From Microbacterium sp. oral taxon 186 str. F0373 (GTDB taxonomy: Bacteria; Actinomycetota; Actinomycetes; Actinomycetales; Microbacteriaceae), in the NCBI RefSeq assembly GCF_000411455.1, contig NZ_KE150458.1, positions 880,876-944,875 of the forward strand: a stretch of 64,000 nt of DNA, read 5' to 3'. The notes beneath the pieces were generated by a model. That model ran no database searches. It worked only from the letters and a program-made list of their open reading frames with translations, and was not told the DNA's origin. Shown here piece by piece: positions 1-64,000 of the stretch (position 1 is its first letter; each line of letters starts with the position of its first letter). Position numbers and translations under genes: made by a program.

Positions 1-72
1 CCTATTGAGGTGCAACGCGGGAGCGAGGGGGTTGTTCCCGCCGAGCACGACGTGTAACGAACTCGGGCGGCG

Positions 73-1050
73 TCAGTCCTCGAGGCCTTCAGGAACCGCC
101 GAGTCTGTGCCGGGGATGCCGTCGGCGACGGCCTTCTTGTCGGCCATGGCGAGAAGACGCCGGATGCGGCCAGCCACGGCATCCTTGGTCAACGGCGGAT
201 CGGCGTGGTGCCCCAGTTCGTCCAGGCTCGCGTCGCGGTGGGACAGACGCAGCTCTCCCGCTTCGCGGAGGTGGTCGGGGACCTCGTCGCCGAGGATCTC
301 CAGGGCGCGCTCGACGCGCGCGCACGCGGCGACGGCGGCCTGCGCCGAGCGACGCAGGTTGGCGTCATCGAAGTTGACGAGTCTGTTCACGCCGGCGCGC
401 ACTTCGCGGCGCTGGCGCATCTCCTCCCAGGCCTGCGCCGTGCGCACCGCGCCCATCTCCGCGAGGGCGACGCGGATCGCCTCTCCGTCGCGCACGACCA
501 CGCGAGGCACGCCGCGCACCTCGCGGGCCTTGGCTGCGATGCCGATGCGATGCCCCGCCCCGACGAGCGCCATGGCCGCTTCGCCCGACGGGCACGCGAT
601 CTCCAAGGCGGCCGATCGGCCGGGGTCGGAGAGCGTGCCGCTCGCAAGGAACGCGCCACGCCAGACGGCGGCCAGATCGTGGCGAGCGCCCGTGGTCAGC
701 TTGTTCGGGAGGCCGCGCACCGGACGACGACGCGCGTCGAGCAGACCCGTCTGACGTGCGAGCGTCTCGCCACCCTCGATGACGCGGACGGCGAAGTGGC
801 CGCCGGCGCGACCGCCCGACGCCTGGACGCGGTGCAGTTCGGGACGGACCCCGTAGATCTCCATGATGTCGCGGGCGACACGACGCGCGAGCGGGTCGGT
901 CTCCAGTTCGGCCTCCACGGCGACGCGGCCCGCGATCGAGTGCAATCCCCCGGAGAAGCGGAGGATGGCGGTGAGTTCGGCCACCCGCGCCGTGGGACGA
1001 GGGTCGCGGACCGCGGCCAGCTCTGACTTCACGTCAACGGTTGGCGACAC
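73..1050 (-). CDS. whiA: DNA-binding protein WhiA
   Basis: A 325-residue protein of the WhiA family, which joins degenerate LAGLIDADG endonuclease-like repeats in the N-terminal two thirds to a C-terminal helix-turn-helix. The C-terminal part ([20 protein letters not shown]) matches the family's DNA-binding helix region. In sporulating actinomycetes WhiA, with WhiB, activates division genes such as ftsZ and ftsW; in non-sporulating relatives it is thought to act on division and metabolism. The start is GTG at 1050, preceded by AAGGA five bases upstream. It lies 40 bases downstream of rapZ on the same strand, so both are probably in one uvrA-uvrC-rapZ-whiA transcript. The yvcK gene that often lies between rapZ and whiA is absent. 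Confidence 0.95.
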
Positions 1051-1090
1051 AGCGATCCTTCGTTCGGGGAGTGCGGGACAAAGGACTAGC

Positions 1091-1966
1091 CTACTCGCGA
1101 CCGAGGTCGCGGTGCTTCACACGAACGGCGACCCCGGGCACCTGTGCCAGCTTGTCGGCGAGCTCCAAGGCGGTCACGACCGAACGATGCTTGCCCCCGG
1201 TGCAGCCCACCGCGAGCACCGAGTGCCGCTTGTTCTCGCGCTGATAGCCCTCGAGCACGGGGTGCAGTGCGCGGGCGTACGCGTCGATGAACTCGCGCGC
1301 ACCCTCTTGGGCCAGGACGAAGTCGCGCACAGGTTCTTCTTCACCCGTGTGTCCCTTCAGCTCGGGGATCCAATAGGGGTTCGGCAGGAAGCGCATATCG
1401 GTGACGAGGTCGACGTCGGTCGGTAGACCGTACTTGAAGCCGAAGCTCATCACCGTGATGGTGTGGCGCGCCTCTCCGGCCTCGCTGAAGAGGTCGACGA
1501 CGCGCGAGGCGAGCTGATGGATGTTCATCTCGCTCGTGTCGACGATGACGTCAGCACTCTCACGGATGACCCGGAGGCGATCGCGCTCACGCAGGATGCC
1601 GTCGAGGATCGTCCCGTCGCCCTGCAACGGATGCGGTCGCCGCACCGACTCGAAACGACGCACGAGCACATCGTCTGCGGCGTCGAGGAACAGCACCCGC
1701 AGCTGTCGTCCGGCCCGCAGCGCGTTGGTGACCGCCGGCAGCGCCTGGAAGAGATCGCGTCCGCGGACGTCGACGACAGCGGCGAGCTTCGGTAGCGCTC
1801 CGCCGGCCATCTCGGTCAGTTCGAGGAGATGCCCGAGCATCTGCGGCGGCAGATTGTCGACGACGTACCAGCCCAGGTCCTCGAGGGCGTTGGCCGCCGT
1901 CGTGCGCCCCGCTCCCGACATGCCCGTGACGATGAGCACCTCACCGGCGCGCTGCTCGTCAGTCAC
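1091..1966 (-). CDS. rapZ: RapZ (YvcJ) family nucleotide-binding protein
   Basis: A 291-residue P-loop protein. The Walker A motif GMSGAGRT is at residues 15-22, with Arg in place of the usual Lys, as is common in actinobacterial members. The C-terminal half holds the conserved [10 protein letters not shown] segment of the RapZ C-domain. In E. coli RapZ guides RNase E to the small RNA GlmZ and controls amino-sugar synthesis; in Gram-positive bacteria the homologue is a nucleotide-binding protein of less clear role. The start is GTG at 1966 with GGGAG about five bases upstream. It sits between uvrC and whiA, the normal actinobacterial neighbourhood. Confidence 0.95.
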
Positions 1967-2010
1967 GTGCTCTCCCTGGGTGTTCGAGGGCCGGTGCGGA
2001 TGAGCACAGC

Positions 2011-3933
2011 CTAGCGATTCGCAAGGCGTTGCTCGATCGCGGCGGCCAGCTTGGGGCCGATTCCGGGCAGCGCCGTCATCTCGTCCGCGGAGGCGTTGCT
2101 GAGAGCGGTGACGGATCCGAAGTGTCTCAGCAGCGCCTTGATACGTGCGTCGCCGAGGCCGGGCACCTCACCCAGCACGGTGGAGATGTCGCGCTTGCGG
2201 CGCTTGCGCTGATGAGTGATGGCGAAGCGGTGAGCCTCATCACGCAGCCGCTGGATCAGGTAGAGCGCCTCGGAGGTACGCGGAAGGATCACCGGGAAGT
2301 CCTCCCCCGGCAGCCAGATCTCCTCCAAGCGCTTGGCGATGCCGCAGAGCGTGATCTCGGTGTGCCCGGCATCCTCGAGGGCACGCGCGGCCGCGGCGAC
2401 CTGAGGCGCGCCGCCGTCGACCACCAGCAGCTGCGGACGATACGCGAACCGCGGCCGCTTGCGCTCGGCGACCACCGGCGACTCCGGATCAGCCGGATCG
2501 GTCGCCGTGGCCGGCAGCTCCGACTCCGCGGCGGCCGCGGCCTCGTCGCGGTCGACGTGGGCCAGGCGCCGCGTCAGCACCTGATAGAGCGAGTCGGTGT
2601 CGTCGGTCGTCTCTGCGATGCTGAACGAACGGTACTGATCCTTGCGTGGCAGACCGTCTTCGAAGACCACCATCGAGGCGACCACGTTGGTACCCGACAG
2701 ATGAGACACGTCATAGCACTCGATCCGCAGCGGTGCCTCGTCCATGCCCAGAGCGAGCTGCAGGTCGGTGAGAGCCTTCGTACGGGACGTGTAGTCGGAG
2801 GTACGGCGCGTCTTGTGCAGCAGCAGCGCCTGCTGCGCGTTGAGGGTGGCCGTGCGCATCAGGTCGGCCTTGCGACCGCGTTGCGCGACCTGCACACTCA
2901 CGCGCTTGCCGCGCCGCTCCTGCAGCCACTGCTCCAGCTCGGCCGCATCATCCGGCAGGCGCGGCACGAGAACCTGGCGCGGGATGTCGGATGCCGCAGC
3001 GTCACCGTAGGTGCGCTGGATCACCTGATCCACCAGGTCAGCTGAAGAGATGTCGAGCTCCTTGTCGATGGTTGTGGCACGGACACCGCGGACGCGACCG
3101 CCGCGGACGACGAAGTGCTGCACCGCCGCCGAGAGCTCGTCTTCCGCGATGCCGAACAGATCGGCATCCGTGTCTTCGGCCAAGACGAGAGAGCTGCGAC
3201 TCAGTACCGCGTCGATCGCCTGCAGCCTGTCGCGGTACACCGCGGCCGATTCGTAGTCCATCGCCGCCGCCGCTTCGCGCATGCGTGCGGTGAGATCACG
3301 CGCGAAGCGCTGGTCTCCGCCCGCCATGAAAGCGACGAAGTCGTCGACGATCGCGCGATGCTCCTCGATTGTGACCTTCATCGAGCACGGCCCGCCGCAC
3401 CGACCGATCTGCCCCGGAAAGCACGGCCGTCCCGTCGCCATCGCCTTCTTGTACGACGCATCGGAGCAGGTGCGGATCGGGAACACCTTGATCATCAGGT
3501 CGATCGTGTCGTGCACGGCCCACACCTTGGGATACGGTCCGAAGTAACGTGCTCCGGGAATGCGCCGATTGCGGGTCACGATGACGCGCGGAGCCTCGTC
3601 GGCCAGGGTGATCGCCATGTACGGGTAGGACTTGTCGTCCTTGTACCGCACGTTGAACGGCGGCGAGAACTCCTGGATCCACATGTATTCCAGTTGCAGC
3701 GACTCGACGTCGCTGCCGACCACCGTCCACTCCACGGACGCCGCCGTCAGCACCATCCGGCGGGTGCGCTCGTGCAGGGTATGCAGCGGCGCGAAGTAGT
3801 TCGACAGACGGGCGCGCAGATTCTTGGCCTTGCCGACGTAGAGAACGCGACCGTCCGCATCGCGGAAGCGGTAGACCCCCGGCTGGGTCGGGATCTCCCC
3901 CGGCTTTGGCTTGTAGGCAAGCGCGTCGGCCAT
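2011..3933 (-). CDS. uvrC: Excinuclease ABC subunit C
   Basis: UvrC makes both incisions around DNA lesions after loading by UvrA and UvrB. The 640-residue protein has the family layout: an N-terminal GIY-YIG nuclease domain (PGVYRF near residue 19 and [14 protein letters not shown] after it) for the 3' cut, a UVR motif near residue 205-235 that binds UvrB, an RNase H-like endonuclease domain for the 5' cut, and C-terminal helix-hairpin-helix repeats ([13 protein letters not shown] and [12 protein letters not shown]). The ATG at 3933 lies two bases after the uvrA stop, so the two are probably translated from one message. An insert of about 30 acidic and Ala-rich residues precedes the RNase H-like domain. 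Confidence 0.97.
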
Positions 3934-3935
3934 CG

Positions 3936-6848
3936 TCAGCCGGCCTTCCGCACCGGCCCCCGCGCCGTCGCACCCGCGTCAGACGGCTTCGCGGCGAGGA
4001 TCTCGGCGAGGAAAGCGCCCGTGTGGCTCTCTTCGACCCGCGCCACCTGCTCGGGTGTACCCGCCGCGACGATGCGGCCGCCGCCCGAACCGCCCTCGGG
4101 TCCGAGGTCGATGATCCAATCGGCCGACTTGATCACGTCGAGATTGTGCTCGATGACGACGACCGTGTTGCCCTTGTCGACGAGACCGCCCAGCACCTTC
4201 AGCAACAGGGACACGTCCTCGAAATGCAGACCGGTCGTGGGCTCGTCGAGGACGTAGATGCTGCGCCCGTTCGAGCGGCGCTGCAACTCGGTCGCGAGCT
4301 TGACCCGCTGCGCCTCGCCGCCCGAGAGGGTCGTCGCCGACTGCCCGAGTCGGACATAGCCGAGACCGACGTCGACGAGCGTCTTGAGGAAACGATGGAT
4401 CGCCTGGATCGGCTCGAAGAAGTCGGCCGCCTCCGAGATGGGCATCTCGAGCACCTCGGCGATGTTCTTACCCTTGTAGTGCACCGCGAGCGTGTCACGG
4501 TTGTAGCGCTTTCCGTGGCAGACCTCGCAGTCGACGTAGACGTCGGGGAGGAAGTTCATCTCGATCTTGATGGTGCCGTCGCCCGAGCATGCCTCGCAGC
4601 GGCCACCCTTGACGTTGAAGCTGAATCGGCCCGGCTGATAACCGCGCACCTTCGCCTCGGGCGTCTCGCTGAACAGTGTGCGGATGCGATCGAACACCCC
4701 CGTGTACGTCGCCGGGTTGGAGCGCGGCGTCCGCCCGATGGGAGCCTGATCGACGTGCACGACCTTGTCGAGGTTGTCGAGCCCGGTGATGCGGGTGTGC
4801 TTGCCCGCCACACGCCGCGCGCCGTTGAGCTTGGTCGCGAGGACTTCGTAGAGGATGCCGTTGACCAACGTCGACTTGCCCGAGCCGCTGACGCCCGTCA
4901 CTGCGGTGAGGACACCGAGCGGGAACTCGGCGGTGACGTTCTGCAGATTGTTCTCGCGTGCGCCGACGACGGTCAGCATTCTCTTCTTGTCGATCTTGCG
5001 ACGCTTCTTGGGCGTCGCGATCGCCCGCCGCCCGCTGAGGTACGCGCCCGTCAGAGAACGCTCCTCCTCGAGCAGCGAGGACAGCGGGCCCGAGTGCACG
5101 ACTTCGCCGCCGTCGACGCCGGCACGCGGGCCGATGTCGACGATCCAGTCCGAGGCCTGCACGGTCTCTTCGTCGTGCTCGACGACGATGAGGGTATTGC
5201 CCAGATCTTTCAGCCGAACGAGAGTCTCGATCAGCCGGCGGTTGTCGCGTTGGTGAAGTCCGATGGAAGGCTCGTCGAGCACGTACAGCACACCCGTCAG
5301 ACCCGATCCGATCTGCGTCGCAAGTCGGATGCGCTGGGCCTCACCGCCGGAGAGAGAGCCCGCCGAGCGGCCGAGGCTCAGATAGTTCAGTCCGACCTGC
5401 ACGAGGAAGTCCAGGCGCGCGCGGATCTCTCTCAGCACGGCTGCGGCGATCTTCGCTTCTCGGTCGGTCAGCTCGAGCTGCGCGAAGTACTGCTGCGCGT
5501 CGGCCAGACTCATGCGCGATGCGTCGGCGATGGAGTGATCGTGCACCAGCACCGCAAGCACCTCTGGCTTCAGACGGTCGCCGTGGCACACGGGACACGG
5601 GACCTCACGAAGGTACTCCGCCCATCGCTGGCGCTGCGCGTCGGTCTCGGCCTGGGTGTACTGACGCTCGATGTAGGGCACCACACCCTCGAAGCCGGAC
5701 GAGTAGCGCATCTCGCGGCCATAGCGGTTGCGCCACTTCACCGTGACCTTGTAGTTCTCACCGCGCAGGATCGCGTCCTGGACATCCGCGGACAGATCTC
5801 GCCACGGTGTGTCGAGAGAGAAGTCGAGGTCGTCGGCCAGACCCACAAGGAGACGCTCGTAATACTGGTAGAGCCCCTTGCCTTGTGTCGTCCACGGAAT
5901 GATGACGCCGTCGTTGATCGACAGCTCTTCATCGCCCAGCATCAGCTCGACGTCGACCGACATCCGCGTGCCCAGACCCGAACACGTGGGGCAGGCTCCG
6001 AACGGAGCGTTGAACGAGAAGGTGCGCGGCTCGATCTCGGTGAGCTGTAGCGGATGACCGTTCGGGCAGGCCAGCTTCTCGCTGAAACTCACCCACGCGT
6101 CGTCGCCCTCTTCGTCGACGAAGTTGATCTGCACGATGCCGTCGGCAAGGCGCAGCGCCGTCTCCACCGAGTCCGTGACGCGGCCGAGGATGTCGCCACT
6201 GGCCACCAGGCGGTCGACCACGACGGCGATGTCATGCTTGTAGCTCTTCTTCAGCGTCGGGGGCTCCGCGAGCTGGATCAGCTCGCCGTCCACCACGGCG
6301 CGGGCGTATCCCTTGGCCGACAGCTCCTTGAAGAGGTCGACGAACTCGCCCTTCTTCTGCGTCACGACCGGCGCCACGATCTGATAGCGCGTGCGCTCGG
6401 GCAGCTCCATGAGCTGGTCGGCGATCTGCTGCACGGTCTGTCGCTGGATCTGTGCGCCGCACTCGGGACAATGCGGAACACCGATGCGGGCCCACAGCAG
6501 ACGCATGTAGTCGTGGATCTCGGTGATCGTCCCGACCGTCGAACGCGGGTTGCGGTTCGTCGATTTCTGATCGATCGAGACGGCGGGACTCAGTCCTTCG
6601 ATGAAGTCGACGTCCGGACGGTCGACCTGACCGAGGAACTGTCGCGCATAGGCGCTGAGCGACTCCACATAACGACGCTGGCCTTCGGCGAAGATCGTGT
6701 CGAAAGCGAGGCTGGACTTGCCCGAACCGGACAGCCCGGTGAAGACGACGAGGGAGTCGCGCGGGATGTCGAGATCCACATTCTTGAGGTTGTGGACGCG
6801 GGCTCCGCGGACGCTGAGTTTCGACGAGGCAACGGGGACGATGGGCAC
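3936..6848 (-). CDS. uvrA: Excinuclease ABC subunit A
   Basis: UvrA is the damage-sensing dimeric ATPase of nucleotide excision repair. The 970-residue protein has two ABC modules, with Walker A motifs GLSGSGKSS near residue 38 and GVSGSGKST in the second half, ABC signatures [13 protein letters not shown] and [13 protein letters not shown], and zinc-binding cysteines such as CPECG in the insertion and CEACSGDG with CEVCHGKRY in the C-terminal module. Length matches the family. The start is GTG at 6848; a -10-like TAGACT at 6855-6860 ends six bases upstream, so the message may be leaderless. It heads the uvrA-uvrC-rapZ-whiA run. I saw no TCGAAC-type LexA box upstream. Confidence 0.98.
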
Positions 6849-6906
6849 CGGACAAGTCTAGGTGTGGCCTCCGACACGGGATCCGAGGTGCGCTCTCGGC
6901 GTAGCC

Positions 6907-7344
6907 TCAGTCCGGCCGACGGCCGGCAAAGGGGGCGAGACCGTCACGCAGCGCCGCCAGCTGTGCGGCATCCATCCCGACTCTCGCCATGATCTGTCCG
7001 GGAACCTCCAGCGCCCGTGCACGCAGAGACATCCCGTCCGCAGTGAGCGCGATATCCAGCACGCGCTCGTCGTCGGCGCGTCGCGTCCGACTGACCCGCC
7101 CCTGCGCCTCGAGGCGTTTGACGAGCGGCGACAGGGTGGCCGGCTCCATCGCGAGCTCATCCGCGAGCTCACCCAGCGAGCGCGGTGACTGCTCCCAGAG
7201 GGCGAGCATCACCAAGTACTGCGGGTGCGTCAGGCCGAGCGGATCGAGGACGGGACGGTAGATGGATACCACGTTGCGCGCGGCCGTCACGAGCGCGAAG
7301 CACAGCTGGTTCTCGAGTTTCAGCAGATCGTCACGCGATTCCAT
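6907..7344 (-). CDS. MarR family transcriptional regulator
   Basis: A 145-residue winged-helix protein. It has the MarR layout: an N-terminal dimerization helix, a helix-turn-helix (SLGELADELAMEPATLSPLVKRLE), the wing region with RADDERVLDIALT, and a C-terminal helix. MarR proteins usually repress their own gene and a divergent neighbour until a small phenolic or oxidant ligand releases them. The ATG at 7344 lies six bases after a -10-like TACACT (7351-7356), so a leaderless message is likely. That -10 is one arm of a palindrome whose other arm is the -10 of the divergent small gene. The ligand cannot be told from sequence. Confidence 0.93.
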   Translation of the reverse strand: MESRDDLLKLENQLCFALVTAARNVVSIYRPVLDPLGLTHPQYLVMLALWEQSPRSLGELADELAMEPATLSPLVKRLEAQGRVSRTRRADDERVLDIALTADGMSLRARALEVPGQIMARVGMDAAQLAALRDGLAPFAGRRPD

Positions 7345-7349
7345 GCATC

Positions 7350-7376
7350 TAGTGTAGCCATTTCGTTAGTACACTA
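7350..7376. promoter_or_regulatory. Palindromic divergent promoter/operator between marR and small ORF
   Basis: TAGTGTA at 7350-7356 and TACACTA at 7370-7376 are exact inverted repeats 13 bases apart. Each arm contains a TACACT -10 box, the left for marR (minus strand, six bases from its ATG) and the right for the small gene (plus strand, seven bases from the ATG at 7383). A second, nested dyad, TTAGT-AC-ACTAA, covers 7366-7377. A repressor dimer bound here would block both promoters, the standard MarR autoregulation design. That the neighbouring MarR is the binder is inference. Confidence 0.6.
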
Positions 7377-7382
7377 ATGTTC

Positions 7383-7619
7383 ATGACGCGAAATGATCCC
7401 GACCGACCGCCACTGCGTCAGCGGGTACGCGACGCCGGCGGGTGGTACACGTACCTCAACACGCGGCTCATCCGCCTGGCCGGTCCAGCCTCGGTCGGGC
7501 CGTACGAGAGTGAGCCCGAGCCCGCACGCGCCGACCGGGCGTGCCCCCTCTGCGGCCACGCGATGTCACAGCACACGTTCGACCGCAGCGGCCCGAAGCC
7601 GCTCATGCACTGCCCCTGA
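7383..7619 (+). CDS. Small hypothetical protein with Cys/His-rich C-terminus
   Basis: A 78-residue basic protein that I do not recognise. The N-terminal half is Arg-rich (RQRVRDAGGWYTYLNTRLIR); the C-terminal 28 residues hold CPLCGHAM, then one His and a terminal HCP, which could make a single zinc site. ATG 7383 is preferred over ATG 7377 because a TACACT -10 box (7370-7375) ends seven bases before it, while 7377 overlaps the operator; neither has a clear Shine-Dalgarno. It is divergent from marR with a shared palindrome, so it is the most likely regulated target. It converges on murE. Function unknown. Confidence 0.6.
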   Translation: MTRNDPDRPPLRQRVRDAGGWYTYLNTRLIRLAGPASVGPYESEPEPARADRACPLCGHAMSQHTFDRSGPKPLMHCP

Positions 7620-7648
7620 TCGACTCGCCTCTCAGCCGCGCTCGATCG

Positions 7649-9223
7649 TCATGACCCCGCGCGCTGCCGCAGCGCCCACTCCACTTCGTCGGGGTCGCTG
7701 TGTGGAACGATCACGCCGTCGCGCATGATCTGGTGACGCTCGTCGCCCTTGCCCACGATGGCGATGAGGTCACCCTCCCGGGCGAGTTCGACGGCCTTGT
7801 GGATCGCCTCCGCGCGTCCCCCGACGTCGAAGACCTCCGCGCGTGAACCGCGCGTGCCGGCGACGACGGCTCGTCTGATGGTCTCGGGATCCTCATCGGC
7901 GGGGTTGTCGTCGGTGACGATCACGATATCCGACGCCATCGCCGAGAAGCGCCCCATGAGCGGACGCTTGTGGGCGTCGCGGTTGCCGTTGGATCCGATC
8001 ACCGTGATGATGCGCCCCGGCGTCAGCGGCCTCATGGCCCGCAGCAGCGCGTTGATCGCCTCGGGCTTGTGGCCAGCGTCGATGACGACCTGGAACTCGG
8101 CATCCACGGGCACGAACTGGACCCGGCCCTCGACGCCCGCAAAGCTCGAGATCCCCGCCACCGATGCTGCGAGCGGGTGGCCGACGATGTCGAGGGCGGC
8201 GACCGCGGCCAGGATGTTGCTGACGTTGAACTCACCCACCAGCGGCGTGGTGAACCGTGCTGTCTGCCCGTCCGGTCCGATCACGCGGAAGGAGGAGCCA
8301 TCCAGCCGCAGGTCGATGTCGACGGCACGCCAGTCGGCGTCGCGCCCCGTGACCGAGAACGACTGCGTGTTCAACTCGGCATCGGCATGCAGACGCCGCC
8401 CGGCCCCATCGTCGACGTTCACGAGCGCGACAGCGGACATCGCCGGCGTGAGCAGCTGGCGCTTCGCCAGCAGATAGGCCTGCTGCGTGCCGTGGAAATC
8501 GCGATGGTCGTGGCCGAGGTTGAGAAAGATGCCGACGTCGAAGCGGAGGCCCTCGACGCGTCCCATCGTGATGGCATGACTCGACACCTCGGAGGTGACG
8601 ACCTCGACACCACGCTCACGCATGAGTGCCATCAGCGCGTGCATCTGCGGGGCTTCCGGAGTGGTGAGGGTGGAGGGAACGGCGACGCCGTCGATGCGCG
8701 TTCCCATCGAACCGATGACCCCGGTGTGCCGAGACTGGCGCGCCGCGTCGACGAGATAGGTCGTGGACGTCTTGCCCTGCGTTCCGGTGATGCCGATCGT
8801 CTTCAGGGCGCGCGCAGGCTGATCGTAGAACCACGCCGCGAGGCCGCCCAACACGCGACGGGGATGCCCGTCGACCACGATCCGAGGCAGGGCGGAGACG
8901 CCGGGCGTGACATCGATGATGTCGGCGCCCGCGGCGTCGGTGAGCACCGCGACCGCCCCGGCGCGGACCGCATCGGCGAGATAGTGGGCGCCGTGGGCTC
9001 GAGCGCCCGGTTGCGCGAAGAACAGATCACCCGGCTGCGTCGACGCCGTGCTCAGGGCGATACCCGTGACGAACGCGTCTCCGAGGACACTCGTGGCGCC
9101 GACCTGGTCGGCGATGTCGGCGAGTGAGCGAGAGATGACCTTCTGCGGCCGGTTCGCGGCGCGTTGCGCCGCCCCCGTTTCGAGCTCCGAAGGATCCGAC
9201 GGGGAGGACTGCTCGATGCTCAC
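7649..9223 (-). CDS. murE: Mur ligase, UDP-MurNAc-tripeptide synthetase (MurE), probably L-Lys type
   Basis: MurE adds the third, diamino, residue to UDP-MurNAc-L-Ala-D-Glu in the cytoplasm. The three Mur domains are visible: an N-terminal UDP-binding domain, a central ATPase with GITGTQGKTSTT and the carbamylated-Lys region, and a C-terminal domain with GSNGNRDAHKRP. The diamino-acid motif reads DDNPADEDP (DDNPA encoded around 7906-7920); meso-DAP enzymes have DNPR, while Lys enzymes such as that of S. aureus have DNPA. The GTG at 9223 gives 524 residues; a TATCGT -10 (9230-9235) ends six bases before it. An upstream ATG at 9298 would add an unconvincing 25-residue tail. It lies outside the dcw cluster, which lacks murE. 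Confidence 0.9.
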   Translation of the reverse strand: MSIEQSSPSDPSELETGAAQRAANRPQKVISRSLADIADQVGATSVLGDAFVTGIALSTASTQPGDLFFAQPGARAHGAHYLADAVRAGAVAVLTDAAGADIIDVTPGVSALPRIVVDGHPRRVLGGLAAWFYDQPARALKTIGITGTQGKTSTTYLVDAARQSRHTGVIGSMGTRIDGVAVPSTLTTPEAPQMHALMALMRERGVEVVTSEVSSHAITMGRVEGLRFDVGIFLNLGHDHRDFHGTQQAYLLAKRQLLTPAMSAVALVNVDDGAGRRLHADAELNTQSFSVTGRDADWRAVDIDLRLDGSSFRVIGPDGQTARFTTPLVGEFNVSNILAAVAALDIVGHPLAASVAGISSFAGVEGRVQFVPVDAEFQVVIDAGHKPEAINALLRAMRPLTPGRIITVIGSNGNRDAHKRPLMGRFSAMASDIVIVTDDNPADEDPETIRRAVVAGTRGSRAEVFDVGGRAEAIHKAVELAREGDLIAIVGKGDERHQIMRDGVIVPHSDPDEVEWALRQRAGS

Positions 9224-9346
9224 CCGGCGACGATAGCAAACCCCTGAGAACACGACTGTCAGCATCGCCGCGCAGAGTCCGACTTCACGCGCCATCAACG
9301 GCGTCCGCCTTCGTTCAGGTGGGGGGATGAGCCTCGACGGGCACGC

Positions 9347-11416
<2,070 letters not shown>

Positions 11417-11529
11417 GCCTCCAGCGTAGGCTCGGCTTCCGACATCGGCCGCGTCGTTCGCCCTCGGCGTCGCCGTTCCGCCACGCTGCCCGGAGGCGAC
11501 ACGCGCGCTCGGCCCCCTACGCTGGAGCC

Positions 11530-12138
11530 ATGCTGGAGTTCCTCGTCGGGTCCGGCCTCGCCGCGGCCGCCGGGCTGAATGCATGGATGCCGCTGTTCGC
11601 GCTGGGGCTGTTGGACCGCGTCGTGCCGGTGATCGATCTGCCGGCATCCTGGTCGTGGCTTTCCAGCGACGTCGCCCTCTGGATCACCGGAGTCCTGCTC
11701 ATCGTGGAGATCGTGGCCGACAAGGTTCCCGCGGTGGACTCCGTGAACGACATCCTTCAGACGGTGGTGCGCCCGGCATCCGGGGGCATCGCCTTCGGCG
11801 CCGGATCGAGCGCGCAGACGGTGCGCGTCGACGACCCGACCCTCTTCGCCGGCGCCACGTGGGTGCCCATCGTCATCGGTGTCGTGATCGCGCTGGCACT
11901 GCACGCCCTCAAGGCGTCGGTGCGCCCCCTCGCCAATGTGGCCACGGCAGGCGTCGCCGCCCCCGTCCTCTCCGCGGCAGAGGACGTGTCGGCGGGCGCG
12001 CTCATCGTGGCAGCGATCTTCGCGCCTGTGCTGGCCGGCGCACTCATCGTGGCTCTGGTGGTGTCGGCCGTGCTCCTGCTGCGCCGTCGACGCCGTCGTC
12101 GTGCACGGCCGTCCGTCGCCTCCGCACCGCTCCCGTGA
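11530..12138 (+). CDS. DUF4126 family membrane protein
   Basis: A 202-residue integral membrane protein of the DUF4126 type. The N-terminus ([20 protein letters not shown]) and the segment [20 protein letters not shown] are the recognisable family features. Four or five hydrophobic segments can be picked out, and the C-terminus is a basic tail rich in Arg. Function is unknown. The ATG at 11530 follows a TACGCT -10 box (11518-11523) by six bases, a mirror image of uvrB on the other strand. It converges on coaE. Confidence 0.85.
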
Positions 12139-12147
12139 TGCCGCGCC

Positions 12148-12750
12148 TCAGCGCTGCGCGTGCAGGCGCGCCCACAGGGCTTGCACCTGTGCGGACGTCT
12201 CGGCCAGCGACCCGGCGGTGTCGATGACGACGTCGGCGATGGCCAGCCGTGCGCCATCGTCGGCCTGCGACGCCAACCGTGCGCGGGCCTCGTCGGTGGT
12301 GAGTCCGCGGAGGGAGATGAGGCGCTCTTCCCGCAGGGATGCCGGGGCCTGCGCAACGACGATCAGATCCCACGGGTCGTCGGCGCGAGCCTCGACGAGC
12401 AGCGGGACGTCGTAGACCACGACCGCACGGGGATCGGCGGCGAAGGCCGCAGCGAACCGTCGAGCGGATTCCGCCGCGACCGCCGGATGGACGATGGCGT
12501 TGAGGCGGCGGCGGGCGTCGTCGTCGGAGAAGACGATCGCTCCCAACGCCGCACGGTCGAGGCTGCCGTCGGCGGCGATCACCGCAGGACCGAACGCGGC
12601 GGCGATCTGCTCGAGCACCGGGGAACCGGGCGTCTGCAGCTCTCGGACGATGGCGTCGGCGTCGACGATGACCGCGCCGTGCTGGGCGAGCAGGCGTGCG
12701 ACGGTCGACTTGCCGGAGGCGATGCCGCCGGTCAACGCGAGAAGGGGCAT
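12148..12750 (-). CDS. coaE: Dephospho-CoA kinase
   Basis: CoaE phosphorylates the 3'-hydroxyl of dephospho-CoA in the last step of CoA synthesis. The 200-residue protein is the bacterial single-domain form. It begins LLALTGGIASGKSTVARLL with the P-loop GGIASGKST, followed by DADAIVREL, the substrate-binding acidic segment, and VVVYDVPLLVEAR of the CoA-binding part. Its ATG lies two bases after the stop of the GGDEF-like gene, so it is probably the last gene of the histidine kinase transcript, although a -10-like CATCCT seven bases upstream could give it its own start. Closeness to uvrB and rpsA is usual in actinobacteria. Confidence 0.96.
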   Translation of the reverse strand: MPLLALTGGIASGKSTVARLLAQHGAVIVDADAIVRELQTPGSPVLEQIAAAFGPAVIAADGSLDRAALGAIVFSDDDARRRLNAIVHPAVAAESARRFAAAFAADPRAVVVYDVPLLVEARADDPWDLIVVAQAPASLREERLISLRGLTTDEARARLASQADDGARLAIADVVIDTAGSLAETSAQVQALWARLHAQR

Positions 12751-12752
12751 GC

Positions 12753-13952
12753 CTATGAGGATGCCACGTCGGCATCGGCGGCACCGATTGACGGCGCGGC
12801 CACGAAGACGGAGGCCTCCGCGATGCGCGCCGCGCGCAGCGCCGCCGTGCGCGCGGCGCTCATGAGGATGCCCGGGTCGTACCCGAGGGACGAGGTGAGT
12901 CCCACGCCGACGCCCACCGACGCGAGACGGCCGTGATCGACCCCGGTGAGCTCGTCGATGGCGCCTCGGAAGAGCGCACTGCCCACGCGCCGGGCGTCAG
13001 CGGTCGATTCGGCCAGTGTGCAGATGACGAGCTGCCCGTCGCCGTCCTCACCGACCAGCGCCGCCGCGGGTGCATAGGACCGGGCCGCGTGACGGCATGC
13101 AGCCGAGATCGTGTCGACCACATCGCCGCCGAAAGCGTCACCGATCTCGTCGAGCCCGTCGGCGCGCAGCACGATGACGGCGATACCCTCCTGCCGCCAC
13201 GACGCCCTCTCCACGATGTCGGCAAGGGCTCCGGAGAAGGTCCGCGGGAGCATGACGCCGTCGGCAGCGACGCCGTTGGACGTCAGCCACTCGTAGCGCT
13301 GCCGCGTCGTGCGCTGCGAGCGCAGGACCGACATGACGATCGCCGCGACCATCGTCAGCATCACCGTGACGATGTTCGCGCTGATGGAGCCGAGCCAGCG
13401 CGAGAACAGCTCGCTCTGCGGACCGAGCACCGCGAAGACGACGAGGCGCACCGCGTAGAACACTCCCGCTGCCGCGAGCACGGTTGACAAGGCCCACGCA
13501 CTGCGCAGGCCGCGCATGGGGCTGCGCAGCGACTCGACTGCTCCGCCGCCGAAAAGCAGCACGAGCGATGCCGCCATCGCCCACCAACCACCCCAACTCC
13601 CCCGCGTCGGATACTCGATCAGCGCGGCGACGAACGTCACCACGGCGAGCAGCCCGACCACCACCGCAGTCATCTTCGCGGAGCGGTCGTTGAACCGTCG
13701 GCATCCGAGCAGCATGAATCCCGGTACCGACACGAACAGCGCGTTGCCGACCGCGACCGAGACAGCGCCGCCGACGCCCGCGGACCACGCCATGTAGGCG
13801 AGCGTCGTCGCCAGTCCGCAGAAGAACGCCACCGCCCAGAGCCGTCCGGGGCCGGTGTCGCGCCGCAGCAGCGTGTCGAGGATGAATGTCAGACTGGCGA
13901 CCGCGGCGACGATGGCCGTCATGACGGTCACGCTGAACAGATCGAGATTCAT
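12753..13952 (-). CDS. Membrane protein with degenerate GGDEF-like domain
   Basis: A 399-residue protein with about six to seven membrane helices in residues 1-215 and a cytoplasmic C-terminal domain (about 235-390) folded like a GGDEF domain. Landmarks are VIVLRADGLDEIGDAFGGDV, the site loop VGEDGDGQL at 300-308 where active enzymes have GG(D/E)EF, and SVGVGVGLTS matching the SIGVA strand. With the catalytic signature replaced it is unlikely to make cyclic-di-GMP and may sense or bind a nucleotide. Its ATG overlaps the stop of the histidine kinase by four bases, pointing to coupled translation and a joint role. Confidence 0.75.
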   Translation of the reverse strand: MNLDLFSVTVMTAIVAAVASLTFILDTLLRRDTGPGRLWAVAFFCGLATTLAYMAWSAGVGGAVSVAVGNALFVSVPGFMLLGCRRFNDRSAKMTAVVVGLLAVVTFVAALIEYPTRGSWGGWWAMAASLVLLFGGGAVESLRSPMRGLRSAWALSTVLAAAGVFYAVRLVVFAVLGPQSELFSRWLGSISANIVTVMLTMVAAIVMSVLRSQRTTRQRYEWLTSNGVAADGVMLPRTFSGALADIVERASWRQEGIAVIVLRADGLDEIGDAFGGDVVDTISAACRHAARSYAPAAALVGEDGDGQLVICTLAESTADARRVGSALFRGAIDELTGVDHGRLASVGVGVGLTSSLGYDPGILMSAARTAALRAARIAEASVFVAAPSIGAADADVASS

Positions 13953-15643
13953 GCCTCATCCTTGTCGGTGAGCGCGGCGGGTCCGGGCGGGTGTCCAGCG
14001 GACACCTCCTGCTCGAAGACCTCGCGCGTGGCCGGCAGTACCACCGTGAAGACGCTCCCCTCTCCCGCGGTCGATTCGACCGCGATGGTCCCGCCATGAG
14101 CGGCGACCAGATCGCGGGTGATCGTCAGCCCCAAGCCGTTGCCCGGCACGGAGGGGGTCGCTCGGAAGAACCGCTCGAACACTCTCGCGGCCGCGTCGGG
14201 GGCCATGCCGATACCCGTATCGGCGACGCGTACCGTCGTGTGCACGCCGTCCGTCGAAGTGGATGCCGTCACTCGACCACCGTCGCGATTGAACTTCACG
14301 GCATTCGCGATGAGGTTGTCGACCACCTGTCGAATGCGGGCGGGGTCGGCGTACGCCTGCGCCACACCGGACTGCTCTACGCGGAGAACGACGAAGCGAT
14401 CCTCTGCGACCGGCGCCAGACCCGCCGCCGCGGCCCGCACGATCTCGGTCATGTCGACGGAACGGAGGTGCAGACGCGTGTCGATCGATGATCCCGACCG
14501 CGACGACGCCGACAGGATGTCGGTGACGATGCCGAGCAGCCGCTCGCTATTGCGGTGCGCGGTCTCGACGTGCCTGCGCGCGGCATCCGAGAGTCCGCCG
14601 CCGTCGAGGACCAGCTCGAGATACCCGAGAATGGACGTCAGCGGGGTGCGAAGCTCGTGGGAGACCGATGCAACCAAGTCGTCACGCACCCGCTGGGCGT
14701 CCCGCTCCGCGGTGACGTCGCGCGCGATCAGCACCGCTCCGGCCGGGGCGCCCTTGTGATCCGTGAGGGGGCGCCCGGCGAAGGCGAACGCGCGTCGGCG
14801 ACCGTCGGGCAGTGCAAACCACAGGACGGCATCGTCGAACGACTCCTGACGCTGCAGACGCACGAGAGGGTGCTGCTGAGGGTCGAGAGGCACCAGCTTC
14901 TCGTCGGTGACGGCGGAGTCGCCGGCGCCGCCAGGAAGGAATCCGGGTATGCGGCCGAAGCGGAGGAGCGCATCGTTCTCGAGCACGACCTCGCCCGCCG
15001 CGGAAAGGCGGATGACTCCGAAGTCGACCGTGTCGAGGACTTCGCTGACCAGCTGCTCCTGACGCAGCGCCTCGCGGTGCGCCGCCGACACGCGCACCGC
15101 TTGACGGTCCAACAGCGTTCGCTGCGCACGGAAGCGGCGCGAAGACGAGTAGCAGGCGACACTGACCGCGACGATGACGACCGGAAGCAGGACCACCGCG
15201 TACGTGCCCGCCGGCGATGCCCCGGTCCACAGGATGCACCAATACACGACGGGGATGCCGACCACCGAGATCGCGAAGCCGGCGCGGCCGATCACCGACA
15301 GCCACATCGCCGGAAACACCCACAGCAACCCGAAAGCAGCGTTCGGTTCGGCGATGCGCATGAGCGCGATGGCGACGATATCGACGACCGGAAGGACGAT
15401 CACGGCGTACGGCGGCAAGCGCGACCAGGGTACGGCAAGGCCGGCCACTCCTCCGAGGACGACGAGCAGCACCGCGATCCCGAAGAGACCGCCATCGGTG
15501 AGGGACGCCGTGGCGATGCCGATGAAGAACAGCACGCCGACGACGGCGCACAGCACGAGCTGATTGCTCGCCGCGGCGCGGTCGCGCAGTTGGCCGCGAA
15601 TGCGGCCGTCTGCGGGGCCGGTGGGGCTCGGGGTGCTCGCCAT
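13949..15643 (-). CDS. Membrane sensor histidine kinase (orphan)
   Basis: A 564-residue sensor kinase. Residues about 27-165 hold five or six membrane helices; a PAS-like domain follows (about 195-315, DTVDFGVIRLSAAGEVVLEN). The HisKA box is SHELRTPLTS with the phospho-acceptor His at residue 329, and the ATPase domain has NLIANAVKFN (N box), DTGIGM (G1) and GNGLGLTI (G2). It should autophosphorylate and pass phosphate to a response regulator, but none is adjacent; the partner gene is the GGDEF-like protein that overlaps its stop. A TAACGT -10 (15650-15655) ends six bases before the ATG, so a leaderless message is likely. Confidence 0.9.
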   Translation of the reverse strand: MASTPSPTGPADGRIRGQLRDRAAASNQLVLCAVVGVLFFIGIATASLTDGGLFGIAVLLVVLGGVAGLAVPWSRLPPYAVIVLPVVDIVAIALMRIAEPNAAFGLLWVFPAMWLSVIGRAGFAISVVGIPVVYWCILWTGASPAGTYAVVLLPVVIVAVSVACYSSSRRFRAQRTLLDRQAVRVSAAHREALRQEQLVSEVLDTVDFGVIRLSAAGEVVLENDALLRFGRIPGFLPGGAGDSAVTDEKLVPLDPQQHPLVRLQRQESFDDAVLWFALPDGRRRAFAFAGRPLTDHKGAPAGAVLIARDVTAERDAQRVRDDLVASVSHELRTPLTSILGYLELVLDGGGLSDAARRHVETAHRNSERLLGIVTDILSASSRSGSSIDTRLHLRSVDMTEIVRAAAAGLAPVAEDRFVVLRVEQSGVAQAYADPARIRQVVDNLIANAVKFNRDGGRVTASTSTDGVHTTVRVADTGIGMAPDAAARVFERFFRATPSVPGNGLGLTITRDLVAAHGGTIAVESTAGEGSVFTVVLPATREVFEQEVSAGHPPGPAALTDKDEA

Positions 15644-15688
15644 GGGATGACGTTACAGCCGGGGAGCGCGCGACGGCAGGATGCGACG

Positions 15689-15733
15689 GCACAGGGCCGC
15701 CGCCCGGACGGATCCGGGGCGACGGCCCTGTGC
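15689..15733 (-). terminator. Hairpin terminator downstream of rpsA
   Basis: GCACAGGGCCG (15689-15699) and CGGCCCTGTGC (15723-15733) form a perfect 11-base stem around a GC-rich loop, starting 15 bases after the rpsA stop. No U-run follows, which is common for terminators in high-GC actinobacteria. It separates rpsA from the histidine kinase operon read in the same direction. Confidence 0.65.
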
Positions 15734-15747
15734 GAATGCGGTGCGGC

Positions 15748-17199
15748 TCAGCGGCCCGACAGCTTCTCGCGCAGAGCCGCGAGAGCCTCGTCGTCGGCCA
15801 GCGTTCCGCCGCCGTTCGAGGAGTCGGACGAGAACGACGATCCGCCGGTCTCGATCGGAGCGGCAGCCTCGGCCTCGAGCGTCTTGGCGACGGCGAGCTT
15901 GTGCGCCTCCCAGCGAGCCTGGGCAGCGGCGTACTCCTGCTCCCACTTCTCGCGCTGGGCGTCGAAGCCCTCGAGCCAGGCACCCGACTCGGGGTCGAAG
16001 CCCTCGGGGTACTTGTACTCGCCGTTCTCGTCGTACTCGGTCGCCATGCCGTACAGCGCCGGGTCGAACTCGGTGCCGTTGGGGTCGACCGACTCGTTCG
16101 CCTGCTTGAGCGAGAGCGAGATGCGACGACGCTCGAGGTCGATGTCGATGATCTTGACGAAGACCTCTTCGCCGACCGACACGACCTGCTCGGCGAGCTC
16201 GACGTGCTTGCCCGAGAGCTCCGAGATGTGCACGAGGCCCTCGATGCCGTCCGCGACGCGAACGAACGCACCGAAGGGGACGAGCTTGGTGACCTTGCCC
16301 GGTGCGACCTGACCGATCGCGTGCGTGCGGGCGAAGACCTGCCACGGGTCCTCCTGCGTCGCCTTCAGCGACAGGGAGACGCGCTCGCGGTCGAGGTCGA
16401 CCTCGAGGATCTCGACGGTGACCTCCTGGCCCACCTCGACGACCTCGGAGGCGTGCTCGATGTGCTTCCAGGACAGCTCCGACACGTGGACGAGACCGTC
16501 GACGCCGCCGAGGTCGACGAACGCACCGAAGTTGACGATCGACGAGACGACACCCTTGCGGACCTGACCCTTGTGCAGGTTGTTGAGGAACGTGGTGCGG
16601 GACTCGGACTGCGTCTGCTCGAGCAGGGCGCGGCGCGAGAGAACGACGTTGTTGCGGTTCTTGTCGAGCTCGAGGATCTTCGCCTCGATCTCCTGGCCGA
16701 GGTACGGCGTGAGGTCGCGGACGCGACGCAGCTCGATGAGCGACGCGGGCAGGAAGCCGCGCAGGCCGATGTCGACGATGAGACCACCCTTGACGACCTC
16801 GATCACGGAACCGGTGACGACACCGTCGTTCTCCTTGATCTTCTCGACGTCACCCCAGGCACGCTCGTACTGCGCGCGCTTCTTGGAGAGGATGAGGCGG
16901 CCTTCCTTGTCCTCCTTCTGGAGAACGAGGGCTTCGACCTCGTCGCCGACCTTGACGACCTCGTTGGGGTCGACGTCGTGCTTGATGGAAAGCTCGCGCG
17001 AGGGGATGACCCCCTCGGTCTTGTACCCGACGTCGAGGAGGACCTCGTCGCGGTCGATCTTCACGACGGTGCCTTCGATGAGGTCGCCGTCGTTGAAGAA
17101 CTTGAGGGTCTTCTCGACCGCGGCCAGGAAGTCCTCAGCAGATCCGATGTCGTTGATGGCGACCTGCTTGGTGGCCGGGGCGGTCGTTGCGGTAGTCAT
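15748..17199 (-). CDS. rpsA: 30S ribosomal protein S1
   Basis: Ribosomal protein bS1 binds mRNA leaders on the 30S subunit. The 483-residue protein carries four S1 RNA-binding domains, seen as repeated strands such as IEGTVVKIDRDEVLLDVGYK, TGSVIEVVKGGLIVDIG, VSSIVNFGAFVDLGGVDGLV and VTKLVPFGAFVRVADGIEGL, then an acidic and Ser-rich tail. This four-domain form is usual for actinobacteria, against six in E. coli. The ATG at 17199 has AAGGA eleven bases upstream; the open frame extends a little further without conserved sequence. A long leader with a hairpin precedes it and a strong hairpin follows. Confidence 0.97.
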   Translation of the reverse strand: MTTATTAPATKQVAINDIGSAEDFLAAVEKTLKFFNDGDLIEGTVVKIDRDEVLLDVGYKTEGVIPSRELSIKHDVDPNEVVKVGDEVEALVLQKEDKEGRLILSKKRAQYERAWGDVEKIKENDGVVTGSVIEVVKGGLIVDIGLRGFLPASLIELRRVRDLTPYLGQEIEAKILELDKNRNNVVLSRRALLEQTQSESRTTFLNNLHKGQVRKGVVSSIVNFGAFVDLGGVDGLVHVSELSWKHIEHASEVVEVGQEVTVEILEVDLDRERVSLSLKATQEDPWQVFARTHAIGQVAPGKVTKLVPFGAFVRVADGIEGLVHISELSGKHVELAEQVVSVGEEVFVKIIDIDLERRRISLSLKQANESVDPNGTEFDPALYGMATEYDENGEYKYPEGFDPESGAWLEGFDAQREKWEQEYAAAQARWEAHKLAVAKTLEAEAAAPIETGGSSFSSDSSNGGGTLADDEALAALREKLSGR

Positions 17200-17416
17200 G
17201 TAGTGGGTTGTCCTTGTTGGGTTGGATGTCGGGCTCCGGCGCGAGATGATCGCGGGACGGCACACGGACGAAGACGAACGAATGCCCCGCCGGAGCGGTC
17301 GGTCAGGGATTGCGTGTCATGAGCGCGCAGCACAGCGCCACACGAATGACACTCCAGGGTATCAGAATCACCGTGTCATCGCGGGTGTTCTCGCTCGCCG
17401 GCGCCGCGGCGTCACC
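17200..17416 (-). promoter_or_regulatory. rpsA leader region with nested hairpins
   Basis: These 217 bases hold no gene. On the minus strand GCTCCGGCG (complement of 17288-17296) can pair with CGCCGGAGC (complement of 17233-17241), closing a loop of about 46 bases that itself contains a hairpin, CGCGA-GATGA-TCGCG at 17240-17254 (sharing a base or two with the outer arm). The outer stem ends shortly before the AAGGA site. Ribosomal protein S1 controls its own translation through the leader in E. coli; whether this element does the same is inference. A -10-like TACCCT lies near 17360. Confidence 0.45.
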
Positions 17417-18427
17417 TCAACCCCGCAGCGGGTCGGCGGGGTCCGTCGGATCCAACGCCGGAGCGCCCGGTCGAGACAGCGTGAGCACCGCCCAGGCGAC
17501 GCGCGGGCTCTCGGCCAGACGATCCTCGACGGCGTTCAGCTGGGCGGCGACCGCATGCTCGGGGACGTCGCCCACGAGGTCGACCGCGGCGACGACGAAC
17601 ACCCGTCCGGGGCCGACGTATTCGATGTGCAGGTAGGTGATCTGCGCGATCTCCGCCTGTTCCAGCAGACGCTGCAGCGCGGCGGCCCGCACTCGCGGCT
17701 CGACCGCGACGCCGACGAGGAAGCGACGGTTCTGCCGGATCAGCACGATGGCGACCACGGCCAGCAGTACGCCGACGAGGATCGATCCGATCGCATCGGG
17801 AGCGGCCGAGCCGGTGAGCTGATGCAACAGGATGCCGAGGAAGGCGATCACCAGTCCGATCAGCGCCGCGGCATCCTCGAAGAAGACCGCACGCAGCGTG
17901 GGATCAGACGTGTCCATGACGTACTCGAGCACGTCCTTCGCGCTCTCCCGTGCGCGACGACGCGACTGGCGCAGCGCCTGGAGGAACGAGACGCCCTCCA
18001 GGACGAACGCGATACCCAGGACGGCGTAGGAGACGCCGAACAGACCGGCCGGCTCAGGCGCGAACAGCTCCTGCACCCCGTGCATGATCGAGACGCCGGC
18101 GCCGACGGCGAACAGACCGAACGCCGCGAAGAGCGACCACACGTACGCTTCCCGTCCGTACCCGGTGGGATGCCGCGCATCGCGCGGACGCGCCGACCGG
18201 CGGGTCGCGACGAAGAGGAAGATCTCGTTGCCGGTGTCCGCCCACGAGTGCGCGGCCTCGGCGAGCATGCTCGCCGCACCGGTGAGCACCGCCGCGACGG
18301 TCTTCGCGACGGCGATGAGGAGGTTCGCTCCGAGCGCGACGAGAACCGTCAGCAGCGACTCCGCATCGCCGGCTGCGCCGTCCGGCGCAGGGAGCGCCGC
18401 GCGGCGGGACGATCGGGAGGGCGCCAT
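17417..18427 (-). CDS. Cation diffusion facilitator family transporter
   Basis: A 336-residue CDF efflux protein, expected to export zinc, cobalt, iron or manganese in exchange for protons. The N-terminal half has the CDF membrane helices, with the metal-site motif SMLAEAAHSWADTGNEIFLF (HSxxD) and DPTLRAVFFEDAAALIGLVI (xxxED) in the later helix. The C-terminal third (from about residue 240) is the ferredoxin-like cytoplasmic domain. ATG 18427 is chosen because a TAGCGT -10 (18434-18439) ends six bases before it; an in-frame GTG at 18433 is possible. Metal choice cannot be read from sequence. Confidence 0.9.
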   Translation of the reverse strand: MAPSRSSRRAALPAPDGAAGDAESLLTVLVALGANLLIAVAKTVAAVLTGAASMLAEAAHSWADTGNEIFLFVATRRSARPRDARHPTGYGREAYVWSLFAAFGLFAVGAGVSIMHGVQELFAPEPAGLFGVSYAVLGIAFVLEGVSFLQALRQSRRRARESAKDVLEYVMDTSDPTLRAVFFEDAAALIGLVIAFLGILLHQLTGSAAPDAIGSILVGVLLAVVAIVLIRQNRRFLVGVAVEPRVRAAALQRLLEQAEIAQITYLHIEYVGPGRVFVVAAVDLVGDVPEHAVAAQLNAVEDRLAESPRVAWAVLTLSRPGAPALDPTDPADPLRG

Positions 18428-18436
18428 GCTCACACG

Positions 18437-18865
18437 CTACGCGGGGTCGACGACGCCGTCGACGTACAGCCAGCGACCGTCGAGACGACGGAAGCGGCTC
18501 CGTTCGGCGAGGACGCCGCGTGCGCCGGTGCCGCGCTCCCGCCACGCGGCCCGGAACGCGACGGTGGCGCGGACGTCGTCCGCCCCTCCGTGGGTCTCAT
18601 CGATATCGAGGCGCTCCCAGCACAGGTCGTCGTCGAGCTCCAGTCGATCGGGGCGGGTGCCGGGGTGCCAGGACGCCAGCAGATGACCGGCGTCGCCCAG
18701 CGCGAACGCCGTGAACCGTGAGCGCATGAGCTTCTCCGCCGTCGCGGCCGCGAGACCGTCGAGAACAGGACCGCAGCATGCGGCGAACGCGCCGCCGCCG
18801 CACGGGCACGGCGATGCTGCGGAGGGCCGACGGCCGCGTGGCGGGGAGACGGCGCCGAAGGACAT
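18437..18865 (-). CDS. YchJ family protein (UPF0225) with SEC-C-like motif
   Basis: A 142-residue protein of the YchJ family. The N-terminus has PCPCGGG followed by ACC, the zinc-binding cysteines of a SEC-C type motif, then LMRSRFTAFALGDAGHLLAS and a compact NTF2-like fold with the C-terminal FRRLDGRWLYVDG. Function is unknown. The ATG at 18865 follows a TAGAGT -10 box (18872-18877) by six bases. It ends nine bases before the CDF start, inside the CDF promoter, so the two genes may be co-transcribed or read from separate leaderless promoters. Confidence 0.85.
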   Translation of the reverse strand: MSFGAVSPPRGRRPSAASPCPCGGGAFAACCGPVLDGLAAATAEKLMRSRFTAFALGDAGHLLASWHPGTRPDRLELDDDLCWERLDIDETHGGADDVRATVAFRAAWRERGTGARGVLAERSRFRRLDGRWLYVDGVVDPA

Positions 18866-18961
18866 TCCCCGACTCTACGTCGCGCCCACGCTCGCGCGCG
18901 CCGAGTGTGCGGCTGTGGAAAACCGCGGTGAGCGCACGGCGCGGTGGCTACCGTGAGAGAC

Positions 18962-19501
18962 ATGACCAGGCGAAGACACGTGCTGTCGGCAGTGGTGGCG
19001 GTCGCGCTGGCCGAGAGCATCGTCGGATGCACACCGCAGAGCACGCCGTCGCCCGCGCCGCGCTCCAGCGCCTCGACGTTCTCCTCGGATGCCGAGGCCT
19101 TCGCCGCCGCCGAGGCGACCTACCGCGCCTACGTCGACGCCCTAAACAAGGTGGATTTGGCTCGCACAGAGACGTTCAACGGCGTGTATGACTGGCTTAC
19201 TGGGACTGCGCTCGAGCAGGAGCGGACGTCGCTGACGGATATGCACGATAAAGGCTGGACTGTATCTGGGGATAGTCGAGTTGTGTTCTTTGAAGGGCGC
19301 GCCGTCAGCCCCTCGCTTGTAACGGCTGTTGCTTGCCTCGACGTGAGCAATATCAGGTTGGATAACGCAGACGGTGTGTCTCAGGTGCAGACCAGTCGGC
19401 CGCCAGCGTATGCGCTGCAGCTCAGTTTCACCCGCGAGGAGGAAGCGGGCAGAACCCAGATCCTGGAGATGACCGCTGTCGAGGAGCCCAGATGCTCCTG
19501 A
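18962..19501 (+). CDS. Predicted lipoprotein, mosaic base composition
   Basis: A 179-residue exported protein of unknown function. The N-terminus is a lipoprotein signal: basic MTRRRHV, a hydrophobic stretch and IVGC as lipobox, with a Ser/Pro-rich linker after the Cys. The rest starts EAFAAAEATYRAYVDALNKV, as in NTF2-like actinobacterial lipoproteins. From about 19141 the base composition drops sharply: 31 of 60 bases are G or C in 19141-19200 against 45 of 60 in 19021-19080. The ATG at 18962 follows a TACCGT -10 (18949-18954) by seven bases. Its end overlaps the next gene by ten bases. Confidence 0.65.
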   Translation: MTRRRHVLSAVVAVALAESIVGCTPQSTPSPAPRSSASTFSSDAEAFAAAEATYRAYVDALNKVDLARTETFNGVYDWLTGTALEQERTSLTDMHDKGWTVSGDSRVVFFEGRAVSPSLVTAVACLDVSNIRLDNADGVSQVQTSRPPAYALQLSFTREEEAGRTQILEMTAVEEPRCS

Positions 19502-20241
19502 GTTCGATAGCACTGGCGACTGTGCTGTGGGCAGCAGTCCCGGGCGACACAAAGAGCTGTGCAGGCTCCGCCGCATGGGGCGGCAACTGCTCCATCTCCA
19601 ACACCGGGTCGTCGGTCGAGATCGGCGCGACGCGTCCGGGCGGATCTGGCGGTTCCGGGGGTTCCCGCGGCGATGGCGGCGATGCCGAGGCCGCGCCGGC
19701 GCCACCGCCGCCGGCATGCACCGACAGCCTGTGCCGCGGCAATTACTCGGTCGTGGTGCTGCAGCCGACCCTCAGCGACGTGGCGTCGTTCGCTCCGGCA
19801 TCCGCCCCCTTCGTCGATGAACCCGATGGGGTCGGCATCGTCGGCATGCCGATGAACTTCGTCGCGACGGCCGGAGTCCATGAACAGGCGGGGACGCTCT
19901 TCGATCTTCCGGTCACGGTCCGGTTCACGCCGACGTCGTACCGCTTCATCTACGGTGACGGCACGTCGCGCGACAGTCCCACGGGCGGCCGGACCTGGGC
20001 CGCGCTCGGACGCGCGCAGTTCAGCGCCACCGACACCAGCCACGCCTATGCCGCACGCGGCACCTACACGGCGTCGGCGACCGTGCGCTATGCGGCGCAG
20101 GCCAACTTCGGCAACGGATGGATCGATGTGCCCGGCCTCCTCGACATCCCCGCCGGCACGACGACGCTGCAGATCGTCGACGTCAAGACCGCCCTGGTCG
20201 ACAAGACCTGTCTCGAGAATCCACGCGGCCCCGGCTGCTGA
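19492..20241 (+). CDS. Secreted protein with PKD-like domain
   Basis: A 249-residue protein with an N-terminal hydrophobic segment (LLSSIALATVLWAAVPG) that may be a signal peptide. A Gly/Ser-rich then Pro-rich linker (about residues 45-80) leads to a domain with VTVRFTPTSYRFIYGDGTSR, the look of a PKD-type beta sandwich. Several Cys pairs (near 23 and 33; 77 and 82; near the C-terminus) suit an extracellular protein. It overlaps the lipoprotein gene by ten bases, so the two are probably a unit. The first 70 bases still have the low GC of that gene. Function unknown. Confidence 0.6.
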   Translation: MLLSSIALATVLWAAVPGDTKSCAGSAAWGGNCSISNTGSSVEIGATRPGGSGGSGGSRGDGGDAEAAPAPPPPACTDSLCRGNYSVVVLQPTLSDVASFAPASAPFVDEPDGVGIVGMPMNFVATAGVHEQAGTLFDLPVTVRFTPTSYRFIYGDGTSRDSPTGGRTWAALGRAQFSATDTSHAYAARGTYTASATVRYAAQANFGNGWIDVPGLLDIPAGTTTLQIVDVKTALVDKTCLENPRGPGC

Positions 20242-20277
20242 CCCCGCGCCGTCGCACCGTCGTGACAGGATGAGCGC

Positions 20278-21192
20278 GTGGCCGATCGCCTGATGCTCCT
20301 CGACACCGCGTCCCTCTACTTCCGTGCGTTCTACGGCGTGCCAGACACGGTCACAGCCCCCGACGGCACCTCGGTCAACGCCGCACGCGGGCTGCTCGAC
20401 ATGATCGCGAAGCTCGTGTCGACCTACGAGCCGACCCACGTGATCGCCTGTTGGGATGACGACTGGCGTCCGCAGTGGCGGGTCGACCTCATCCCCACGT
20501 ACAAGACCCACCGCGTCGCCGAGGTCGTCGCCGACGACACCGACATCGAAGAGGTCCCCGATCCGCTTACGGCCCAGATCCCTGTCATCCGTGACGAGTT
20601 GGCAGTTCTCGGCATCCCCGTGATCGGTAGGGCCGATCACGAAGCCGACGATGTCATCGCCAGCTACGCGACTCAGCACGCCGGTGCCGTCGATGTCGTG
20701 ACGGGCGACCGCGACCTGTTCCAACTCGTCGACGACGCCCGGTCGGTGCGCGTGATCTACACCGGACGCGGCATGAGCAAGCTCGAAGTCCTCGACGAAG
20801 CTGCCGTCGTCGAGAAGTACGGAGTGCGGGCCAGCCAGTACTCCGACTTCGCCGTCCTGCGCGGTGACGCCTCGGACGGGCTGCCCGGCGTCGCCGGGAT
20901 CGGCGAGAAGACGGCTGCGGCCCTGCTCGCCAGTCACGGCGACCTCGCCGGCATCATCGCGGAGGCAGCCCGCGGAGGCCTCGCGGCGGGCGTTCGGGCG
21001 AAGATCGTCGCCGCGACCGACTACCTCGCCGTCGCCCCGCGGGTCGTCGAGGTCGTCCGCACGCTCGACCTTCCCGCCGTCGACGCACCGCTGCGTTCCC
21101 CCGACCCCGACGCGGCCGCCCGGCTGGATGCCGAGTGGAACCTCGGGGCACCGCTCGCCCGCGCGATCGCCGCCATCACCGCCCGCGCCTGA
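20278..21192 (+). CDS. 5'-3' exonuclease (PolA N-terminal-like)
   Basis: A 304-residue stand-alone flap/5'-3' exonuclease of the family that forms the N-terminal domain of DNA polymerase I. Acidic metal-binding segments are visible: LLDTASLYFRAF, GRADHEADDVIASYA, VTGDRDLFQLV and GDASDGLPGVAGIGEKTAAA, the last also being the helix-hairpin-helix that grips DNA. It likely trims RNA primers or flaps alongside a separate PolA. The start is GTG at 20278, six bases after a -10-like CAGGAT (20266-20271). It converges on the PHP gene with a three-base gap. Confidence 0.9.
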   Translation: MADRLMLLDTASLYFRAFYGVPDTVTAPDGTSVNAARGLLDMIAKLVSTYEPTHVIACWDDDWRPQWRVDLIPTYKTHRVAEVVADDTDIEEVPDPLTAQIPVIRDELAVLGIPVIGRADHEADDVIASYATQHAGAVDVVTGDRDLFQLVDDARSVRVIYTGRGMSKLEVLDEAAVVEKYGVRASQYSDFAVLRGDASDGLPGVAGIGEKTAAALLASHGDLAGIIAEAARGGLAAGVRAKIVAATDYLAVAPRVVEVVRTLDLPAVDAPLRSPDPDAAARLDAEWNLGAPLARAIAAITARA

Positions 21193-21195
21193 CGA

Positions 21196-22188
21196 TCAGC
21201 GCGCGAGCCAATCGCGCAAGCGGTCCAGCGGCCACGTGGTGATGATCCGCTCCGGCGGGACGCCGGTTCGCTCCGCACGCGCCGCCCCCTCATCGATCAG
21301 ACCGAGTTGACCGGGAGCGTGCGCATCGGAGTCGAGGGAGAAGAGGCACCCCTCCGCCAGCGCGAGAGCGATGAGCCCCGACGGCGGATCCTCACGCTCG
21401 GGTCGTGCGTTGATCTCGACGGCCACGTCATGAGCCGCGCAGGCCGCGAACACGGCGCGCGCATCGAAGGTGGAAGCCGGCCGGGTGCCCCGCTCGCCCC
21501 GCACGAGCCGGCCCGTCACGTGGCCGAGCACGTGCGCCTGACCCGAAGAGACCGCCGCCACCAGACGGCGGGTCATCGCCGAGGATTCCATTCGCAGCTT
21601 GGAGTGCACCGAGGCGACGACCACGTCCAGCCGCGCCAGCAGCATCCGCTCCTGATCGAGACGCCCGTCGTCGAGGATGTCCACCTCGATACCGCTGAGC
21701 AGTGTGAAGCGATCGTCGCTGAACGACGGTACTTCGTCGAGCTGCGCACGCAGTCGTTGCGCGCTCAGACCGTTGGCCACGCGCAGACGCGGCGAGTGAT
21801 CCGTCAGCGCGAGGTATTCGTGACCGAGGGCGCGCCCCGCGTCGACCATCTCGCCGATCGAGGTCGTGCCGTCCGACCAGTTCGAGTGACAGTGCAGGTC
21901 GCCGCGCAGCTTCGCTCGCAGCGTCGAACGTGCAGGGGCGAATCGGTCACGCAGCTCCGCGAGATAGGCGGGCACCTCGCCGGCCAGCGCCTCGTGGATC
22001 ACTCGGAACGACGAGTCCCCGATGCCCGCGCGCCTGCGGAGGCTCGCGTCATCCCGCAGCTCGTCGTCCGAGAGATCCTCGATCGCTGCCGCCGCCCTGC
22101 GGAAGGCCGCAGAGCGGTATCGCGACGCCCGCTCGCGTTCGAGCAGCGTCGCGATCTCCCGCAGCGCATCGATCGGCTTCATCTGCAC
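21196..22188 (-). CDS. PHP domain protein, PolX C-terminal-like
   Basis: A 330-residue protein with an N-terminal helix-hairpin-helix region (about 1-90, MKPIDALREIATLLERERAS) and a PHP metallo-hydrolase domain. The PHP metal ligands are in DLHCHSNWSDGTTS, LTDHSPRL, VASVHSKLRM, and LDSDAHAP. This pairing resembles the tail of family X polymerases without the polymerase part, so it may be a phosphoesterase or 3'-exonuclease acting on DNA. A histidinol phosphatase role is less likely given the DNA-binding region. It may start at ATG 22188 or 22182. Confidence 0.8.
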   Translation of the reverse strand: MQMKPIDALREIATLLERERASRYRSAAFRRAAAAIEDLSDDELRDDASLRRRAGIGDSSFRVIHEALAGEVPAYLAELRDRFAPARSTLRAKLRGDLHCHSNWSDGTTSIGEMVDAGRALGHEYLALTDHSPRLRVANGLSAQRLRAQLDEVPSFSDDRFTLLSGIEVDILDDGRLDQERMLLARLDVVVASVHSKLRMESSAMTRRLVAAVSSGQAHVLGHVTGRLVRGERGTRPASTFDARAVFAACAAHDVAVEINARPEREDPPSGLIALALAEGCLFSLDSDAHAPGQLGLIDEGAARAERTGVPPERIITTWPLDRLRDWLAR

Positions 22189-22199
22189 GCCATCATGAC

Positions 22200-22238
22200 A
22201 GCGGAACGGGCCCGCGCGGTGCGCGAGCCCGTTCCGCT
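22200..22238 (-). terminator. Strong hairpin terminator
   Basis: AGCGGAACGGGC (22200-22211) pairs perfectly with GCCCGTTCCGCT (22227-22238), and most of the 15 bases between can extend the stem. It lies 19 bases past the stop of the membrane protein gene at 22257 and just before the PHP gene start, so it probably ends the former transcript. Confidence 0.7.
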
Positions 22239-22256
22239 GGGACGATCGGTCAGGCG

Positions 22257-22748
22257 TCAGGACCGAATCACGGCAGACCGACGCACGACGACGGGCACCG
22301 AGGCCAGCCGGGTGAGGGCCGCACCGAAGAGGATGGACAGGATCCCCACCCCCATCGCGAAGGCGGCGACGCCGAACGAGACGACGGAGGTGAACAGCGA
22401 GGCGCGCAGGAACGACGCGTTCATCATGGTCGCGCGTACCGGATCCTCCCTGTCGAGTTCGGCATAGGTCTTGCCGCCCGACGCCTTCAGCGCGTGGTGC
22501 TGGATGATGTCGGCCTGCACGTAGGCGGTGAACGGGCCCTGGACGGTCTGTCCCTGGAAAGCCATCGCGTCGTCGGGCACGGTGATGTTCTCTGCGCGCA
22601 GCTGGCTGGACACCGTGAGCCAGACGACCAGACCCACCACGATCAGCGCAATGCCGCCGAGGATGCCGAGAATGCCGGCGATCTTGACGAAGCCGACCTT
22701 CTTCTGCGGGGGTTCAAGGGTGTCTGCGGTGGCGATGTTCTCTGACAT
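22257..22748 (-). CDS. Small membrane protein of unknown function
   Basis: A 163-residue protein with two membrane segments, near residues 22-45 (IAGILGILGGIALIVVGLVV) and in the C-terminal third (SVVSFGVAAFAMGVGILSIL), and an extracytoplasmic part between them that starts SQLRAENITVPDDAMAFQGQ. ATG 22748 is chosen over an upstream ATG at 22787 because AGAGGA lies about eight bases before it. It stands alone between trpD and the PHP gene and is followed by a strong hairpin. I do not recognise its function. Confidence 0.7.
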   Translation of the reverse strand: MSENIATADTLEPPQKKVGFVKIAGILGILGGIALIVVGLVVWLTVSSQLRAENITVPDDAMAFQGQTVQGPFTAYVQADIIQHHALKASGGKTYAELDREDPVRATMMNASFLRASLFTSVVSFGVAAFAMGVGILSILFGAALTRLASVPVVVRRSAVIRS

Positions 22749-22843
22749 GGCGGGGGTCCTCTCTTCGGTGCCGTGCTGTTGACTCAAGGTATCGCTCTGA
22801 TGAGAACCGAAACCAGGAGGACGGGCCGGAGAAAACCCTGTGG

Positions 22844-23905
22844 TCAGTCCACAGCGCGTGTCGTTGCCTCGACCCAGCGGGCGAGCACACCGCGAGCCAA
22901 GCCGTCGTCGATCGCCGCCGCTGCCCGGTCACGGGCACCGGCGAGGCGCTCGACGATCGGGAACTGCACCTGCGTGGAATCGCGGAACAGGTCGTACGAG
23001 ACGATGCCCGCGGCCGCGTTGAGCAGGACGATGTCGCGTACGGCGCCCTTTTCGCCGTCGAGCACCCGTCGCACGATCTCGGCGTTGTGCTGCGCATCGC
23101 CGCCGAGCAGGTCGTCGATCTCCGCCAGAGGGATGCCGAGGTCTCGCGGATCGAGGTCGTGCTCGTGGATGTCGCCTCGGCTGATCTCCCAGACACGGCT
23201 GTGGCCGGTGGTCGTGAGCTCGTCCAGGCCGTCATCGCCGCGGAACACCAACGCCGTGGCTCCGCGTGTCTGGAAGACGCCGGTGATCAGAGGAACGCGA
23301 TCGAGAGCGGCGACCCCCACGGCGTTGGCCTCGGCGCGAGCAGGATTGCAGAGCGGCCCGAGGAAGTTGAAGACGGTGGGCACACCCAGTTCCGCTCGCG
23401 TCGGCCCCGCGTGACGGAAGCCCGGATGGAACGCGGACGCGAAGGCGAAGGTGATGCCGGCCTCGGCGAGCACCTCGGCGACCCGCTCCGGCGACAGCGC
23501 GAGATCGATGCCGAGCGCGCCGAGCACATCGGAGGAGCCCGAGGCGGAACTGGCAGCGCGGTTGCCGTGCTTGACCACCGGGATACCGGTCGCAGCGGCC
23601 ACGATGGCCGACATCGTGGAAATGTTGACGGTACCGAATCGGTCTCCCCCGGTGCCGACGATATCGAGCACGTCGGCCGACACGGGCAGGGGCAACGCCG
23701 CCTCGAGGATCGCGTCACGGAAGCCCACGATCTCGTCGACCGTCTCCCCCTTCGCACGCAGGGCGAGAAGAAATCCGCCGAGCTGCGACGGCGTCGCCGT
23801 GCCCTGCATCACCTGCCGCATGGCCCACGTCGACTCCGACACGCTGAGGTCGCGCCGCTCGAGCACGGCAGTGAGGATTTCGGGCCAGGAATAGAGCTCC
23901 GCCAT
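22844..23905 (-). CDS. trpD: Anthranilate phosphoribosyltransferase
   Basis: TrpD joins anthranilate to phosphoribosyl pyrophosphate in tryptophan synthesis. The 353-residue protein has the PRPP loop [34 protein letters not shown], the anthranilate segment [15 protein letters not shown] and [10 protein letters not shown]. Length is usual. ATG 23905 is chosen because conserved sequence begins at once ([16 protein letters not shown]) and a TAGGAT -10 (23914-23919) lies eight bases upstream. Other trp genes are not adjacent; a lone trpD beside ctaE is common in Microbacteriaceae and relatives. Confidence 0.96.
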
Positions 23906-24035
23906 GAGCCCCGATCCTATCGGCACTCTGCCAGCCAACTCCCGGCGCGCCCGAAGGGCCCTCCAATCCCCCCGAAAGTCGAACGCACCTTCAGTGATGC
24001 GAAAACCGGCTGTGAAATCAGCCATAATGGGGAGC

Positions 24036-24671
24036 GTGACGACCACTCCAGCGACCTATTCCCAAGCCTTGCGTTCCGTCAAGCGGCCGGATCCGGTCGC
24101 TGTCGGCACCATCGTGTGGCTCGGCAGCGAGGTCATGTTCTTCGCGGGTCTCTTCGCGATCTACTTCACGCTGCGCAACGCCTCCCCTGACCTGTGGGCT
24201 GCCAGCACGGGCGACCTGAACGTGCCGTTCGCGGCCGTGAACACCGGCATCCTGGTGCTCTCCTCGTTCACCGCCCAGGCCGGTGTGTTCGCCGCCGAGC
24301 GCTTCCAGCCGTATCGTCGCGGCTCCATCTGGCAGTTCCGCCAGTGGGGAATGGTGGAGTGGTTCTTCCTCACGTTCGTGATGGGCGCCGTCTTCGTCTC
24401 CGGCCAGGTGTGGGAGTACGCGACGCTCGTCGCAGAGGGCATGCCGATCAGCGCGAGCTCGTACGCGTCGGCCTTCTACATCACCACCGGTTTCCACGCG
24501 CTGCACGTGACGGGCGGCCTCCTGGCCTTCCTTCTCGTGATCGGCCGCGCCTACGCCGTCAAGAACTTCGGACGCAAGGAGATGACGTCCGCGATCGTCG
24601 TCTCGTACTACTGGCACTTCGTCGACGTGGTGTGGATCGTCCTGTTCTTCGTCATCTACGTCGTCAAGTAA
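24036..24671 (+). CDS. ctaE: Cytochrome c oxidase subunit III
   Basis: A membrane subunit of the aa3-type oxidase. Five hydrophobic segments are visible, including [20 protein letters not shown] at the start, [40 protein letters not shown] and [20 protein letters not shown] at the end, the last being the family signature. GTG 24036 is preferred because a CATAAT -10 (24023-24028) ends seven bases before it; an in-frame ATG at 24027 would add three residues but overlaps that box. It opens ctaE-qcrC-qcrA-qcrB, the canonical actinobacterial supercomplex operon, and is divergent from trpD. Confidence 0.96.
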
Positions 24672-24692
24672 GAAGCGGAGCTGAGTTCCTCC

Positions 24693-25496
24693 ATGGCAAC
24701 CAAGACCACCCGGCAGAAGACCGGTCGTCGCAGCAAGTGGGCTGCCGCCGCGCTCATCGGCATCGGCCTTCTCGTCACCGGCGGCGTCTACGCCGGCGCG
24801 TCGGCGGCAATGGCCGCGACGGAGCCCGCGTCCGCGTCGTCCACCACGCTCACCGTCGAAGACGGCAAGAAGCTCTTCCAGGCCAACTGCGCCACGTGCC
24901 ACGGCCTCAACATGGAGGGCACCGCTGACGGGCCCTCGCTCTACGGGGTCGGAGAGCTGGCCGTCGAGTTCCAGATGTCGACGGGACGCATGCCACTGCA
25001 GATGCAGGGGCCGCAGGCACCTCAGAAGCCGGTGCAGTTCACCGAGGACCAGATCCGTGCGATCGCGGCCTGGGCACAGTCGGTCGCGCCCGGCCCGACC
25101 TACCCGGATGCGCGCATCCTCGACGGCAAGGGCGATGTCGCCAACGGCGCCGAGCTCTTCCGCGTCAACTGCGCCATGTGCCACAACGTCGCCGCCGCCG
25201 GTGGTGCACTCACCGAGGGCAAGTACGCTCCGGCACTGACCAAGACCAGCCCGCTGCACATCTACGCGGCGATGGTCACCGGCCCGCAGAACATGCCGGT
25301 CTTCAACAACATGACCATCACTCCGGACGAGAAGCGCGACATCATCTCGTCGCTGATGTACCTGCAGGAGAACGAGTCCGCCGGCGGTTTCAACCTCGGC
25401 TCGCTCGGCCCGGTCTCGGAGGGTCTGTTCATCTGGATCTTCGGCATCGGCGCGCTCATCGGCATCACCGTGTGGATCACGGCGAAGTCGAACTGA
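24693..25496 (+). CDS. qcrC: Cytochrome bc1 complex diheme cytochrome c subunit
   Basis: QcrC carries electrons from the Rieske protein to the oxidase without a separate soluble cytochrome c. The 267-residue protein has an N-terminal membrane anchor (about residues 14-35), two CxxCH haem c sites at residues 66-70 (CATCH) and 160-164 (CAMCH), and a C-terminal membrane helix (GLFIWIFGIGALIGITVWI). The diheme form is the actinobacterial type that wires complex III directly to complex IV. It lies 21 bases after ctaE with GGAGC before the start. Confidence 0.97.
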   Translation: MATKTTRQKTGRRSKWAAAALIGIGLLVTGGVYAGASAAMAATEPASASSTTLTVEDGKKLFQANCATCHGLNMEGTADGPSLYGVGELAVEFQMSTGRMPLQMQGPQAPQKPVQFTEDQIRAIAAWAQSVAPGPTYPDARILDGKGDVANGAELFRVNCAMCHNVAAAGGALTEGKYAPALTKTSPLHIYAAMVTGPQNMPVFNNMTITPDEKRDIISSLMYLQENESAGGFNLGSLGPVSEGLFIWIFGIGALIGITVWITAKSN

Positions 25497-25506
25497 TCGG
25501 GCACAC

Positions 25507-26622
25507 GTGGACAACGGCACTGACGTAGGGAACGGACGAGACATGGCACACGGGGAAGACGCACTCGAGCACGAGAGGGCTTCATGGAAGCCCTCCCCCG
25601 GGCTCGCCGTCGCCGTCCCCGACCCCGTGCAGAACCCGGGCCTCCCGCCCCACCGGGAGCGCATCACCGACAAGGACCCGGCGGCCATGCAGCGCGCCGT
25701 TCGCACGGTCTACACGCTGTTCTACCTCTCCCTCGCGGGTAGCATCTGGGCCGTCGCCGCCTACATGCTCTTCCCGATCGAGAGCGGTCAGATCGTCGAC
25801 ATCCGCCACAACAACCTGTTCATCGGGTTGGGCATCGCGCTCGCGCTCCTCGCAATCGGCATCGGTGCGATCCACTGGTCCAAGGCCGTGATGAGCGACA
25901 AGGAGCACATCGAGCCGCGTCACGCCACGCGCGGACGCGACGTGACGCGAGAGGGCGCCGTCGCCGTCTTCCGCGAGGCGAACGAGGAGTCCGGGTTCGG
26001 ACGCCGCACCGCCATCCGCGGATCGCTGATCGCCGCTCTTGTCGCCTCGGTGCTTCCCGGCATCACCCTGTTCCGCGGTCTGGCTCCCGAGTCCAGCCCC
26101 GAGAACCCGATCGCCGGCGACCCGGTCGCCCTCCTCAGCCACACGATGTGGAAGAAGGGTGAGCGTCTCGCGCACGACCCCACCGGCGAGCCGATCCGTG
26201 CCGCCGACCTCACTCTGGGTTCCGCGGTGCACGTGATCCCCCAGTCTCTCGCCGAGCTCAGCCACAGCGATGGCTACCTCGAGGAGAAGGCGAAGGCGAT
26301 CGTCCTGCTGATGAGGATGCTGCCCGAGCAGATCGTCGAAGCCGAAGACCGCAAGAGCTGGTCCTACAACGGCATCGTGGCGTACTCGAAGGTCTGCACG
26401 CACGTCGGCTGCCCGGTCGCGCTGTACGAGCAGCAGACCCACCACCTGCTCTGCCCCTGCCACCAGTCGCAGTTCGACGTGACCCACGGCGCCGCGGTGA
26501 TCTTCGGACCGGCCGCTCGTCCGCTGCCGCAGCTGCCGATCACCGTTGACTCCGAGGGGTACCTGATCGCGCAGAGCGACTTCACCGAACCCGTCGGCCC
26601 GAGCTTCTGGGAGCGCCATTGA
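25507..26622 (+). CDS. qcrA: Cytochrome bc1 complex Rieske iron-sulfur subunit
   Basis: A 371-residue Rieske protein of the long actinobacterial type with three N-terminal membrane helices (near residues 65-85, 100-120 and 160-185). The [2Fe-2S] ligands are Cys297 and His299 in CTHVGCP and Cys316 and His319 in CPCHQSQFD, with Cys302 and Cys318 placed to form the disulfide. It passes electrons from quinol to QcrC. Start is GTG 25507; an in-frame ATG at 25543 (MAHGEDALEH) is an alternative. Its stop overlaps the qcrB start. Confidence 0.96.
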   Translation: MDNGTDVGNGRDMAHGEDALEHERASWKPSPGLAVAVPDPVQNPGLPPHRERITDKDPAAMQRAVRTVYTLFYLSLAGSIWAVAAYMLFPIESGQIVDIRHNNLFIGLGIALALLAIGIGAIHWSKAVMSDKEHIEPRHATRGRDVTREGAVAVFREANEESGFGRRTAIRGSLIAALVASVLPGITLFRGLAPESSPENPIAGDPVALLSHTMWKKGERLAHDPTGEPIRAADLTLGSAVHVIPQSLAELSHSDGYLEEKAKAIVLLMRMLPEQIVEAEDRKSWSYNGIVAYSKVCTHVGCPVALYEQQTHHLLCPCHQSQFDVTHGAAVIFGPAARPLPQLPITVDSEGYLIAQSDFTEPVGPSFWERH

Positions 26623-28445
26623 GCACCGCGACTGTCACCGAGACAGGCCCTGACACCACGCCTCAGACCTCCCGCGACGAGAAGCCGCTGGGCGGCCGCT
26701 TCGTCGCCGGCGCGGCGAACTACCTCGACGAGCGCACCAGCATCTCCGGTCTGGTCAAGGAGCTCGGTCGCAAGATCTTCCCGGACCACTGGTCCTTCAT
26801 GCTCGGCGAGATCGCGCTGTGGAGTTTCGTCGTCGTCCTGCTGTCGGGTACGTTCCTGACGTTCTTCTTCCAGGCATCCATGGTCGAAACGCACTACGAC
26901 GGGGCGTTCGTCCCGCTGCGCGGCGTCGAGATGTCTGCCGCTCTCGACTCGGCGCTGCGCCTGTCGTTCGACATCCGCGGCGGCCTGCTGGTGCGTCAGA
27001 TCCACCACTGGGCTGCGCTGGTCTTCGTTGCCGGCATCGGCGTGCACATGCTCCGCGTGTTCTTCACGGGTGCGTTCCGCAAGCCGCGCGAGCTGAACTG
27101 GGTGATCGGCTTCATCCTCTTCATCCTCGCCATGGCCGAAGGCTTCACCGGCTACTCGCTGCCGGACGACCTGCTCTCGGGCAACGGCCTGCGCATCATC
27201 GACGGCATGGTCAAGGGCATTCCGGTGATCGGAACGTGGACCTCCTTCCTGCTGTTCGGCGGCGAGTTCCCCGGGACTCAGATCGTCGGACGCCTCTACA
27301 CGCTGCACATCCTGCTGCTGCCGGCCATCCTGGTGGCGCTGCTCGCCGTGCACCTCATGCTCATGATCGTGAACAAGCACACTCAGTTCGCCGGTCCCGG
27401 CCGCACGAACAGCAATGTCGTGGGCTTCCCCATGGTCCCGGTCTACATGTCGAAGATGGGCGGCTTCTTCTTCATCACGTTCGGCGTGATCGTCCTGATC
27501 GCCTCCCTGTTCACGATCAACCCGATCTGGAACTACGGTCCGTACGACCCGTCGCCGGTCTCGGCCGGCACGCAGCCCGACTGGTACATCGGGTTCGCCG
27601 ACGGCGCGCTGCGTCTGGTGCCGCCGCACCTCGAGTTCGTCCTCTGGGACCGCACGTGGTCGTTCAACATCCTCATCCCGCTGACGGCTCTGGGCCTGTT
27701 CATCGTGATCGTGATGCTGTACCCGTTCATCGAGGCCTGGATCACGGGCGACAAGCGCGAGCACCACATCGCCCAGCGTCCGCGCAACGCCGCGACGCGC
27801 ACCGCGATCGGTGCCGCCGGTGTGACGTTCTACGCGGTGCTGTGGGCCGCGGCATCCTCGGACATCATCGCCACCCACTTCTGGCTCACGATGGAAGGCG
27901 TCATCCACACGTTGCAGGCGCTGTTGTTCGTCGGACCGGTGCTCGCGTACTTCATCACGAAGCGTCTGTGCATCGCGCTCCAGAAGAAGGACCGCGAGAT
28001 CGCCCTGCACGGCTACGAGTCCGGCCGCATCGTCCGTCTTCCGGGCGGCGAGTACATCGAGGTCCATCAGCCGGTCGACCAGTACGAGATCGTCAAGCTC
28101 GTCGACTTCGAGACCAACCAGCCGCTCGTGGTGCGTCCGAACGATCAGGGTCGCATCCCCTGGCACGAGAACTTCCGCGCCTCGCTGTCGCGCTGGTTCT
28201 TCGAGGACCGCCTCGCTCCGGTCACTCAGGCGGAGCTCGAGGAAGCGCGTGCCCACCAGCATCACACGCTGGATCACATCGCCGCTGAGGAGGATGCCGA
28301 GATCCAGGGCATGCACGAGCGGGCGGGAGTCGGCGACGCACCGCACCACCCGATCGACGATGGTCGCCAGAGCGAGACCGCCGTCCGCCCGTCGAATGTG
28401 ATCGTCCCGGATGGCGACACGAAGGACGCGAAAGACGAGGACTGA
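26619..28445 (+). CDS. qcrB: Cytochrome bc1 complex cytochrome b subunit
   Basis: QcrB binds the two b haems and the quinol sites. The 608-residue protein has eight or more membrane helices in residues 60-450. Haem-ligand His pairs are in RQIHHWAALVFVAGIGVHML and in TLHILLLPAILVALLAVHLM. Like other actinobacterial QcrB proteins it has a long charged cytoplasmic tail (about residues 450-608), here with acidic and His-rich runs. The start is TTG 26619, overlapping the qcrA stop by four bases, so translation is coupled. A strong hairpin follows the stop. Confidence 0.97.
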   Translation: MSTATVTETGPDTTPQTSRDEKPLGGRFVAGAANYLDERTSISGLVKELGRKIFPDHWSFMLGEIALWSFVVVLLSGTFLTFFFQASMVETHYDGAFVPLRGVEMSAALDSALRLSFDIRGGLLVRQIHHWAALVFVAGIGVHMLRVFFTGAFRKPRELNWVIGFILFILAMAEGFTGYSLPDDLLSGNGLRIIDGMVKGIPVIGTWTSFLLFGGEFPGTQIVGRLYTLHILLLPAILVALLAVHLMLMIVNKHTQFAGPGRTNSNVVGFPMVPVYMSKMGGFFFITFGVIVLIASLFTINPIWNYGPYDPSPVSAGTQPDWYIGFADGALRLVPPHLEFVLWDRTWSFNILIPLTALGLFIVIVMLYPFIEAWITGDKREHHIAQRPRNAATRTAIGAAGVTFYAVLWAAASSDIIATHFWLTMEGVIHTLQALLFVGPVLAYFITKRLCIALQKKDREIALHGYESGRIVRLPGGEYIEVHQPVDQYEIVKLVDFETNQPLVVRPNDQGRIPWHENFRASLSRWFFEDRLAPVTQAELEEARAHQHHTLDHIAAEEDAEIQGMHERAGVGDAPHHPIDDGRQSETAVRPSNVIVPDGDTKDAKDED

Positions 28446-28466
28446 CACCCGCTCAGGCTGACAGTC

Positions 28467-28506
28467 AAGCGGCGAGGAGTGACCGTCCCGGTCCTCCTCG
28501 CCGCTT
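28467..28506 (+). terminator. Terminator after ctaE-qcrCAB
   Basis: AAGCGGCGAGGAG (28467-28479) pairs with CTCCTCGCCGCTT (28494-28506), and GACCG (28481-28485) with CGGTC (28489-28493) inside it, leaving a TCC loop and one bulged base. This 18-pair stem starts 21 bases after the qcrB stop and ends the respiratory operon before the rhodanese promoter. Confidence 0.8.
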
Positions 28507-28529
28507 CGTCGTTCGCGTAGCGTCGAGCC

Positions 28530-28937
28530 ATGACTGACGCCCTCTCCTACTTCACCGGCAAACTCGCACACGAGACCGACGCCTCGGACGTCTACGCGGC
28601 TCAGCGCGACGGACAAGCCTTCGTACTCGTCGACGTGCGCGGCGCCGACGCCTGGGCCCAGGGCCACCCGGTGGGCGCCGTCCACATTCCCTACCGCGAG
28701 ATCGCTGAGCGGGCTCCGACGGAGATCCCCCTGACGACGCCGGTGGTCGTGTACTGCTGGAGCCCCGGCTGCAATGCCGGCGCGAAGGGCGCCGTCGAGT
28801 TCGCTCGCCTGGGCTACTCCGTGAAGGAGATGATCGGAGGATACGAGTACTGGGTGCGCGAAGGGCTGCCCACCGAGAACGCTCAGGGTGCGCTCCCCCG
28901 CGTGTTCGACCCCCAGGTCATGTATGTGCGCCCGTGA
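28530..28937 (+). CDS. Rhodanese-like domain protein
   Basis: A 135-residue single-domain rhodanese. The fold markers are VLVDVRGADAWAQGHPVGAV and VVVYCWSPGCNAGAKGAVEF, where the Cys of VYC is the catalytic position, then MIGGYEYWVREG. Single-domain rhodaneses move sulfane sulfur between carriers; the substrate here is unknown. The ATG at 28530 follows a TAGCGT -10 (28518-28523) by six bases, so it has its own promoter despite lying just after the qcr operon. It converges on the PP2C gene. Confidence 0.88.
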   Translation: MTDALSYFTGKLAHETDASDVYAAQRDGQAFVLVDVRGADAWAQGHPVGAVHIPYREIAERAPTEIPLTTPVVVYCWSPGCNAGAKGAVEFARLGYSVKEMIGGYEYWVREGLPTENAQGALPRVFDPQVMYVRP

Positions 28938-28972
28938 TCACTCCGCCTGCGCGGCAGCGTGACACCGGGGCT

Positions 28973-29767
28973 TCAGCCGGCGATCGGTTGCACGTCTTCG
29001 CTGAAGCGCTCGGTGGCCGCTCCCGCGAAGACAACCCCACCGGCCGACGGAACCCCCGCGGCGACGTCTGCCACGACGGCGGTCACATTGTCGCGTGAGC
29101 CGGCCTGCAGGGCCGCCGCGACGATGATCTCCGCGGCATCCTGTTGCCCGTCGACGTCTCGCAGGATCTCACCGATCGCGTCGTCCGGCAGGTAGTCGCT
29201 GACACCGTCGCTGCACAGCAGCCAGCGATCCCCGGCCACCGGCGTGTGCGCGGTCACGCTGACCGTATCGGACGGCTCGCCGCGAAGCGAGGCGGTGATG
29301 ATGTTGCGGCGCGGATGCGTCATCGCGTCGGATTCCGTCACCAGCCCCTGATCGACGAGCACCTGGACGAACGAGTCGTCACGGGTCTGACGCAGCAGTC
29401 GTCCCGAACGAAGAAGATAGCCTCGAGAGTCTCCGGTGTGCGCAAGAAGCACGGTCCCGTCATCACCGAACCAGATCCCCGTGAACGTGGTCGCCATACC
29501 CGCCAGCGAGGGATCCCGCCGTACGTGCGCGCCCAGATCCCAGTTGGCCACCCGCAGCCGAGTGGTCAGCTCTGCGGCATCACCCGCTCGCCAGCCTCCT
29601 GCGACCAGCCGATGGACGAGAGCCGCCGATGCGAGATCGCCGGCCGGGCCGCCGCCGACACCGTCCGCCACGCCCGCGCCCCACGATGCGATGAACGCCG
29701 CATCCTGATTGACATCGCGAAACGGGCCGATGTCGCTGGAGACGCCGGCCCGAATCGAATGAGCCAT
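28973..29767 (-). CDS. PP2C family protein phosphatase
   Basis: A 264-residue soluble PPM/PP2C serine/threonine phosphatase. Metal-binding motifs are present in order: RDVNQDAAFI (motif 1), VADGVGGGPAGDLASA (motif 2), LLAHTGDSRGYLL, CSDGVSDYL and SRDNVTAVV. There is no membrane segment or extra sensor domain. ATG 29767 is chosen because the family N-terminus (AHSIRAGVSSDIGPFRDVNQ) follows at once. It lies 20 bases after ctaF on the same strand, so it may be read through from the oxidase operon, though a direct link to respiration is not shown. Confidence 0.9.
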   Translation of the reverse strand: MAHSIRAGVSSDIGPFRDVNQDAAFIASWGAGVADGVGGGPAGDLASAALVHRLVAGGWRAGDAAELTTRLRVANWDLGAHVRRDPSLAGMATTFTGIWFGDDGTVLLAHTGDSRGYLLRSGRLLRQTRDDSFVQVLVDQGLVTESDAMTHPRRNIITASLRGEPSDTVSVTAHTPVAGDRWLLCSDGVSDYLPDDAIGEILRDVDGQQDAAEIIVAAALQAGSRDNVTAVVADVAAGVPSAGGVVFAGAATERFSEDVQPIAG

Positions 29768-29787
29768 CACCGCAGAACCGGCACCGC

Positions 29788-30222
29788 TCAGCGTGCGAAG
29801 TACCCGCGGTAGTACTCGAAGACCCACCCGACGATGGCGACGACGAACACGCCGAGGCCGATCGGCAGCAGGAAGGTGCCGACCGCGAGACCCAGGATGC
29901 CGAGAGCCGCGGAGAACGCGAGCACCAGCGGCCACCACGACCACGGGCTGAACTCGCCCATCTCGGGATCGCCGTCATCGATGTCGGCCGTCAGGGAGTC
30001 CTCCGGCAGCTCGCCGCCCTGGGCGCGGTGCACGCGGTCGACGTAGAAGCCGATCATCGCGGCCATGAACACCGTGAACAGCAGCGCGACGCTGCCGACC
30101 CACTCGATCGCGTGGAACCACTGACGGTCGGAGTGCTCGATGATGTTCCACCCCGTGTACAGGGCGAAGCAGAGGAAGAAGAACCCGGACAGGATCCACC
30201 AGAGGTTGACGTTGGTCTTCAC
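29788..30222 (-). CDS. ctaF: Cytochrome c oxidase subunit IV (actinobacterial type)
   Basis: A 144-residue membrane subunit found with actinobacterial aa3 oxidases. It has two N-terminal helices, an acidic segment with the family signature DPEMGEFSPWSWWPLVLAFS, and two C-terminal helices ending in EYYRGYFAR. The start is GTG 30222 directly abutting the ctaD stop, so translation is coupled. The order ctaC-ctaD-ctaF is standard in the phylum. Confidence 0.95.
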   Translation of the reverse strand: MKTNVNLWWILSGFFFLCFALYTGWNIIEHSDRQWFHAIEWVGSVALLFTVFMAAMIGFYVDRVHRAQGGELPEDSLTADIDDGDPEMGEFSPWSWWPLVLAFSAALGILGLAVGTFLLPIGLGVFVVAIVGWVFEYYRGYFAR

Positions 30223-31986
30223 TTACTTGACCTTCCCCTCGGCCGTGTCCATGACGGGAGCATCGGGAGCGTCCTTCGCCGGACCGACACCGACCGGGAG
30301 CGCTGCTTCGGGGTGGTTGAGGTCGAAGGCAGGGCGCTCACTGCGAATGCGCGGAATCGAGGTGAAGTTGTGACGCGGGGGCGGGCAGCTGGTGGCCCAC
30401 TCGAGCGATCCGCCGTAGCCCCAGGGGTCGTTGACCGTGACCCGCGGCGCCTTGCGCGAGGTGATCCAGACGTTCAGGAAGAACGGGATCATCGAGGCGC
30501 CCAGGATCATCGCTCCGATCGTGGACACCTGGTTCTGCCAGGTCCAGCCGTCAGCGGCCGAGTAGTCGGCGTAGCGGCGCACCATGCCGTCGACGCCCAG
30601 CCAGTGCTGGATGAGGAAGGTCATGTGGAAACCGATGAACAGCATCCAGAAATGGACCATGCCGAGTCGCTCGTTCAGCATGCGCCCCGTCCACTTGGGC
30701 CACCAGAAATAGAACCCGGCGAACATCGCGAACACGACCGTGCCGAACACCACGTAGTGGAAGTGGGCGACGACGAAGTACGAGTCGGAGAGGTGGAAGT
30801 CCAGCGGCGGGGAGGCGAGGATGACACCGGTCAGACCACCGAAGACGAACGAGACGAGGAAGCCGAGCGAGAACACCATCGGCGTCTCGAAGGTCACTGA
30901 GCCGCGCCAGAGGGTTCCGATCCAGTTGAAGATCTTCACGCCCGTCGGCACCGCGATGAGCATGGTCATGAGCGAGAAGAACGGCAGCAGCACCGAGCCG
31001 GTGACGTACATGTGGTGAGCCCACACCGACACCGACAGCGCGGCGATGGCGATCGTGGCGTAGACCAGGGTCTTGTACCCGAAGATCGGCTTACGGCTGA
31101 ACACCGGGAAGATCTCCGAGACGATGCCGAAGAACGGCAGCGCGATGATGTAGACCTCGGGGTGGCCGAAGAACCAGAACAGGTGCTGCCACAGCAGCAC
31201 GCCGCCGTTCGCCGGGTCGTAGATGTGGGCACCGAGCACGCGGTCGGCTGCCGCCGCGAGGATCGCCGCGGCGAGCACGGGGAACGCCATCAGAATGAGG
31301 ATGCTCGTGACGAGGGTGTTCCACGAGAAGATCGGCAGACGCCACATCGTCATACCGGGCGCGCGCATCGTGATGATCGTGGTGATGAAGTTCACCGCGC
31401 CGAGGATGGTGCCGAAGCCGGACATGCCGAGTCCCAGCATCCAGAGATTGCCACCGGCGCCGGGTGAGAACGACGCTCCCGCCAGGGGCTGATAGGCGAA
31501 CCAACCGAACGCGGCCGCACCCTGGGGAGTCAGGAAGCCGGCGACCGCGATCACCGATCCGAAGATGAACAGCCACAGCGCGAACGCGTTCAGACGCGGG
31601 AACGCGACGTCCGGCGCGCCGATCTGCAACGGCAGGATCGCGTTGGCGAAGCCGGCGAACAGCGGCGTCGCGAACATCAGCAGCATGATCGTGCCGTGCA
31701 TCGTGAAGAGCTGGTTGTACTGCTCCTTCGTCGGAAGGATCTGCATTCCCGGCTCGAACAGCTCGGCTCGGATGATCAGCGCCATGACGCCGCCGAGCAG
31801 GAAGAAGATCACCGACGCGATGAGGTACATGTACCCGATCGTCTTGTGGTCCGTGGAGGTGATCCACTTGACGATGATATTGCCCTTCTGTCCCACGCGC
31901 GTGGAGCTCATCAGAGCCGCCTGACGCGGGGGCAGCGTGGTCGGGCGCGCGGAGGTTTCGCCCTGGAGAGGAAGCGTGGTCGCCAT
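30223..31986 (-). CDS. ctaD: Cytochrome c oxidase subunit I
   Basis: The catalytic subunit of the proton-pumping aa3 oxidase, holding haem a and the haem a3-CuB site. The 587-residue protein has twelve membrane helices. Key parts include [20 protein letters not shown] (low-spin haem region), [17 protein letters not shown] (CuB His and the cross-linked Tyr), [11 protein letters not shown] (CuB His pair) and [13 protein letters not shown] (haem ligands). The C-terminal tail of about 70 residues is Pro-rich, as in other actinobacteria. The ATG at 31986 overlaps the ctaC stop by one base (TGATG). Confidence 0.98.
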
Positions 31987-32891
31987 CAGTGTTGTCCCTC
32001 AGATTCGACGGGGGCTCCCGTGCCCGGGAAGTTCTGCAGCCGGTCGTAGGCCTTGTTGATGTCGCCGGTCTGACCGGCGGCGCGCAAGCCTGCGAGGTAC
32101 TGCTGGTACTCGGCCGGCTCGACGACCTTGACCTTGAAAAGCATCATCGAGTGGTACTGGCCGCAGAGCTCGGCGCACTTGCCGTCGTATTCACCCACGC
32201 GCGTCGGGATGAAGGACCAGTAGTTGTCCTTCCCGATGTACATGTCCTTCTTGTAGAGGAAGTCGACGATCCAGAAGGAGTGGATGACGTCGCGGGAGGT
32301 CAGCTTGATCTTGATCTTCTCATTGACCGGCAGGACCAGGGTCGGCAGGTCGCTGGTGATGTTGCCCTGGGCGTCGGTCTGGGCCTGAACGCCCATGGTC
32401 CAGACGGCGTTGTCGCCGGCCTGGCAGTCGGCCTGGTCGTCGTTGTACTGGAAGTCCCAGGCCCACTGCTTGCCGATCGCCGTCACGCAGACGTCGGGGT
32501 TGTCGTACTGGGTCTCGAGCACCGCCTGATCGCGCGCCGTGAAGGCGAAGAAACCGAGCACGAGGATCAACGGGACAACCGTGTAGAAGATCTCGACGGG
32601 CATGTTGTAACGAAGCTGCACCGGCAGGCCGCGCTGGCCGCGACGGCGACGATAGGCGATCGCCGCCCACCCCATGAGCGTCCACGTGATGATGCCGACC
32701 ACCAGGAGGACGATCCAGGAGTTGACCCACAGACCCGACACCATCTCGGTGTGGTTGGTAGCCTGCGTGCCGTCGTCGGTGAAGCCCGGCAAGAAGCCGT
32801 TCAGCTCGGTGGGAGTGCATCCCGCGAGGGTGATCGCCGAGGCGATCCCGATCGGGATGACGGCGAGCCGGAGTCGGCGTTTGACGCGCAC
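31986..32891 (-). CDS. ctaC: Cytochrome c oxidase subunit II
   Basis: Subunit II carries the CuA centre that takes electrons from QcrC. The 301-residue precursor begins with a lipoprotein signal (basic VRVKRRLRL, hydrophobic core, LAGC), followed by two membrane helices and a cupredoxin domain. CuA ligands are in [12 protein letters not shown] with an upstream His in [14 protein letters not shown] 32891 is chosen because AAAGG lies six bases upstream and it gives a proper signal peptide; the open frame runs eleven codons further. It heads ctaC-ctaD-ctaF. Confidence 0.96.
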
Positions 32892-33023
32892 GGTGCACCT
32901 TTCGGGGTCATGAAGGTCGAACACCGCTCAGTCTAAGGCAAGCTCCCACCCGATTCAGGCCATCCGCCCAGGATGTCTGCCACTATCGGAGGGGTTTTTC
33001 CCGCCTGATCAGCGACGCCCGTC

Positions 33024-33395
33024 TCAGTGGAAGCTGTCGCCGCACGCGCAGCTGCCCGCGGCGTTCGGGTTGTCGATCGTGAAGCCCTGCTCGGAGATCG
33101 TGTCCTTGAAGTCGATCGTCGCGCCATCCAGGTACGGCACCGACATGTCGTCGACGATGACCTCGACGCCGTCGAAGTCCACGGCCTGATCGCCGTCGAG
33201 GAAGCGCTCGTCGAAATACAGCTGGTAGATCAGGCCCGAGCACCCGCCGGGCTGCACCGCGACACGGAGGCGTAGGTCGTCGCGCCCCTCCTGCTGGAGG
33301 AGATTCTTCACCTTCTCGGCCGCAGCGTCCGTGAGGAGAACGCCGTGCGCAGCCGGGGCGGCCTCGACGGGGGTGTTGGTGGCGATGTCGGTCAT
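33024..33395 (-). CDS. erpA: Iron-sulfur cluster insertion protein (ErpA/HesB family)
   Basis: A 123-residue A-type carrier that hands Fe-S clusters to target proteins. The three conserved cysteines are Cys52 in PGGCSGLIYQL and Cys116 and Cys118 in SCACGDSF. GGAGAG precedes the ATG at 33395 by four bases. Its place next to the oxidase and bc1 genes, which include a Rieske Fe-S protein, is the common actinobacterial arrangement. IscA and ErpA cannot be told apart with certainty by sequence alone. Confidence 0.92.
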   Translation of the reverse strand: MTDIATNTPVEAAPAAHGVLLTDAAAEKVKNLLQQEGRDDLRLRVAVQPGGCSGLIYQLYFDERFLDGDQAVDFDGVEVIVDDMSVPYLDGATIDFKDTISEQGFTIDNPNAAGSCACGDSFH

Positions 33396-33518
33396 GGCAC
33401 TCTCCGGAACCTCGTGATGATCGAAGCCGCTATCAGACGGCGGGTCGTTCTCGATTCTACGCGGCAGCGGGCACCCCGGGCCGATGACGCCCGCGCGCCG
33501 GCACGGCGGCGAGCCGTG

Positions 33519-34907
33519 TCACCCGCGATCGAGCTCCTCGAGCAGCAGAGCCTCGGACACGAGTGCGCGGCGGAACGTGTCCAGGTGGAGCGACTCGTTC
33601 GGGCTGTGGGCCCGTGCATGTGGATCCTCCACGCCGGTCACCAGGATCTGCGCGCCCGGGAACTCGCGCACGAGGTCGGCGATGAACGGGATCGATCCTC
33701 CGACGCCGATGTCGACCGGTTCGACGCCGTATCCCTCCCGCAGCGCGTCGCGCGCCGACGTCACCGCGGCCCCGGTGGTGTCGACCAGGAACGCGTCGCC
33801 GCAGTCGTCATCGCGGAAAGTCAGCTCCGCGCCGAACGGGGCGTGTGCGCGAAGGTGGGCCTCGAGCGCGGCGTAGGCCTCGCGGGCGGGCTGGCCGGGG
33901 GCCACCCGCATGCTGATGACGACCGAGACTTCAGGAGAGAGCGTGTTCGACGCGTTCTTCACACTGGGAGCATCGATGCCGGTGACGGTGATCGACGGCT
34001 TGTTCCAGATGCGGCTGAGGATCGAGCCGCGTCCGATCGGGCTCACACCCTCGGGAAGCCCGGCCTCATCGCGCAGGGTCTCCTCGGAGTAGTCGGGAGT
34101 CGCTGCCTCGCGCGCGGTGAGCCCGGCGACGCAGACCGCACCGTCGTCGTCCCACATCGTGGCGAGCAGCTTCACCGTCGCCAGCATCGCATCGGGCACG
34201 GCACCGCCGAACATGCCGGAGTGGGAGGCGTGCTCCAGTGTGCGCACGGTCATCGTGAAGCGTGCGTTGCCGCGCAACGACACCGTGAGGGCCGGAGTCG
34301 TCGCATCCCAGTTGCCGGAATCGGCGACGACGATGACGTCCGCGCGCAGCGCGTCGGCGTTGTCGCGGAGGAACTGCGCGAACGACGCAGAGCCGGCCTC
34401 CTCCTCCCCCTCGATGAAGAGGTTCACACCGAGGTCGATGTCGCCACCGCGTGCGTCGATGAGCGCGCGCAGCGCACCGACATGCGCCATGATCCCGGCC
34501 TTGTCGTCGGCGGCTCCACGTCCGTAGAGGCGTCCACCGCGCACGGTCGGCTCGAAGGGCGGTGTCTCCCACAGCGACTCGTCACCGACGGGCTGAACGT
34601 CGTGGTGGGCGTACAGCAGAATCGTCGGACGCCCGTTTCGCGCTGCACGCGTGGCGAGGACCGCGGGCATCCCCTCCGCTCCTGTCTCGGGAACGATCGC
34701 GGTCTTCACCTCGACGCGTTCGAAGATGCCGAGCTGCTCGAGCAGCCCGGCAACCGTCTCGGCGCTGCGCGTCACCTCGGCCCGATCGAAGCCGGGGAAA
34801 GCCACCGACGGAATGCGCACCAGTCGCCCCAGATCGGCGAGGGCTGCGGGAACGGCCGCCTCGGCGGCATCGCGGACGGCGGTACGACGGGACAGGTCCG
34901 AGCTCAT
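33519..34907 (-). CDS. M20 family dipeptidase/metallopeptidase
   Basis: A 462-residue zinc peptidase of the M20 family, closest in look to cytosolic dipeptidases. Metal and catalytic segments are YAHHDVQPVGD (first His and Asp), GRGAADDKAGI (bridging Asp), FIEGEEEAGS (catalytic Glu and ligand) and TGVEDPHARAHSPNE near the end; the dimerization domain lies in the middle. ATG 34907 is chosen because a TAAGAT -10 (34915-34920) ends seven bases before it. It is divergent from the DUF3043 gene. Substrate preference is not visible. Confidence 0.9.
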   Translation of the reverse strand: MSSDLSRRTAVRDAAEAAVPAALADLGRLVRIPSVAFPGFDRAEVTRSAETVAGLLEQLGIFERVEVKTAIVPETGAEGMPAVLATRAARNGRPTILLYAHHDVQPVGDESLWETPPFEPTVRGGRLYGRGAADDKAGIMAHVGALRALIDARGGDIDLGVNLFIEGEEEAGSASFAQFLRDNADALRADVIVVADSGNWDATTPALTVSLRGNARFTMTVRTLEHASHSGMFGGAVPDAMLATVKLLATMWDDDGAVCVAGLTAREAATPDYSEETLRDEAGLPEGVSPIGRGSILSRIWNKPSITVTGIDAPSVKNASNTLSPEVSVVISMRVAPGQPAREAYAALEAHLRAHAPFGAELTFRDDDCGDAFLVDTTGAAVTSARDALREGYGVEPVDIGVGGSIPFIADLVREFPGAQILVTGVEDPHARAHSPNESLHLDTFRRALVSEALLLEELDRG

Positions 34908-34984
34908 GCGGGTAATCTTAGAGCGCAGTTGCCGCGCGTCCCCGCGCGTGCGCACCACCCGTGATGACAACGAGGATCCACACC

Positions 34985-35545
34985 GTGGCCAAGAACCCCG
35001 CCGCTCCCGACGCCGCCGCCGACGTGCCCACCGGCCCCGGCAAGCACCGTCCGACGCCCTCGCGCGCCGAGCAGGAGGCGGCCCGCAAGCGCCCTCTCGT
35101 CGCCGACACCAAGGAGGCCCGCGCCCGCGCGAAGGCCGAACTGGCGTCGCAGCGCGAGCGTGCCCGCATCGGCATGGCCAACGGCGAGGAGAAGTACCTG
35201 CCCGTTCGCGACCGCGGCCCGCAGCGCCGATTCGTCCGCGACCTCGTCGACGGCGGATGGCACCCGGGCGAGCTGCTCATGCCGCTCATGCTGATCGTGA
35301 TCCTGCTCAGCCTCGTTCCGAACACCGCCATCGTCTACTACGGGTTCGCCGCGCTCTGGCTGTACATCCTCGTGGTCGTCGTCGACATGATCATCACGAG
35401 CGTGCGGGTGAAGAAGGCGGCCCGCGAGAAGTTCGGCGACCGCACCGAGAAGGGCCTCGGCTGGTACGGCGCCATGCGCACCATTCAGATGCGCTTCATG
35501 CGCCTGCCGAAACCGCAGGTCAAGCGCGGCGGTCGCCCGATCTGA
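34985..35545 (+). CDS. DUF3043 family membrane protein
   Basis: A 186-residue actinobacterial protein of the DUF3043 family. A basic, Ala-rich cytoplasmic N-terminus with the conserved NGEEKYLPVRDRGPQRRFVR is followed by two membrane helices (LLMPLMLIVILLSLVPNTAI and FAALWLYILVVVVDMIITSV) and a basic C-terminal tail. Function is unknown. GTG 34985 is chosen because AGGA lies eight bases upstream; in-frame ATGs at 34961 and 34964 would add eight residues. It is divergent from the M20 peptidase. Confidence 0.9.
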   Translation: MAKNPAAPDAAADVPTGPGKHRPTPSRAEQEAARKRPLVADTKEARARAKAELASQRERARIGMANGEEKYLPVRDRGPQRRFVRDLVDGGWHPGELLMPLMLIVILLSLVPNTAIVYYGFAALWLYILVVVVDMIITSVRVKKAAREKFGDRTEKGLGWYGAMRTIQMRFMRLPKPQVKRGGRPI

Positions 35546-35558
35546 GGCCCTCGGTCCG

Positions 35559-36413
35559 ATGAGCGGGTCCGGCGCCGCAGCGACCGTCTCTGCCGGCGTG
35601 ACTCATCGCTCCGCGATACGGCGGTGGTTCGTCCTGGCCCCGGCCCTGGCAGGGATCCTTCTCTGCGCGATCGGCGGTGCGCTCGTGACGCCGACAAGCG
35701 ATGGCGGGCTCCCGGCGTACCTGTGCGTTCTCATCGGCGGCTGGGCGGTGGCGTTCTCCGCCGTCAACGCGCTGAGCGGATGGGAGGAACGGTGGCAGTG
35801 GGCCGGGCACATCGCGCTGACCGCAGGAGCGTTCGCCCTGGCCGTCTCGATCACTCCCCTCATCCAGGAGGCCGCCACCCTACCCGAACCATGGGGACGC
35901 GCACTGGCGGTCGTGGCCCTCGGCATCCCCCCTGCGGCCGGTTGGATAGTGATCACCCTGGTGGGTCGGATCTCGGCACGTATCGATCGCGCTGCCTCAC
36001 ATCGCGCCGCGGCCGTGGTTTCGCCGCAGTGGAGCGGCCTGGACGGGCGACCGGAAGTCACGGTCAGCGCCTCGCTCTTCACGATGCGAGCCCTGACGGC
36101 TCTCGTCGTGGGGACGATCATCGCCGGCGGGGTGCTGGCCGTTGCCCTGCTCATCGTTGCCGAACGCTGGGTGCTCCGCCTGCCTCCGCTGATGCTCGTC
36201 GTCGTGCTGGGTGCCCTGGTCGCGATGCCGCTCTCTGCGGCGCTCCACGTCGTCGTCAATCGGCGACGGCGACCGGTCACGATCCGCTGGCGCACCGGCG
36301 CGGTCGAGATCGACACCGGTGAGCGGTGGACCGTTCCGTTTAGCAGCGGAACTGCCGGCGCTGCAGCGTCGCGTGCAGGCCGCCCTGGAGGACTCCGGGC
36401 TGCGGACGAGTGA
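35559..36413 (+). CDS. Membrane protein of unknown function, probable C-terminal frameshift
   Basis: A 284-residue protein as read, with five or six membrane helices and a cytoplasmic end. It is not recognised. After IRWRTGAVEIDTGERWTVPF (about 36340) the reading frame gives a composition unlike its neighbours, whereas the +1 frame from there reads RLAAELPALQRRVQAALEDS and on to 36510 with G/C at almost every third position. A one-base shift near CCGTTTAGC (about 36338-36346) would therefore restore a longer natural C-terminus. It may be a true mutation or a sequence error. It starts 13 bases after DUF3043, so is likely co-transcribed. Confidence 0.6.
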   Translation: MSGSGAAATVSAGVTHRSAIRRWFVLAPALAGILLCAIGGALVTPTSDGGLPAYLCVLIGGWAVAFSAVNALSGWEERWQWAGHIALTAGAFALAVSITPLIQEAATLPEPWGRALAVVALGIPPAAGWIVITLVGRISARIDRAASHRAAAVVSPQWSGLDGRPEVTVSASLFTMRALTALVVGTIIAGGVLAVALLIVAERWVLRLPPLMLVVVLGALVAMPLSAALHVVVNRRRRPVTIRWRTGAVEIDTGERWTVPFSSGTAGAAASRAGRPGGLRAADE

Positions 36414-36452
36414 GCGGAGGGGCGTCCTGCGCTTCGATCGCGCGAAATCCCC

Positions 36453-36468
36453 GACCGCCGAGGCGGTC
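36453..36468. terminator. Possible bidirectional hairpin between convergent genes
   Basis: GACCGC (36453-36458) and GCGGTC (36463-36468) form a six-pair stem with a CGAG tetraloop, lying between the membrane protein gene and the pyrD stop. It is short and has no U-run, so the call is tentative. Confidence 0.35.
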
Positions 36469-36475
36469 AGCGGCG

Positions 36476-37507
36476 TCAGCGCGCCCGTCCCGCTACCAGC
36501 CCACGATTGATCTGGCGCGCCCAGAGCGGGCCACGATAGATGAAGCCGGTGTACCCCTGTACGAGGGTGGCCCCGGCATCCAGCCGTTCCTGGACGTCGG
36601 CCGCACTCTCGACGCCGCCGGCGGCGATGACGCAGAACTCGTCGGGCACGACCGCGCGGACGACCCTCAGCACGTCTAGCGCCCGGCCGCGCAGAGGAGC
36701 CCCGGACAGACCGCCCGCACCCATCGCCGCGACGGCGGAGGCGTCCGCAGTGAGGCCTTCGCGCGAGATCGTCGTGTTGGTGGCCACGAGTCCGGCGAGG
36801 CCGAGGTCGACCGCCAGACGCGCCACCGCTTCGACCTCCTCGTCGGGAAGGTCGGGAGCGATCTTCACGAGCAGAGGCGTGGTGCCCGCGGCATCCCGGA
36901 CCGCCTCCAGCAGGGGGCGCAACGTTTCCACGGCCTGCAGCCCACGCAGACCGGGGGTGTTGGGTGAGGAGACGTTGACGACGAGGTAGTCCGCGACGGG
37001 AGCGACCAGCTTCGTGCTGGTGACATAGTCGGCCGTCGCATGCTCGACATCGACAATCCGACTCTTGCCGATGTTCGCGCCGAGCACGGCGCGACGGGGT
37101 CGACGTCGCGAGCGGCCGAGCCTGCGGGCGGCGGCGGCGGCACCGGCGTTGTTGAAGCCCATCCGGTTGATGAGGCCCCGGTCGGCAATGAGGCGGAACA
37201 GCCGCGGACGCGGGTTTCCGTCCTGCGGCACTGCCGTCACGGTACCCACTTCGACATGACCAAAGCCGAGCGCGTACAGCCCCTCGCTCATGACGGCGTT
37301 CTTGTCGAAGCCGGCGGCGACGCCGAACGGTGAGTCGAACTCGAGCCCGAGTGCGCGGGTGCGCAGCGACGGGTCGGGCGCCGTCAGCGCGCGCACGATC
37401 GGACGCAGCGGCCAGACCCCGAATGCGCGGATCACGGGGATGACGAGGTGATGGGCCCGCTCGGGGTCCATGTGCGCGAAGACGGTGCGGAAGATGAAGG
37501 CGTACAT
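36476..37507 (-). CDS. pyrD: Dihydroorotate dehydrogenase (quinone), class 2
   Basis: PyrD oxidizes dihydroorotate to orotate in pyrimidine synthesis and passes electrons to quinone. The 343-residue protein is the class 2, membrane-associated type: an N-terminal amphipathic extension (about residues 1-40), then SPFGVAAGFDKNAVM, the FMN-site GHVEVGTVTAVPQDGNP, VVNVSSPNTPGLRGLQ with the catalytic Ser, and IAAGGVESAADVQERL with GYTGFIYRGP. It lies alone, away from other pyr genes. The ATG at 37507 is eight bases after a TAGGCT -10. Confidence 0.96.
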   Translation of the reverse strand: MYAFIFRTVFAHMDPERAHHLVIPVIRAFGVWPLRPIVRALTAPDPSLRTRALGLEFDSPFGVAAGFDKNAVMSEGLYALGFGHVEVGTVTAVPQDGNPRPRLFRLIADRGLINRMGFNNAGAAAAARRLGRSRRRPRRAVLGANIGKSRIVDVEHATADYVTSTKLVAPVADYLVVNVSSPNTPGLRGLQAVETLRPLLEAVRDAAGTTPLLVKIAPDLPDEEVEAVARLAVDLGLAGLVATNTTISREGLTADASAVAAMGAGGLSGAPLRGRALDVLRVVRAVVPDEFCVIAAGGVESAADVQERLDAGATLVQGYTGFIYRGPLWARQINRGLVAGRAR

Positions 37508-37559
37508 CGGATCTCAGCCTAGGGCGCGCCCGGGGCCGTCCCGCGCGCGAGCGCCGTGA

Positions 37560-38024
37560 CTACTCCGCGGCCTCCGCGGCGTGGTCGGCACGCAGCTGGG
37601 CGATCGACGCCTCGAAGTCCTCCAGCGAGTCGAACGCCTGGTATACGCTCGCGAAGCGCAGATAGGCCACCTCGTCGAGTTCACGCAGCGGACCGAGGAT
37701 GGTCAAACCGATCTCGTTCGTGTCGATCTGCGACGCGCCGGTCTGGCGCACCGCCTCCTCCACCGCCTGAGCGAGCATCGCAAGATCGCCTTCGGTCACC
37801 GGACGCCCCTGGCAGGCCTTGCGTACGCCCGACATCACCTTCTCGCGGCTGAAGGGCTCGATGACACCGGATCGCTTGATGACGTTGAGGCTCGCGGTCT
37901 CGACGGTTGTGAACCGGCCGCCGCATTGCGGGCACTGGCGGCGACGGCGGATGCTGAGACCGTCATCGCTGGTTCGGGAATCGATCACGCGCGAATCGGC
38001 GTGACGGCAGAACGGGCAATGCAC
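37560..38024 (-). CDS. nrdR: Transcriptional regulator NrdR
   Basis: NrdR represses ribonucleotide reductase genes according to bound ATP or dATP. The 154-residue protein has the N-terminal zinc ribbon ([15 protein letters not shown] and CPQCGGRF) and the ATP-cone domain ([20 protein letters not shown]) that the family always shows. Start is GTG 38024 with GGGGGAG six bases upstream, inside the end of hisD; the hisD stop lies four bases before the start, so the genes are coupled. Its nrd targets are not in the window. Confidence 0.97.
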
Positions 38025-38027
38025 GCG

Positions 38028-39344
38028 TCACTCCCCCGTCGAGAGGTCGGCGAAACGCGCGGTGACGGCTTCGCCGTGCGCCGGCAGCGCCTCGGCGACC
38101 GCCAGCGCGACGATATCGTCGTGGGCTGCGCGCAGCGCATCCCGGTCGTAGACGATGACTTGCTGCGGCCGCAGGAACGTCGCCGCCGACAGACCCGCCG
38201 CATACCGCGGCTGTCCGCCCGTGGGGAGCACGTGGTTGCTGCCGGCCAGGTAGTCCCCAAGACTCACGGGTGAATATGCGCCGACGAACACCGCACCGGC
38301 ATTGACGAAGTCCTCCGGACGCGGGTCCCGGAGGTGCAGTTCGAGATGCTCCGGTGCGTACGCGTTGCTGAACGCCGTGGCCGCCGCAAGGTCGTCGACC
38401 AAGACGATCGCGGACTGCGGGCCGGTCAGCGCTGCCGTCGCGCGCGCCGCGTTGCGGGTGCGTATGACACGCTCCACCACCTCGGTTCGCACGCGGTCCG
38501 CCAGCTCCTGCGACCAGGTCACGAGCACCGCCGATGCCTGCTCGTCGTGCTCGGCCTGACTGATCAGATCCACGGCGACCAGCGCAGCGTCGGCGTGCTC
38601 ATCGGCGACGATCAAGATCTCCGTCGCGCCGGCTTCGGAGTCCGTTCCGACGAGTCCGCCCACGGCGCGTTTGGCGGCCGCGACGAAGTTGTTGCCGGGA
38701 CCGGTGACGACGTCGACGGGTTCCAGGCCGAGACTGTCCACGCCGTAGGCATAGGCGCCGATCGCGCCTGCCCCACCCATCGCGTACACCTCGGTCACTC
38801 CGAGGAGTCGCGCGGCGGCGAGGATGTCCGGGTGCACCCGGCCGCCCGCGTCGGCTTGGGGCGGCGACGCGAGTGCGATCTCTCCGACGCCGGCGACCTG
38901 AGCGGGAACGACGTTCATGACGACGCTCGACGGGTACACCGCCTTCCCGCCGGGCACATAGACACCGGCGCGGCGGACAGGCTGCCAACGCTGTTCGACG
39001 CGCCCGCCGGGAACGATCTCGGTCGCGGCCGGCGCAGGGACCTGGGCGGCCGAGGCTAGCCGCACCCGGCGGATCATCTCCTCGATCGCGCGCCGCACCT
39101 GCGGGTCGAGACTCTCCAGCGCCTCGTCGAGGTGCGCGGCGGGAACACGGACGGCGTAGTCCTCGACGCGGTCGAAGCGCGCCGCCTGCTCTCGCAGCGC
39201 CGTCTCTCCCCGCAGCCGGACGTCGTCGACGATTTCGAAAGCGGCCTGCAGGGCCTCGGCGCGGGCGGCTTGCGCACGAGGCACAGCGGCGAGCCACTGC
39301 GCAGTCGTCAACTGACGACCGCGCACATCAATGGTGCGGAGCAT
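38028..39344 (-). CDS. hisD: Histidinol dehydrogenase
   Basis: HisD carries out the last two oxidations in histidine synthesis. The 438-residue protein has VYVPGGKAVYPSSVVMNVVP, VDVVTGPGNNFVAAAKRAV (NAD site), ISQAEHDEQASAVLVT with the conserved Glu and His, and LAGSNHVLPTGGQPRYAAGL with the catalytic His. The ATG at 39344 follows a TAGCCT -10 (39351-39356) by six bases, so the message may be leaderless. nrdR follows at once. The rest of the his genes are elsewhere. Confidence 0.97.
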   Translation of the reverse strand: MLRTIDVRGRQLTTAQWLAAVPRAQAARAEALQAAFEIVDDVRLRGETALREQAARFDRVEDYAVRVPAAHLDEALESLDPQVRRAIEEMIRRVRLASAAQVPAPAATEIVPGGRVEQRWQPVRRAGVYVPGGKAVYPSSVVMNVVPAQVAGVGEIALASPPQADAGGRVHPDILAAARLLGVTEVYAMGGAGAIGAYAYGVDSLGLEPVDVVTGPGNNFVAAAKRAVGGLVGTDSEAGATEILIVADEHADAALVAVDLISQAEHDEQASAVLVTWSQELADRVRTEVVERVIRTRNAARATAALTGPQSAIVLVDDLAAATAFSNAYAPEHLELHLRDPRPEDFVNAGAVFVGAYSPVSLGDYLAGSNHVLPTGGQPRYAAGLSAATFLRPQQVIVYDRDALRAAHDDIVALAVAEALPAHGEAVTARFADLSTGE

Positions 39345-39353
39345 CGTTCCAGG

Positions 39354-40451
39354 CTACCCGCGCGTGACGCCGGAGACGTCCGTGAGGTAGCCGATGCGGC
39401 CGTCTTCGTGACGGACGACGAACCGGTCACCACGGTCCTCGATGACCAACGCCCAGGCAGTGGGTCCGATGCGGAACAGCGGTGTGCCGTGCTCGTCGAC
39501 GACGTCGCGCTCGACAGGAACGAGCGCCCAGAACGCCTGCGACGCGACAGGGGCGAGAGCCGTCTCGTCCAGGACGGTGGTCTCCGAGGTCGGCTCCGCC
39601 ACGGGCGTGGGATCTGCGCCCGTGGACGCGACAGCGTGGGCGTTGGCGTCGGCCTGCGACGTCGCGGCAGGTACGGTGTACGACGTCCGCTCTGTCACGG
39701 GACGTGCCACAACGGGGCGTGCCGGGCTCGCATACCGGTGTGCGGGGACCTCGGTGCGGTGCTGGAAGTCCTCGCCGATGGTGGGCAGGAGCGGCGCGAA
39801 GACGGTGAGCACGACGCCGGCCAGCATGAGGATGAACTCGACCCAGACGACCCAGGTCGCAAGGAAGACGCTTCCTCCCCCCACGGACACGAACGAGCTC
39901 CAGAGGATGCCGAGCCAGATGATCGACGAGACCGAGAAGGCGACCGAGGCGAACTGATCGATGCCGAGCGAGCCGACGCGGCGGATGCCCTGGGGCGACA
40001 GCCGTCGCAGGCCGATGAGGAACACCGCGACGGTCGGCACGCCGATCGTGAGCAGCCAGTCGATACCCGTCCACACCGACGTTCCCCACCCGCGGTTGCC
40101 GTAGCTGTAGATGGGGAAGAAGGAGACGACGAACGCGACGAGCCAGACCGCGCCGAGAGACACCTCGCGGATCGAGAACGGCCCCACTCCGTACTGCGCA
40201 GGAGCAGCCTCGTCGACGCCGTCGGGCCCGTCGGTCATCGCCTCGAACGCCTCGGCGAAGGTGACGGTCGAGACGTCCGGTGTGTGGGTCGCGGCGGGCT
40301 CATCGGACTCGGGGCTGGCGGCGGCGTGCGGGACCGGGGTCTCATCTTCGGTATGCGCCTTCGCGCCCGCGGACTCCGCGGTGGCGGGGGCGTCGTACTC
40401 GTCCGGTGTGCTTTCACCGGTGGTCTCGGGGGTGTGCTTCTCGTCGGTCAC
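39354..40451 (-). CDS. Membrane protein of unknown function
   Basis: A 365-residue protein with a long acidic, Thr/Ala/Glu-rich N-terminus (about residues 1-105), four membrane helices in about 110-240 (FSIREVSLGAVWLVAFVVSF is the first) and a C-terminal cytoplasmic part that ends with DRFVVRHEDGRIGYLTDVSG. GTG 40451 is chosen because GGAAGGA lies about nine bases upstream; a TTG at 40460 is less likely. It sits between dnaE and hisD on the same strand. I do not recognise a family. Confidence 0.7.
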   Translation of the reverse strand: MTDEKHTPETTGESTPDEYDAPATAESAGAKAHTEDETPVPHAAASPESDEPAATHTPDVSTVTFAEAFEAMTDGPDGVDEAAPAQYGVGPFSIREVSLGAVWLVAFVVSFFPIYSYGNRGWGTSVWTGIDWLLTIGVPTVAVFLIGLRRLSPQGIRRVGSLGIDQFASVAFSVSSIIWLGILWSSFVSVGGGSVFLATWVVWVEFILMLAGVVLTVFAPLLPTIGEDFQHRTEVPAHRYASPARPVVARPVTERTSYTVPAATSQADANAHAVASTGADPTPVAEPTSETTVLDETALAPVASQAFWALVPVERDVVDEHGTPLFRIGPTAWALVIEDRGDRFVVRHEDGRIGYLTDVSGVTRG

Positions 40452-40509
40452 GTTACGCAATCCTTCCGGAACAGAGCTCGACTGGGATCCTACTCGGCCG
40501 AACCCTGGC

Positions 40510-43500
40510 TCACCCCAGACACTGCGGTCCGAGAAGCCCCTTCAGCTCGCCGTAGAGGTCGACGGTGACACGCACCTGGGCCGGCACCTCGAACACCTTC
40601 GCGACACCGCTCTTGTGCAGCTTGAGGGTGACCTCGGTGTCTCCGGGGTGCCGTGAGAACACCTGAGCCAGTTGCGTCACCGTCGTCTCCGTCGCGCGGT
40701 GCTCGGGTATGAGCAGTACGAGGGAGCCCGTGGCGTCGACGGAGCCGAGGTCGGGCGAGAACGCCGACTGGCCGTGCAGGTTCAGCCCATCATCGCGTCG
40801 GGAGACTCGACCGCGTACCACCAGGATGCTGTCGGCGATGAGCATGGACTGGAACTCGGTATAGGTCTTGCCCATGAACATCACGGTCACTTCGCCGTCG
40901 AAGTCCTCGACCGTGATCATGCCGTACGGGTTGCCGCTCTGCTTCGCGACGCGGTGCTGGACGCTCGTCACGAGGCCCGCCACCGTGACGATATCGCCGT
41001 CGTTGACATCGTCCGAGGCCAGAAGGTCGTGGATGGACGTGGAGGCGTGCTTGGCCAGCGGGATCTCGAGCCCGGCGAGCGGATGGTCGGACACATACAG
41101 CCCGAGCATCTCGCGCTCGAACGCGAGCTTGTCCTTCTTGGTCCACTCCGGTCGCGGCGGAACCTTCGGGGGCACCGCTTCCTCGGCGGCGTCGTAGAGC
41201 GAGTCGAAGTCGAAACCGATCGCCCCCTGAGCCTCGTTGCGCTTGCGGTCCACGGCCGCTTCGACCGCGTCTTCGTGCACCTCGAGGAGAGCCCGCCGCG
41301 TGTCGCCCATCGAGTCGAACGCGCCGGCCTTGATCAGGGACTCGACGGTGCGCTTGTTCGCGACGTGCATGGGCACGGTGTCGAGGAAGTGGTGGAAGCT
41401 GGTGAAGCCATCGTCGCCGCGCGCCTCGACGATGCCGTCGACCACGTTCGCCCCGACGTTGCGGACAGCGCCGAGCCCGAAACGGATGTCTTCGCCGACA
41501 GCCGCGAAGTAGCGGATCGACTCGCTGACATCCGGGGGAAGCACACGGATGCCCATCCGCCGACACTCGTTGAGGTACACGGCCATCTTGTCCTTGGAGT
41601 CTCCGACGCTCGTGAGCAGCGCCGCCATGTACTCGGCGGGATAGTGGGCCTTGAGGTACGCCGTCCAGTAAGAGACCAGACCGTAGGCGGCGGAGTGGGC
41701 CTTGTTGAACGCGTAGTCCGAGAAGGGCAGCAGGATGTCCCAAAGCGCCTGGACGGCGCCTTCGCCGTAGCCGCGTTCCTTCATGCCGCCCGAGAAACCC
41801 TCGTACTGCTTGTCGAGCTCGGACTTCTTCTTCTTTCCCATCGCGCGGCGAAGGATATCGGCCTGTCCGAGGGAGAACCCGGCGACCTTCTGCGCGATCG
41901 CCATGACCTGCTCCTGATAGATGATCAGGCCGTAGGTGGTGTCGAGGATGTCGCGCAGCGGCTCTTCGAGCTCGGGATGGATGGGGGTGATCGGCTGCTG
42001 ACCGTTCTTACGCAGCGCGTAGTTGGTGTGGGAGTTGGCGCCCATGGGTCCGGGACGGTACAGCGCGATGACGGCGGAGATGTCCTCGAAGTTGTCGGGC
42101 TTCATCAATCGCAGCAACGCACGCATGGGGCCACCGTCGAGCTGGAAGACGCCGAGGGTGTCTCCCCGCGTGAGCAGGTCGTACGCGGGGCGATCGTCGA
42201 GCGTCAGGTGTTCGAGGTCGAGTTCCTCGCCACGGTTCATCCGGATGTTGTCGAGCGCGTCGGAGATGATCGTGAGGTTGCGAAGCCCCAGGAAGTCCAT
42301 CTTGATGAGACCGAGCGCCTCACACGAGGGATAGTCGAACTGGGTGACGATCTGGCCGTCCTGCTCGCGGCGCATGATCGGGATGATGTCCAGCAGCGGC
42401 TCGCTGGACATGATCACGCCGGCAGCATGCACACCCCACTGCCGCTTCAGGCCTTCCAGGCCCAGCGCGCGGTCGAAGACGGTCTTCGCGTCGGGATCCG
42501 TGTCGATGAGCGAGCGGAACTCGCTCGCCTCCTTGAAGCGCGGATGAGCGGTGTCGAACATGCCGGACAGCGGCATGTCCTTGCCCATGACGGCGGGCGG
42601 CATCGCCTTGGTCAGCCGCTCCCCCATGCTGAACGGGAAGCCGAGCACGCGACCGGCATCCTTGAGCGCCTGCTTCGATTTGATCGTGCCGTAGGTGACG
42701 ATCTGGGCGACGCGTTCGGAGCCGTACTTGGCGGTGACATAGTCGATCACCTCGCCGCGGCGACGATCGTCGAAGTCGACGTCGAAGTCGGGCATGGACA
42801 CACGGTCGGGGTTGAGGAAGCGCTCGAAGATCAGCCCGTGCTCGAGCGGGTCGAGGTCGGTGATGCGCATGGCGTACGCCACCATGGAGCCCGCTCCCGA
42901 TCCGCGACCGGGCCCGACACGGATGCCGTTGTCCTTCGCCCAGTTGATGAAGTCGGCGACGACGAGGAAGTACCCCGGGAAGCCCATCTGCAAGATGATG
43001 CCGGTCTCGTACTCGGCCTGCTTGCGAACCTTGTCGGGGATGCCGTCCGGATATCGGTAGTGCAGGCCCGCCTCGACCTCTTTGATCAGCCAGCTGTCCT
43101 CGGTCTCCCCCTGCGGAACCGGGAACCGAGGCATGTAGTTCGCCGAGGTGTTGAACTCCACCTCGCATCGCTCCGCGATGAGCAGCGTGTTGTCGCAGGC
43201 CTCGGGGTGATCGCGGAAGAGCTGGCGCATCTCGGCGGCAGTCTTGATGTAGTAGCCGTCGCCGTCGAACTTGAATCGGTTGGGATCGTCGAGCGTGGAT
43301 CCGGACTGCACGCACAGGAGGGCCTCGTGAGCGTCGGCCTCGTGCTGGTGCGTGTAGTGCGAGTCATTGGTCGCGACGAGCGGGATGTCGAGGTCCTTCG
43401 CGAGGCGGATGAGGTCGGTCATCACGCGCCGCTCGATCGACAGGCCGTGGTCCATGATCTCGGCGAAGTAGTTCTCCTTGCCGAAGATGTCCTGGAACTC

Positions 43501-44028
43501 CGCAGCGGCCGCACGAGCGGCGTCGTACTGCCCCAAGCGCAGACGTGTCTGCACCTCTCCCGACGGGCAGCCGGTCGTCGCGATGAGTCCCTTGCCGTAC
43601 GTCTGCAGCAGCTCCCGATCCATGCGCGGCTTGAAGTAGTACCCCTCCATGCTCGACAGCGAGCTCAGCCGGAAGAGGTTGTGCATCCCCTCCGTGCTCT
43701 GGCTCCACATCGTCATATGGGTGTACGCGCCCGATCCCGAGACGTCATCGCTCTTCTGATCGGGCGAGCCCCACGCCACTCTCGACTTGTCGCTGCGGTG
43801 CGTGCCCGGCGTCACGTACGCTTCCAGCCCGATGATGGGCTTCACACCGGCCGCCTTGGCCGCGTTGTAGAACTCGAACGCCGCGAATGTGTTGCCGTGG
43901 TCGGTGACGGCGATCGCCGGCATCCCATACTCGGCCGCGGCCTGCGTCATGGCCCCGATCTTGGCCGCTCCGTCGAGCATCGAGTACTCGCTGTGCACGT
44001 GCAGATGAACGAAGGAGTCGGTTGCCAC
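40510..44028 (-). CDS. dnaE: DNA polymerase III alpha subunit
   Basis: The replicative polymerase subunit. The 1172-residue protein has an N-terminal PHP domain (FVHLHVHSEYSMLDGAAKIG), the polymerase core with GPGRGSGAGSMVAYA and the catalytic acids Asp414 and Asp416 in PDFDVDFDD, fingers and thumb, a helix-hairpin-helix region and the OB domain (TVAGLVTSVQHRVAKQSGNP). This is the DnaE1 type; the PHP histidines look intact, as in polymerases that proofread through that domain. The start is GTG 44028, six bases after a TAGACT -10 (44035-44040). It is divergent from the Nudix gene. Confidence 0.98.
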   Translation of the reverse strand: MATDSFVHLHVHSEYSMLDGAAKIGAMTQAAAEYGMPAIAVTDHGNTFAAFEFYNAAKAAGVKPIIGLEAYVTPGTHRSDKSRVAWGSPDQKSDDVSGSGAYTHMTMWSQSTEGMHNLFRLSSLSSMEGYYFKPRMDRELLQTYGKGLIATTGCPSGEVQTRLRLGQYDAARAAAAEFQDIFGKENYFAEIMDHGLSIERRVMTDLIRLAKDLDIPLVATNDSHYTHQHEADAHEALLCVQSGSTLDDPNRFKFDGDGYYIKTAAEMRQLFRDHPEACDNTLLIAERCEVEFNTSANYMPRFPVPQGETEDSWLIKEVEAGLHYRYPDGIPDKVRKQAEYETGIILQMGFPGYFLVVADFINWAKDNGIRVGPGRGSGAGSMVAYAMRITDLDPLEHGLIFERFLNPDRVSMPDFDVDFDDRRRGEVIDYVTAKYGSERVAQIVTYGTIKSKQALKDAGRVLGFPFSMGERLTKAMPPAVMGKDMPLSGMFDTAHPRFKEASEFRSLIDTDPDAKTVFDRALGLEGLKRQWGVHAAGVIMSSEPLLDIIPIMRREQDGQIVTQFDYPSCEALGLIKMDFLGLRNLTIISDALDNIRMNRGEELDLEHLTLDDRPAYDLLTRGDTLGVFQLDGGPMRALLRLMKPDNFEDISAVIALYRPGPMGANSHTNYALRKNGQQPITPIHPELEEPLRDILDTTYGLIIYQEQVMAIAQKVAGFSLGQADILRRAMGKKKKSELDKQYEGFSGGMKERGYGEGAVQALWDILLPFSDYAFNKAHSAAYGLVSYWTAYLKAHYPAEYMAALLTSVGDSKDKMAVYLNECRRMGIRVLPPDVSESIRYFAAVGEDIRFGLGAVRNVGANVVDGIVEARGDDGFTSFHHFLDTVPMHVANKRTVESLIKAGAFDSMGDTRRALLEVHEDAVEAAVDRKRNEAQGAIGFDFDSLYDAAEEAVPPKVPPRPEWTKKDKLAFEREMLGLYVSDHPLAGLEIPLAKHASTSIHDLLASDDVNDGDIVTVAGLVTSVQHRVAKQSGNPYGMITVEDFDGEVTVMFMGKTYTEFQSMLIADSILVVRGRVSRRDDGLNLHGQSAFSPDLGSVDATGSLVLLIPEHRATETTVTQLAQVFSRHPGDTEVTLKLHKSGVAKVFEVPAQVRVTVDLYGELKGLLGPQCLG

Positions 44029-44092
44029 ACATCGAGTCTACGAAGGCCTCGGACATCCTCGGGCGGACGCCCCGGCGCCTGTGCCGAGCTCA

Positions 44093-44117
44093 CCTCACCC
44101 TCAACTTGAAGGTGAGG
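44093..44117 (+). promoter_or_regulatory. Palindromic operator-like site before the Nudix gene
   Basis: CCTCACCCTCAA at 44093-44104 and TTGAAGGTGAGG at 44106-44117 are inverted repeats with one mismatch around a central C. The site ends four bases before the Nudix -10 box TAGGCT (44122-44127), so a bound dimer would sit over the -35 region. The length and CCTCA...TGAGG ends recall MerR-class sites, but no regulator is adjacent and the binder is unknown. Confidence 0.5.
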
Positions 44118-44133
44118 CGCTTAGGCTGAGGCC

Positions 44134-44607
44134 ATGGCCACTCCCGAGTTCGTCCTGTCACTGCGCGAGAAGATCGGCACGGCGCCGCTGCCGCTGGTCG
44201 GCGTGACAGCCGTGGTGTTCAAGGACGAGAAGGTGCTCCTCGGGAAGCGGGCGGACAACGGGGCATGGCAGTGCGTGTCGGGCATCGTCGATCCCGGCGA
44301 GGAGCCCGCCGACGCGGCCGTGCGCGAGTGCCGGGAAGAGGCGGGTATCGGCGTGCGCGCCGTGCGTCTCGCTCTCGTCCACCAGCTGCCCCGCACGACC
44401 TACGCCAACGGGGACCAGGTCGACTACCTCGACCTCGTCTTCCGCTGCGACTGGGTGTCGGGCGAGCCGTTCCCCGCCGACGGGGAACTGACCGAGGTGG
44501 GCTGGTACGGACTCGGCGAGCTGACCGAGGTGGATCCGGCCGACGTCCGCAAGATCGCGTTGGCGATCGCCGAGGACGATCCGGCTTCGTTCTCCGGCGG
44601 GCGCTGA
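44134..44607 (+). CDS. Nudix hydrolase
   Basis: A 157-residue Nudix protein, which hydrolyses a nucleoside diphosphate linked to another group. The Nudix box runs from Gly50 to Ile72 (GIVDPGEEPADAAVRECREE then AGI) with the REUXEE core intact. Overall layout resembles members annotated as ADP-ribose or NADH pyrophosphatases, but substrate cannot be fixed. The ATG at 44134 follows a TAGGCT -10 by six bases and a palindrome lies just upstream. It converges on the acyl-CoA ligase gene with a four-base gap. Confidence 0.9.
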   Translation: MATPEFVLSLREKIGTAPLPLVGVTAVVFKDEKVLLGKRADNGAWQCVSGIVDPGEEPADAAVRECREEAGIGVRAVRLALVHQLPRTTYANGDQVDYLDLVFRCDWVSGEPFPADGELTEVGWYGLGELTEVDPADVRKIALAIAEDDPASFSGGR

Positions 44608-44611
44608 CGCG

Positions 44612-46309
44612 TCAACGCCCTCGGGCGGCGAGGATGTCTGCGCGCACCTGACGGCGGATGACCTTGCCGACCAGAGAACGCGGCAGCACCGGCACCTGGA
44701 CGACTGAGCGTGGAACCTTGTACGCCGCCAGGTGGGCGCGTGCGAACGAGCGCAGCTCTTCGGCGTCGAACACCGTCCCTTCGCGCATCACCACAGCCGC
44801 CGTCACCGTCTCCGACCCGTCCGAGCGCGGGATGCCGACGACAGCCGCGTCCGCGACGTCGGGATGCAGCAGCAGCGCGTTCTCGACCTCGCTCGGGCTG
44901 ATGTTGAACCCGCCGCTGATGATCAGCTCTTTGAGGCGATCCACGACGGTCACGAATCCCTCGGCATCCACCGTCACGATGTCGCCGGTGCGCAGCCATC
45001 CGCCCGCCAGCAGCGTGCTGGCCGTATCTTCCGGTCGGTTCCAGTACCCCTGGAAGACCTGGGGTCCGCGCACGAGAAGCTCGCCCTCGGCGCCGTCGGC
45101 GACGTCACGCGTCGGATCCGCGGGGTCCACGACGCGGATCTCGGTGCTCGGGAATGGCACGCCGACCGTGCCCGGCCGGCGCAGCGGCCCCATCGGATTG
45201 CCGACGCTGATCGGCGACGACTCGGTCATGCCGTAGCCCTCCACGATGATGCCGTGGGTCGCCTCCTCCCACCGCAGCACGGTCGACGGCGGCAGGGCCA
45301 TGGCACCGGAGATCGCGTTGCGCAGGCTCGAGAGGTCGATGCCGGCGCGCACGGCAGCCCGCGCCAGGGCGTCGTAGATGGGCGGTACCGCGGCGAGGAA
45401 GGTCGGTGGCGTGCGACGCATCGCGTCGAGGGTGAGGGTGACGTCGAACGTCGGAAACAGCACGATGCGCGCTCCGAGCGAGAGCGCCGTGGTCAAGCAC
45501 AACGTCAGACCGTACGCGTGGAAGAGCGGGAGCACGGCGTAGAAGACCTCACGCCCCGGCACCAGATCCGGCACCCAGGCGGCCGACTGGGCCGCGTTCG
45601 AGCGCAGGTTGCGGTGGGTGAGCATGGCGGCTTTCGGGACCCCCGTGGTGCCGCTCGTCAGCTGCAGAGCGGCGAGGTCGTCGAGCTGCGGACGCGGCGT
45701 GCGCCGGCGCACCGGGCGATGCGACGCCACCCGTGTCCAGGTGAGCACGTCCTTCGCGCGGGGAGTCGTGGTCAGCGCTGCCCTCGAGGCACGCGCCTTC
45801 GCGACGGGAAGACGCAGGGCAGCCCGCGTGCGGATCGGCATCGCGTCGGTCATCCGCACCGCGACGACCTGGCTTGGGCGGATGTCGGAGGGGAACTCGG
45901 CGATCGTGTCGGCCACGGCATCCCACACGATCGCAACCCGCGCGTGATGCACTTCGAACTGATGGCGCAGCTCCGGCGCGGTGTATCGCGGGTTGTGTTC
46001 CACGACGATCGCGCCGAGCCGCAGCACGGCGTAGAACGCGACCACATGCTGCGGGCAGTTCGGGAGGATCAGCGCGACGCGATCGCCGGGTCCGACGCCC
46101 AGACGCCGCAAGCCCTCGGCTGCTCTCGCGACCTGGTCTCCGAGTTCGCGATACGTGGTGACCGCTCCGAAGAACTCCAATGCGGGCCGACGCGGGTAGC
46201 GGCGGACGGAGTCATCGAGCATGTCGACGAGGGTCTGCGCGACCGGTTCGATCTCGGCGGGCACCCCCGGCGCGTAGGAGGAGAGCCAAGGACGGTCGGA
46301 CAGCGACAT
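44612..46309 (-). CDS. AMP-dependent acyl-CoA synthetase (fatty acid-CoA ligase type)
   Basis: A 565-residue adenylate-forming enzyme that would activate a fatty acid with ATP and link it to CoA. Motifs are LQLTSGTTGVPKAAMLTHRN (P-loop), YGMTESSPISVGNP (A5), GWLRTGDIVTVDAEG (A7), DRLKELIISGGFNISPSEVE (A8) and the C-terminal Lys in RSLVGKVIRRQV. It resembles FadD-type long-chain ligases, but chain length is not readable. The ATG at 46309 follows a TAGCCT -10 (46316-46321) by six bases; GGAGGG also abuts it. Confidence 0.9.
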   Translation of the reverse strand: MSLSDRPWLSSYAPGVPAEIEPVAQTLVDMLDDSVRRYPRRPALEFFGAVTTYRELGDQVARAAEGLRRLGVGPGDRVALILPNCPQHVVAFYAVLRLGAIVVEHNPRYTAPELRHQFEVHHARVAIVWDAVADTIAEFPSDIRPSQVVAVRMTDAMPIRTRAALRLPVAKARASRAALTTTPRAKDVLTWTRVASHRPVRRRTPRPQLDDLAALQLTSGTTGVPKAAMLTHRNLRSNAAQSAAWVPDLVPGREVFYAVLPLFHAYGLTLCLTTALSLGARIVLFPTFDVTLTLDAMRRTPPTFLAAVPPIYDALARAAVRAGIDLSSLRNAISGAMALPPSTVLRWEEATHGIIVEGYGMTESSPISVGNPMGPLRRPGTVGVPFPSTEIRVVDPADPTRDVADGAEGELLVRGPQVFQGYWNRPEDTASTLLAGGWLRTGDIVTVDAEGFVTVVDRLKELIISGGFNISPSEVENALLLHPDVADAAVVGIPRSDGSETVTAAVVMREGTVFDAEELRSFARAHLAAYKVPRSVVQVPVLPRSLVGKVIRRQVRADILAARGR

Positions 46310-46358
46310 CCCTCCAGGCTAGGCACCCTTACGTACGTCCGCCGGCATGAGTCGAAGC

Positions 46359-47276
46359 TCAGCCCCGGAGGACGTCCAGCGCGTGCGCGAGATCGGCCGG
46401 ATAATCGCTCCTGAACGTGACCCATTCGGTCGTGGCCGGGTGCGCGAAGGAGAGCTCGTGCGCGTGCAGCCACTGCCGGGTGAGCCCGAGGCGCGCCGAC
46501 AACGTCGGGTCGGCGCCGTAGAGCGGGTCTCCCACGCACGGGTGGCGATGGGCCGCCATGTGCACGCGGATCTGGTGGGTGCGTCCCGTCTCCAGATGGA
46601 TCTCCAGGAGGGATGCCGAGGGGAACGCCTCGAGCGTCTCGTAGTGGGTGATCGAGTCCTTGCCGTCGGGAGTGACGGCGAACTTCCACGAATGCGACGG
46701 GTGGCGACCGATGGGCGCATCGATCGTTCCGGAGAGCGGATCGGGGTGCCCCTGCACGACGGCATGGTAGATCTTCTCGACCTCGCGCTCTTTGAACGCG
46801 CGCTTGAGCGCGGTGTACGCGCGCTCCGATTTGGCGACGACCATGAGGCCGCTCGTACCGACATCGAGGCGGTGTACGACGCCCTGACGCTCGGCTGCAC
46901 CCGTGGTGGCGATGCGGAAGCCGGCAGCCGCCAGCGCACCGAGGACCGTCGGGCCTTCCCAACCGAGGGAGGGATGCGCAGCGACGCCGGAGGGTTTGTC
47001 GACGACCACGATCTCATCGTCGTCGTAGACGATGCCGAGGTCCGGGACGGCCACCGGGACGATCTCCGGTTCGCGCCGCTCCTCCCACTCCACCTCGAGC
47101 CAGCCCGCTGCGCGCAGGCGGTCGGATTTGCCCAGCGCGCGGCCGTCCATCCGCACCCCGCCAGCCTCGGCGACCTCAGCGGCGAAGGAGCGGGAGAACC
47201 CCAGCATCTTGGCCAGCGCGGCATCCACACGGGAGCCGTCGAGGCCGTCGGGCACGGGCAGGACGCGAGACGGCAT
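46359..47276 (-). CDS. RluA/RluD family pseudouridine synthase
   Basis: A 305-residue RNA pseudouridine synthase. An N-terminal S4-like domain (residues about 1-60, [20 protein letters not shown]) precedes the catalytic domain, whose Asp lies in [40 protein letters not shown] is the other signature. By family it would modify 23S rRNA; RluD-like targets are likely but not certain. ATG 47276 overlaps the lspA stop by one base (TGATG), the usual lspA-rluD coupling; the longer upstream frame lies within lspA. Confidence 0.93.
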
Positions 47277-47905
47277 CAGGCCTCGCGCGGAGCGGTCGTC
47301 GTGTCGTCCGCACCTGTGGCGGTGGGCTCCGTCGCGGCGGACTGGTCGGCTGCGCGTCGCTCGCGAGTGCCGTCGAGGCGAACGCCGATCAGTACCAACA
47401 GCGCGACGCCGATCATCATCGTCACGATGAACATGTCGGCTACGTTGTAGATGGCGGGATTCATGCCCAGCCACATCCACGGCGTGTTGATGAAATCGAC
47501 GACGTGCCCGACGAGGAAGCCGGGGTCACGGAAAAGACGGTCGCTGAGGTTGCCCAGGATTCCGCCGAGCAGCAGACCCAGCACGATCGCCCACACACGC
47601 GAACGCACCCGCGTCACCGTCAGGGAGACGATGACGACGGCGGTGACCGTCATGACGATCGTGAAGATCCACGTCTGACCTTCGAGGAGGGAGAAGGCGG
47701 CGCCGGGGTTGCGTGTCAGATAGAACTGGAGCGCGTCACCCCAGACCTGCACGGGCTGCTGGAACGGCAGAGTGGTGAGGGCCAGATACTTGGCGAACTG
47801 GTCAGCGGCCAGCACCAGCGCCGCGAGAATCGCGACGATGGCACCGGCCGCTGCCCTGTTCAGGCTCCGACGCGGAGCACTGCGCTCTGTGGCGTGGTCC
47901 GTCAC
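47276..47905 (-). CDS. lspA: Lipoprotein signal peptidase
   Basis: LspA cuts signal peptides of diacylglyceryl-modified prolipoproteins in the membrane. The 209-residue protein has four helices and the two catalytic Asp in [11 protein letters not shown] and YNVADMFIV, with [13 protein letters not shown] before them. A charged tail of about 40 residues follows the last helix. It lies five bases after wag31 and overlaps the pseudouridine synthase gene. Lipoproteins in the window that it would process include CtaC and the protein at 18962. Confidence 0.96.
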
Positions 47906-47910
47906 CGGGC

Positions 47911-48513
47911 TCAGGAGGCCGAGACGGAGGACGCGCCCGAGGTGGCGCCGGCGACGTCGAGGTCGCGGAGCTTCTCCTCGATGAACCCGCGCAGCTGCGA
48001 GCGGTAGTCACGCTCGAACTGACGGAGCTCGCTGATGCGGCCTTCGAGCGTCACGCGCTCGCTTTCGAGACGTGCCATCTCGTCACGGCCCTTGGCCTCA
48101 GCCTCGGCGAGGATCGAGGCGGCCTTGGCCTGCGCCTCGGAGATGAGCTTGTCGCGCTGGGCCTGGCCTTCGGCGACGTGCTCGTCGTGCAGGCGCTGGG
48201 CCAGTTCGATGATGCCGGCAGAAGCGGCCACGCCGCCGGCTGCGGGAGCCTCGACCGCGGGAGCGGGAACGGACTCGACGACGGCGGGAGCTGACTCCTC
48301 GACGACAGTCGCCTCGACGACCTCCGCAGGAGCGGACTCACCGGACTCATACGCAGCGAGCTTTGCCTTCAGTTCTTCGTTCTCGGCGATCGTCTTGCGC
48401 CACTCGACGACGATCTCGTCCAGGAAGTCGTCGACCTCATCCGGGTCGAAACCCTCCTTGAACCGCACGTGCTGGAACTGCTTCGTGACGACGTCTTCCG
48501 GGGTCAAAGCCAT
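47911..48513 (-). CDS. wag31: DivIVA/Wag31 polar growth protein
   Basis: Wag31 is a coiled-coil protein that binds curved membrane at cell poles and directs wall growth in actinobacteria. The 200-residue protein has the N-terminal membrane-binding DivIVA domain (ALTPEDVVTKQFQHVRFKEG, then DPDEVDDFLDEIV), a variable Ala/Glu/Pro-rich linker (about 70-115) and a long coiled coil (about 118-190). GAGG lies seven bases before the ATG at 48513. A possible promoter and leader hairpin precede it, so it may be expressed apart from the upstream division genes. Confidence 0.95.
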   Translation of the reverse strand: MALTPEDVVTKQFQHVRFKEGFDPDEVDDFLDEIVVEWRKTIAENEELKAKLAAYESGESAPAEVVEATVVEESAPAVVESVPAPAVEAPAAGGVAASAGIIELAQRLHDEHVAEGQAQRDKLISEAQAKAASILAEAEAKGRDEMARLESERVTLEGRISELRQFERDYRSQLRGFIEEKLRDLDVAGATSGASSVSAS

Positions 48514-48540
48514 GGTGTTTCCTCTTTCGGGGCTCACGAC

Positions 48541-48591
48541 GCGGGCCGATTCGGTCGGCCCGCCACCGGCGAGCCGTACTGATCAAGTGTA
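48541..48591 (-). promoter_or_regulatory. Possible wag31 promoter with leader hairpin
   Basis: On the minus strand a TACACT -10 (complement of 48586-48591) lies about 70 bases before the wag31 ATG. Between them GCGGGCCGA (48541-48549) and TCGGCCCGC (48555-48563) form a perfect nine-pair stem with a five-base loop, placed in the presumed leader. The hairpin could also end the yggT transcript. No clear -35 is seen. Confidence 0.45.
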
Positions 48592-48621
48592 GTCGGCGGT
48601 GGTGGGGCGTGCGACGGGGGG

Positions 48622-48924
48622 CTAGAGACGCTCGATGACACGGACGATCGTCAGCAGCACGAAGCAGGCCAACATCGTCACCGGAAAACCGAGGTCGAGG
48701 GCGATAGGGCCGATCCGCAACGGAGGAATCAGCCGGCGGAAGAACCGCAGCGGCGGATCGGTGAGGGTGAAGACGGCCTCGGCGAAGACGAGACCGAATC
48801 CCCGCGGACGCCACTGGCGGTTGAACATCGGAATGTACTCGAGAACGAGTCTCGCCAGCAGCACGAGGATGTAGAGCAGGAGAAGGACGTCGACGGCGAA
48901 TGCCGCCAGGCGCACGAACTCCAC
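48622..48924 (-). CDS. YggT family membrane protein
   Basis: A 100-residue membrane protein of the YggT family, with a first helix LAAFAVDVLLLLYILVLLAR and a second near the C-terminus (ALDLGFPVTMLACFVLLTIV), joined by the conserved DPPLRFFRRLIPPLRIGP. The role is not settled; the gene is kept beside sepF and divIVA throughout Gram-positive bacteria. It starts two bases after the sepF stop. Confidence 0.92.
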   Translation of the reverse strand: MEFVRLAAFAVDVLLLLYILVLLARLVLEYIPMFNRQWRPRGFGLVFAEAVFTLTDPPLRFFRRLIPPLRIGPIALDLGFPVTMLACFVLLTIVRVIERL

Positions 48925-48926
48925 GA

Positions 48927-49394
48927 CTACTGGGTGAAGGGCGCGGACTCAGGGTCGGCCTGAGCCACCGTGCCGTCACCGGAGATCGCGACGTTCTCGG
49001 GCGAGAGGAGGAAGACCTTGCTCGTCACGCGCTCGATGCGACCGTACAGACCGAGCGACAGACCACTCGCGAAGTCGATGAGGCGCCGCGCGTCGGCATC
49101 GCTCATCTGCGAGAGGTTGATGATGACCGGGATGCCGTCGCGGAAGTTCTCCGCGATGATCTGCGCATCGCGGTACTGCTTGGGGTGCACCGTGAGAATC
49201 TCGCTGACGGTGCCTGCAGTCGGCTGACGCACGACGGCGGGACGGTGAAGCGGGGTCACAGGGGCCGCCTTCTCGATCGGGCGCTCGCTCGAGCGCTCAC
49301 GGCGAGCGGGCGTCTCGGCGGCGGGCTCTTCGTAGACCTCTTCCTCATCGGCGAGGCCCAGGTACACCATGGTCTTCTTGAGCGGGTTCGACAT
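48927..49394 (-). CDS. sepF: Cell division protein SepF
   Basis: SepF anchors FtsZ to the membrane, and in actinobacteria without FtsA it is the main tether. The 155-residue protein has an N-terminal amphipathic helix ([20 protein letters not shown]), a variable basic linker and the C-terminal core ([20 protein letters not shown] and [20 protein letters not shown]) that polymerises and binds FtsZ. It lies between yggS and yggT in the standard order. Confidence 0.96.
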
Positions 49395-49426
49395 CGCATT
49401 CCTCCGTTTGCTCGTCTGTTCTGAGG

Positions 49427-50116
49427 CTAGCCGCGGTCAGGCCGCGGTCCCGTGATTGCGGTGCCGATCCGCAGGTGTGTCGCGCCGGCGGCGATCGCTT
49501 CGGCGAAATCGCCCGACATCCCCGCCGACATCCACGCGGCATCCGGAACGACGCGACGTACCGTCGCCGCCGCGCCGGCGAGACGCTCGAACGCCTCCGC
49601 GGGCGCCGCCGCGAGCGGAGCGACGGCCATGACGCCGCGAAGGCGCAGCGACGCGCACCGCGCGGCGATGTGCGTCGCCAGGGCCTCGACCTCGCTCGGG
49701 GCCGCTCCCCCACGGGCGGGATCGTCCGTGAGATTGACCTGGAGGAACACGTCGAGAGGACTGCCCTCGGGATCGGCGGCATGCAGGGCGTCGGCGACGC
49801 GATCGCGGTCGACGGAGTGCACGCAGTCGGATGCCGCGCGCACCGCCTTGGCCTTCTTGGTCTGCAGCTGCCCGATGAAGTGCCACCGCACACCGCTCAC
49901 AGCGTCGGTCGTCTCGCCGCGTTTGGCGGTCAGCTCCTGCTGTCGGCTCTCGCCGACATCGTGCACGCCGAGCGCGGCGAGGTCGACGACCAGGCGCGCG
50001 GGATGGAACTTGGTGACGACGATGCGCGTCAGCTCTCCCGGGTCGCGACCGACCGCCCTGGCCGCGTCCGCGATGCGGGCGTCCAGGGCGGTGAGGCGTT
50101 CGGCCAGCGTGGTCAC
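49427..50116 (-). CDS. YggS family pyridoxal phosphate homeostasis protein
   Basis: A 229-residue PLP-binding TIM-barrel protein of the YggS/PROSC family, which keeps free pyridoxal phosphate in balance and has no known enzymatic reaction. Motifs are [12 protein letters not shown] with the PLP-binding Lys, [27 protein letters not shown] and [20 protein letters not shown] with RIGTAI. The GTG at 50116 overlaps the ftsZ stop by four bases, giving coupled translation. Confidence 0.95.
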
Positions 50117-51258
50117 TTCAGGAAGTCGGGAATGTCCAGGTCGTCGTCGCCGTAGACGGAGTCGTACGACTCCGCGACGGGCGCCGACACGGTGACCGAC
50201 TGCTTCTCCTCGACCGCCGCACCCTCGCGAGCCGCCTCTTCTGCGGGCACCGCCGGCACCAGGGGCGTGGCCGGGCGCGCCGCGGTGATCGGCTCGATCC
50301 GCGTCTGGGGCTCACCACCGTCGAATCCCGCCGCGATCACGGTGACACGCACCTCGTCGCCGAGCGTGTCGTCGATGACGGTACCGAAGATGATGTTGGC
50401 CTCGGGGTGCGCGGCCTCCTTGACGAGCTGTGCGGCGTCGTTGATCTCGAAGATGCCCAGATTGGACCCACCCTGGATCGACAGCAGAACGCCGTGCGCC
50501 CCTTCGATGGACGCTTCCAGCAGGGGGGACTCGACCGCGAGCTCCGCGGCCTTGATGGCCCGGTCGGCACCGCGCGCCGACCCGATGCCCATGAGGGCGG
50601 AGCCGGCGCCCTGCATGACGCTCTTGACGTCGGCGAAGTCAAGGTTGATCAGACCCGGCGTGGTGATCAGGTCGGTGATGCCCTGAACACCCGCGAGCAG
50701 CACCTGGTCGGCGGTGGCGAAGGCCTCGATCATGGAGATGCCGCGGTCGCTGATCTCCAGCAGTCGGTCGTTGGGCACGACGATGAGGGTGTCGACCTCT
50801 TCCTTGAGCTTCGCGACGCCCGCCTCGGCCTGGCTCTGCCGGCGGCGTCCTTCGAAGCTGAAGGGCTTGGTGACGACACCGATGGTCAGCGCGCCGATCG
50901 ACTTCGCGATGCGTGCGACGACGGGTGCCCCACCGGTTCCCGTCCCGCCACCCTCGCCCGCGGTGACGAAGACCATGTCGGCGCCCGCGAGGGCTTCCTC
51001 GATCTCCTCCGCGTGATCCTCAGCGGCGCGACGGCCCACCTCGGGATCGGCGCCGGCGCCGAGCCCGCGAGTGAGCTCACGACCCACGTCGAGCTTGACG
51101 TCCGCGTCGCTCATCAGCAGAGCCTGAGCGTCGGTGTTCACCGCGATGAACTCGACACCCCGCAGTCCGAGCTCGATCATCCGATTGACGGCGTTCACGC
51201 CGCCGCCACCCACACCCACGACTTTGATCACCGCGAGGTAGTTCTGGTTCTGGCTCAT
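50113..51258 (-). CDS. ftsZ: Cell division protein FtsZ
   Basis: The tubulin-like GTPase that forms the division ring. The 381-residue protein has [15 protein letters not shown], the tubulin signature [16 protein letters not shown], the T7 loop [11 protein letters not shown] with the catalytic acidic residue, a variable linker (about 315-370) and the C-terminal partner peptide ending [13 protein letters not shown] 51258 has GGAGG five bases upstream. The upstream region has several dyads and unusually low GC, suggesting its own regulated promoter in addition to read-through from ftsQ. Confidence 0.98.
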
Positions 51259-51420
51259 GCCGGCCTCCATTGTGTCCCGAACCCTGACTGCTAAACCTTG
51301 AACCTCTAGTTGAGGTTTAAAGAATTGCTCAGTATGCAATTCCTTGATTGAAGGTATGCGGCAGCCCTCCTGCCGACCGAGAGGCTGGGGGCGTGTCGCG
51401 CAGAAAAGCCGTGTCGAGTG
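51259..51420 (-). promoter_or_regulatory. ftsZ upstream region with tandem inverted repeats
   Basis: A 162-base gap between ftsQ and ftsZ that is visibly richer in A and T (51291-51356) than its flanks. It holds AACCTC-TAGTT-GAGGTT (51301-51317), a competing pair TAAACCT (51292-51298) with AGGTTTA (51313-51319), GAATTGC-TCAGTAT-GCAATTC (51322-51342) and CCTT-GATTG-AAGG (51342-51354). Such a run of dyads suits a regulated ftsZ promoter. In Corynebacterium the MerR-type FtsR activates ftsZ, and this might be a comparable site; that is inference. Confidence 0.55.
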
Positions 51421-52422
51421 CTACCGAACGACGATCGTGCTCGGCGACGACACGTCGTAGCTGCGCGCCCCGGGGCGCGCCGTCATGATCGCGGCGAGAT
51501 TCTTCGCCTTCAGCGGCGAGGCATCGGCGTTGCCCCAGACCACCGTGGTTCCGCCGGAGCCGAGGGTGAGGGTGACGTCGTTGGGAGACGTCGCCGCGAT
51601 CGCGGTCACCTGAGCGCGGATATCGTCCGGGAGTGCTCGGAAGACCGTTCCGACGGCGCTGAAGGCGGGTGAGGACAGCCCGCCGGTCACGGTGAGCACG
51701 GGATGCCCTGCGGCCGGCTGAGGCGCGGTCGACAGGGCGACACCCGCGGCATCCACCAGAGTGAAGCCGGCGGGAGTCTGAATGGACCCGATCGGAGTGC
51801 GCTCCACGATGCGCACCACCAGCTCGTGGGGCGGGCGGGCCTCCAGCGAGTACGACTCCACAAGCGGGAACTTGACAAGAGCGGCCTTGACGGCGGAGGA
51901 GTCGACCAGCGGCAGCGGAGTGCCCAGCTGCCCGTCCAGCGCGGTCTCGACGGACGCGGAATCCAGCGTGGAGGTGCCGACGACGGTGATCTGCTGCACC
52001 GCGAAGAGCGGGCTGTAGGCGACGCCGAGCGTGCCCAGCACGAGCAGAAGGAGCGCGGAGCCCGCGACGATCCACGTCATTCGCCGCCGACGCTGACGCG
52101 CGGTGAACCGCCGCACCTCGGCGCGCAACGCGCGGCGCCTCGCCCGTGCGGCCGCCCACACTTCGCGCACGCCGACAGGCGCTTCCTCCTCACCGACCGG
52201 GATATCCGCCGGCTCATCGATTCGGGGCGGCGACGACACCCAGAGGGGCATCAGCGGGGCGGTGAGATGATCGTCGCGGTCCGCGGCGTTCTCCTCGACG
52301 GGAGCGTCCGCCCGACGGGGCGGACCGACCTGACGCACGGGCGCCTCGACGCCGCGATCCGGCGTCGGGTCGCGATCGGGCGAACCCTGATCCGGCGCCG
52401 GGAGCGGCGTCGGCCGACGCAT
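51421..52422 (-). CDS. ftsQ: Cell division protein FtsQ
   Basis: FtsQ is a bitopic division protein that links ring assembly to wall synthesis. The 333-residue protein has a long charged cytoplasmic N-terminus (about 1-115, Pro and Arg/Asp-rich), one membrane helix (MTWIVAGSALLLLVLGTLGV), an extracytoplasmic POTRA domain starting at SPLFAVQQITVVGTSTLD, and the FtsQ beta domain. The family identity rests on the layout and on its place between murC and ftsZ. Its ATG lies three bases after the murC stop. Confidence 0.93.
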   Translation of the reverse strand: MRRPTPLPAPDQGSPDRDPTPDRGVEAPVRQVGPPRRADAPVEENAADRDDHLTAPLMPLWVSSPPRIDEPADIPVGEEEAPVGVREVWAAARARRRALRAEVRRFTARQRRRRMTWIVAGSALLLLVLGTLGVAYSPLFAVQQITVVGTSTLDSASVETALDGQLGTPLPLVDSSAVKAALVKFPLVESYSLEARPPHELVVRIVERTPIGSIQTPAGFTLVDAAGVALSTAPQPAAGHPVLTVTGGLSSPAFSAVGTVFRALPDDIRAQVTAIAATSPNDVTLTLGSGGTTVVWGNADASPLKAKNLAAIMTARPGARSYDVSSPSTIVVR

Positions 52423-52425
52423 GGA

Positions 52426-53832
52426 CTATGCCTCCGCCGTCGGCGTCGACAGCGCCTCGAGCACCTGCGGGATGATCTGGTAGACGTTGCCACACCCGAG
52501 GGTGATGACGTAATCGCCCTCCCGCGCGACGGTCGCGGTGTACTCGGCCGCCTCCTGCCAGTCCGCCACGTAGTGCACCTTGGAGGGATCGCGGAAGGCT
52601 CCGCTCACGAGCTCCCCCGTGACGCCCGGCACCGGGTCCTCGCGCGCACCGTAGACGTCGAGCATGACGGTGTGGTCAGCATAGGATTCGAGCACATCGG
52701 CGAACTCGCGGAACATCTCCTGTGTGCGCGAGTACGTGTGGGGCTGCTGGATGGCGATGAGGCGACCGTCGCCGACGACAGTGCGCGCCGCAGCCAGCGC
52801 GGCGGCCACCTCGGTCGGGTGGTGCGCGTAGTCGTCGTAGACGCTCACGCCGCGCTGGACACCGTGGAGCTCGAAGCGTCGCACCGTGCCGCCGAACCCC
52901 TCCACGGCACGCAGGGCGGGCTCGAGCGCGTATCCGAGCGTGAGCAGCACCGCCACGGCGCCCGCCGCGTTGACCGCATTGTGGGCCCCCGGTACGGCGA
53001 GGCGCCCGGTCACCGTCTCGCCGTCGTGCGTGAGCGCGAAGGAGACAGGGCCCTCGGTCACGACATCGCTCAGACAGACATCGGCCGCGGCATCCTCCCC
53101 GAACGTCACGATCCGCTCATGGCGAAGCGCCCGCGCGACCCGGCGAGCGCCGGAGTCGTCGGCGGAGATGACGACGGCCTCTCGCGCCGCGTCGCCGAAG
53201 CGGACGAAGCCGTCGTAGAAGGCGTCGCGCGACTCCCAGTGGTCGAGGTGGTCCGGATCGACGTTGGTGATCAGCGCGACAGACGTGTCGTACAGCAGGA
53301 ATGTGCCGTCGGACTCATCGGCTTCGATGACGAACAGCTCGTCGCCGCCCGTGCCGCTGGAGACGCCGAGATCGGCGATGACTCCCCCGTTCACGAACGT
53401 CGGCGCCGTGCCGAGTGCACGCAGAGCCGTCACGAGCATGCCGGTGGACGTCGTCTTACCGTGCGCACCGGCGACGCTCACGAGTCGGCGCCCTCCGATC
53501 AGCCAGTACAGCGCCTGGGAGCGATGGATGACGTGCAGGCCTCGCTCCTTCGCGAGAAGGAACTCCGGGTTCTCCGGCCAGATGGCGCCCGTATGGATCA
53601 CGGCGTCGACATCGTCGGGAAGGTTCGCCGCGTCGTGCCCGACATGCACGGTGGCGCCCCGTGCCGCGAGAGCCCGGAGGGCGGTGCTGTCGGCGCGGTC
53701 GGAGCCGGAGACCCGGATGCCGCGATCGAGGAACATGCCGGCAAGTCCCGACATGCCCGATCCACCGATCCCGATGAAGTGGGCGGCGGTGATGTCCTCG
53801 GGGATGGGCAGGCTCAGGTCGGGTCGAATCAT
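52426..53832 (-). CDS. murC: UDP-N-acetylmuramate--L-alanine ligase
   Basis: MurC adds L-Ala to UDP-MurNAc, the first step of the stem peptide. The 468-residue protein has the N-terminal nucleotide site [17 protein letters not shown], the ATP loop [24 protein letters not shown] in the central domain and [18 protein letters not shown] with [12 protein letters not shown] in the C-terminal domain. It lies between the divergent insert (53956-55226) and ftsQ. A TAGACT box lies nine bases before the ATG, so it may restart transcription after the insert. Confidence 0.97.
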
Positions 53833-53919
53833 GGCTCGTCAAGTCTAGGTCGAGGCCGCCTGAGCGGATGCTGCGGCGCGCGGCGCACGAACGGGCTTTG
53901 GTGCGACCACCACCATGCC

Positions 53920-53947
53920 TGGACACATTGATACGAATGGTGATACA
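53920..53947 (+). promoter_or_regulatory. Promoter with TGATAC direct repeats before the insert pair
   Basis: TGGACA (53920-53925) as -35 and GATACA (53942-53947) as -10 are 16 bases apart, and the -10 ends eight bases before the ATG at 53956. TGATAC occurs twice in direct repeat, at 53929-53934 and 53941-53946, a 12-base period that covers the spacer and -10. This suits control by a dimeric repressor such as the GntR protein of the same operon; that link is inference. Confidence 0.5.
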
Positions 53948-53955
53948 AAAGCGTC

Positions 53956-54861
53956 ATGACGGACATGAATCAGCTCCGCCTCGTCTTCGGGGTGGGCCTC
54001 GGCACCATCGCTGCGGGCGGCCTCCTCGCCGCTCTGCACACCTGGCGCGCGGACTCCGCGGGACAGCGCGCCCTCGCACGCTTCGCTGAGCGCTCCGGGC
54101 TGCCCGTGCCGGTGGAGTCCGCTGCCGCACTGGAGGCGTACATCCGCCGCAGCAAGCTGGTCGATTACATCGCGCTCAGCGCCGCCGGCGCTGCCGCCGG
54201 ACTCCTCCTTATGACTCCCTTAGGCCTCACCACGATCTACCTTCTCGCTGTCCTCGTCCCGGTCGTGATCGTGATCATGATCATCGCCGCGTGGTGTTCG
54301 CCACTGCACGAGCGCCCCTTCTCACCGGCGCAGCGCGCACCACGCATCGCACGATCGCGCGTCACGACCGTCGGGGACTACCTCAACCGGTTCCCGCGCT
54401 CCCTCACGTGGGTTCTGATGGGACTCGCGATCGCGAGCGGCGTGTGTGGCGGGTGGGCGCTGGCCACCGGCGGCGTCGCACGTGCTGATATGGCCGCCAT
54501 CGGGATCGTCGTCTCTGCGGTCGCCATCGTGACTGGTGTCGTCCTGCCTCACTTCGAGGCGGCGATTCTTCGTCGCCCCCAACCTGCCAGTTCCGAACTC
54601 GAGCTGGCATGGGATGACGCCCTCCGCGTCACCGCGCTCAACGCGGGCCGACAGAGCGCGGCTGCGCTCTGCATCGCGGCGGCACTGATCACCAGCGTCA
54701 CCGTCTTCACCGGCGTCGACGACGATGCGGGGTGGGCTGCAAGCGTCTTCGTGCTGATTCATATGGGTCTCACATACGTCTACCCCACTCAAGGCGCGCC
54801 CATTCCACGACGCCTCTACCCCGACGGCATCCACGTGCCCGCAGGAAGCTCCCTCGCATGA
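53956..54861 (+). CDS. Membrane protein of unknown function in the dcw cluster
   Basis: A 301-residue protein with about seven membrane helices, including one near each end (GVGLGTIAAGGLLAALHTWR; SVFVLIHMGLTYVYPTQG). Between the first two is a soluble segment with AGQRALARFAERSGLPVPVE. It shows no transporter or enzyme motif that I recognise. It reads opposite to the division genes and overlaps the GntR gene by four bases (ATGA). Membrane-protein and YtrA-type GntR pairs are common in Gram-positive bacteria and often respond to cell-envelope stress; whether this one does is not shown. Confidence 0.7.
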   Translation: MTDMNQLRLVFGVGLGTIAAGGLLAALHTWRADSAGQRALARFAERSGLPVPVESAAALEAYIRRSKLVDYIALSAAGAAAGLLLMTPLGLTTIYLLAVLVPVVIVIMIIAAWCSPLHERPFSPAQRAPRIARSRVTTVGDYLNRFPRSLTWVLMGLAIASGVCGGWALATGGVARADMAAIGIVVSAVAIVTGVVLPHFEAAILRRPQPASSELELAWDDALRVTALNAGRQSAAALCIAAALITSVTVFTGVDDDAGWAASVFVLIHMGLTYVYPTQGAPIPRRLYPDGIHVPAGSSLA

Positions 54862-55226
54862 TCGTCATCGACCCGGCATCCGCGGTGCCCCCGTTCGAGC
54901 AGCTGCGGCGCCAGCTGATCGACGACGTGTCGAGCGGCGCACTGTCCGCCGGCACCCGTCTGCCGACCGTGCGCCGGCTGGCCGAGGACCTGGGGCTTGC
55001 TCCCGGCACCGTCGCGCGCGCCTACCGCGAACTCGAGGCTGCCGGCATCATCGAGACACGCGGGCGCAACGGCACCTTCGTCGCCCCACAGGGTGACGCG
55101 GCCCTCCGAGAAGCGCAGCGCGCTGCCGCGAGCTTCGTCGACCAGGTTCGCACGCTGCGCATCGATCCCGAGCAGGCCCTCGCGCTCGTTCAGGCCGCGT
55201 TGCGCAGCGCGCCCACCGCTCCCTGA
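54858..55226 (+). CDS. GntR family transcriptional regulator (YtrA-like)
   Basis: A 122-residue regulator with an N-terminal winged helix (PPFEQLRRQLIDDVSSGALS, TRLPTVRRLAEDLGLAPGTV, GIIETRGRNGTFV) and a short C-terminal helical part, the compact YtrA subfamily without a ligand-binding domain. Such proteins usually repress the operon they sit in. The ATG overlaps the stop of the membrane gene, so it is made in step with it. It converges on murG across an 88-base gap. Confidence 0.88.
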   Translation: MIVIDPASAVPPFEQLRRQLIDDVSSGALSAGTRLPTVRRLAEDLGLAPGTVARAYRELEAAGIIETRGRNGTFVAPQGDAALREAQRAAASFVDQVRTLRIDPEQALALVQAALRSAPTAP

Positions 55227-55314
55227 GCCTCATCCGTCCCCGCTTGTCGCAGCGAGGCACGCGCAGCGACCGAACAGGACGGACGAAGCCGATCGTCGGC
55301 CCCGCCGGGCCCGC

Positions 55315-56412
55315 TCAGCCCGCGAGCGCGCGATCCAGCATCGCGATCACGGATGCCGTGCCGGCACGCGCGGCGGCGGTTCGCGCCTGCGCCGCGGCAC
55401 GCATCGCCGACAGCGCCGTGTCGTCGCGCAGCAGCGGCACGATCTGCTCACGCACACGGTCGGGGCTGAACGCGGCATCCTCGATCAGCTGTGCGGCGCC
55501 GACGGCCACGGCTCCGCGCGCGTTGAGCGCCTGCTCGCCGTTGCCGACGGCATACGGCACATACACCGCGGGGATGCCGAGAGCTGACGCCTCGCTCACG
55601 GTGGCCGCGCCCGAGCGCGAGACCACGAGATCCGCCAGCGCCAGCGCGAGGTCCATCCGATCTAAGTAGGGAACGATCCGGTAGTCGGGGTGTCCCGGGT
55701 CGACGATCGGGTCGCGCTCCCCCGCGGCATGCAGCAGCTGCCAGCCGGCGTCGATGACCGCGGGCCATGCCGCGGCGAAGGCCTCATTGAGCCGGCGCGC
55801 GCCCAGCGATCCGCCGAACACGAGAAGCACGGGCCGCGACGGGTCGAGGCCGAAGAAGCGCGCCGCCTCGTCCCGCATCGTCGCGCGATCGAGGTCGACG
55901 ATCTCGGCGCGCAACGGCATGCCGACCGTCTGGGCGCCGCGCAGCGGGGTGTCGGGGAACGCCGCTCCCACGCCGGCCGCGCGGCGGGCGCCCAAGATGT
56001 TCGCCAACCCCGGGCGCGCATTCGCCTCGTGCACGACGTACGGCACCCCCTCGCGGCGGGCGGCCACGTACGCGGGAGCCGACGCGTAGCCGCCGAACCC
56101 GGCGACCACATCGACGTGATGATCGCGGATGTGCCGTCGCACCTGCCCGACGGCACGACGCCACGCCAGCGGGAACCGCAGCGCGGAGAGGTTCGGCCGT
56201 CGCGGAAAGGGGACCTTGTCGACGATCAACAGCTCGTACCCGCGTTCGGGCACCAGACGTGCTTCGAGACCCTCGCGAGTGCCGAGGACGAGCACGGATG
56301 CCGCGGCGTCCCGCGCCCGCAACCCGTCGGCGACCGCCAGGAGCGGGTTCACATGTCCGGCGGTGCCGCCGCCGGCGAGGAGATACGTCGTCGAGGAAGC
56401 CGGGGTCGTCAC
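55315..56412 (-). CDS. murG: UDP-N-acetylglucosamine transferase MurG
   Basis: MurG adds GlcNAc to lipid I to make lipid II at the inner face of the membrane. The 365-residue protein has the N-terminal Gly loop LLAGGGTAGHVNPLLAVADG, FGGYASAPAYVAA, HEANARPGLANILGAR, and in the C-domain VFGGSLGARRLNEAF and SRSGAATVSEASALGIPAVY. It lies ten bases after ftsW in the normal order, with the divergent insert separating it from murC. Confidence 0.97.
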   Translation of the reverse strand: MTTPASSTTYLLAGGGTAGHVNPLLAVADGLRARDAAASVLVLGTREGLEARLVPERGYELLIVDKVPFPRRPNLSALRFPLAWRRAVGQVRRHIRDHHVDVVAGFGGYASAPAYVAARREGVPYVVHEANARPGLANILGARRAAGVGAAFPDTPLRGAQTVGMPLRAEIVDLDRATMRDEAARFFGLDPSRPVLLVFGGSLGARRLNEAFAAAWPAVIDAGWQLLHAAGERDPIVDPGHPDYRIVPYLDRMDLALALADLVVSRSGAATVSEASALGIPAVYVPYAVGNGEQALNARGAVAVGAAQLIEDAAFSPDRVREQIVPLLRDDTALSAMRAAAQARTAAARAGTASVIAMLDRALAG

Positions 56413-56422
56413 CCGAGAGAGC

Positions 56423-57685
56423 CTACCGGCGGCGGGGAAGCGGCTCGGCGGCGATCGCCGTGGACGCAGGGCCTACGGGAATCGTCCGCGCGAAGGACAG
56501 GAGCACACCGCACGCGAACAGGACCGATAGCAGTGAGGTGCCGCCCTGCGACATGAACGGCAGCGGCACGCCCAGCACCGGCAGCAGGCGCAGGACGACC
56601 CCGATGTTGACGAGAGCCTGCCCGACGATCCAGACGATGATGCCGCCCGTGACGATGCGGACGAAGGGGTCGCGGGTCTTGCGGATGATCTGGAAGGCGG
56701 CGATCGCGAACACCGTGAACAGCAGGAGCACGACGGCGCAGCCGACGAGTCCCAGCTCCTCACCGAGGATCGCGAAGATGTAGTCGTTGGACCGCGCCGG
56801 CAGCCAGCCGTACTTCTCGCGCGAGTTTCCCAGCCCCAGTCCGAAGAGCCCCCCGTTGGCGAGGGCCCACACTCCGTGCACCGCCTGATAACAGTCACCG
56901 ACAGCCGCGTTGTAGCAGTCCATCGAGTCGAAGTTGACGAAGCTGCTCATGATGCGCGCCATGCGGTTCGAGTTGGTCACCGCGAAGAACACGGCGGAGA
57001 CCACCACGACGATGAGCGGAATGATGAAGATCCGCAGCTTGACGCCCGAGAAGAACAGGCAGCCCAGCAGGATCGCCATGAGGATCATTCCGGTGCCCAG
57101 ATCCTCACTGCCCACCGCGACCAGTCCGATCACGAGACCGCCGACGGGCACGACGGGGATGAACACGTGCGCCCAGGACCCGAGCAGCGTCTGCTTGCGA
57201 AACAGCACGTAGCCGAGCCAGAGCGCGAGGGCCAGCTTGAGGAACTCGGAGGGCTGAGCCTGGATCCCGCCGATCTGGATCCAGTTCTGGTTGCCGTCGT
57301 TCGCAACCCCGAGGCCGGGAACGAAGACGAGCATCTGGAAGCAGGTGGCCACGATCAGAGCGGGCCAGGCGATCCGCTTCCAGAATGCGACGGGCAGCCT
57401 GCTCGCGATGAACATCAACGGGATGCCGATCACGGCGAAGATGGCCTGCTTGATGACCACCTCGAAGGGGCTCTGGCCGGCGGCCATGGCGGAGGCCATC
57501 GTCGCGGAGAGGACCATCATGAGCCCGAAGCCGGTCAACAGCAGCGCGGTGGAGGCGACGAGGAGGAACTCGCTCGAGACGGGGGCGAACACGCGGCCCA
57601 AGGAGACGCGCGCCGCGAAGCCCGACGTCGCGGCGTCGTCGGGACCGTCAGCGGCGGGACGGGTCGGCGGGGTCGTCGTGGTCAT
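56423..57685 (-). CDS. ftsW: Lipid II polymerase FtsW (SEDS family)
   Basis: FtsW polymerises lipid II at the septum together with FtsI. The 420-residue protein has about ten membrane helices, with SEDS marks such as GNQNWIQIGGIQAQPSEFLK, EDLGTGMILMAILLGCLFFS, ANGGLFGLGLGNSREKYGWL and DYIFAILGEELGLVG, then VLGVPLPFMSQGGTS. Two Cys lie in the large outer loop (MDCYNAAVGDCYQAV). ATG 57685 has GGGGGAG upstream and lies 37 bases inside the end of murD, so the two genes overlap. Confidence 0.96.
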   Translation of the reverse strand: MTTTTPPTRPAADGPDDAATSGFAARVSLGRVFAPVSSEFLLVASTALLLTGFGLMMVLSATMASAMAAGQSPFEVVIKQAIFAVIGIPLMFIASRLPVAFWKRIAWPALIVATCFQMLVFVPGLGVANDGNQNWIQIGGIQAQPSEFLKLALALWLGYVLFRKQTLLGSWAHVFIPVVPVGGLVIGLVAVGSEDLGTGMILMAILLGCLFFSGVKLRIFIIPLIVVVVSAVFFAVTNSNRMARIMSSFVNFDSMDCYNAAVGDCYQAVHGVWALANGGLFGLGLGNSREKYGWLPARSNDYIFAILGEELGLVGCAVVLLLFTVFAIAAFQIIRKTRDPFVRIVTGGIIVWIVGQALVNIGVVLRLLPVLGVPLPFMSQGGTSLLSVLFACGVLLSFARTIPVGPASTAIAAEPLPRRR

Positions 57686-59249
57686 CGGCTCCCCCTGTGT
57701 CTGTCGCGCCGTTCTCGTTCGGTGTCTGCGAGGCGGACGAGGACGTCCATTCCCGCACGGCCATCGCGAATCGCCGGCCGCGGTCGGCATACGAGTCGAA
57801 CTGGTCGAAGGATGCCGCAGCGGGGGCGAGGAGGACCACGTCACCGTCACGGGCGATCCGTGCCGCCGCAGCGACCACGTCTGCCATGACGTCTTCAGTC
57901 TGAGCGTGGTCCACTTCGAACACGGGAATGGCCGGCGCGTGTCGCGCGAACGCGTCGGTGATCGGTGTGCGTTCGACCCCGATGACGATGACGGCCTTCA
58001 CGCTCGGGCCGCGCGCGGCGACCAGTTCGCCGATGTCCACGCCCTTCATGTCGCCGCCCACGACCCAGACCGCTCCCGGGAACGCCGCCAGCGACGACGC
58101 GGCCGCGTGCGGGTTGGTCGCCTTGGAGTCGTCGATCCAGGTGATGCCGTTTGCGGTGGCGATGACCTCGATGCGGTGGGCGTCGAGCCGGAAGCTGCCG
58201 AGAGCCTCCGCAATGCGCGCGGGGGCCACATCGAGCGAGCGAGCCAGCGCGGATGCGGCGAGGATGTTGGCGACGATGTGCGGCGCGATCAGCCCCTGCG
58301 CGGCGAGATCGTCCAGCGTCGTGATCTCCAGCGCACTGGTGCGCCGATCCTCCAGGAAGGCGCGATCGACGACGATGCCGTCGACGATCCCGAGATCGCT
58401 CGGCCCCGGCACCCCGAGATCGAAACCGATCGCGCGGCATCCGTCAACGACATCGGCTTCTTCGACCATGACGCGGGTTGCGATGTCGGACTTGTTGTAG
58501 ACGCACGCGACGCGCGTGTGCTGGTAGACGATCGCCTTCGCATCGCGGTACGCGGCGAACGATCCATGCCACTGCAGGTGGTCGTCGGCGAGGTTCAGAC
58601 ATACGCTCGCGAACGGCGACACCGGCTCCGATCCCTGCTGGAGCGAGAGATACCAGAGCTGATGACTGGAGACCTCGACGACGAGCACGTCGAACCCGCT
58701 CGGGTCACGCACGGCGTCCAAGATCGGCACGCCGATGTTGCCGCACGGTGCGGCACGCAGCCCGCCGGCCACCAGCATCGTCGCGGTGAGCTGGGTCGTC
58801 GTCGTCTTGCCGTTGGTGCCGGTGATCAGCACCCAATCCGCGGGCGTACCATCGGCGCGCAGCACCTTGTCGCGGACGCGCCAGGCGAGCTCGATATCCC
58901 CCCAGAGGGCCGTCCCCCGCTCGCGGATCCAGGCGATGACCGGATGGTGGGGCGCGAAGCCGGGCGAGGCCACGACCACCTCGGGGTCGAAGTCGACGAG
59001 CTCGTCCGGAACGGCGCTCAGCGCTCCCAGGTGCAAACGCGCGCCGATCACGGGCAGAAGTCGCGCGTACTCCTCGCTCGCCGTCTCGCTGAGCACGAGG
59101 ACGTCCGCGCCGAGCTCCGCGAGGGTGTCGGCGACGGAGAATCCGGTCATCGACAGACCGAGCACGGCGACGCGCAGTCCACGCCAGTCGGCATGCCAGC
59201 TGCGGAGGGCATCGAGGTCGCGCACACCCGTCACAGTGCCGACAGCCAT
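57648..59249 (-). CDS. murD: UDP-N-acetylmuramoylalanine--D-glutamate ligase
   Basis: MurD adds D-Glu to UDP-MurNAc-L-Ala. The 533-residue protein has VAVLGLSMTGFSVADTLAEL at the N-terminus, the ATP loop LITGTNGKTTTTQLTA, the central HLQWHGSFAAYRDAKA and the C-domain DDSKATNPHAAASSLAAFPG, with LLAPAAASFDQFDSYADRG at the end. A Ser/Asp-rich tail of about 30 residues runs into ftsW. ATG 59249 lies 19 bases inside mraY; the longer open frame upstream is in mraY. Confidence 0.97.
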   Translation of the reverse strand: MAVGTVTGVRDLDALRSWHADWRGLRVAVLGLSMTGFSVADTLAELGADVLVLSETASEEYARLLPVIGARLHLGALSAVPDELVDFDPEVVVASPGFAPHHPVIAWIRERGTALWGDIELAWRVRDKVLRADGTPADWVLITGTNGKTTTTQLTATMLVAGGLRAAPCGNIGVPILDAVRDPSGFDVLVVEVSSHQLWYLSLQQGSEPVSPFASVCLNLADDHLQWHGSFAAYRDAKAIVYQHTRVACVYNKSDIATRVMVEEADVVDGCRAIGFDLGVPGPSDLGIVDGIVVDRAFLEDRRTSALEITTLDDLAAQGLIAPHIVANILAASALARSLDVAPARIAEALGSFRLDAHRIEVIATANGITWIDDSKATNPHAAASSLAAFPGAVWVVGGDMKGVDIGELVAARGPSVKAVIVIGVERTPITDAFARHAPAIPVFEVDHAQTEDVMADVVAAAARIARDGDVVLLAPAAASFDQFDSYADRGRRFAMAVREWTSSSASQTPNENGATDTGGADDHDDPADPSRR

Positions 59250-60340
59250 TCGACGTAGAAGAGGGCGACGCCGGTCACCGCGAGCATGCCGGCGATGATC
59301 CACATGCGCACGACGATCGTGATCTCTGGCCAGCCGCGCATCTCGAGGTGATGGTGGAACGGGCTCATGAGGAAGAGGCGCTTGCCGCCGGTGGCCTTGA
59401 AGTAGATGCGCTGCAGGATCACCGACCCCGGGCCGATGATGAAGACGCCGGCGATGATGACGGAGAGCAACTCGGCACGCGAGAGGATCGCCATCGCGGC
59501 GATCACGCCGCCGATGGCCATCGAGCCGACGTCCCCCATGAAGATCTTCGCCTTCGGCGCGTTCCACCAGAGGAAGCCCACGAGGGCGCCGACGAAGGAT
59601 GCCGCGATGATCGTGAGGTCCATCGGGTCGGGCGTCGCGTAGCAGCCGCCCACGTACGCGGTCACGAGCGCCTCGCTCGCGCAACGCTGCTGGAACTGCC
59701 AGAAGGTCACCAGGCTCAGCGCGGAGACGGTGAAGATGCCGGACCCGGTTGCGAGCCCGTCGAGGCCGTCGGTGAGGTTGGTCGAGTTCGACCACGCCAC
59801 CGAGATGAACGTGATCCAGATGAGGTAGACGATCCAGCCGACCACCGCGCCCAGCGCGAAGAACGACAGCATCGGGATGTCCCGGAAGAAGGAGACGTAG
59901 GGCGAGGCCGGCGTCTCCCCGCGCGCGTCGGGGAAGTTCAGCGCCATGATGCCGAAGGGAACCGCCACGATCACCTGGCCGACGATCTTGCGCCACCCCG
60001 ACAGACCGAGGCTGCGCTGCTGGCGCACCTTCATGAAGTCGTCGATGAAACCGACGACGCCGAACCCGACCATCATCCAGATGACGAGCAGACCCGAGAT
60101 CGACGGCGGCGCTCCCCCGGTGAGCGTTCCGACGAAGTACCCGACGATCGAGCCCACGATGAAGACGATGCCGCCCATGGTGGGTGTTCCGCGCTTCGTC
60201 TGATGGCTGGGATTGTGCGCGTTCTCGGGGGTGCGGATGACCTGACCCCAGCCGAGCTTCTCGAACAGCCGGATGAACAGCGGCGTGAGAAAGAGGGTGA
60301 ACGCGAGCGAGATCGTCGCAGCCGCCAGCAGTGATCTCAC
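59231..60340 (-). CDS. mraY: Phospho-N-acetylmuramoyl-pentapeptide transferase
   Basis: MraY moves the MurNAc-pentapeptide onto undecaprenyl phosphate, making lipid I. The 369-residue protein has ten membrane helices and the catalytic landmarks HQTKRGTPTMGGIVF, FIDDFMKVRQQRSLGL with the Asp pair, SNSTNLTDGLDGLATGSG, MGDVGSMAIGG and SPFHHHLEMRGWPE (the HHH motif). Its GTG or ATG start region overlaps the murF stop by four bases, so the two are coupled. Confidence 0.98.
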   Translation of the reverse strand: MRSLLAAATISLAFTLFLTPLFIRLFEKLGWGQVIRTPENAHNPSHQTKRGTPTMGGIVFIVGSIVGYFVGTLTGGAPPSISGLLVIWMMVGFGVVGFIDDFMKVRQQRSLGLSGWRKIVGQVIVAVPFGIMALNFPDARGETPASPYVSFFRDIPMLSFFALGAVVGWIVYLIWITFISVAWSNSTNLTDGLDGLATGSGIFTVSALSLVTFWQFQQRCASEALVTAYVGGCYATPDPMDLTIIAASFVGALVGFLWWNAPKAKIFMGDVGSMAIGGVIAAMAILSRAELLSVIIAGVFIIGPGSVILQRIYFKATGGKRLFLMSPFHHHLEMRGWPEITIVVRMWIIAGMLAVTGVALFYVEWLSAL

Positions 60341-61749
60341 GAGAACGATTCTCCCAGACGATCGCCGAGGTGCCGCAGGCCCGCGGAGTTGGACGATTTC
60401 ACGAGCACTCGGTCGCCGTCGCGGAGCTCACCGCGAAGATACTCGAACGCGTCGTCGGACGTCTCGAAGAAGACGGCTTCGCCGTCCCACGAGCCCTCGC
60501 CGACGGCGGCGAGGTACAGGCGACGGGCGTCGCGGCCGACGACGACGATGCGTTCGATGCGCAGGCGCACAGCGAGCAATCCGACGCGGTCGTGCTCCTC
60601 GCCGGCGAGCCCGCCGAGCTCGCTCATCGCTCCCAGCACGGCGACTTTGCGCTCGCCCGGGCCGGCGATCTGTGCGAGCGTACGCAGGGCCGCGGCCATC
60701 GAGTCGGGGCTCGCGTTGTACGCGTCGTTGATGATGCGGACCCGCTCCGAGCCCATCGGCTGCATCCGCCAGCGTTCGGCGATCTCGAGCGTCTCCAACC
60801 GGGCGATCGCCGCGTCGAGAGCGACCCCGAGCTCGCGCGCGGCGGTCAACGCGGCCAGCGCGTTCATGACGTGATGCTCTCCGAGGACACGCAGCCGCAG
60901 CGGCCACCGCCCATCCGCAGTCACGACGATGCACGTCGTTCCGGCGGCCGTGACCTCGACATCCTCAGCGCGCACCTCGGCTGCGGCTCCTCGTCCGAAC
61001 CACCGCACATCGACGCCTCGGGATACCGCGACATCGGCCATCGTGGCGACACGCGCGTCATCGCGGTTGAGCACGGCGACCCCACCGGGGCGTACCGCCT
61101 GAACGAGTTCGGTCTTCGCCTTCAGCGTCTCCTCGACGCCGCCGAAGCCTCCCGCATGAGCCAGCCCCACCATGAGGACGACGCCGACGTCGGGGGTGAC
61201 CAGTCCGGCGAGCCTCGCGATCTCACCGGGGCCGGATGCGCCGAACTCGCTGACCAGGAAGCGCGTGTCCTCCCGGACCCGCAGCATCGTCAGGGGTGCG
61301 CCGACCTCGTTGTTGAACGAGCCGCGCGGGGCGACGGTCTCGCCCTCCGCCTCCAGGATGCGGGCGAGCATGTTCTTCGTGGTCGTCTTGCCATTGGACC
61401 CCGTGATGCCGACGATCTGGAGCCGTCCACGGTCGCGCGCGGCGGCGACCACGGTGCGGGCGAGGTCGGACAGGGCCGCGACGGCGTCCGCAACGACGAT
61501 CTGACTGACCGGCGCCTCCACGCGTCGCTCGACGATCGCGAGGACGGCGCCCGAGGCGACGGCTCCGGCCACGAAGTTGTGGCCGTCGGTGACCTCTCCG
61601 GGCTTGGCGACGAAGATGTCGCCGGCGCTGATCTCGCGCGAGTCGGTGTCGACGTTGCCGTCGACGACGGTGTCAGGGGTGTCGTGGGGGGCCGGGTGCA
61701 GGGTGCCCGCCACAGCGGCGGCGACCTCGGCGAGCGTCATCCGGATCAT
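60337..61749 (-). CDS. murF: UDP-MurNAc-tripeptide--D-Ala-D-Ala ligase
   Basis: MurF adds the D-Ala-D-Ala end of the stem peptide. The 470-residue protein has VVDGNVDTDSREISAGDIFV in the UDP domain, the ATP loop GITGSNGKTTTKNMLARILE, GSFNNEVGAPLTMLRV, and IINDAYNASPDSMAAALRTL in the C-domain. It is the first Mur ligase after ftsI; the 40-base gap before it leaves no room for murE, which normally stands here. Confidence 0.97.
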   Translation of the reverse strand: MIRMTLAEVAAAVAGTLHPAPHDTPDTVVDGNVDTDSREISAGDIFVAKPGEVTDGHNFVAGAVASGAVLAIVERRVEAPVSQIVVADAVAALSDLARTVVAAARDRGRLQIVGITGSNGKTTTKNMLARILEAEGETVAPRGSFNNEVGAPLTMLRVREDTRFLVSEFGASGPGEIARLAGLVTPDVGVVLMVGLAHAGGFGGVEETLKAKTELVQAVRPGGVAVLNRDDARVATMADVAVSRGVDVRWFGRGAAAEVRAEDVEVTAAGTTCIVVTADGRWPLRLRVLGEHHVMNALAALTAARELGVALDAAIARLETLEIAERWRMQPMGSERVRIINDAYNASPDSMAAALRTLAQIAGPGERKVAVLGAMSELGGLAGEEHDRVGLLAVRLRIERIVVVGRDARRLYLAAVGEGSWDGEAVFFETSDDAFEYLRGELRDGDRVLVKSSNSAGLRHLGDRLGESFS

Positions 61750-61789
61750 AGGGTTCGTTCCTCACGCGCGGTGGCGCGTCACGGTGTCG

Positions 61790-63601
61790 TCATTGTGTCA
61801 CGGGCAGCAGCGGGGTGTCCGAGCCCGAGGGCATCACCCGGTAGTGCGTCAGCACCTGGGTCATCGCCTTCTTGAAGACCGAGCGGTTGGCCGACGACAT
61901 GGTGTTGGTCTTCGGCTCGTTGAAAAGGGTCAACACAACGTACTGCGGATCATCAGCCGGCGCGTAACCGGCCAGCGAGGTCATGAAGAGGTTGTCCTTG
62001 TAACCGCCGTGTCCGTCCGGAACCTGAGCGGTACCCGTCTTGACGGCCACGCGGTACCCGGGGATCTTGATGTCGTCGGCGAGTGTGCCCTGGGCGTAGA
62101 CGTTCTCGAGCATCTGGGAGACTTCGGCCGCGGTCTGCGGCTTGATGACCTGGACGGGGGCGGGCAAGGTCGGCGTGACGACGGTGCCGTCGGGCTTCGT
62201 GCAGGATTCCACGAGCTGTGCCGGCATCCGCACTCCGCCGTTGGCGATCGTCTGGAACAGGCTCGTCACCTGCGTCGGGGTCACCGTGAAGGCCTGCCCG
62301 AAGGTTGTCGTGTAGAAGGTCTGGTTGTCCCAGGTGGAGGCGTCGCGGATCTCTCCGGTGGGCTCGCCCGACCAGTTCAGCGCCGTGCCGTCGCCCACGC
62401 CGAAGCGCTTCAGGTAGTCGTAGCGCGTCTCGGCGGGAACCTGCGCGCCGAACTGCGACATGGCGACGTTGGAGGACTCCACGAGCCCGCCGGTGAGCGT
62501 CAGGTTCTGCGTGGGGTGACTCTCGGAGTCGTTGATCACCGCACCGTTGGGGAACTGGATGCGGTCTGGCGTCTCGACCGTCGATGTCGGGGTGAGACCG
62601 CCCTGCTCGATGACCGTGGCGGCCGTCACGGGCTTGAACGTCGATCCCGGCTCGTACGAGACGCGAAGCAGCCGCGAACCGCGATTGTCGGGGTCGGAGG
62701 CGCCCGGGTCGTTGGGGTCGACCGTCTTCGTCTCGGCGAGGGCCCGGATCTTGCCGGTCTTCGCCTCCATGACGATGATGCCGCCCCAGTCGGCCTGGTA
62801 GCGCGCGGTCTCTTCGGCGATCAGCTGCTGCATGAACCACTGCAGATCGCTGTCGATCGTGAGTTTCAGTGTGCCGCCGTTGACGGCCGGCTTCTCAATT
62901 TCGGTGCCGGGGATGATGACACCGTCCGCCCCGCGCTGGTAGGTCAACGAGCCGTCCGTTGCCTGGAGGCAGGAGTTCTGTAGAGACTCCAGGCCCTCCA
63001 GGGGGTCGCCGTCGGACCCGACGAAACCGATCAGGTTGCCCGCGACCGCACCGTCGGGGTAGGTGCGAGAGGGGTGGAGGGGGAAGGTCAGGAACGGGAG
63101 CTTGAGCGCCGCGAGTGCGCGGTACTCCTCCGTGGAGACGTACCGCTTCACATACGCGAATCGCGACGCCGAGTTCTCGGCCAGCGCGTCGGACACGATC
63201 TTCTCGACGTCCGCGGCCGACTGACCTGTGATCGCGGCGATCTTGGGCGCCACGTCGGTCCACGGCGTCATGATGTTCTTGCCGTCGGCATCCGTCATCG
63301 CGTTGCCGCTGGCATCGGTCTGCACCGCACCCTGCGCCGCGAGCATGGGGTCGATCTGCACGTCGTAGAGCGTCGTGCTGCTCGCGAGCACGACGCCGTT
63401 GTCGTCGACGATGTCGCCGCGCGCGCCGTAGAGAGTGCTCTTGGCCCCGGTCGCGAACTGCTCCGAGTCGTCGACGTGCTCGCGCGCGTTGACCACCTGG
63501 ATGTCCACCAGACGCACGACGAAGGCGGACAGCACCACCAGGACGACGGCGAGGGCGACGACGGTGCGGCGCCGCGGGCTGCGTGTTGCTCGTGTCGTCA
63601 T
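61790..63601 (-). CDS. ftsI: Septal peptidoglycan transpeptidase FtsI (class B PBP)
   Basis: FtsI cross-links new septal wall alongside FtsW. The 603-residue protein has one N-terminal membrane helix (VVALAVVLVVLSAFVVRLVD), a dimerization domain (about 45-240) and the transpeptidase domain with SxxK at Ser320-Lys323 (PGSTFKPVT), SxN at Ser376-Asn378 (ESSNVAMS) and KTG at Lys521 (VAVKTGTAQ). A pair of Cys in the outer domains could form a disulfide. It lies four bases after the ftsL-like gene. The next gene is murF rather than murE. Confidence 0.97.
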   Translation of the reverse strand: MTTRATRSPRRRTVVALAVVLVVLSAFVVRLVDIQVVNAREHVDDSEQFATGAKSTLYGARGDIVDDNGVVLASSTTLYDVQIDPMLAAQGAVQTDASGNAMTDADGKNIMTPWTDVAPKIAAITGQSAADVEKIVSDALAENSASRFAYVKRYVSTEEYRALAALKLPFLTFPLHPSRTYPDGAVAGNLIGFVGSDGDPLEGLESLQNSCLQATDGSLTYQRGADGVIIPGTEIEKPAVNGGTLKLTIDSDLQWFMQQLIAEETARYQADWGGIIVMEAKTGKIRALAETKTVDPNDPGASDPDNRGSRLLRVSYEPGSTFKPVTAATVIEQGGLTPTSTVETPDRIQFPNGAVINDSESHPTQNLTLTGGLVESSNVAMSQFGAQVPAETRYDYLKRFGVGDGTALNWSGEPTGEIRDASTWDNQTFYTTTFGQAFTVTPTQVTSLFQTIANGGVRMPAQLVESCTKPDGTVVTPTLPAPVQVIKPQTAAEVSQMLENVYAQGTLADDIKIPGYRVAVKTGTAQVPDGHGGYKDNLFMTSLAGYAPADDPQYVVLTLFNEPKTNTMSSANRSVFKKAMTQVLTHYRVMPSGSDTPLLPVTQ

Positions 63602-63605
63602 GGAC

Positions 63606-64000
63606 TCAGTGTGTGGCGGGGACGGGCAGACCGTCGGCGATGGCAGGGGGTGTCGGGTTATCGGGGATGGCCTTGTCGACGACCGAGCTGCCGCCGGTCG
63701 CGCCGAGGCTCGCCGCCGGATCGCCGACGAGCGGGCGTCCGCTGACGAGGGCGTTGCCGACGGCGGCCTTGCTCAACGCGTTGACCGCGCTCGCACCGGT
63801 CAGTCCCGCGGCGGTGCCGATGACGGCGTTGTCGCTCAGACGGAGGTAGGTCGGCGCCTGGCCGGTCACCATGCCCATCGCCTCCGCATTGGCGGCGAGG
63901 TACTGCGGCGAACTCAGGCCGGCGATGCTGTCCTGCAGCATCTGCTTCTGCCAGTCGAGACTGCGCTGCTGATCACCGAGAGTCGACAACTCGTACGAGG
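63606..64000 (-). CDS. FtsL-like division protein, 5' end beyond window
   Basis: The C-terminal 131 residues of a protein that runs off the right edge. The visible start is a coiled-coil-like stretch (YELSTLGDQQRSLDWQKQML) followed by SSPQYLAANAEAMGMV, the pattern seen at the end of the FtsL/FtsB-type coil, where a segment reading SPxxLxxxAxxLGM is typical. After it comes an Ala/Gly/Pro-rich tail of about 90 residues with no clear fold. Its position directly before ftsI supports an FtsL role; the membrane helix would lie outside the window. Confidence 0.7.
   Translation of the reverse strand, partial: SYELSTLGDQQRSLDWQKQMLQDSIAGLSSPQYLAANAEAMGMVTGQAPTYLRLSDNAVIGTAAGLTGASAVNALSKAAVGNALVSGRPLVGDPAASLGATGGSSVVDKAIPDNPTPPAIADGLPVPATH

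Follow-up and report, generated by a model that had tools for sequence, protein, structure and literature searches.

Does a membrane-protein gene that lies with its regulator among the wall-synthesis genes belong to the wall pathway, or does it only reside there? The locus that raises this question is found in Microbacterium sp. oral taxon 186 str. F0373 (assembly of 3.17 Mb in 7 contigs), in a window, that is, the whole stretch of DNA analysed, of 64,000 nucleotides.

A divergent gene pair between murG and murC

The first-pass annotation of the window described a two-gene unit between murG and murC, on the opposite strand. The observation is confirmed: the open reading frames of the window include a divergent pair, memA and gntR, at this place. 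The features of the locus are as follows.

52426-53832, minus strand: murC, left flank (TIGR01082, 406 bits)
53842-53847, minus strand: TAGACT, -10 box of murC, found in most relatives whether or not they carry the insert
53920-53949, plus strand: predicted promoter and operator-like site of the pair, from sequence reading and conservation in relatives
53920-53925, plus strand: predicted -35 of memA-gntR, TGGACA
53929-53934, plus strand: TGATAC half-site, first copy, in the -35/-10 spacer; the site also has an ACACA half-site
53941-53946, plus strand: TGATAC half-site, second copy, overlapping the -10
53944-53949, plus strand: predicted -10 of memA-gntR, TACAAA
53956-54861, plus strand: memA, a 301-aa predicted 7-TM membrane protein
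54574-54627, plus strand: MemA motif RPQPA...ELAWDDALR (codons 207-224) in predicted cytoplasmic loop 5, from the alignment of MemA alleles (A1)
54858-55226, plus strand: gntR, a 122-aa YtrA-type GntR regulator (PF00392, E 8e-16)
55315-56412, minus strand: murG, right flank (TIGR01133, 239 bits, with PF03033 and PF04101)

The TIGR01133 score of MurG is slightly below the 250 cut-off, and both glycosyltransferase 28 Pfam domains are present. Translational coupling of the pair, as the annotation had proposed, is consistent with an ATGA overlap of the two genes (54858-54861). The overlap is conserved: of the 19 pair-bearing loci, 18 have one of 4 bases and the remaining locus one of 1 base. A search to E 1 found no second memA copy in the window genome.

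The pair is conserved in part of the genus. Among 149 Microbacterium genomes, 146 have a MurC match, and in 41 of these a close gntR is divergent from and adjoins murC, a count based on GntR matches down to E 2.9e-19 (none of the 24 weaker matches omitted lies near murC by its coordinates). Nineteen of the 41 carriers match the window MemA, and the other 22 have no memA match (gntR-only). A MemA profile matches 39 of 366 Microbacterium genomes, one of them (G138) with a remnant and three (G534, G526 and G498) with partial matches. The first 19 memA loci (L001-L019) all contain gntR and murC, and 17 contain murG; in the stretches examined for the later 19, gntR is found in all, murC in 17 and murG in 18, with no murC within the stretch of G475 and G559 and with G530 stopping at a contig end. 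All memA copies of the genus that were examined sit at the murG-murC site (murC outside the stretch in G475 and G559). In the wider family the window MemA is matched in 27 of 249 genomes, and in the order the MemA profile is matched in 20 of 297.

This comparison of the murG-murC interval, which the first-pass annotation had proposed and which was run mainly within the genus, rejects a curiosity of the window strain alone, since 41 of 146 genomes have gntR there. Conservation across the genus, the mark of a dcw-cluster member, is likewise not seen (gntR at the site in 41 of 146, memA in 39 of 366). That murG and murC are normally adjacent holds in 33 of the 40 non-carriers examined (of 105), which have at most 130 bp between the matches; the other 7 have 235-1015 bp with other content. 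In the neighbourhoods of 20 GntR homologues at other loci of the genus, no MemA relative was found at E 1e-4 within the 4-5.5 kb examined.

Further genes accompany the locus in some strains. In G475, G559, G498 and G555 a PadR-like frame and a large membrane-protein-like frame of 444-452 aa lie beside the module (L188 3506-5127, L189 3413-5025, L194 3195-4918 and L184 3165-4930); Pfam confirms the PadR identity for G498 and G555, and no Pfam family was found for the three large frames tested. G137, which has no gntR, encodes a partial relative of the large protein (39% over 96 residues). In the murG-murC interval of G062, G105, G094, G086, G109 and G112 (L055, L063, L056, L094, L108 and L118), the murC strand carries a small lipoprotein-like frame; these frames share a core of SCG, TEGDPI and DMTQD, and the G062 copy matches no Pfam family. 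A murC-memA-gntR region also lies on a 465-kb "plasmid" of Microbacterium sp. NIBRBAC000506063 (L227), and Microbacterium-like loci occur in records titled Stenotrophomonas maltophilia P13 (L202) and Planococcus sp. APC 4015 (L205); all three labels fit poorly.

MemA is predicted to contain seven hydrophobic helices (AF2 model with pLDDT 91.2 and pTM 0.88), and its charges suggest an outer N-terminus and an inner C-terminus. Its inner motifs are conserved across the 18 alleles of the A1 alignment, from which G037 is left out, as it is from the MemA tree (it is kept in the distance tables). Mean pairwise identity is 0.66 in predicted inner loop 5, 0.50 in loop 3, 0.32 in loop 1 and 0.40 in the C-terminal tail, as against 0.21-0.33 in the helices; the outer loops have 0.18, 0.22 and 0.43. 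The window protein matches no Pfam family above the cut-off and no NCBIfam family, and the best score among further alleles is 13.5 bits, to the PspM model with a cut-off of 80. Padloc finds nothing for MemA, and for GntR weak matches to models with an HTH-like region. Foldseek finds no match of MemA in the PDB at E 0.001. The best VIA-align match is TMEM45A (Z 7.7, rmsd 6.8, 160 residues aligned), with many rhodopsins and receptors close behind, a result that excludes no family.

GntR contains the winged HTH of its family (PF00392, 57.9 bits, cut-off 27). Its AF2 model (pLDDT 92.4) shows this domain followed by two C-terminal helices (81-99 and 104-117), the short C-terminal domain of about 50 residues that defines the YtrA subfamily, and its description as a YtrA-type regulator stands. 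Foldseek top hits include Sulfolobus YtrA (6sbs, E 9.4e-7), where whole-length superpositions of such small GntR chains give an rmsd of 12-15. Against NCBIfam NF053730, the Rv1152 family, GntR scores 123 bits, below the cut-off of 170 for membership. Of a further subfamily trait, a place in an operon with membrane or transport genes together with binding to its own promoter, the operon and a conserved operator-like site are seen here, and the binding is putative.

The promoter, the operator-like site and murC

The pair was said to have its own promoter, and a -35 and a -10 can be predicted at the same place in relatives. A generic promoter scan of 53700-55450 found no promoter, so the call rests on this conservation. 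At the position that matches the window promoter, relatives carry TTGTRTTGACACATTGATACA...GTACAAA; they share TTTGTRTTGACACATTGATACA...GTACAAA, followed by a start codon after about 6 bases, and their promoter reads as -35 TTGACA, about 17 bases and -10 TACAAA. The memA starts in relatives are our own choices, partly tblastn ends, and that of G037 falls inside the promoter. In the window, too, the start codon lies 6 bases past the -10, a spacing that points to a message that is probably leaderless.

TGATAC repeats had been placed over the -10. The second copy does overlap TACAAA, but the first lies in the spacer. With up to 1 mismatch allowed, the window contains a single TGATAC-N6-TGATAC (0.05 expected), and a longer version of the site occurs once in the window genome with up to 3 mismatches allowed. 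In relatives TTGTRT-N2-ACACAA forms a dyad, downstream of which ACACA, ATACA and GTACA are repeated. Read against these relatives, the two TGATAC copies of the window belong to the set of half-sites ACACA/ATACA/GTACA, part of a conserved operator-like site. This site (TTGTRTTGACACA plus half-sites), at which binding is predicted, covers the -35 of the promoter.

The distribution of TTGTRTTGACACA follows that of gntR. Sixteen of the 19 pair loci have it with no more than 1 mismatch, and G037, with an exact site, makes 17 (the G037 and G556 rows of the operator-mismatch table are wrong owing to the choice of memA start), and 13 of 14 further pair loci have an operator within 2 mismatches. With at most 2 mismatches it is found in 10 of the 22 gntR-only loci; the other 12 have no recognisable operator (5-7 mismatches). 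None of 40 loci without gntR has a match with up to 3 mismatches, and base-shuffled intervals give essentially none with up to 2. The window operator, with 4 mismatches and a changed left arm, is the worst of the 19. In G061 (L083) and G039 (L084) there are two exact operators each, one over the -35 and the other just before a GGAGG ribosome site, a layout that replaces the usual leaderless arrangement.

Across all 41 carrier genomes, the 18 exact operator sites all lie at the memA-gntR locus (16 genomes). Sites with one mismatch also number 18, with 7 at the locus and 11 elsewhere, where a reversed control gives 7; in 15 of the 41 carriers, the window genome included, no site lies within 1 mismatch anywhere. 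Since exact copies are found only at the module, GntR would control its own operon and little else. It most likely represses just this operon, and wall genes other than the adjoining murC are not likely to be its direct targets. A wider regulon using this operator was considered and rejected on the same count, the exact copies being confined to the module in 16 carriers.

Any read-through from murG to murC was also said to have to cross the insert. The TAGACT box attributed to murC is indeed found at 53842-53847 on the minus strand, and AGTCTA or ATCCTA (plus strand) is found no more than 30 bp from murC in 18 of 19 pair loci, 21 of 22 gntR-only loci and 33 of 40 other loci. Because the box is present in carriers and most non-carriers alike, murC probably has a promoter of its own whether or not the module is present. 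This speaks against a dependence on read-through past the insert, and the idea that the insert acts mainly by blocking read-through into murC was rejected. The operator lies mostly 58-123 bp from the murC start (160 bp in G074 and 200-223 bp in G018, G090 and G131, for sites within 3 mismatches). In 17 of 19 pair loci, 22 of 22 gntR-only loci and 27 of 40 other loci, a GGCGCGC-like block lies 30-74 bp upstream of murC, at about 53875-53881 in the window. This GC-rich block may belong to the murC promoter.

History of the module and of its memA alleles

Homologues of memA are found in Cryobacterium, Arthrobacter, Microlunatus, Actinomyces, Actinotalea, Cellulomonas, Georgenia and other genera. 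Seventy-two loci outside Microbacterium were examined, some of them overlapping and six at the mur site; in 69 of them gntR directly follows memA. Three do not follow this pattern: two are without a MemA match, and L021 stops short of the gntR that is seen in L045, which overlaps it. The sequence TTGTRTNNAYACAA is found within 2 mismatches in 23 of 58 distinct upstream regions outside the genus (0.5 expected from shuffles), among which related strains are not independent. No murC, murG, ftsW or ftsQ was found within about 1.5-3 kb on each side of the loci away from the mur site. The same pair elsewhere in Actinomycetota, away from wall genes, suggests an old module that docked at the mur site, and memA-gntR with its operator would be a self-contained unit of long standing. 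Variants with doubled memA occur: in G556 (L178 2622-4423) a single gntR is preceded by a tandem pair of divergent memA copies, and double MemA matches are also found in L021/L045, L039 and L212.

Within the genus, the pair, gntR-only and empty states are interspersed on the MurG tree (78 rows; 10/13/11 changes); G046, G131 and G011, whose stretches have no MurG or only a short one, are left out of it. The gntR distances follow the MurG distances among pair carriers (Spearman 0.70, a value reached in 0 of 500 permutations) and less closely among gntR-only carriers (0.31; 16 of 500). G138 retains a memA remnant (profile match), G062 and G010, judged by eye, keep the promoter and short memA-like ends, and G105 has a truncated gntR. 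From such traces memA appears to have been lost repeatedly, leaving gntR alone, and the history would most simply fit one old insertion followed by loss of memA and then of gntR. The dN/dS of gntR is 0.13, 0.13, 0.18, 0.18 and 0.50 among gntR-only relatives, and 0.07-0.16 in five pair-bearing comparisons. With no recognisable operator in 12 of the 22 gntR-only loci, the lone GntR may be decaying.

In strains that keep the pair, memA is the gene that changes. Thirty-one pair carriers were compared, 17 of the 19 first loci (without G046 and G011) and 14 of the later 19 (without G555, G530, G534, G526 and G498). In the 52 genome pairs with murG at least 86% identical, which are not independent of one another, memA is at most 64% identical in 45 and 70-96% identical in 7, and gntR is at least 80% identical in 51. 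Close species have murG 94-97%, gntR 91-96% and memA only 38-61% identical. In G049/G100, murG, gntR and memA are 96, 96 and 43% identical, with dS of 0.19, 0.27 and 1.06; in G101/G129 they are 94, 91 and 38% identical (dS 0.39, 0.59 and 1.07) and in the window and G441 97, 94 and 61% identical (dS 0.18, 0.35 and 0.66), where NG86 values near 1 are close to saturation. The converse is seen in G507/G441, with a memA dS of 0.03 as against 0.29 for murG and 0.18 for gntR.

DNA identity along the locus drops near the promoter or the memA start and recovers at gntR. The gntR-murG spacer is also divergent in some comparisons (26-60% in G065/G028 and G101/G129), so that the local divergence is not strictly limited to memA. 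G441 and G507 are 95-100% identical from within murC through memA into gntR, then 77-93% over the gntR end and most of murG, and back to 93-99% in ftsW, a profile such as a transferred tract would be expected to leave. The MurG tree unites G049 with G100 (support 100/98) and G101 with G129 (99/97). On the MemA tree, a quick one, AU tests reject both groupings (p 5e-40 and p 2e-5) for these strain pairs, which were chosen for looking odd. The window, G441 and G507 do group on the MemA tree (support 99), which indicates that the alleles exchanged there are related ones. Faster evolution in place was rejected as the sole cause, given that dS jumps at memA as well. The jump in both dS and dN between close species points to replacement, and memA alleles thus appear to be exchanged between close species while murG and gntR are little changed.

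Possible roles and comparison with known systems

The reading that we favour, with moderate confidence, is that of an autorepressed module inserted at the murG-murC site, with MemA under pressure from an antagonist and its alleles swapped. A unit of operator, memA and gntR would have been inserted between murG and murC in the ancestor of part of Microbacterium. A GntR dimer would sit on the TTGTRT-N2-ACACAA dyad, aided by the extra half-sites, and obstruct RNA polymerase at the promoter of its own operon. Upon its release by a membrane or envelope signal, MemA and GntR would be made together from the leaderless message, and build-up of the repressor would shut the operon again. Inner loops 3 and 5 of MemA may contact a conserved partner, with a variable membrane bundle; recombination through the conserved murC and gntR would exchange memA, and murC would run from its own promoter. 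The most likely cause of the swapping and the repeated loss, in our inference, is an antagonist from outside that changes over time and acts on MemA, such as a phage, a bacteriocin or a wall- or membrane-active compound. It is doubtful whether an antagonist-facing MemA, its alleles swapped like serotype cassettes, also signals inward through its conserved loops to the adjacent repressor, as a polymorphic sensor or target made of one protein. Against the autorepressed module stand the poor preservation of the window operator, the lack of a recognisable operator in 12 of 22 gntR-only loci, the divergence of spacers near memA, and the lack of a padloc match or confident fold for MemA.

Membrane proteins bind and retain a repressor in the SdpI/SdpR logic, and a hypervariable MemA, of sensor or immunity type, could likewise hold GntR at the membrane through its inner loops, with the signal acting on MemA. 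The nearly constant position of memA directly before gntR across genera is consistent with this, as are the identities of inner loops 3 and 5 (0.50 and 0.66, against 0.18-0.33 in the helices and two of the three outer loops) and the change of memA alleles beside a little-changed gntR, expected if contact is made by conserved loops; however, gntR survives without memA in 22 genomes and inner loop 1 is variable (0.32), and we consider such retention unlikely. The survival of gntR, mostly as an open frame, in these 22 of 41 carriers would itself be explained if GntR also tuned the adjoining murC from an operator between the divergent promoters. The gntR dN/dS below 0.2 in four of five gntR-only comparisons and the operator kept in 10 of 22 such loci agree with control of murC, but the operator lies mostly 58-123 bp off the murC start, clear of the core promoter there, and is not recognisable in the other 12 loci, which makes this role improbable in our estimation. 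We give similarly little credence to a neutral passenger, a fast-evolving gene in an insertion-tolerant spot under no special selection. Patchy presence with many losses, other small genes in the murG-murC interval and diverging spacers are what such a passenger would leave, but it would not account for the conserved operator and regulator, for the inner motifs kept in 18 aligned alleles, or for the jump of dS as well as dN at memA, which points to replaced alleles.

The wall cluster as a mark of function, suggested in the first-pass annotation, is weakened by the homologous pairs elsewhere that have no murC, murG, ftsW or ftsQ nearby. An envelope-stress module, in which wall damage releases GntR, MemA protects the envelope or adjusts wall synthesis and the location is functional, is possible but not the reading we would choose. 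It agrees with the murG-murC position of all memA loci examined in the genus, with the induction of the Bacillus subtilis ytr operon by wall antibiotics, as stated in excerpts of PMC8060467, and with the effect on vancomycin susceptibility described in part of PMC4923875 for Rv1152, whose family is the best NCBIfam match of GntR. The single fixed position, however, is equally given by one old insertion, modules elsewhere have no wall genes in the stretches examined, no exact operator lies away from the module, and 105 of 146 genomes do without a close gntR at this position, which implies that it is not needed for wall synthesis. By analogy, envelope sensing by memA-gntR is possible; most likely MemA is an autorepressed membrane protein, subject to diversifying pressure, whose operon is lodged among the wall genes and does not govern them.

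The replacement of memA between close species, with flanking genes retained, is a sign that an unstudied membrane protein is under strong pressure from outside; the protein, the operator and the strain pairs identified here can serve in the search for that pressure. A small regulatory unit among wall genes, without evident control of them, is also a caution for inferring function from neighbourhood.

The literature search found no paper joining GntR, Microbacterium, murC and murG, and none joining three of Microbacterium, the GntR family, hypervariability and dcw; in further titles and beginnings of abstracts we found nothing on a memA-gntR module. Several small GntR systems offer comparisons. 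The Corynebacterium glutamicum proteins of 2du9 and 2ek5, which we take to be CGL2947, have the same build as GntR here and are 27-29% identical to it. The M. tuberculosis Rv1152 / MSMEG_5174 family (NF053730) is the best model match of GntR, below the cut-off of 170; several targets are reported for Rv1152 in part of PMC4923875, whereas exact operators here lie only at the module. YtrA of Bacillus subtilis is, in the excerpts of PMC8060467, a regulator of the same type that acts on its own operon, ytrGABCDEF, as is predicted here, but it controls an ABC transporter, induced by wall antibiotics, in place of a single 7-TM protein. The closest well-studied precedent is YtrASa (Saci_1851) of Sulfolobus acidocaldarius, a 121-aa YtrA-subfamily GntR in an operon with the membrane protein Saci_1850. 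According to excerpts of PMC6746942, its 14-bp semi-palindromic operator has extra half-sites, and its very restricted regulon consists of its own operon, which it represses, and one other membrane-protein gene; a similarly restricted regulon is predicted here, with no such second target. The order there is regulator gene, then membrane-protein gene, with the site over the transcription start, whereas here memA precedes gntR and the site lies over the -35.
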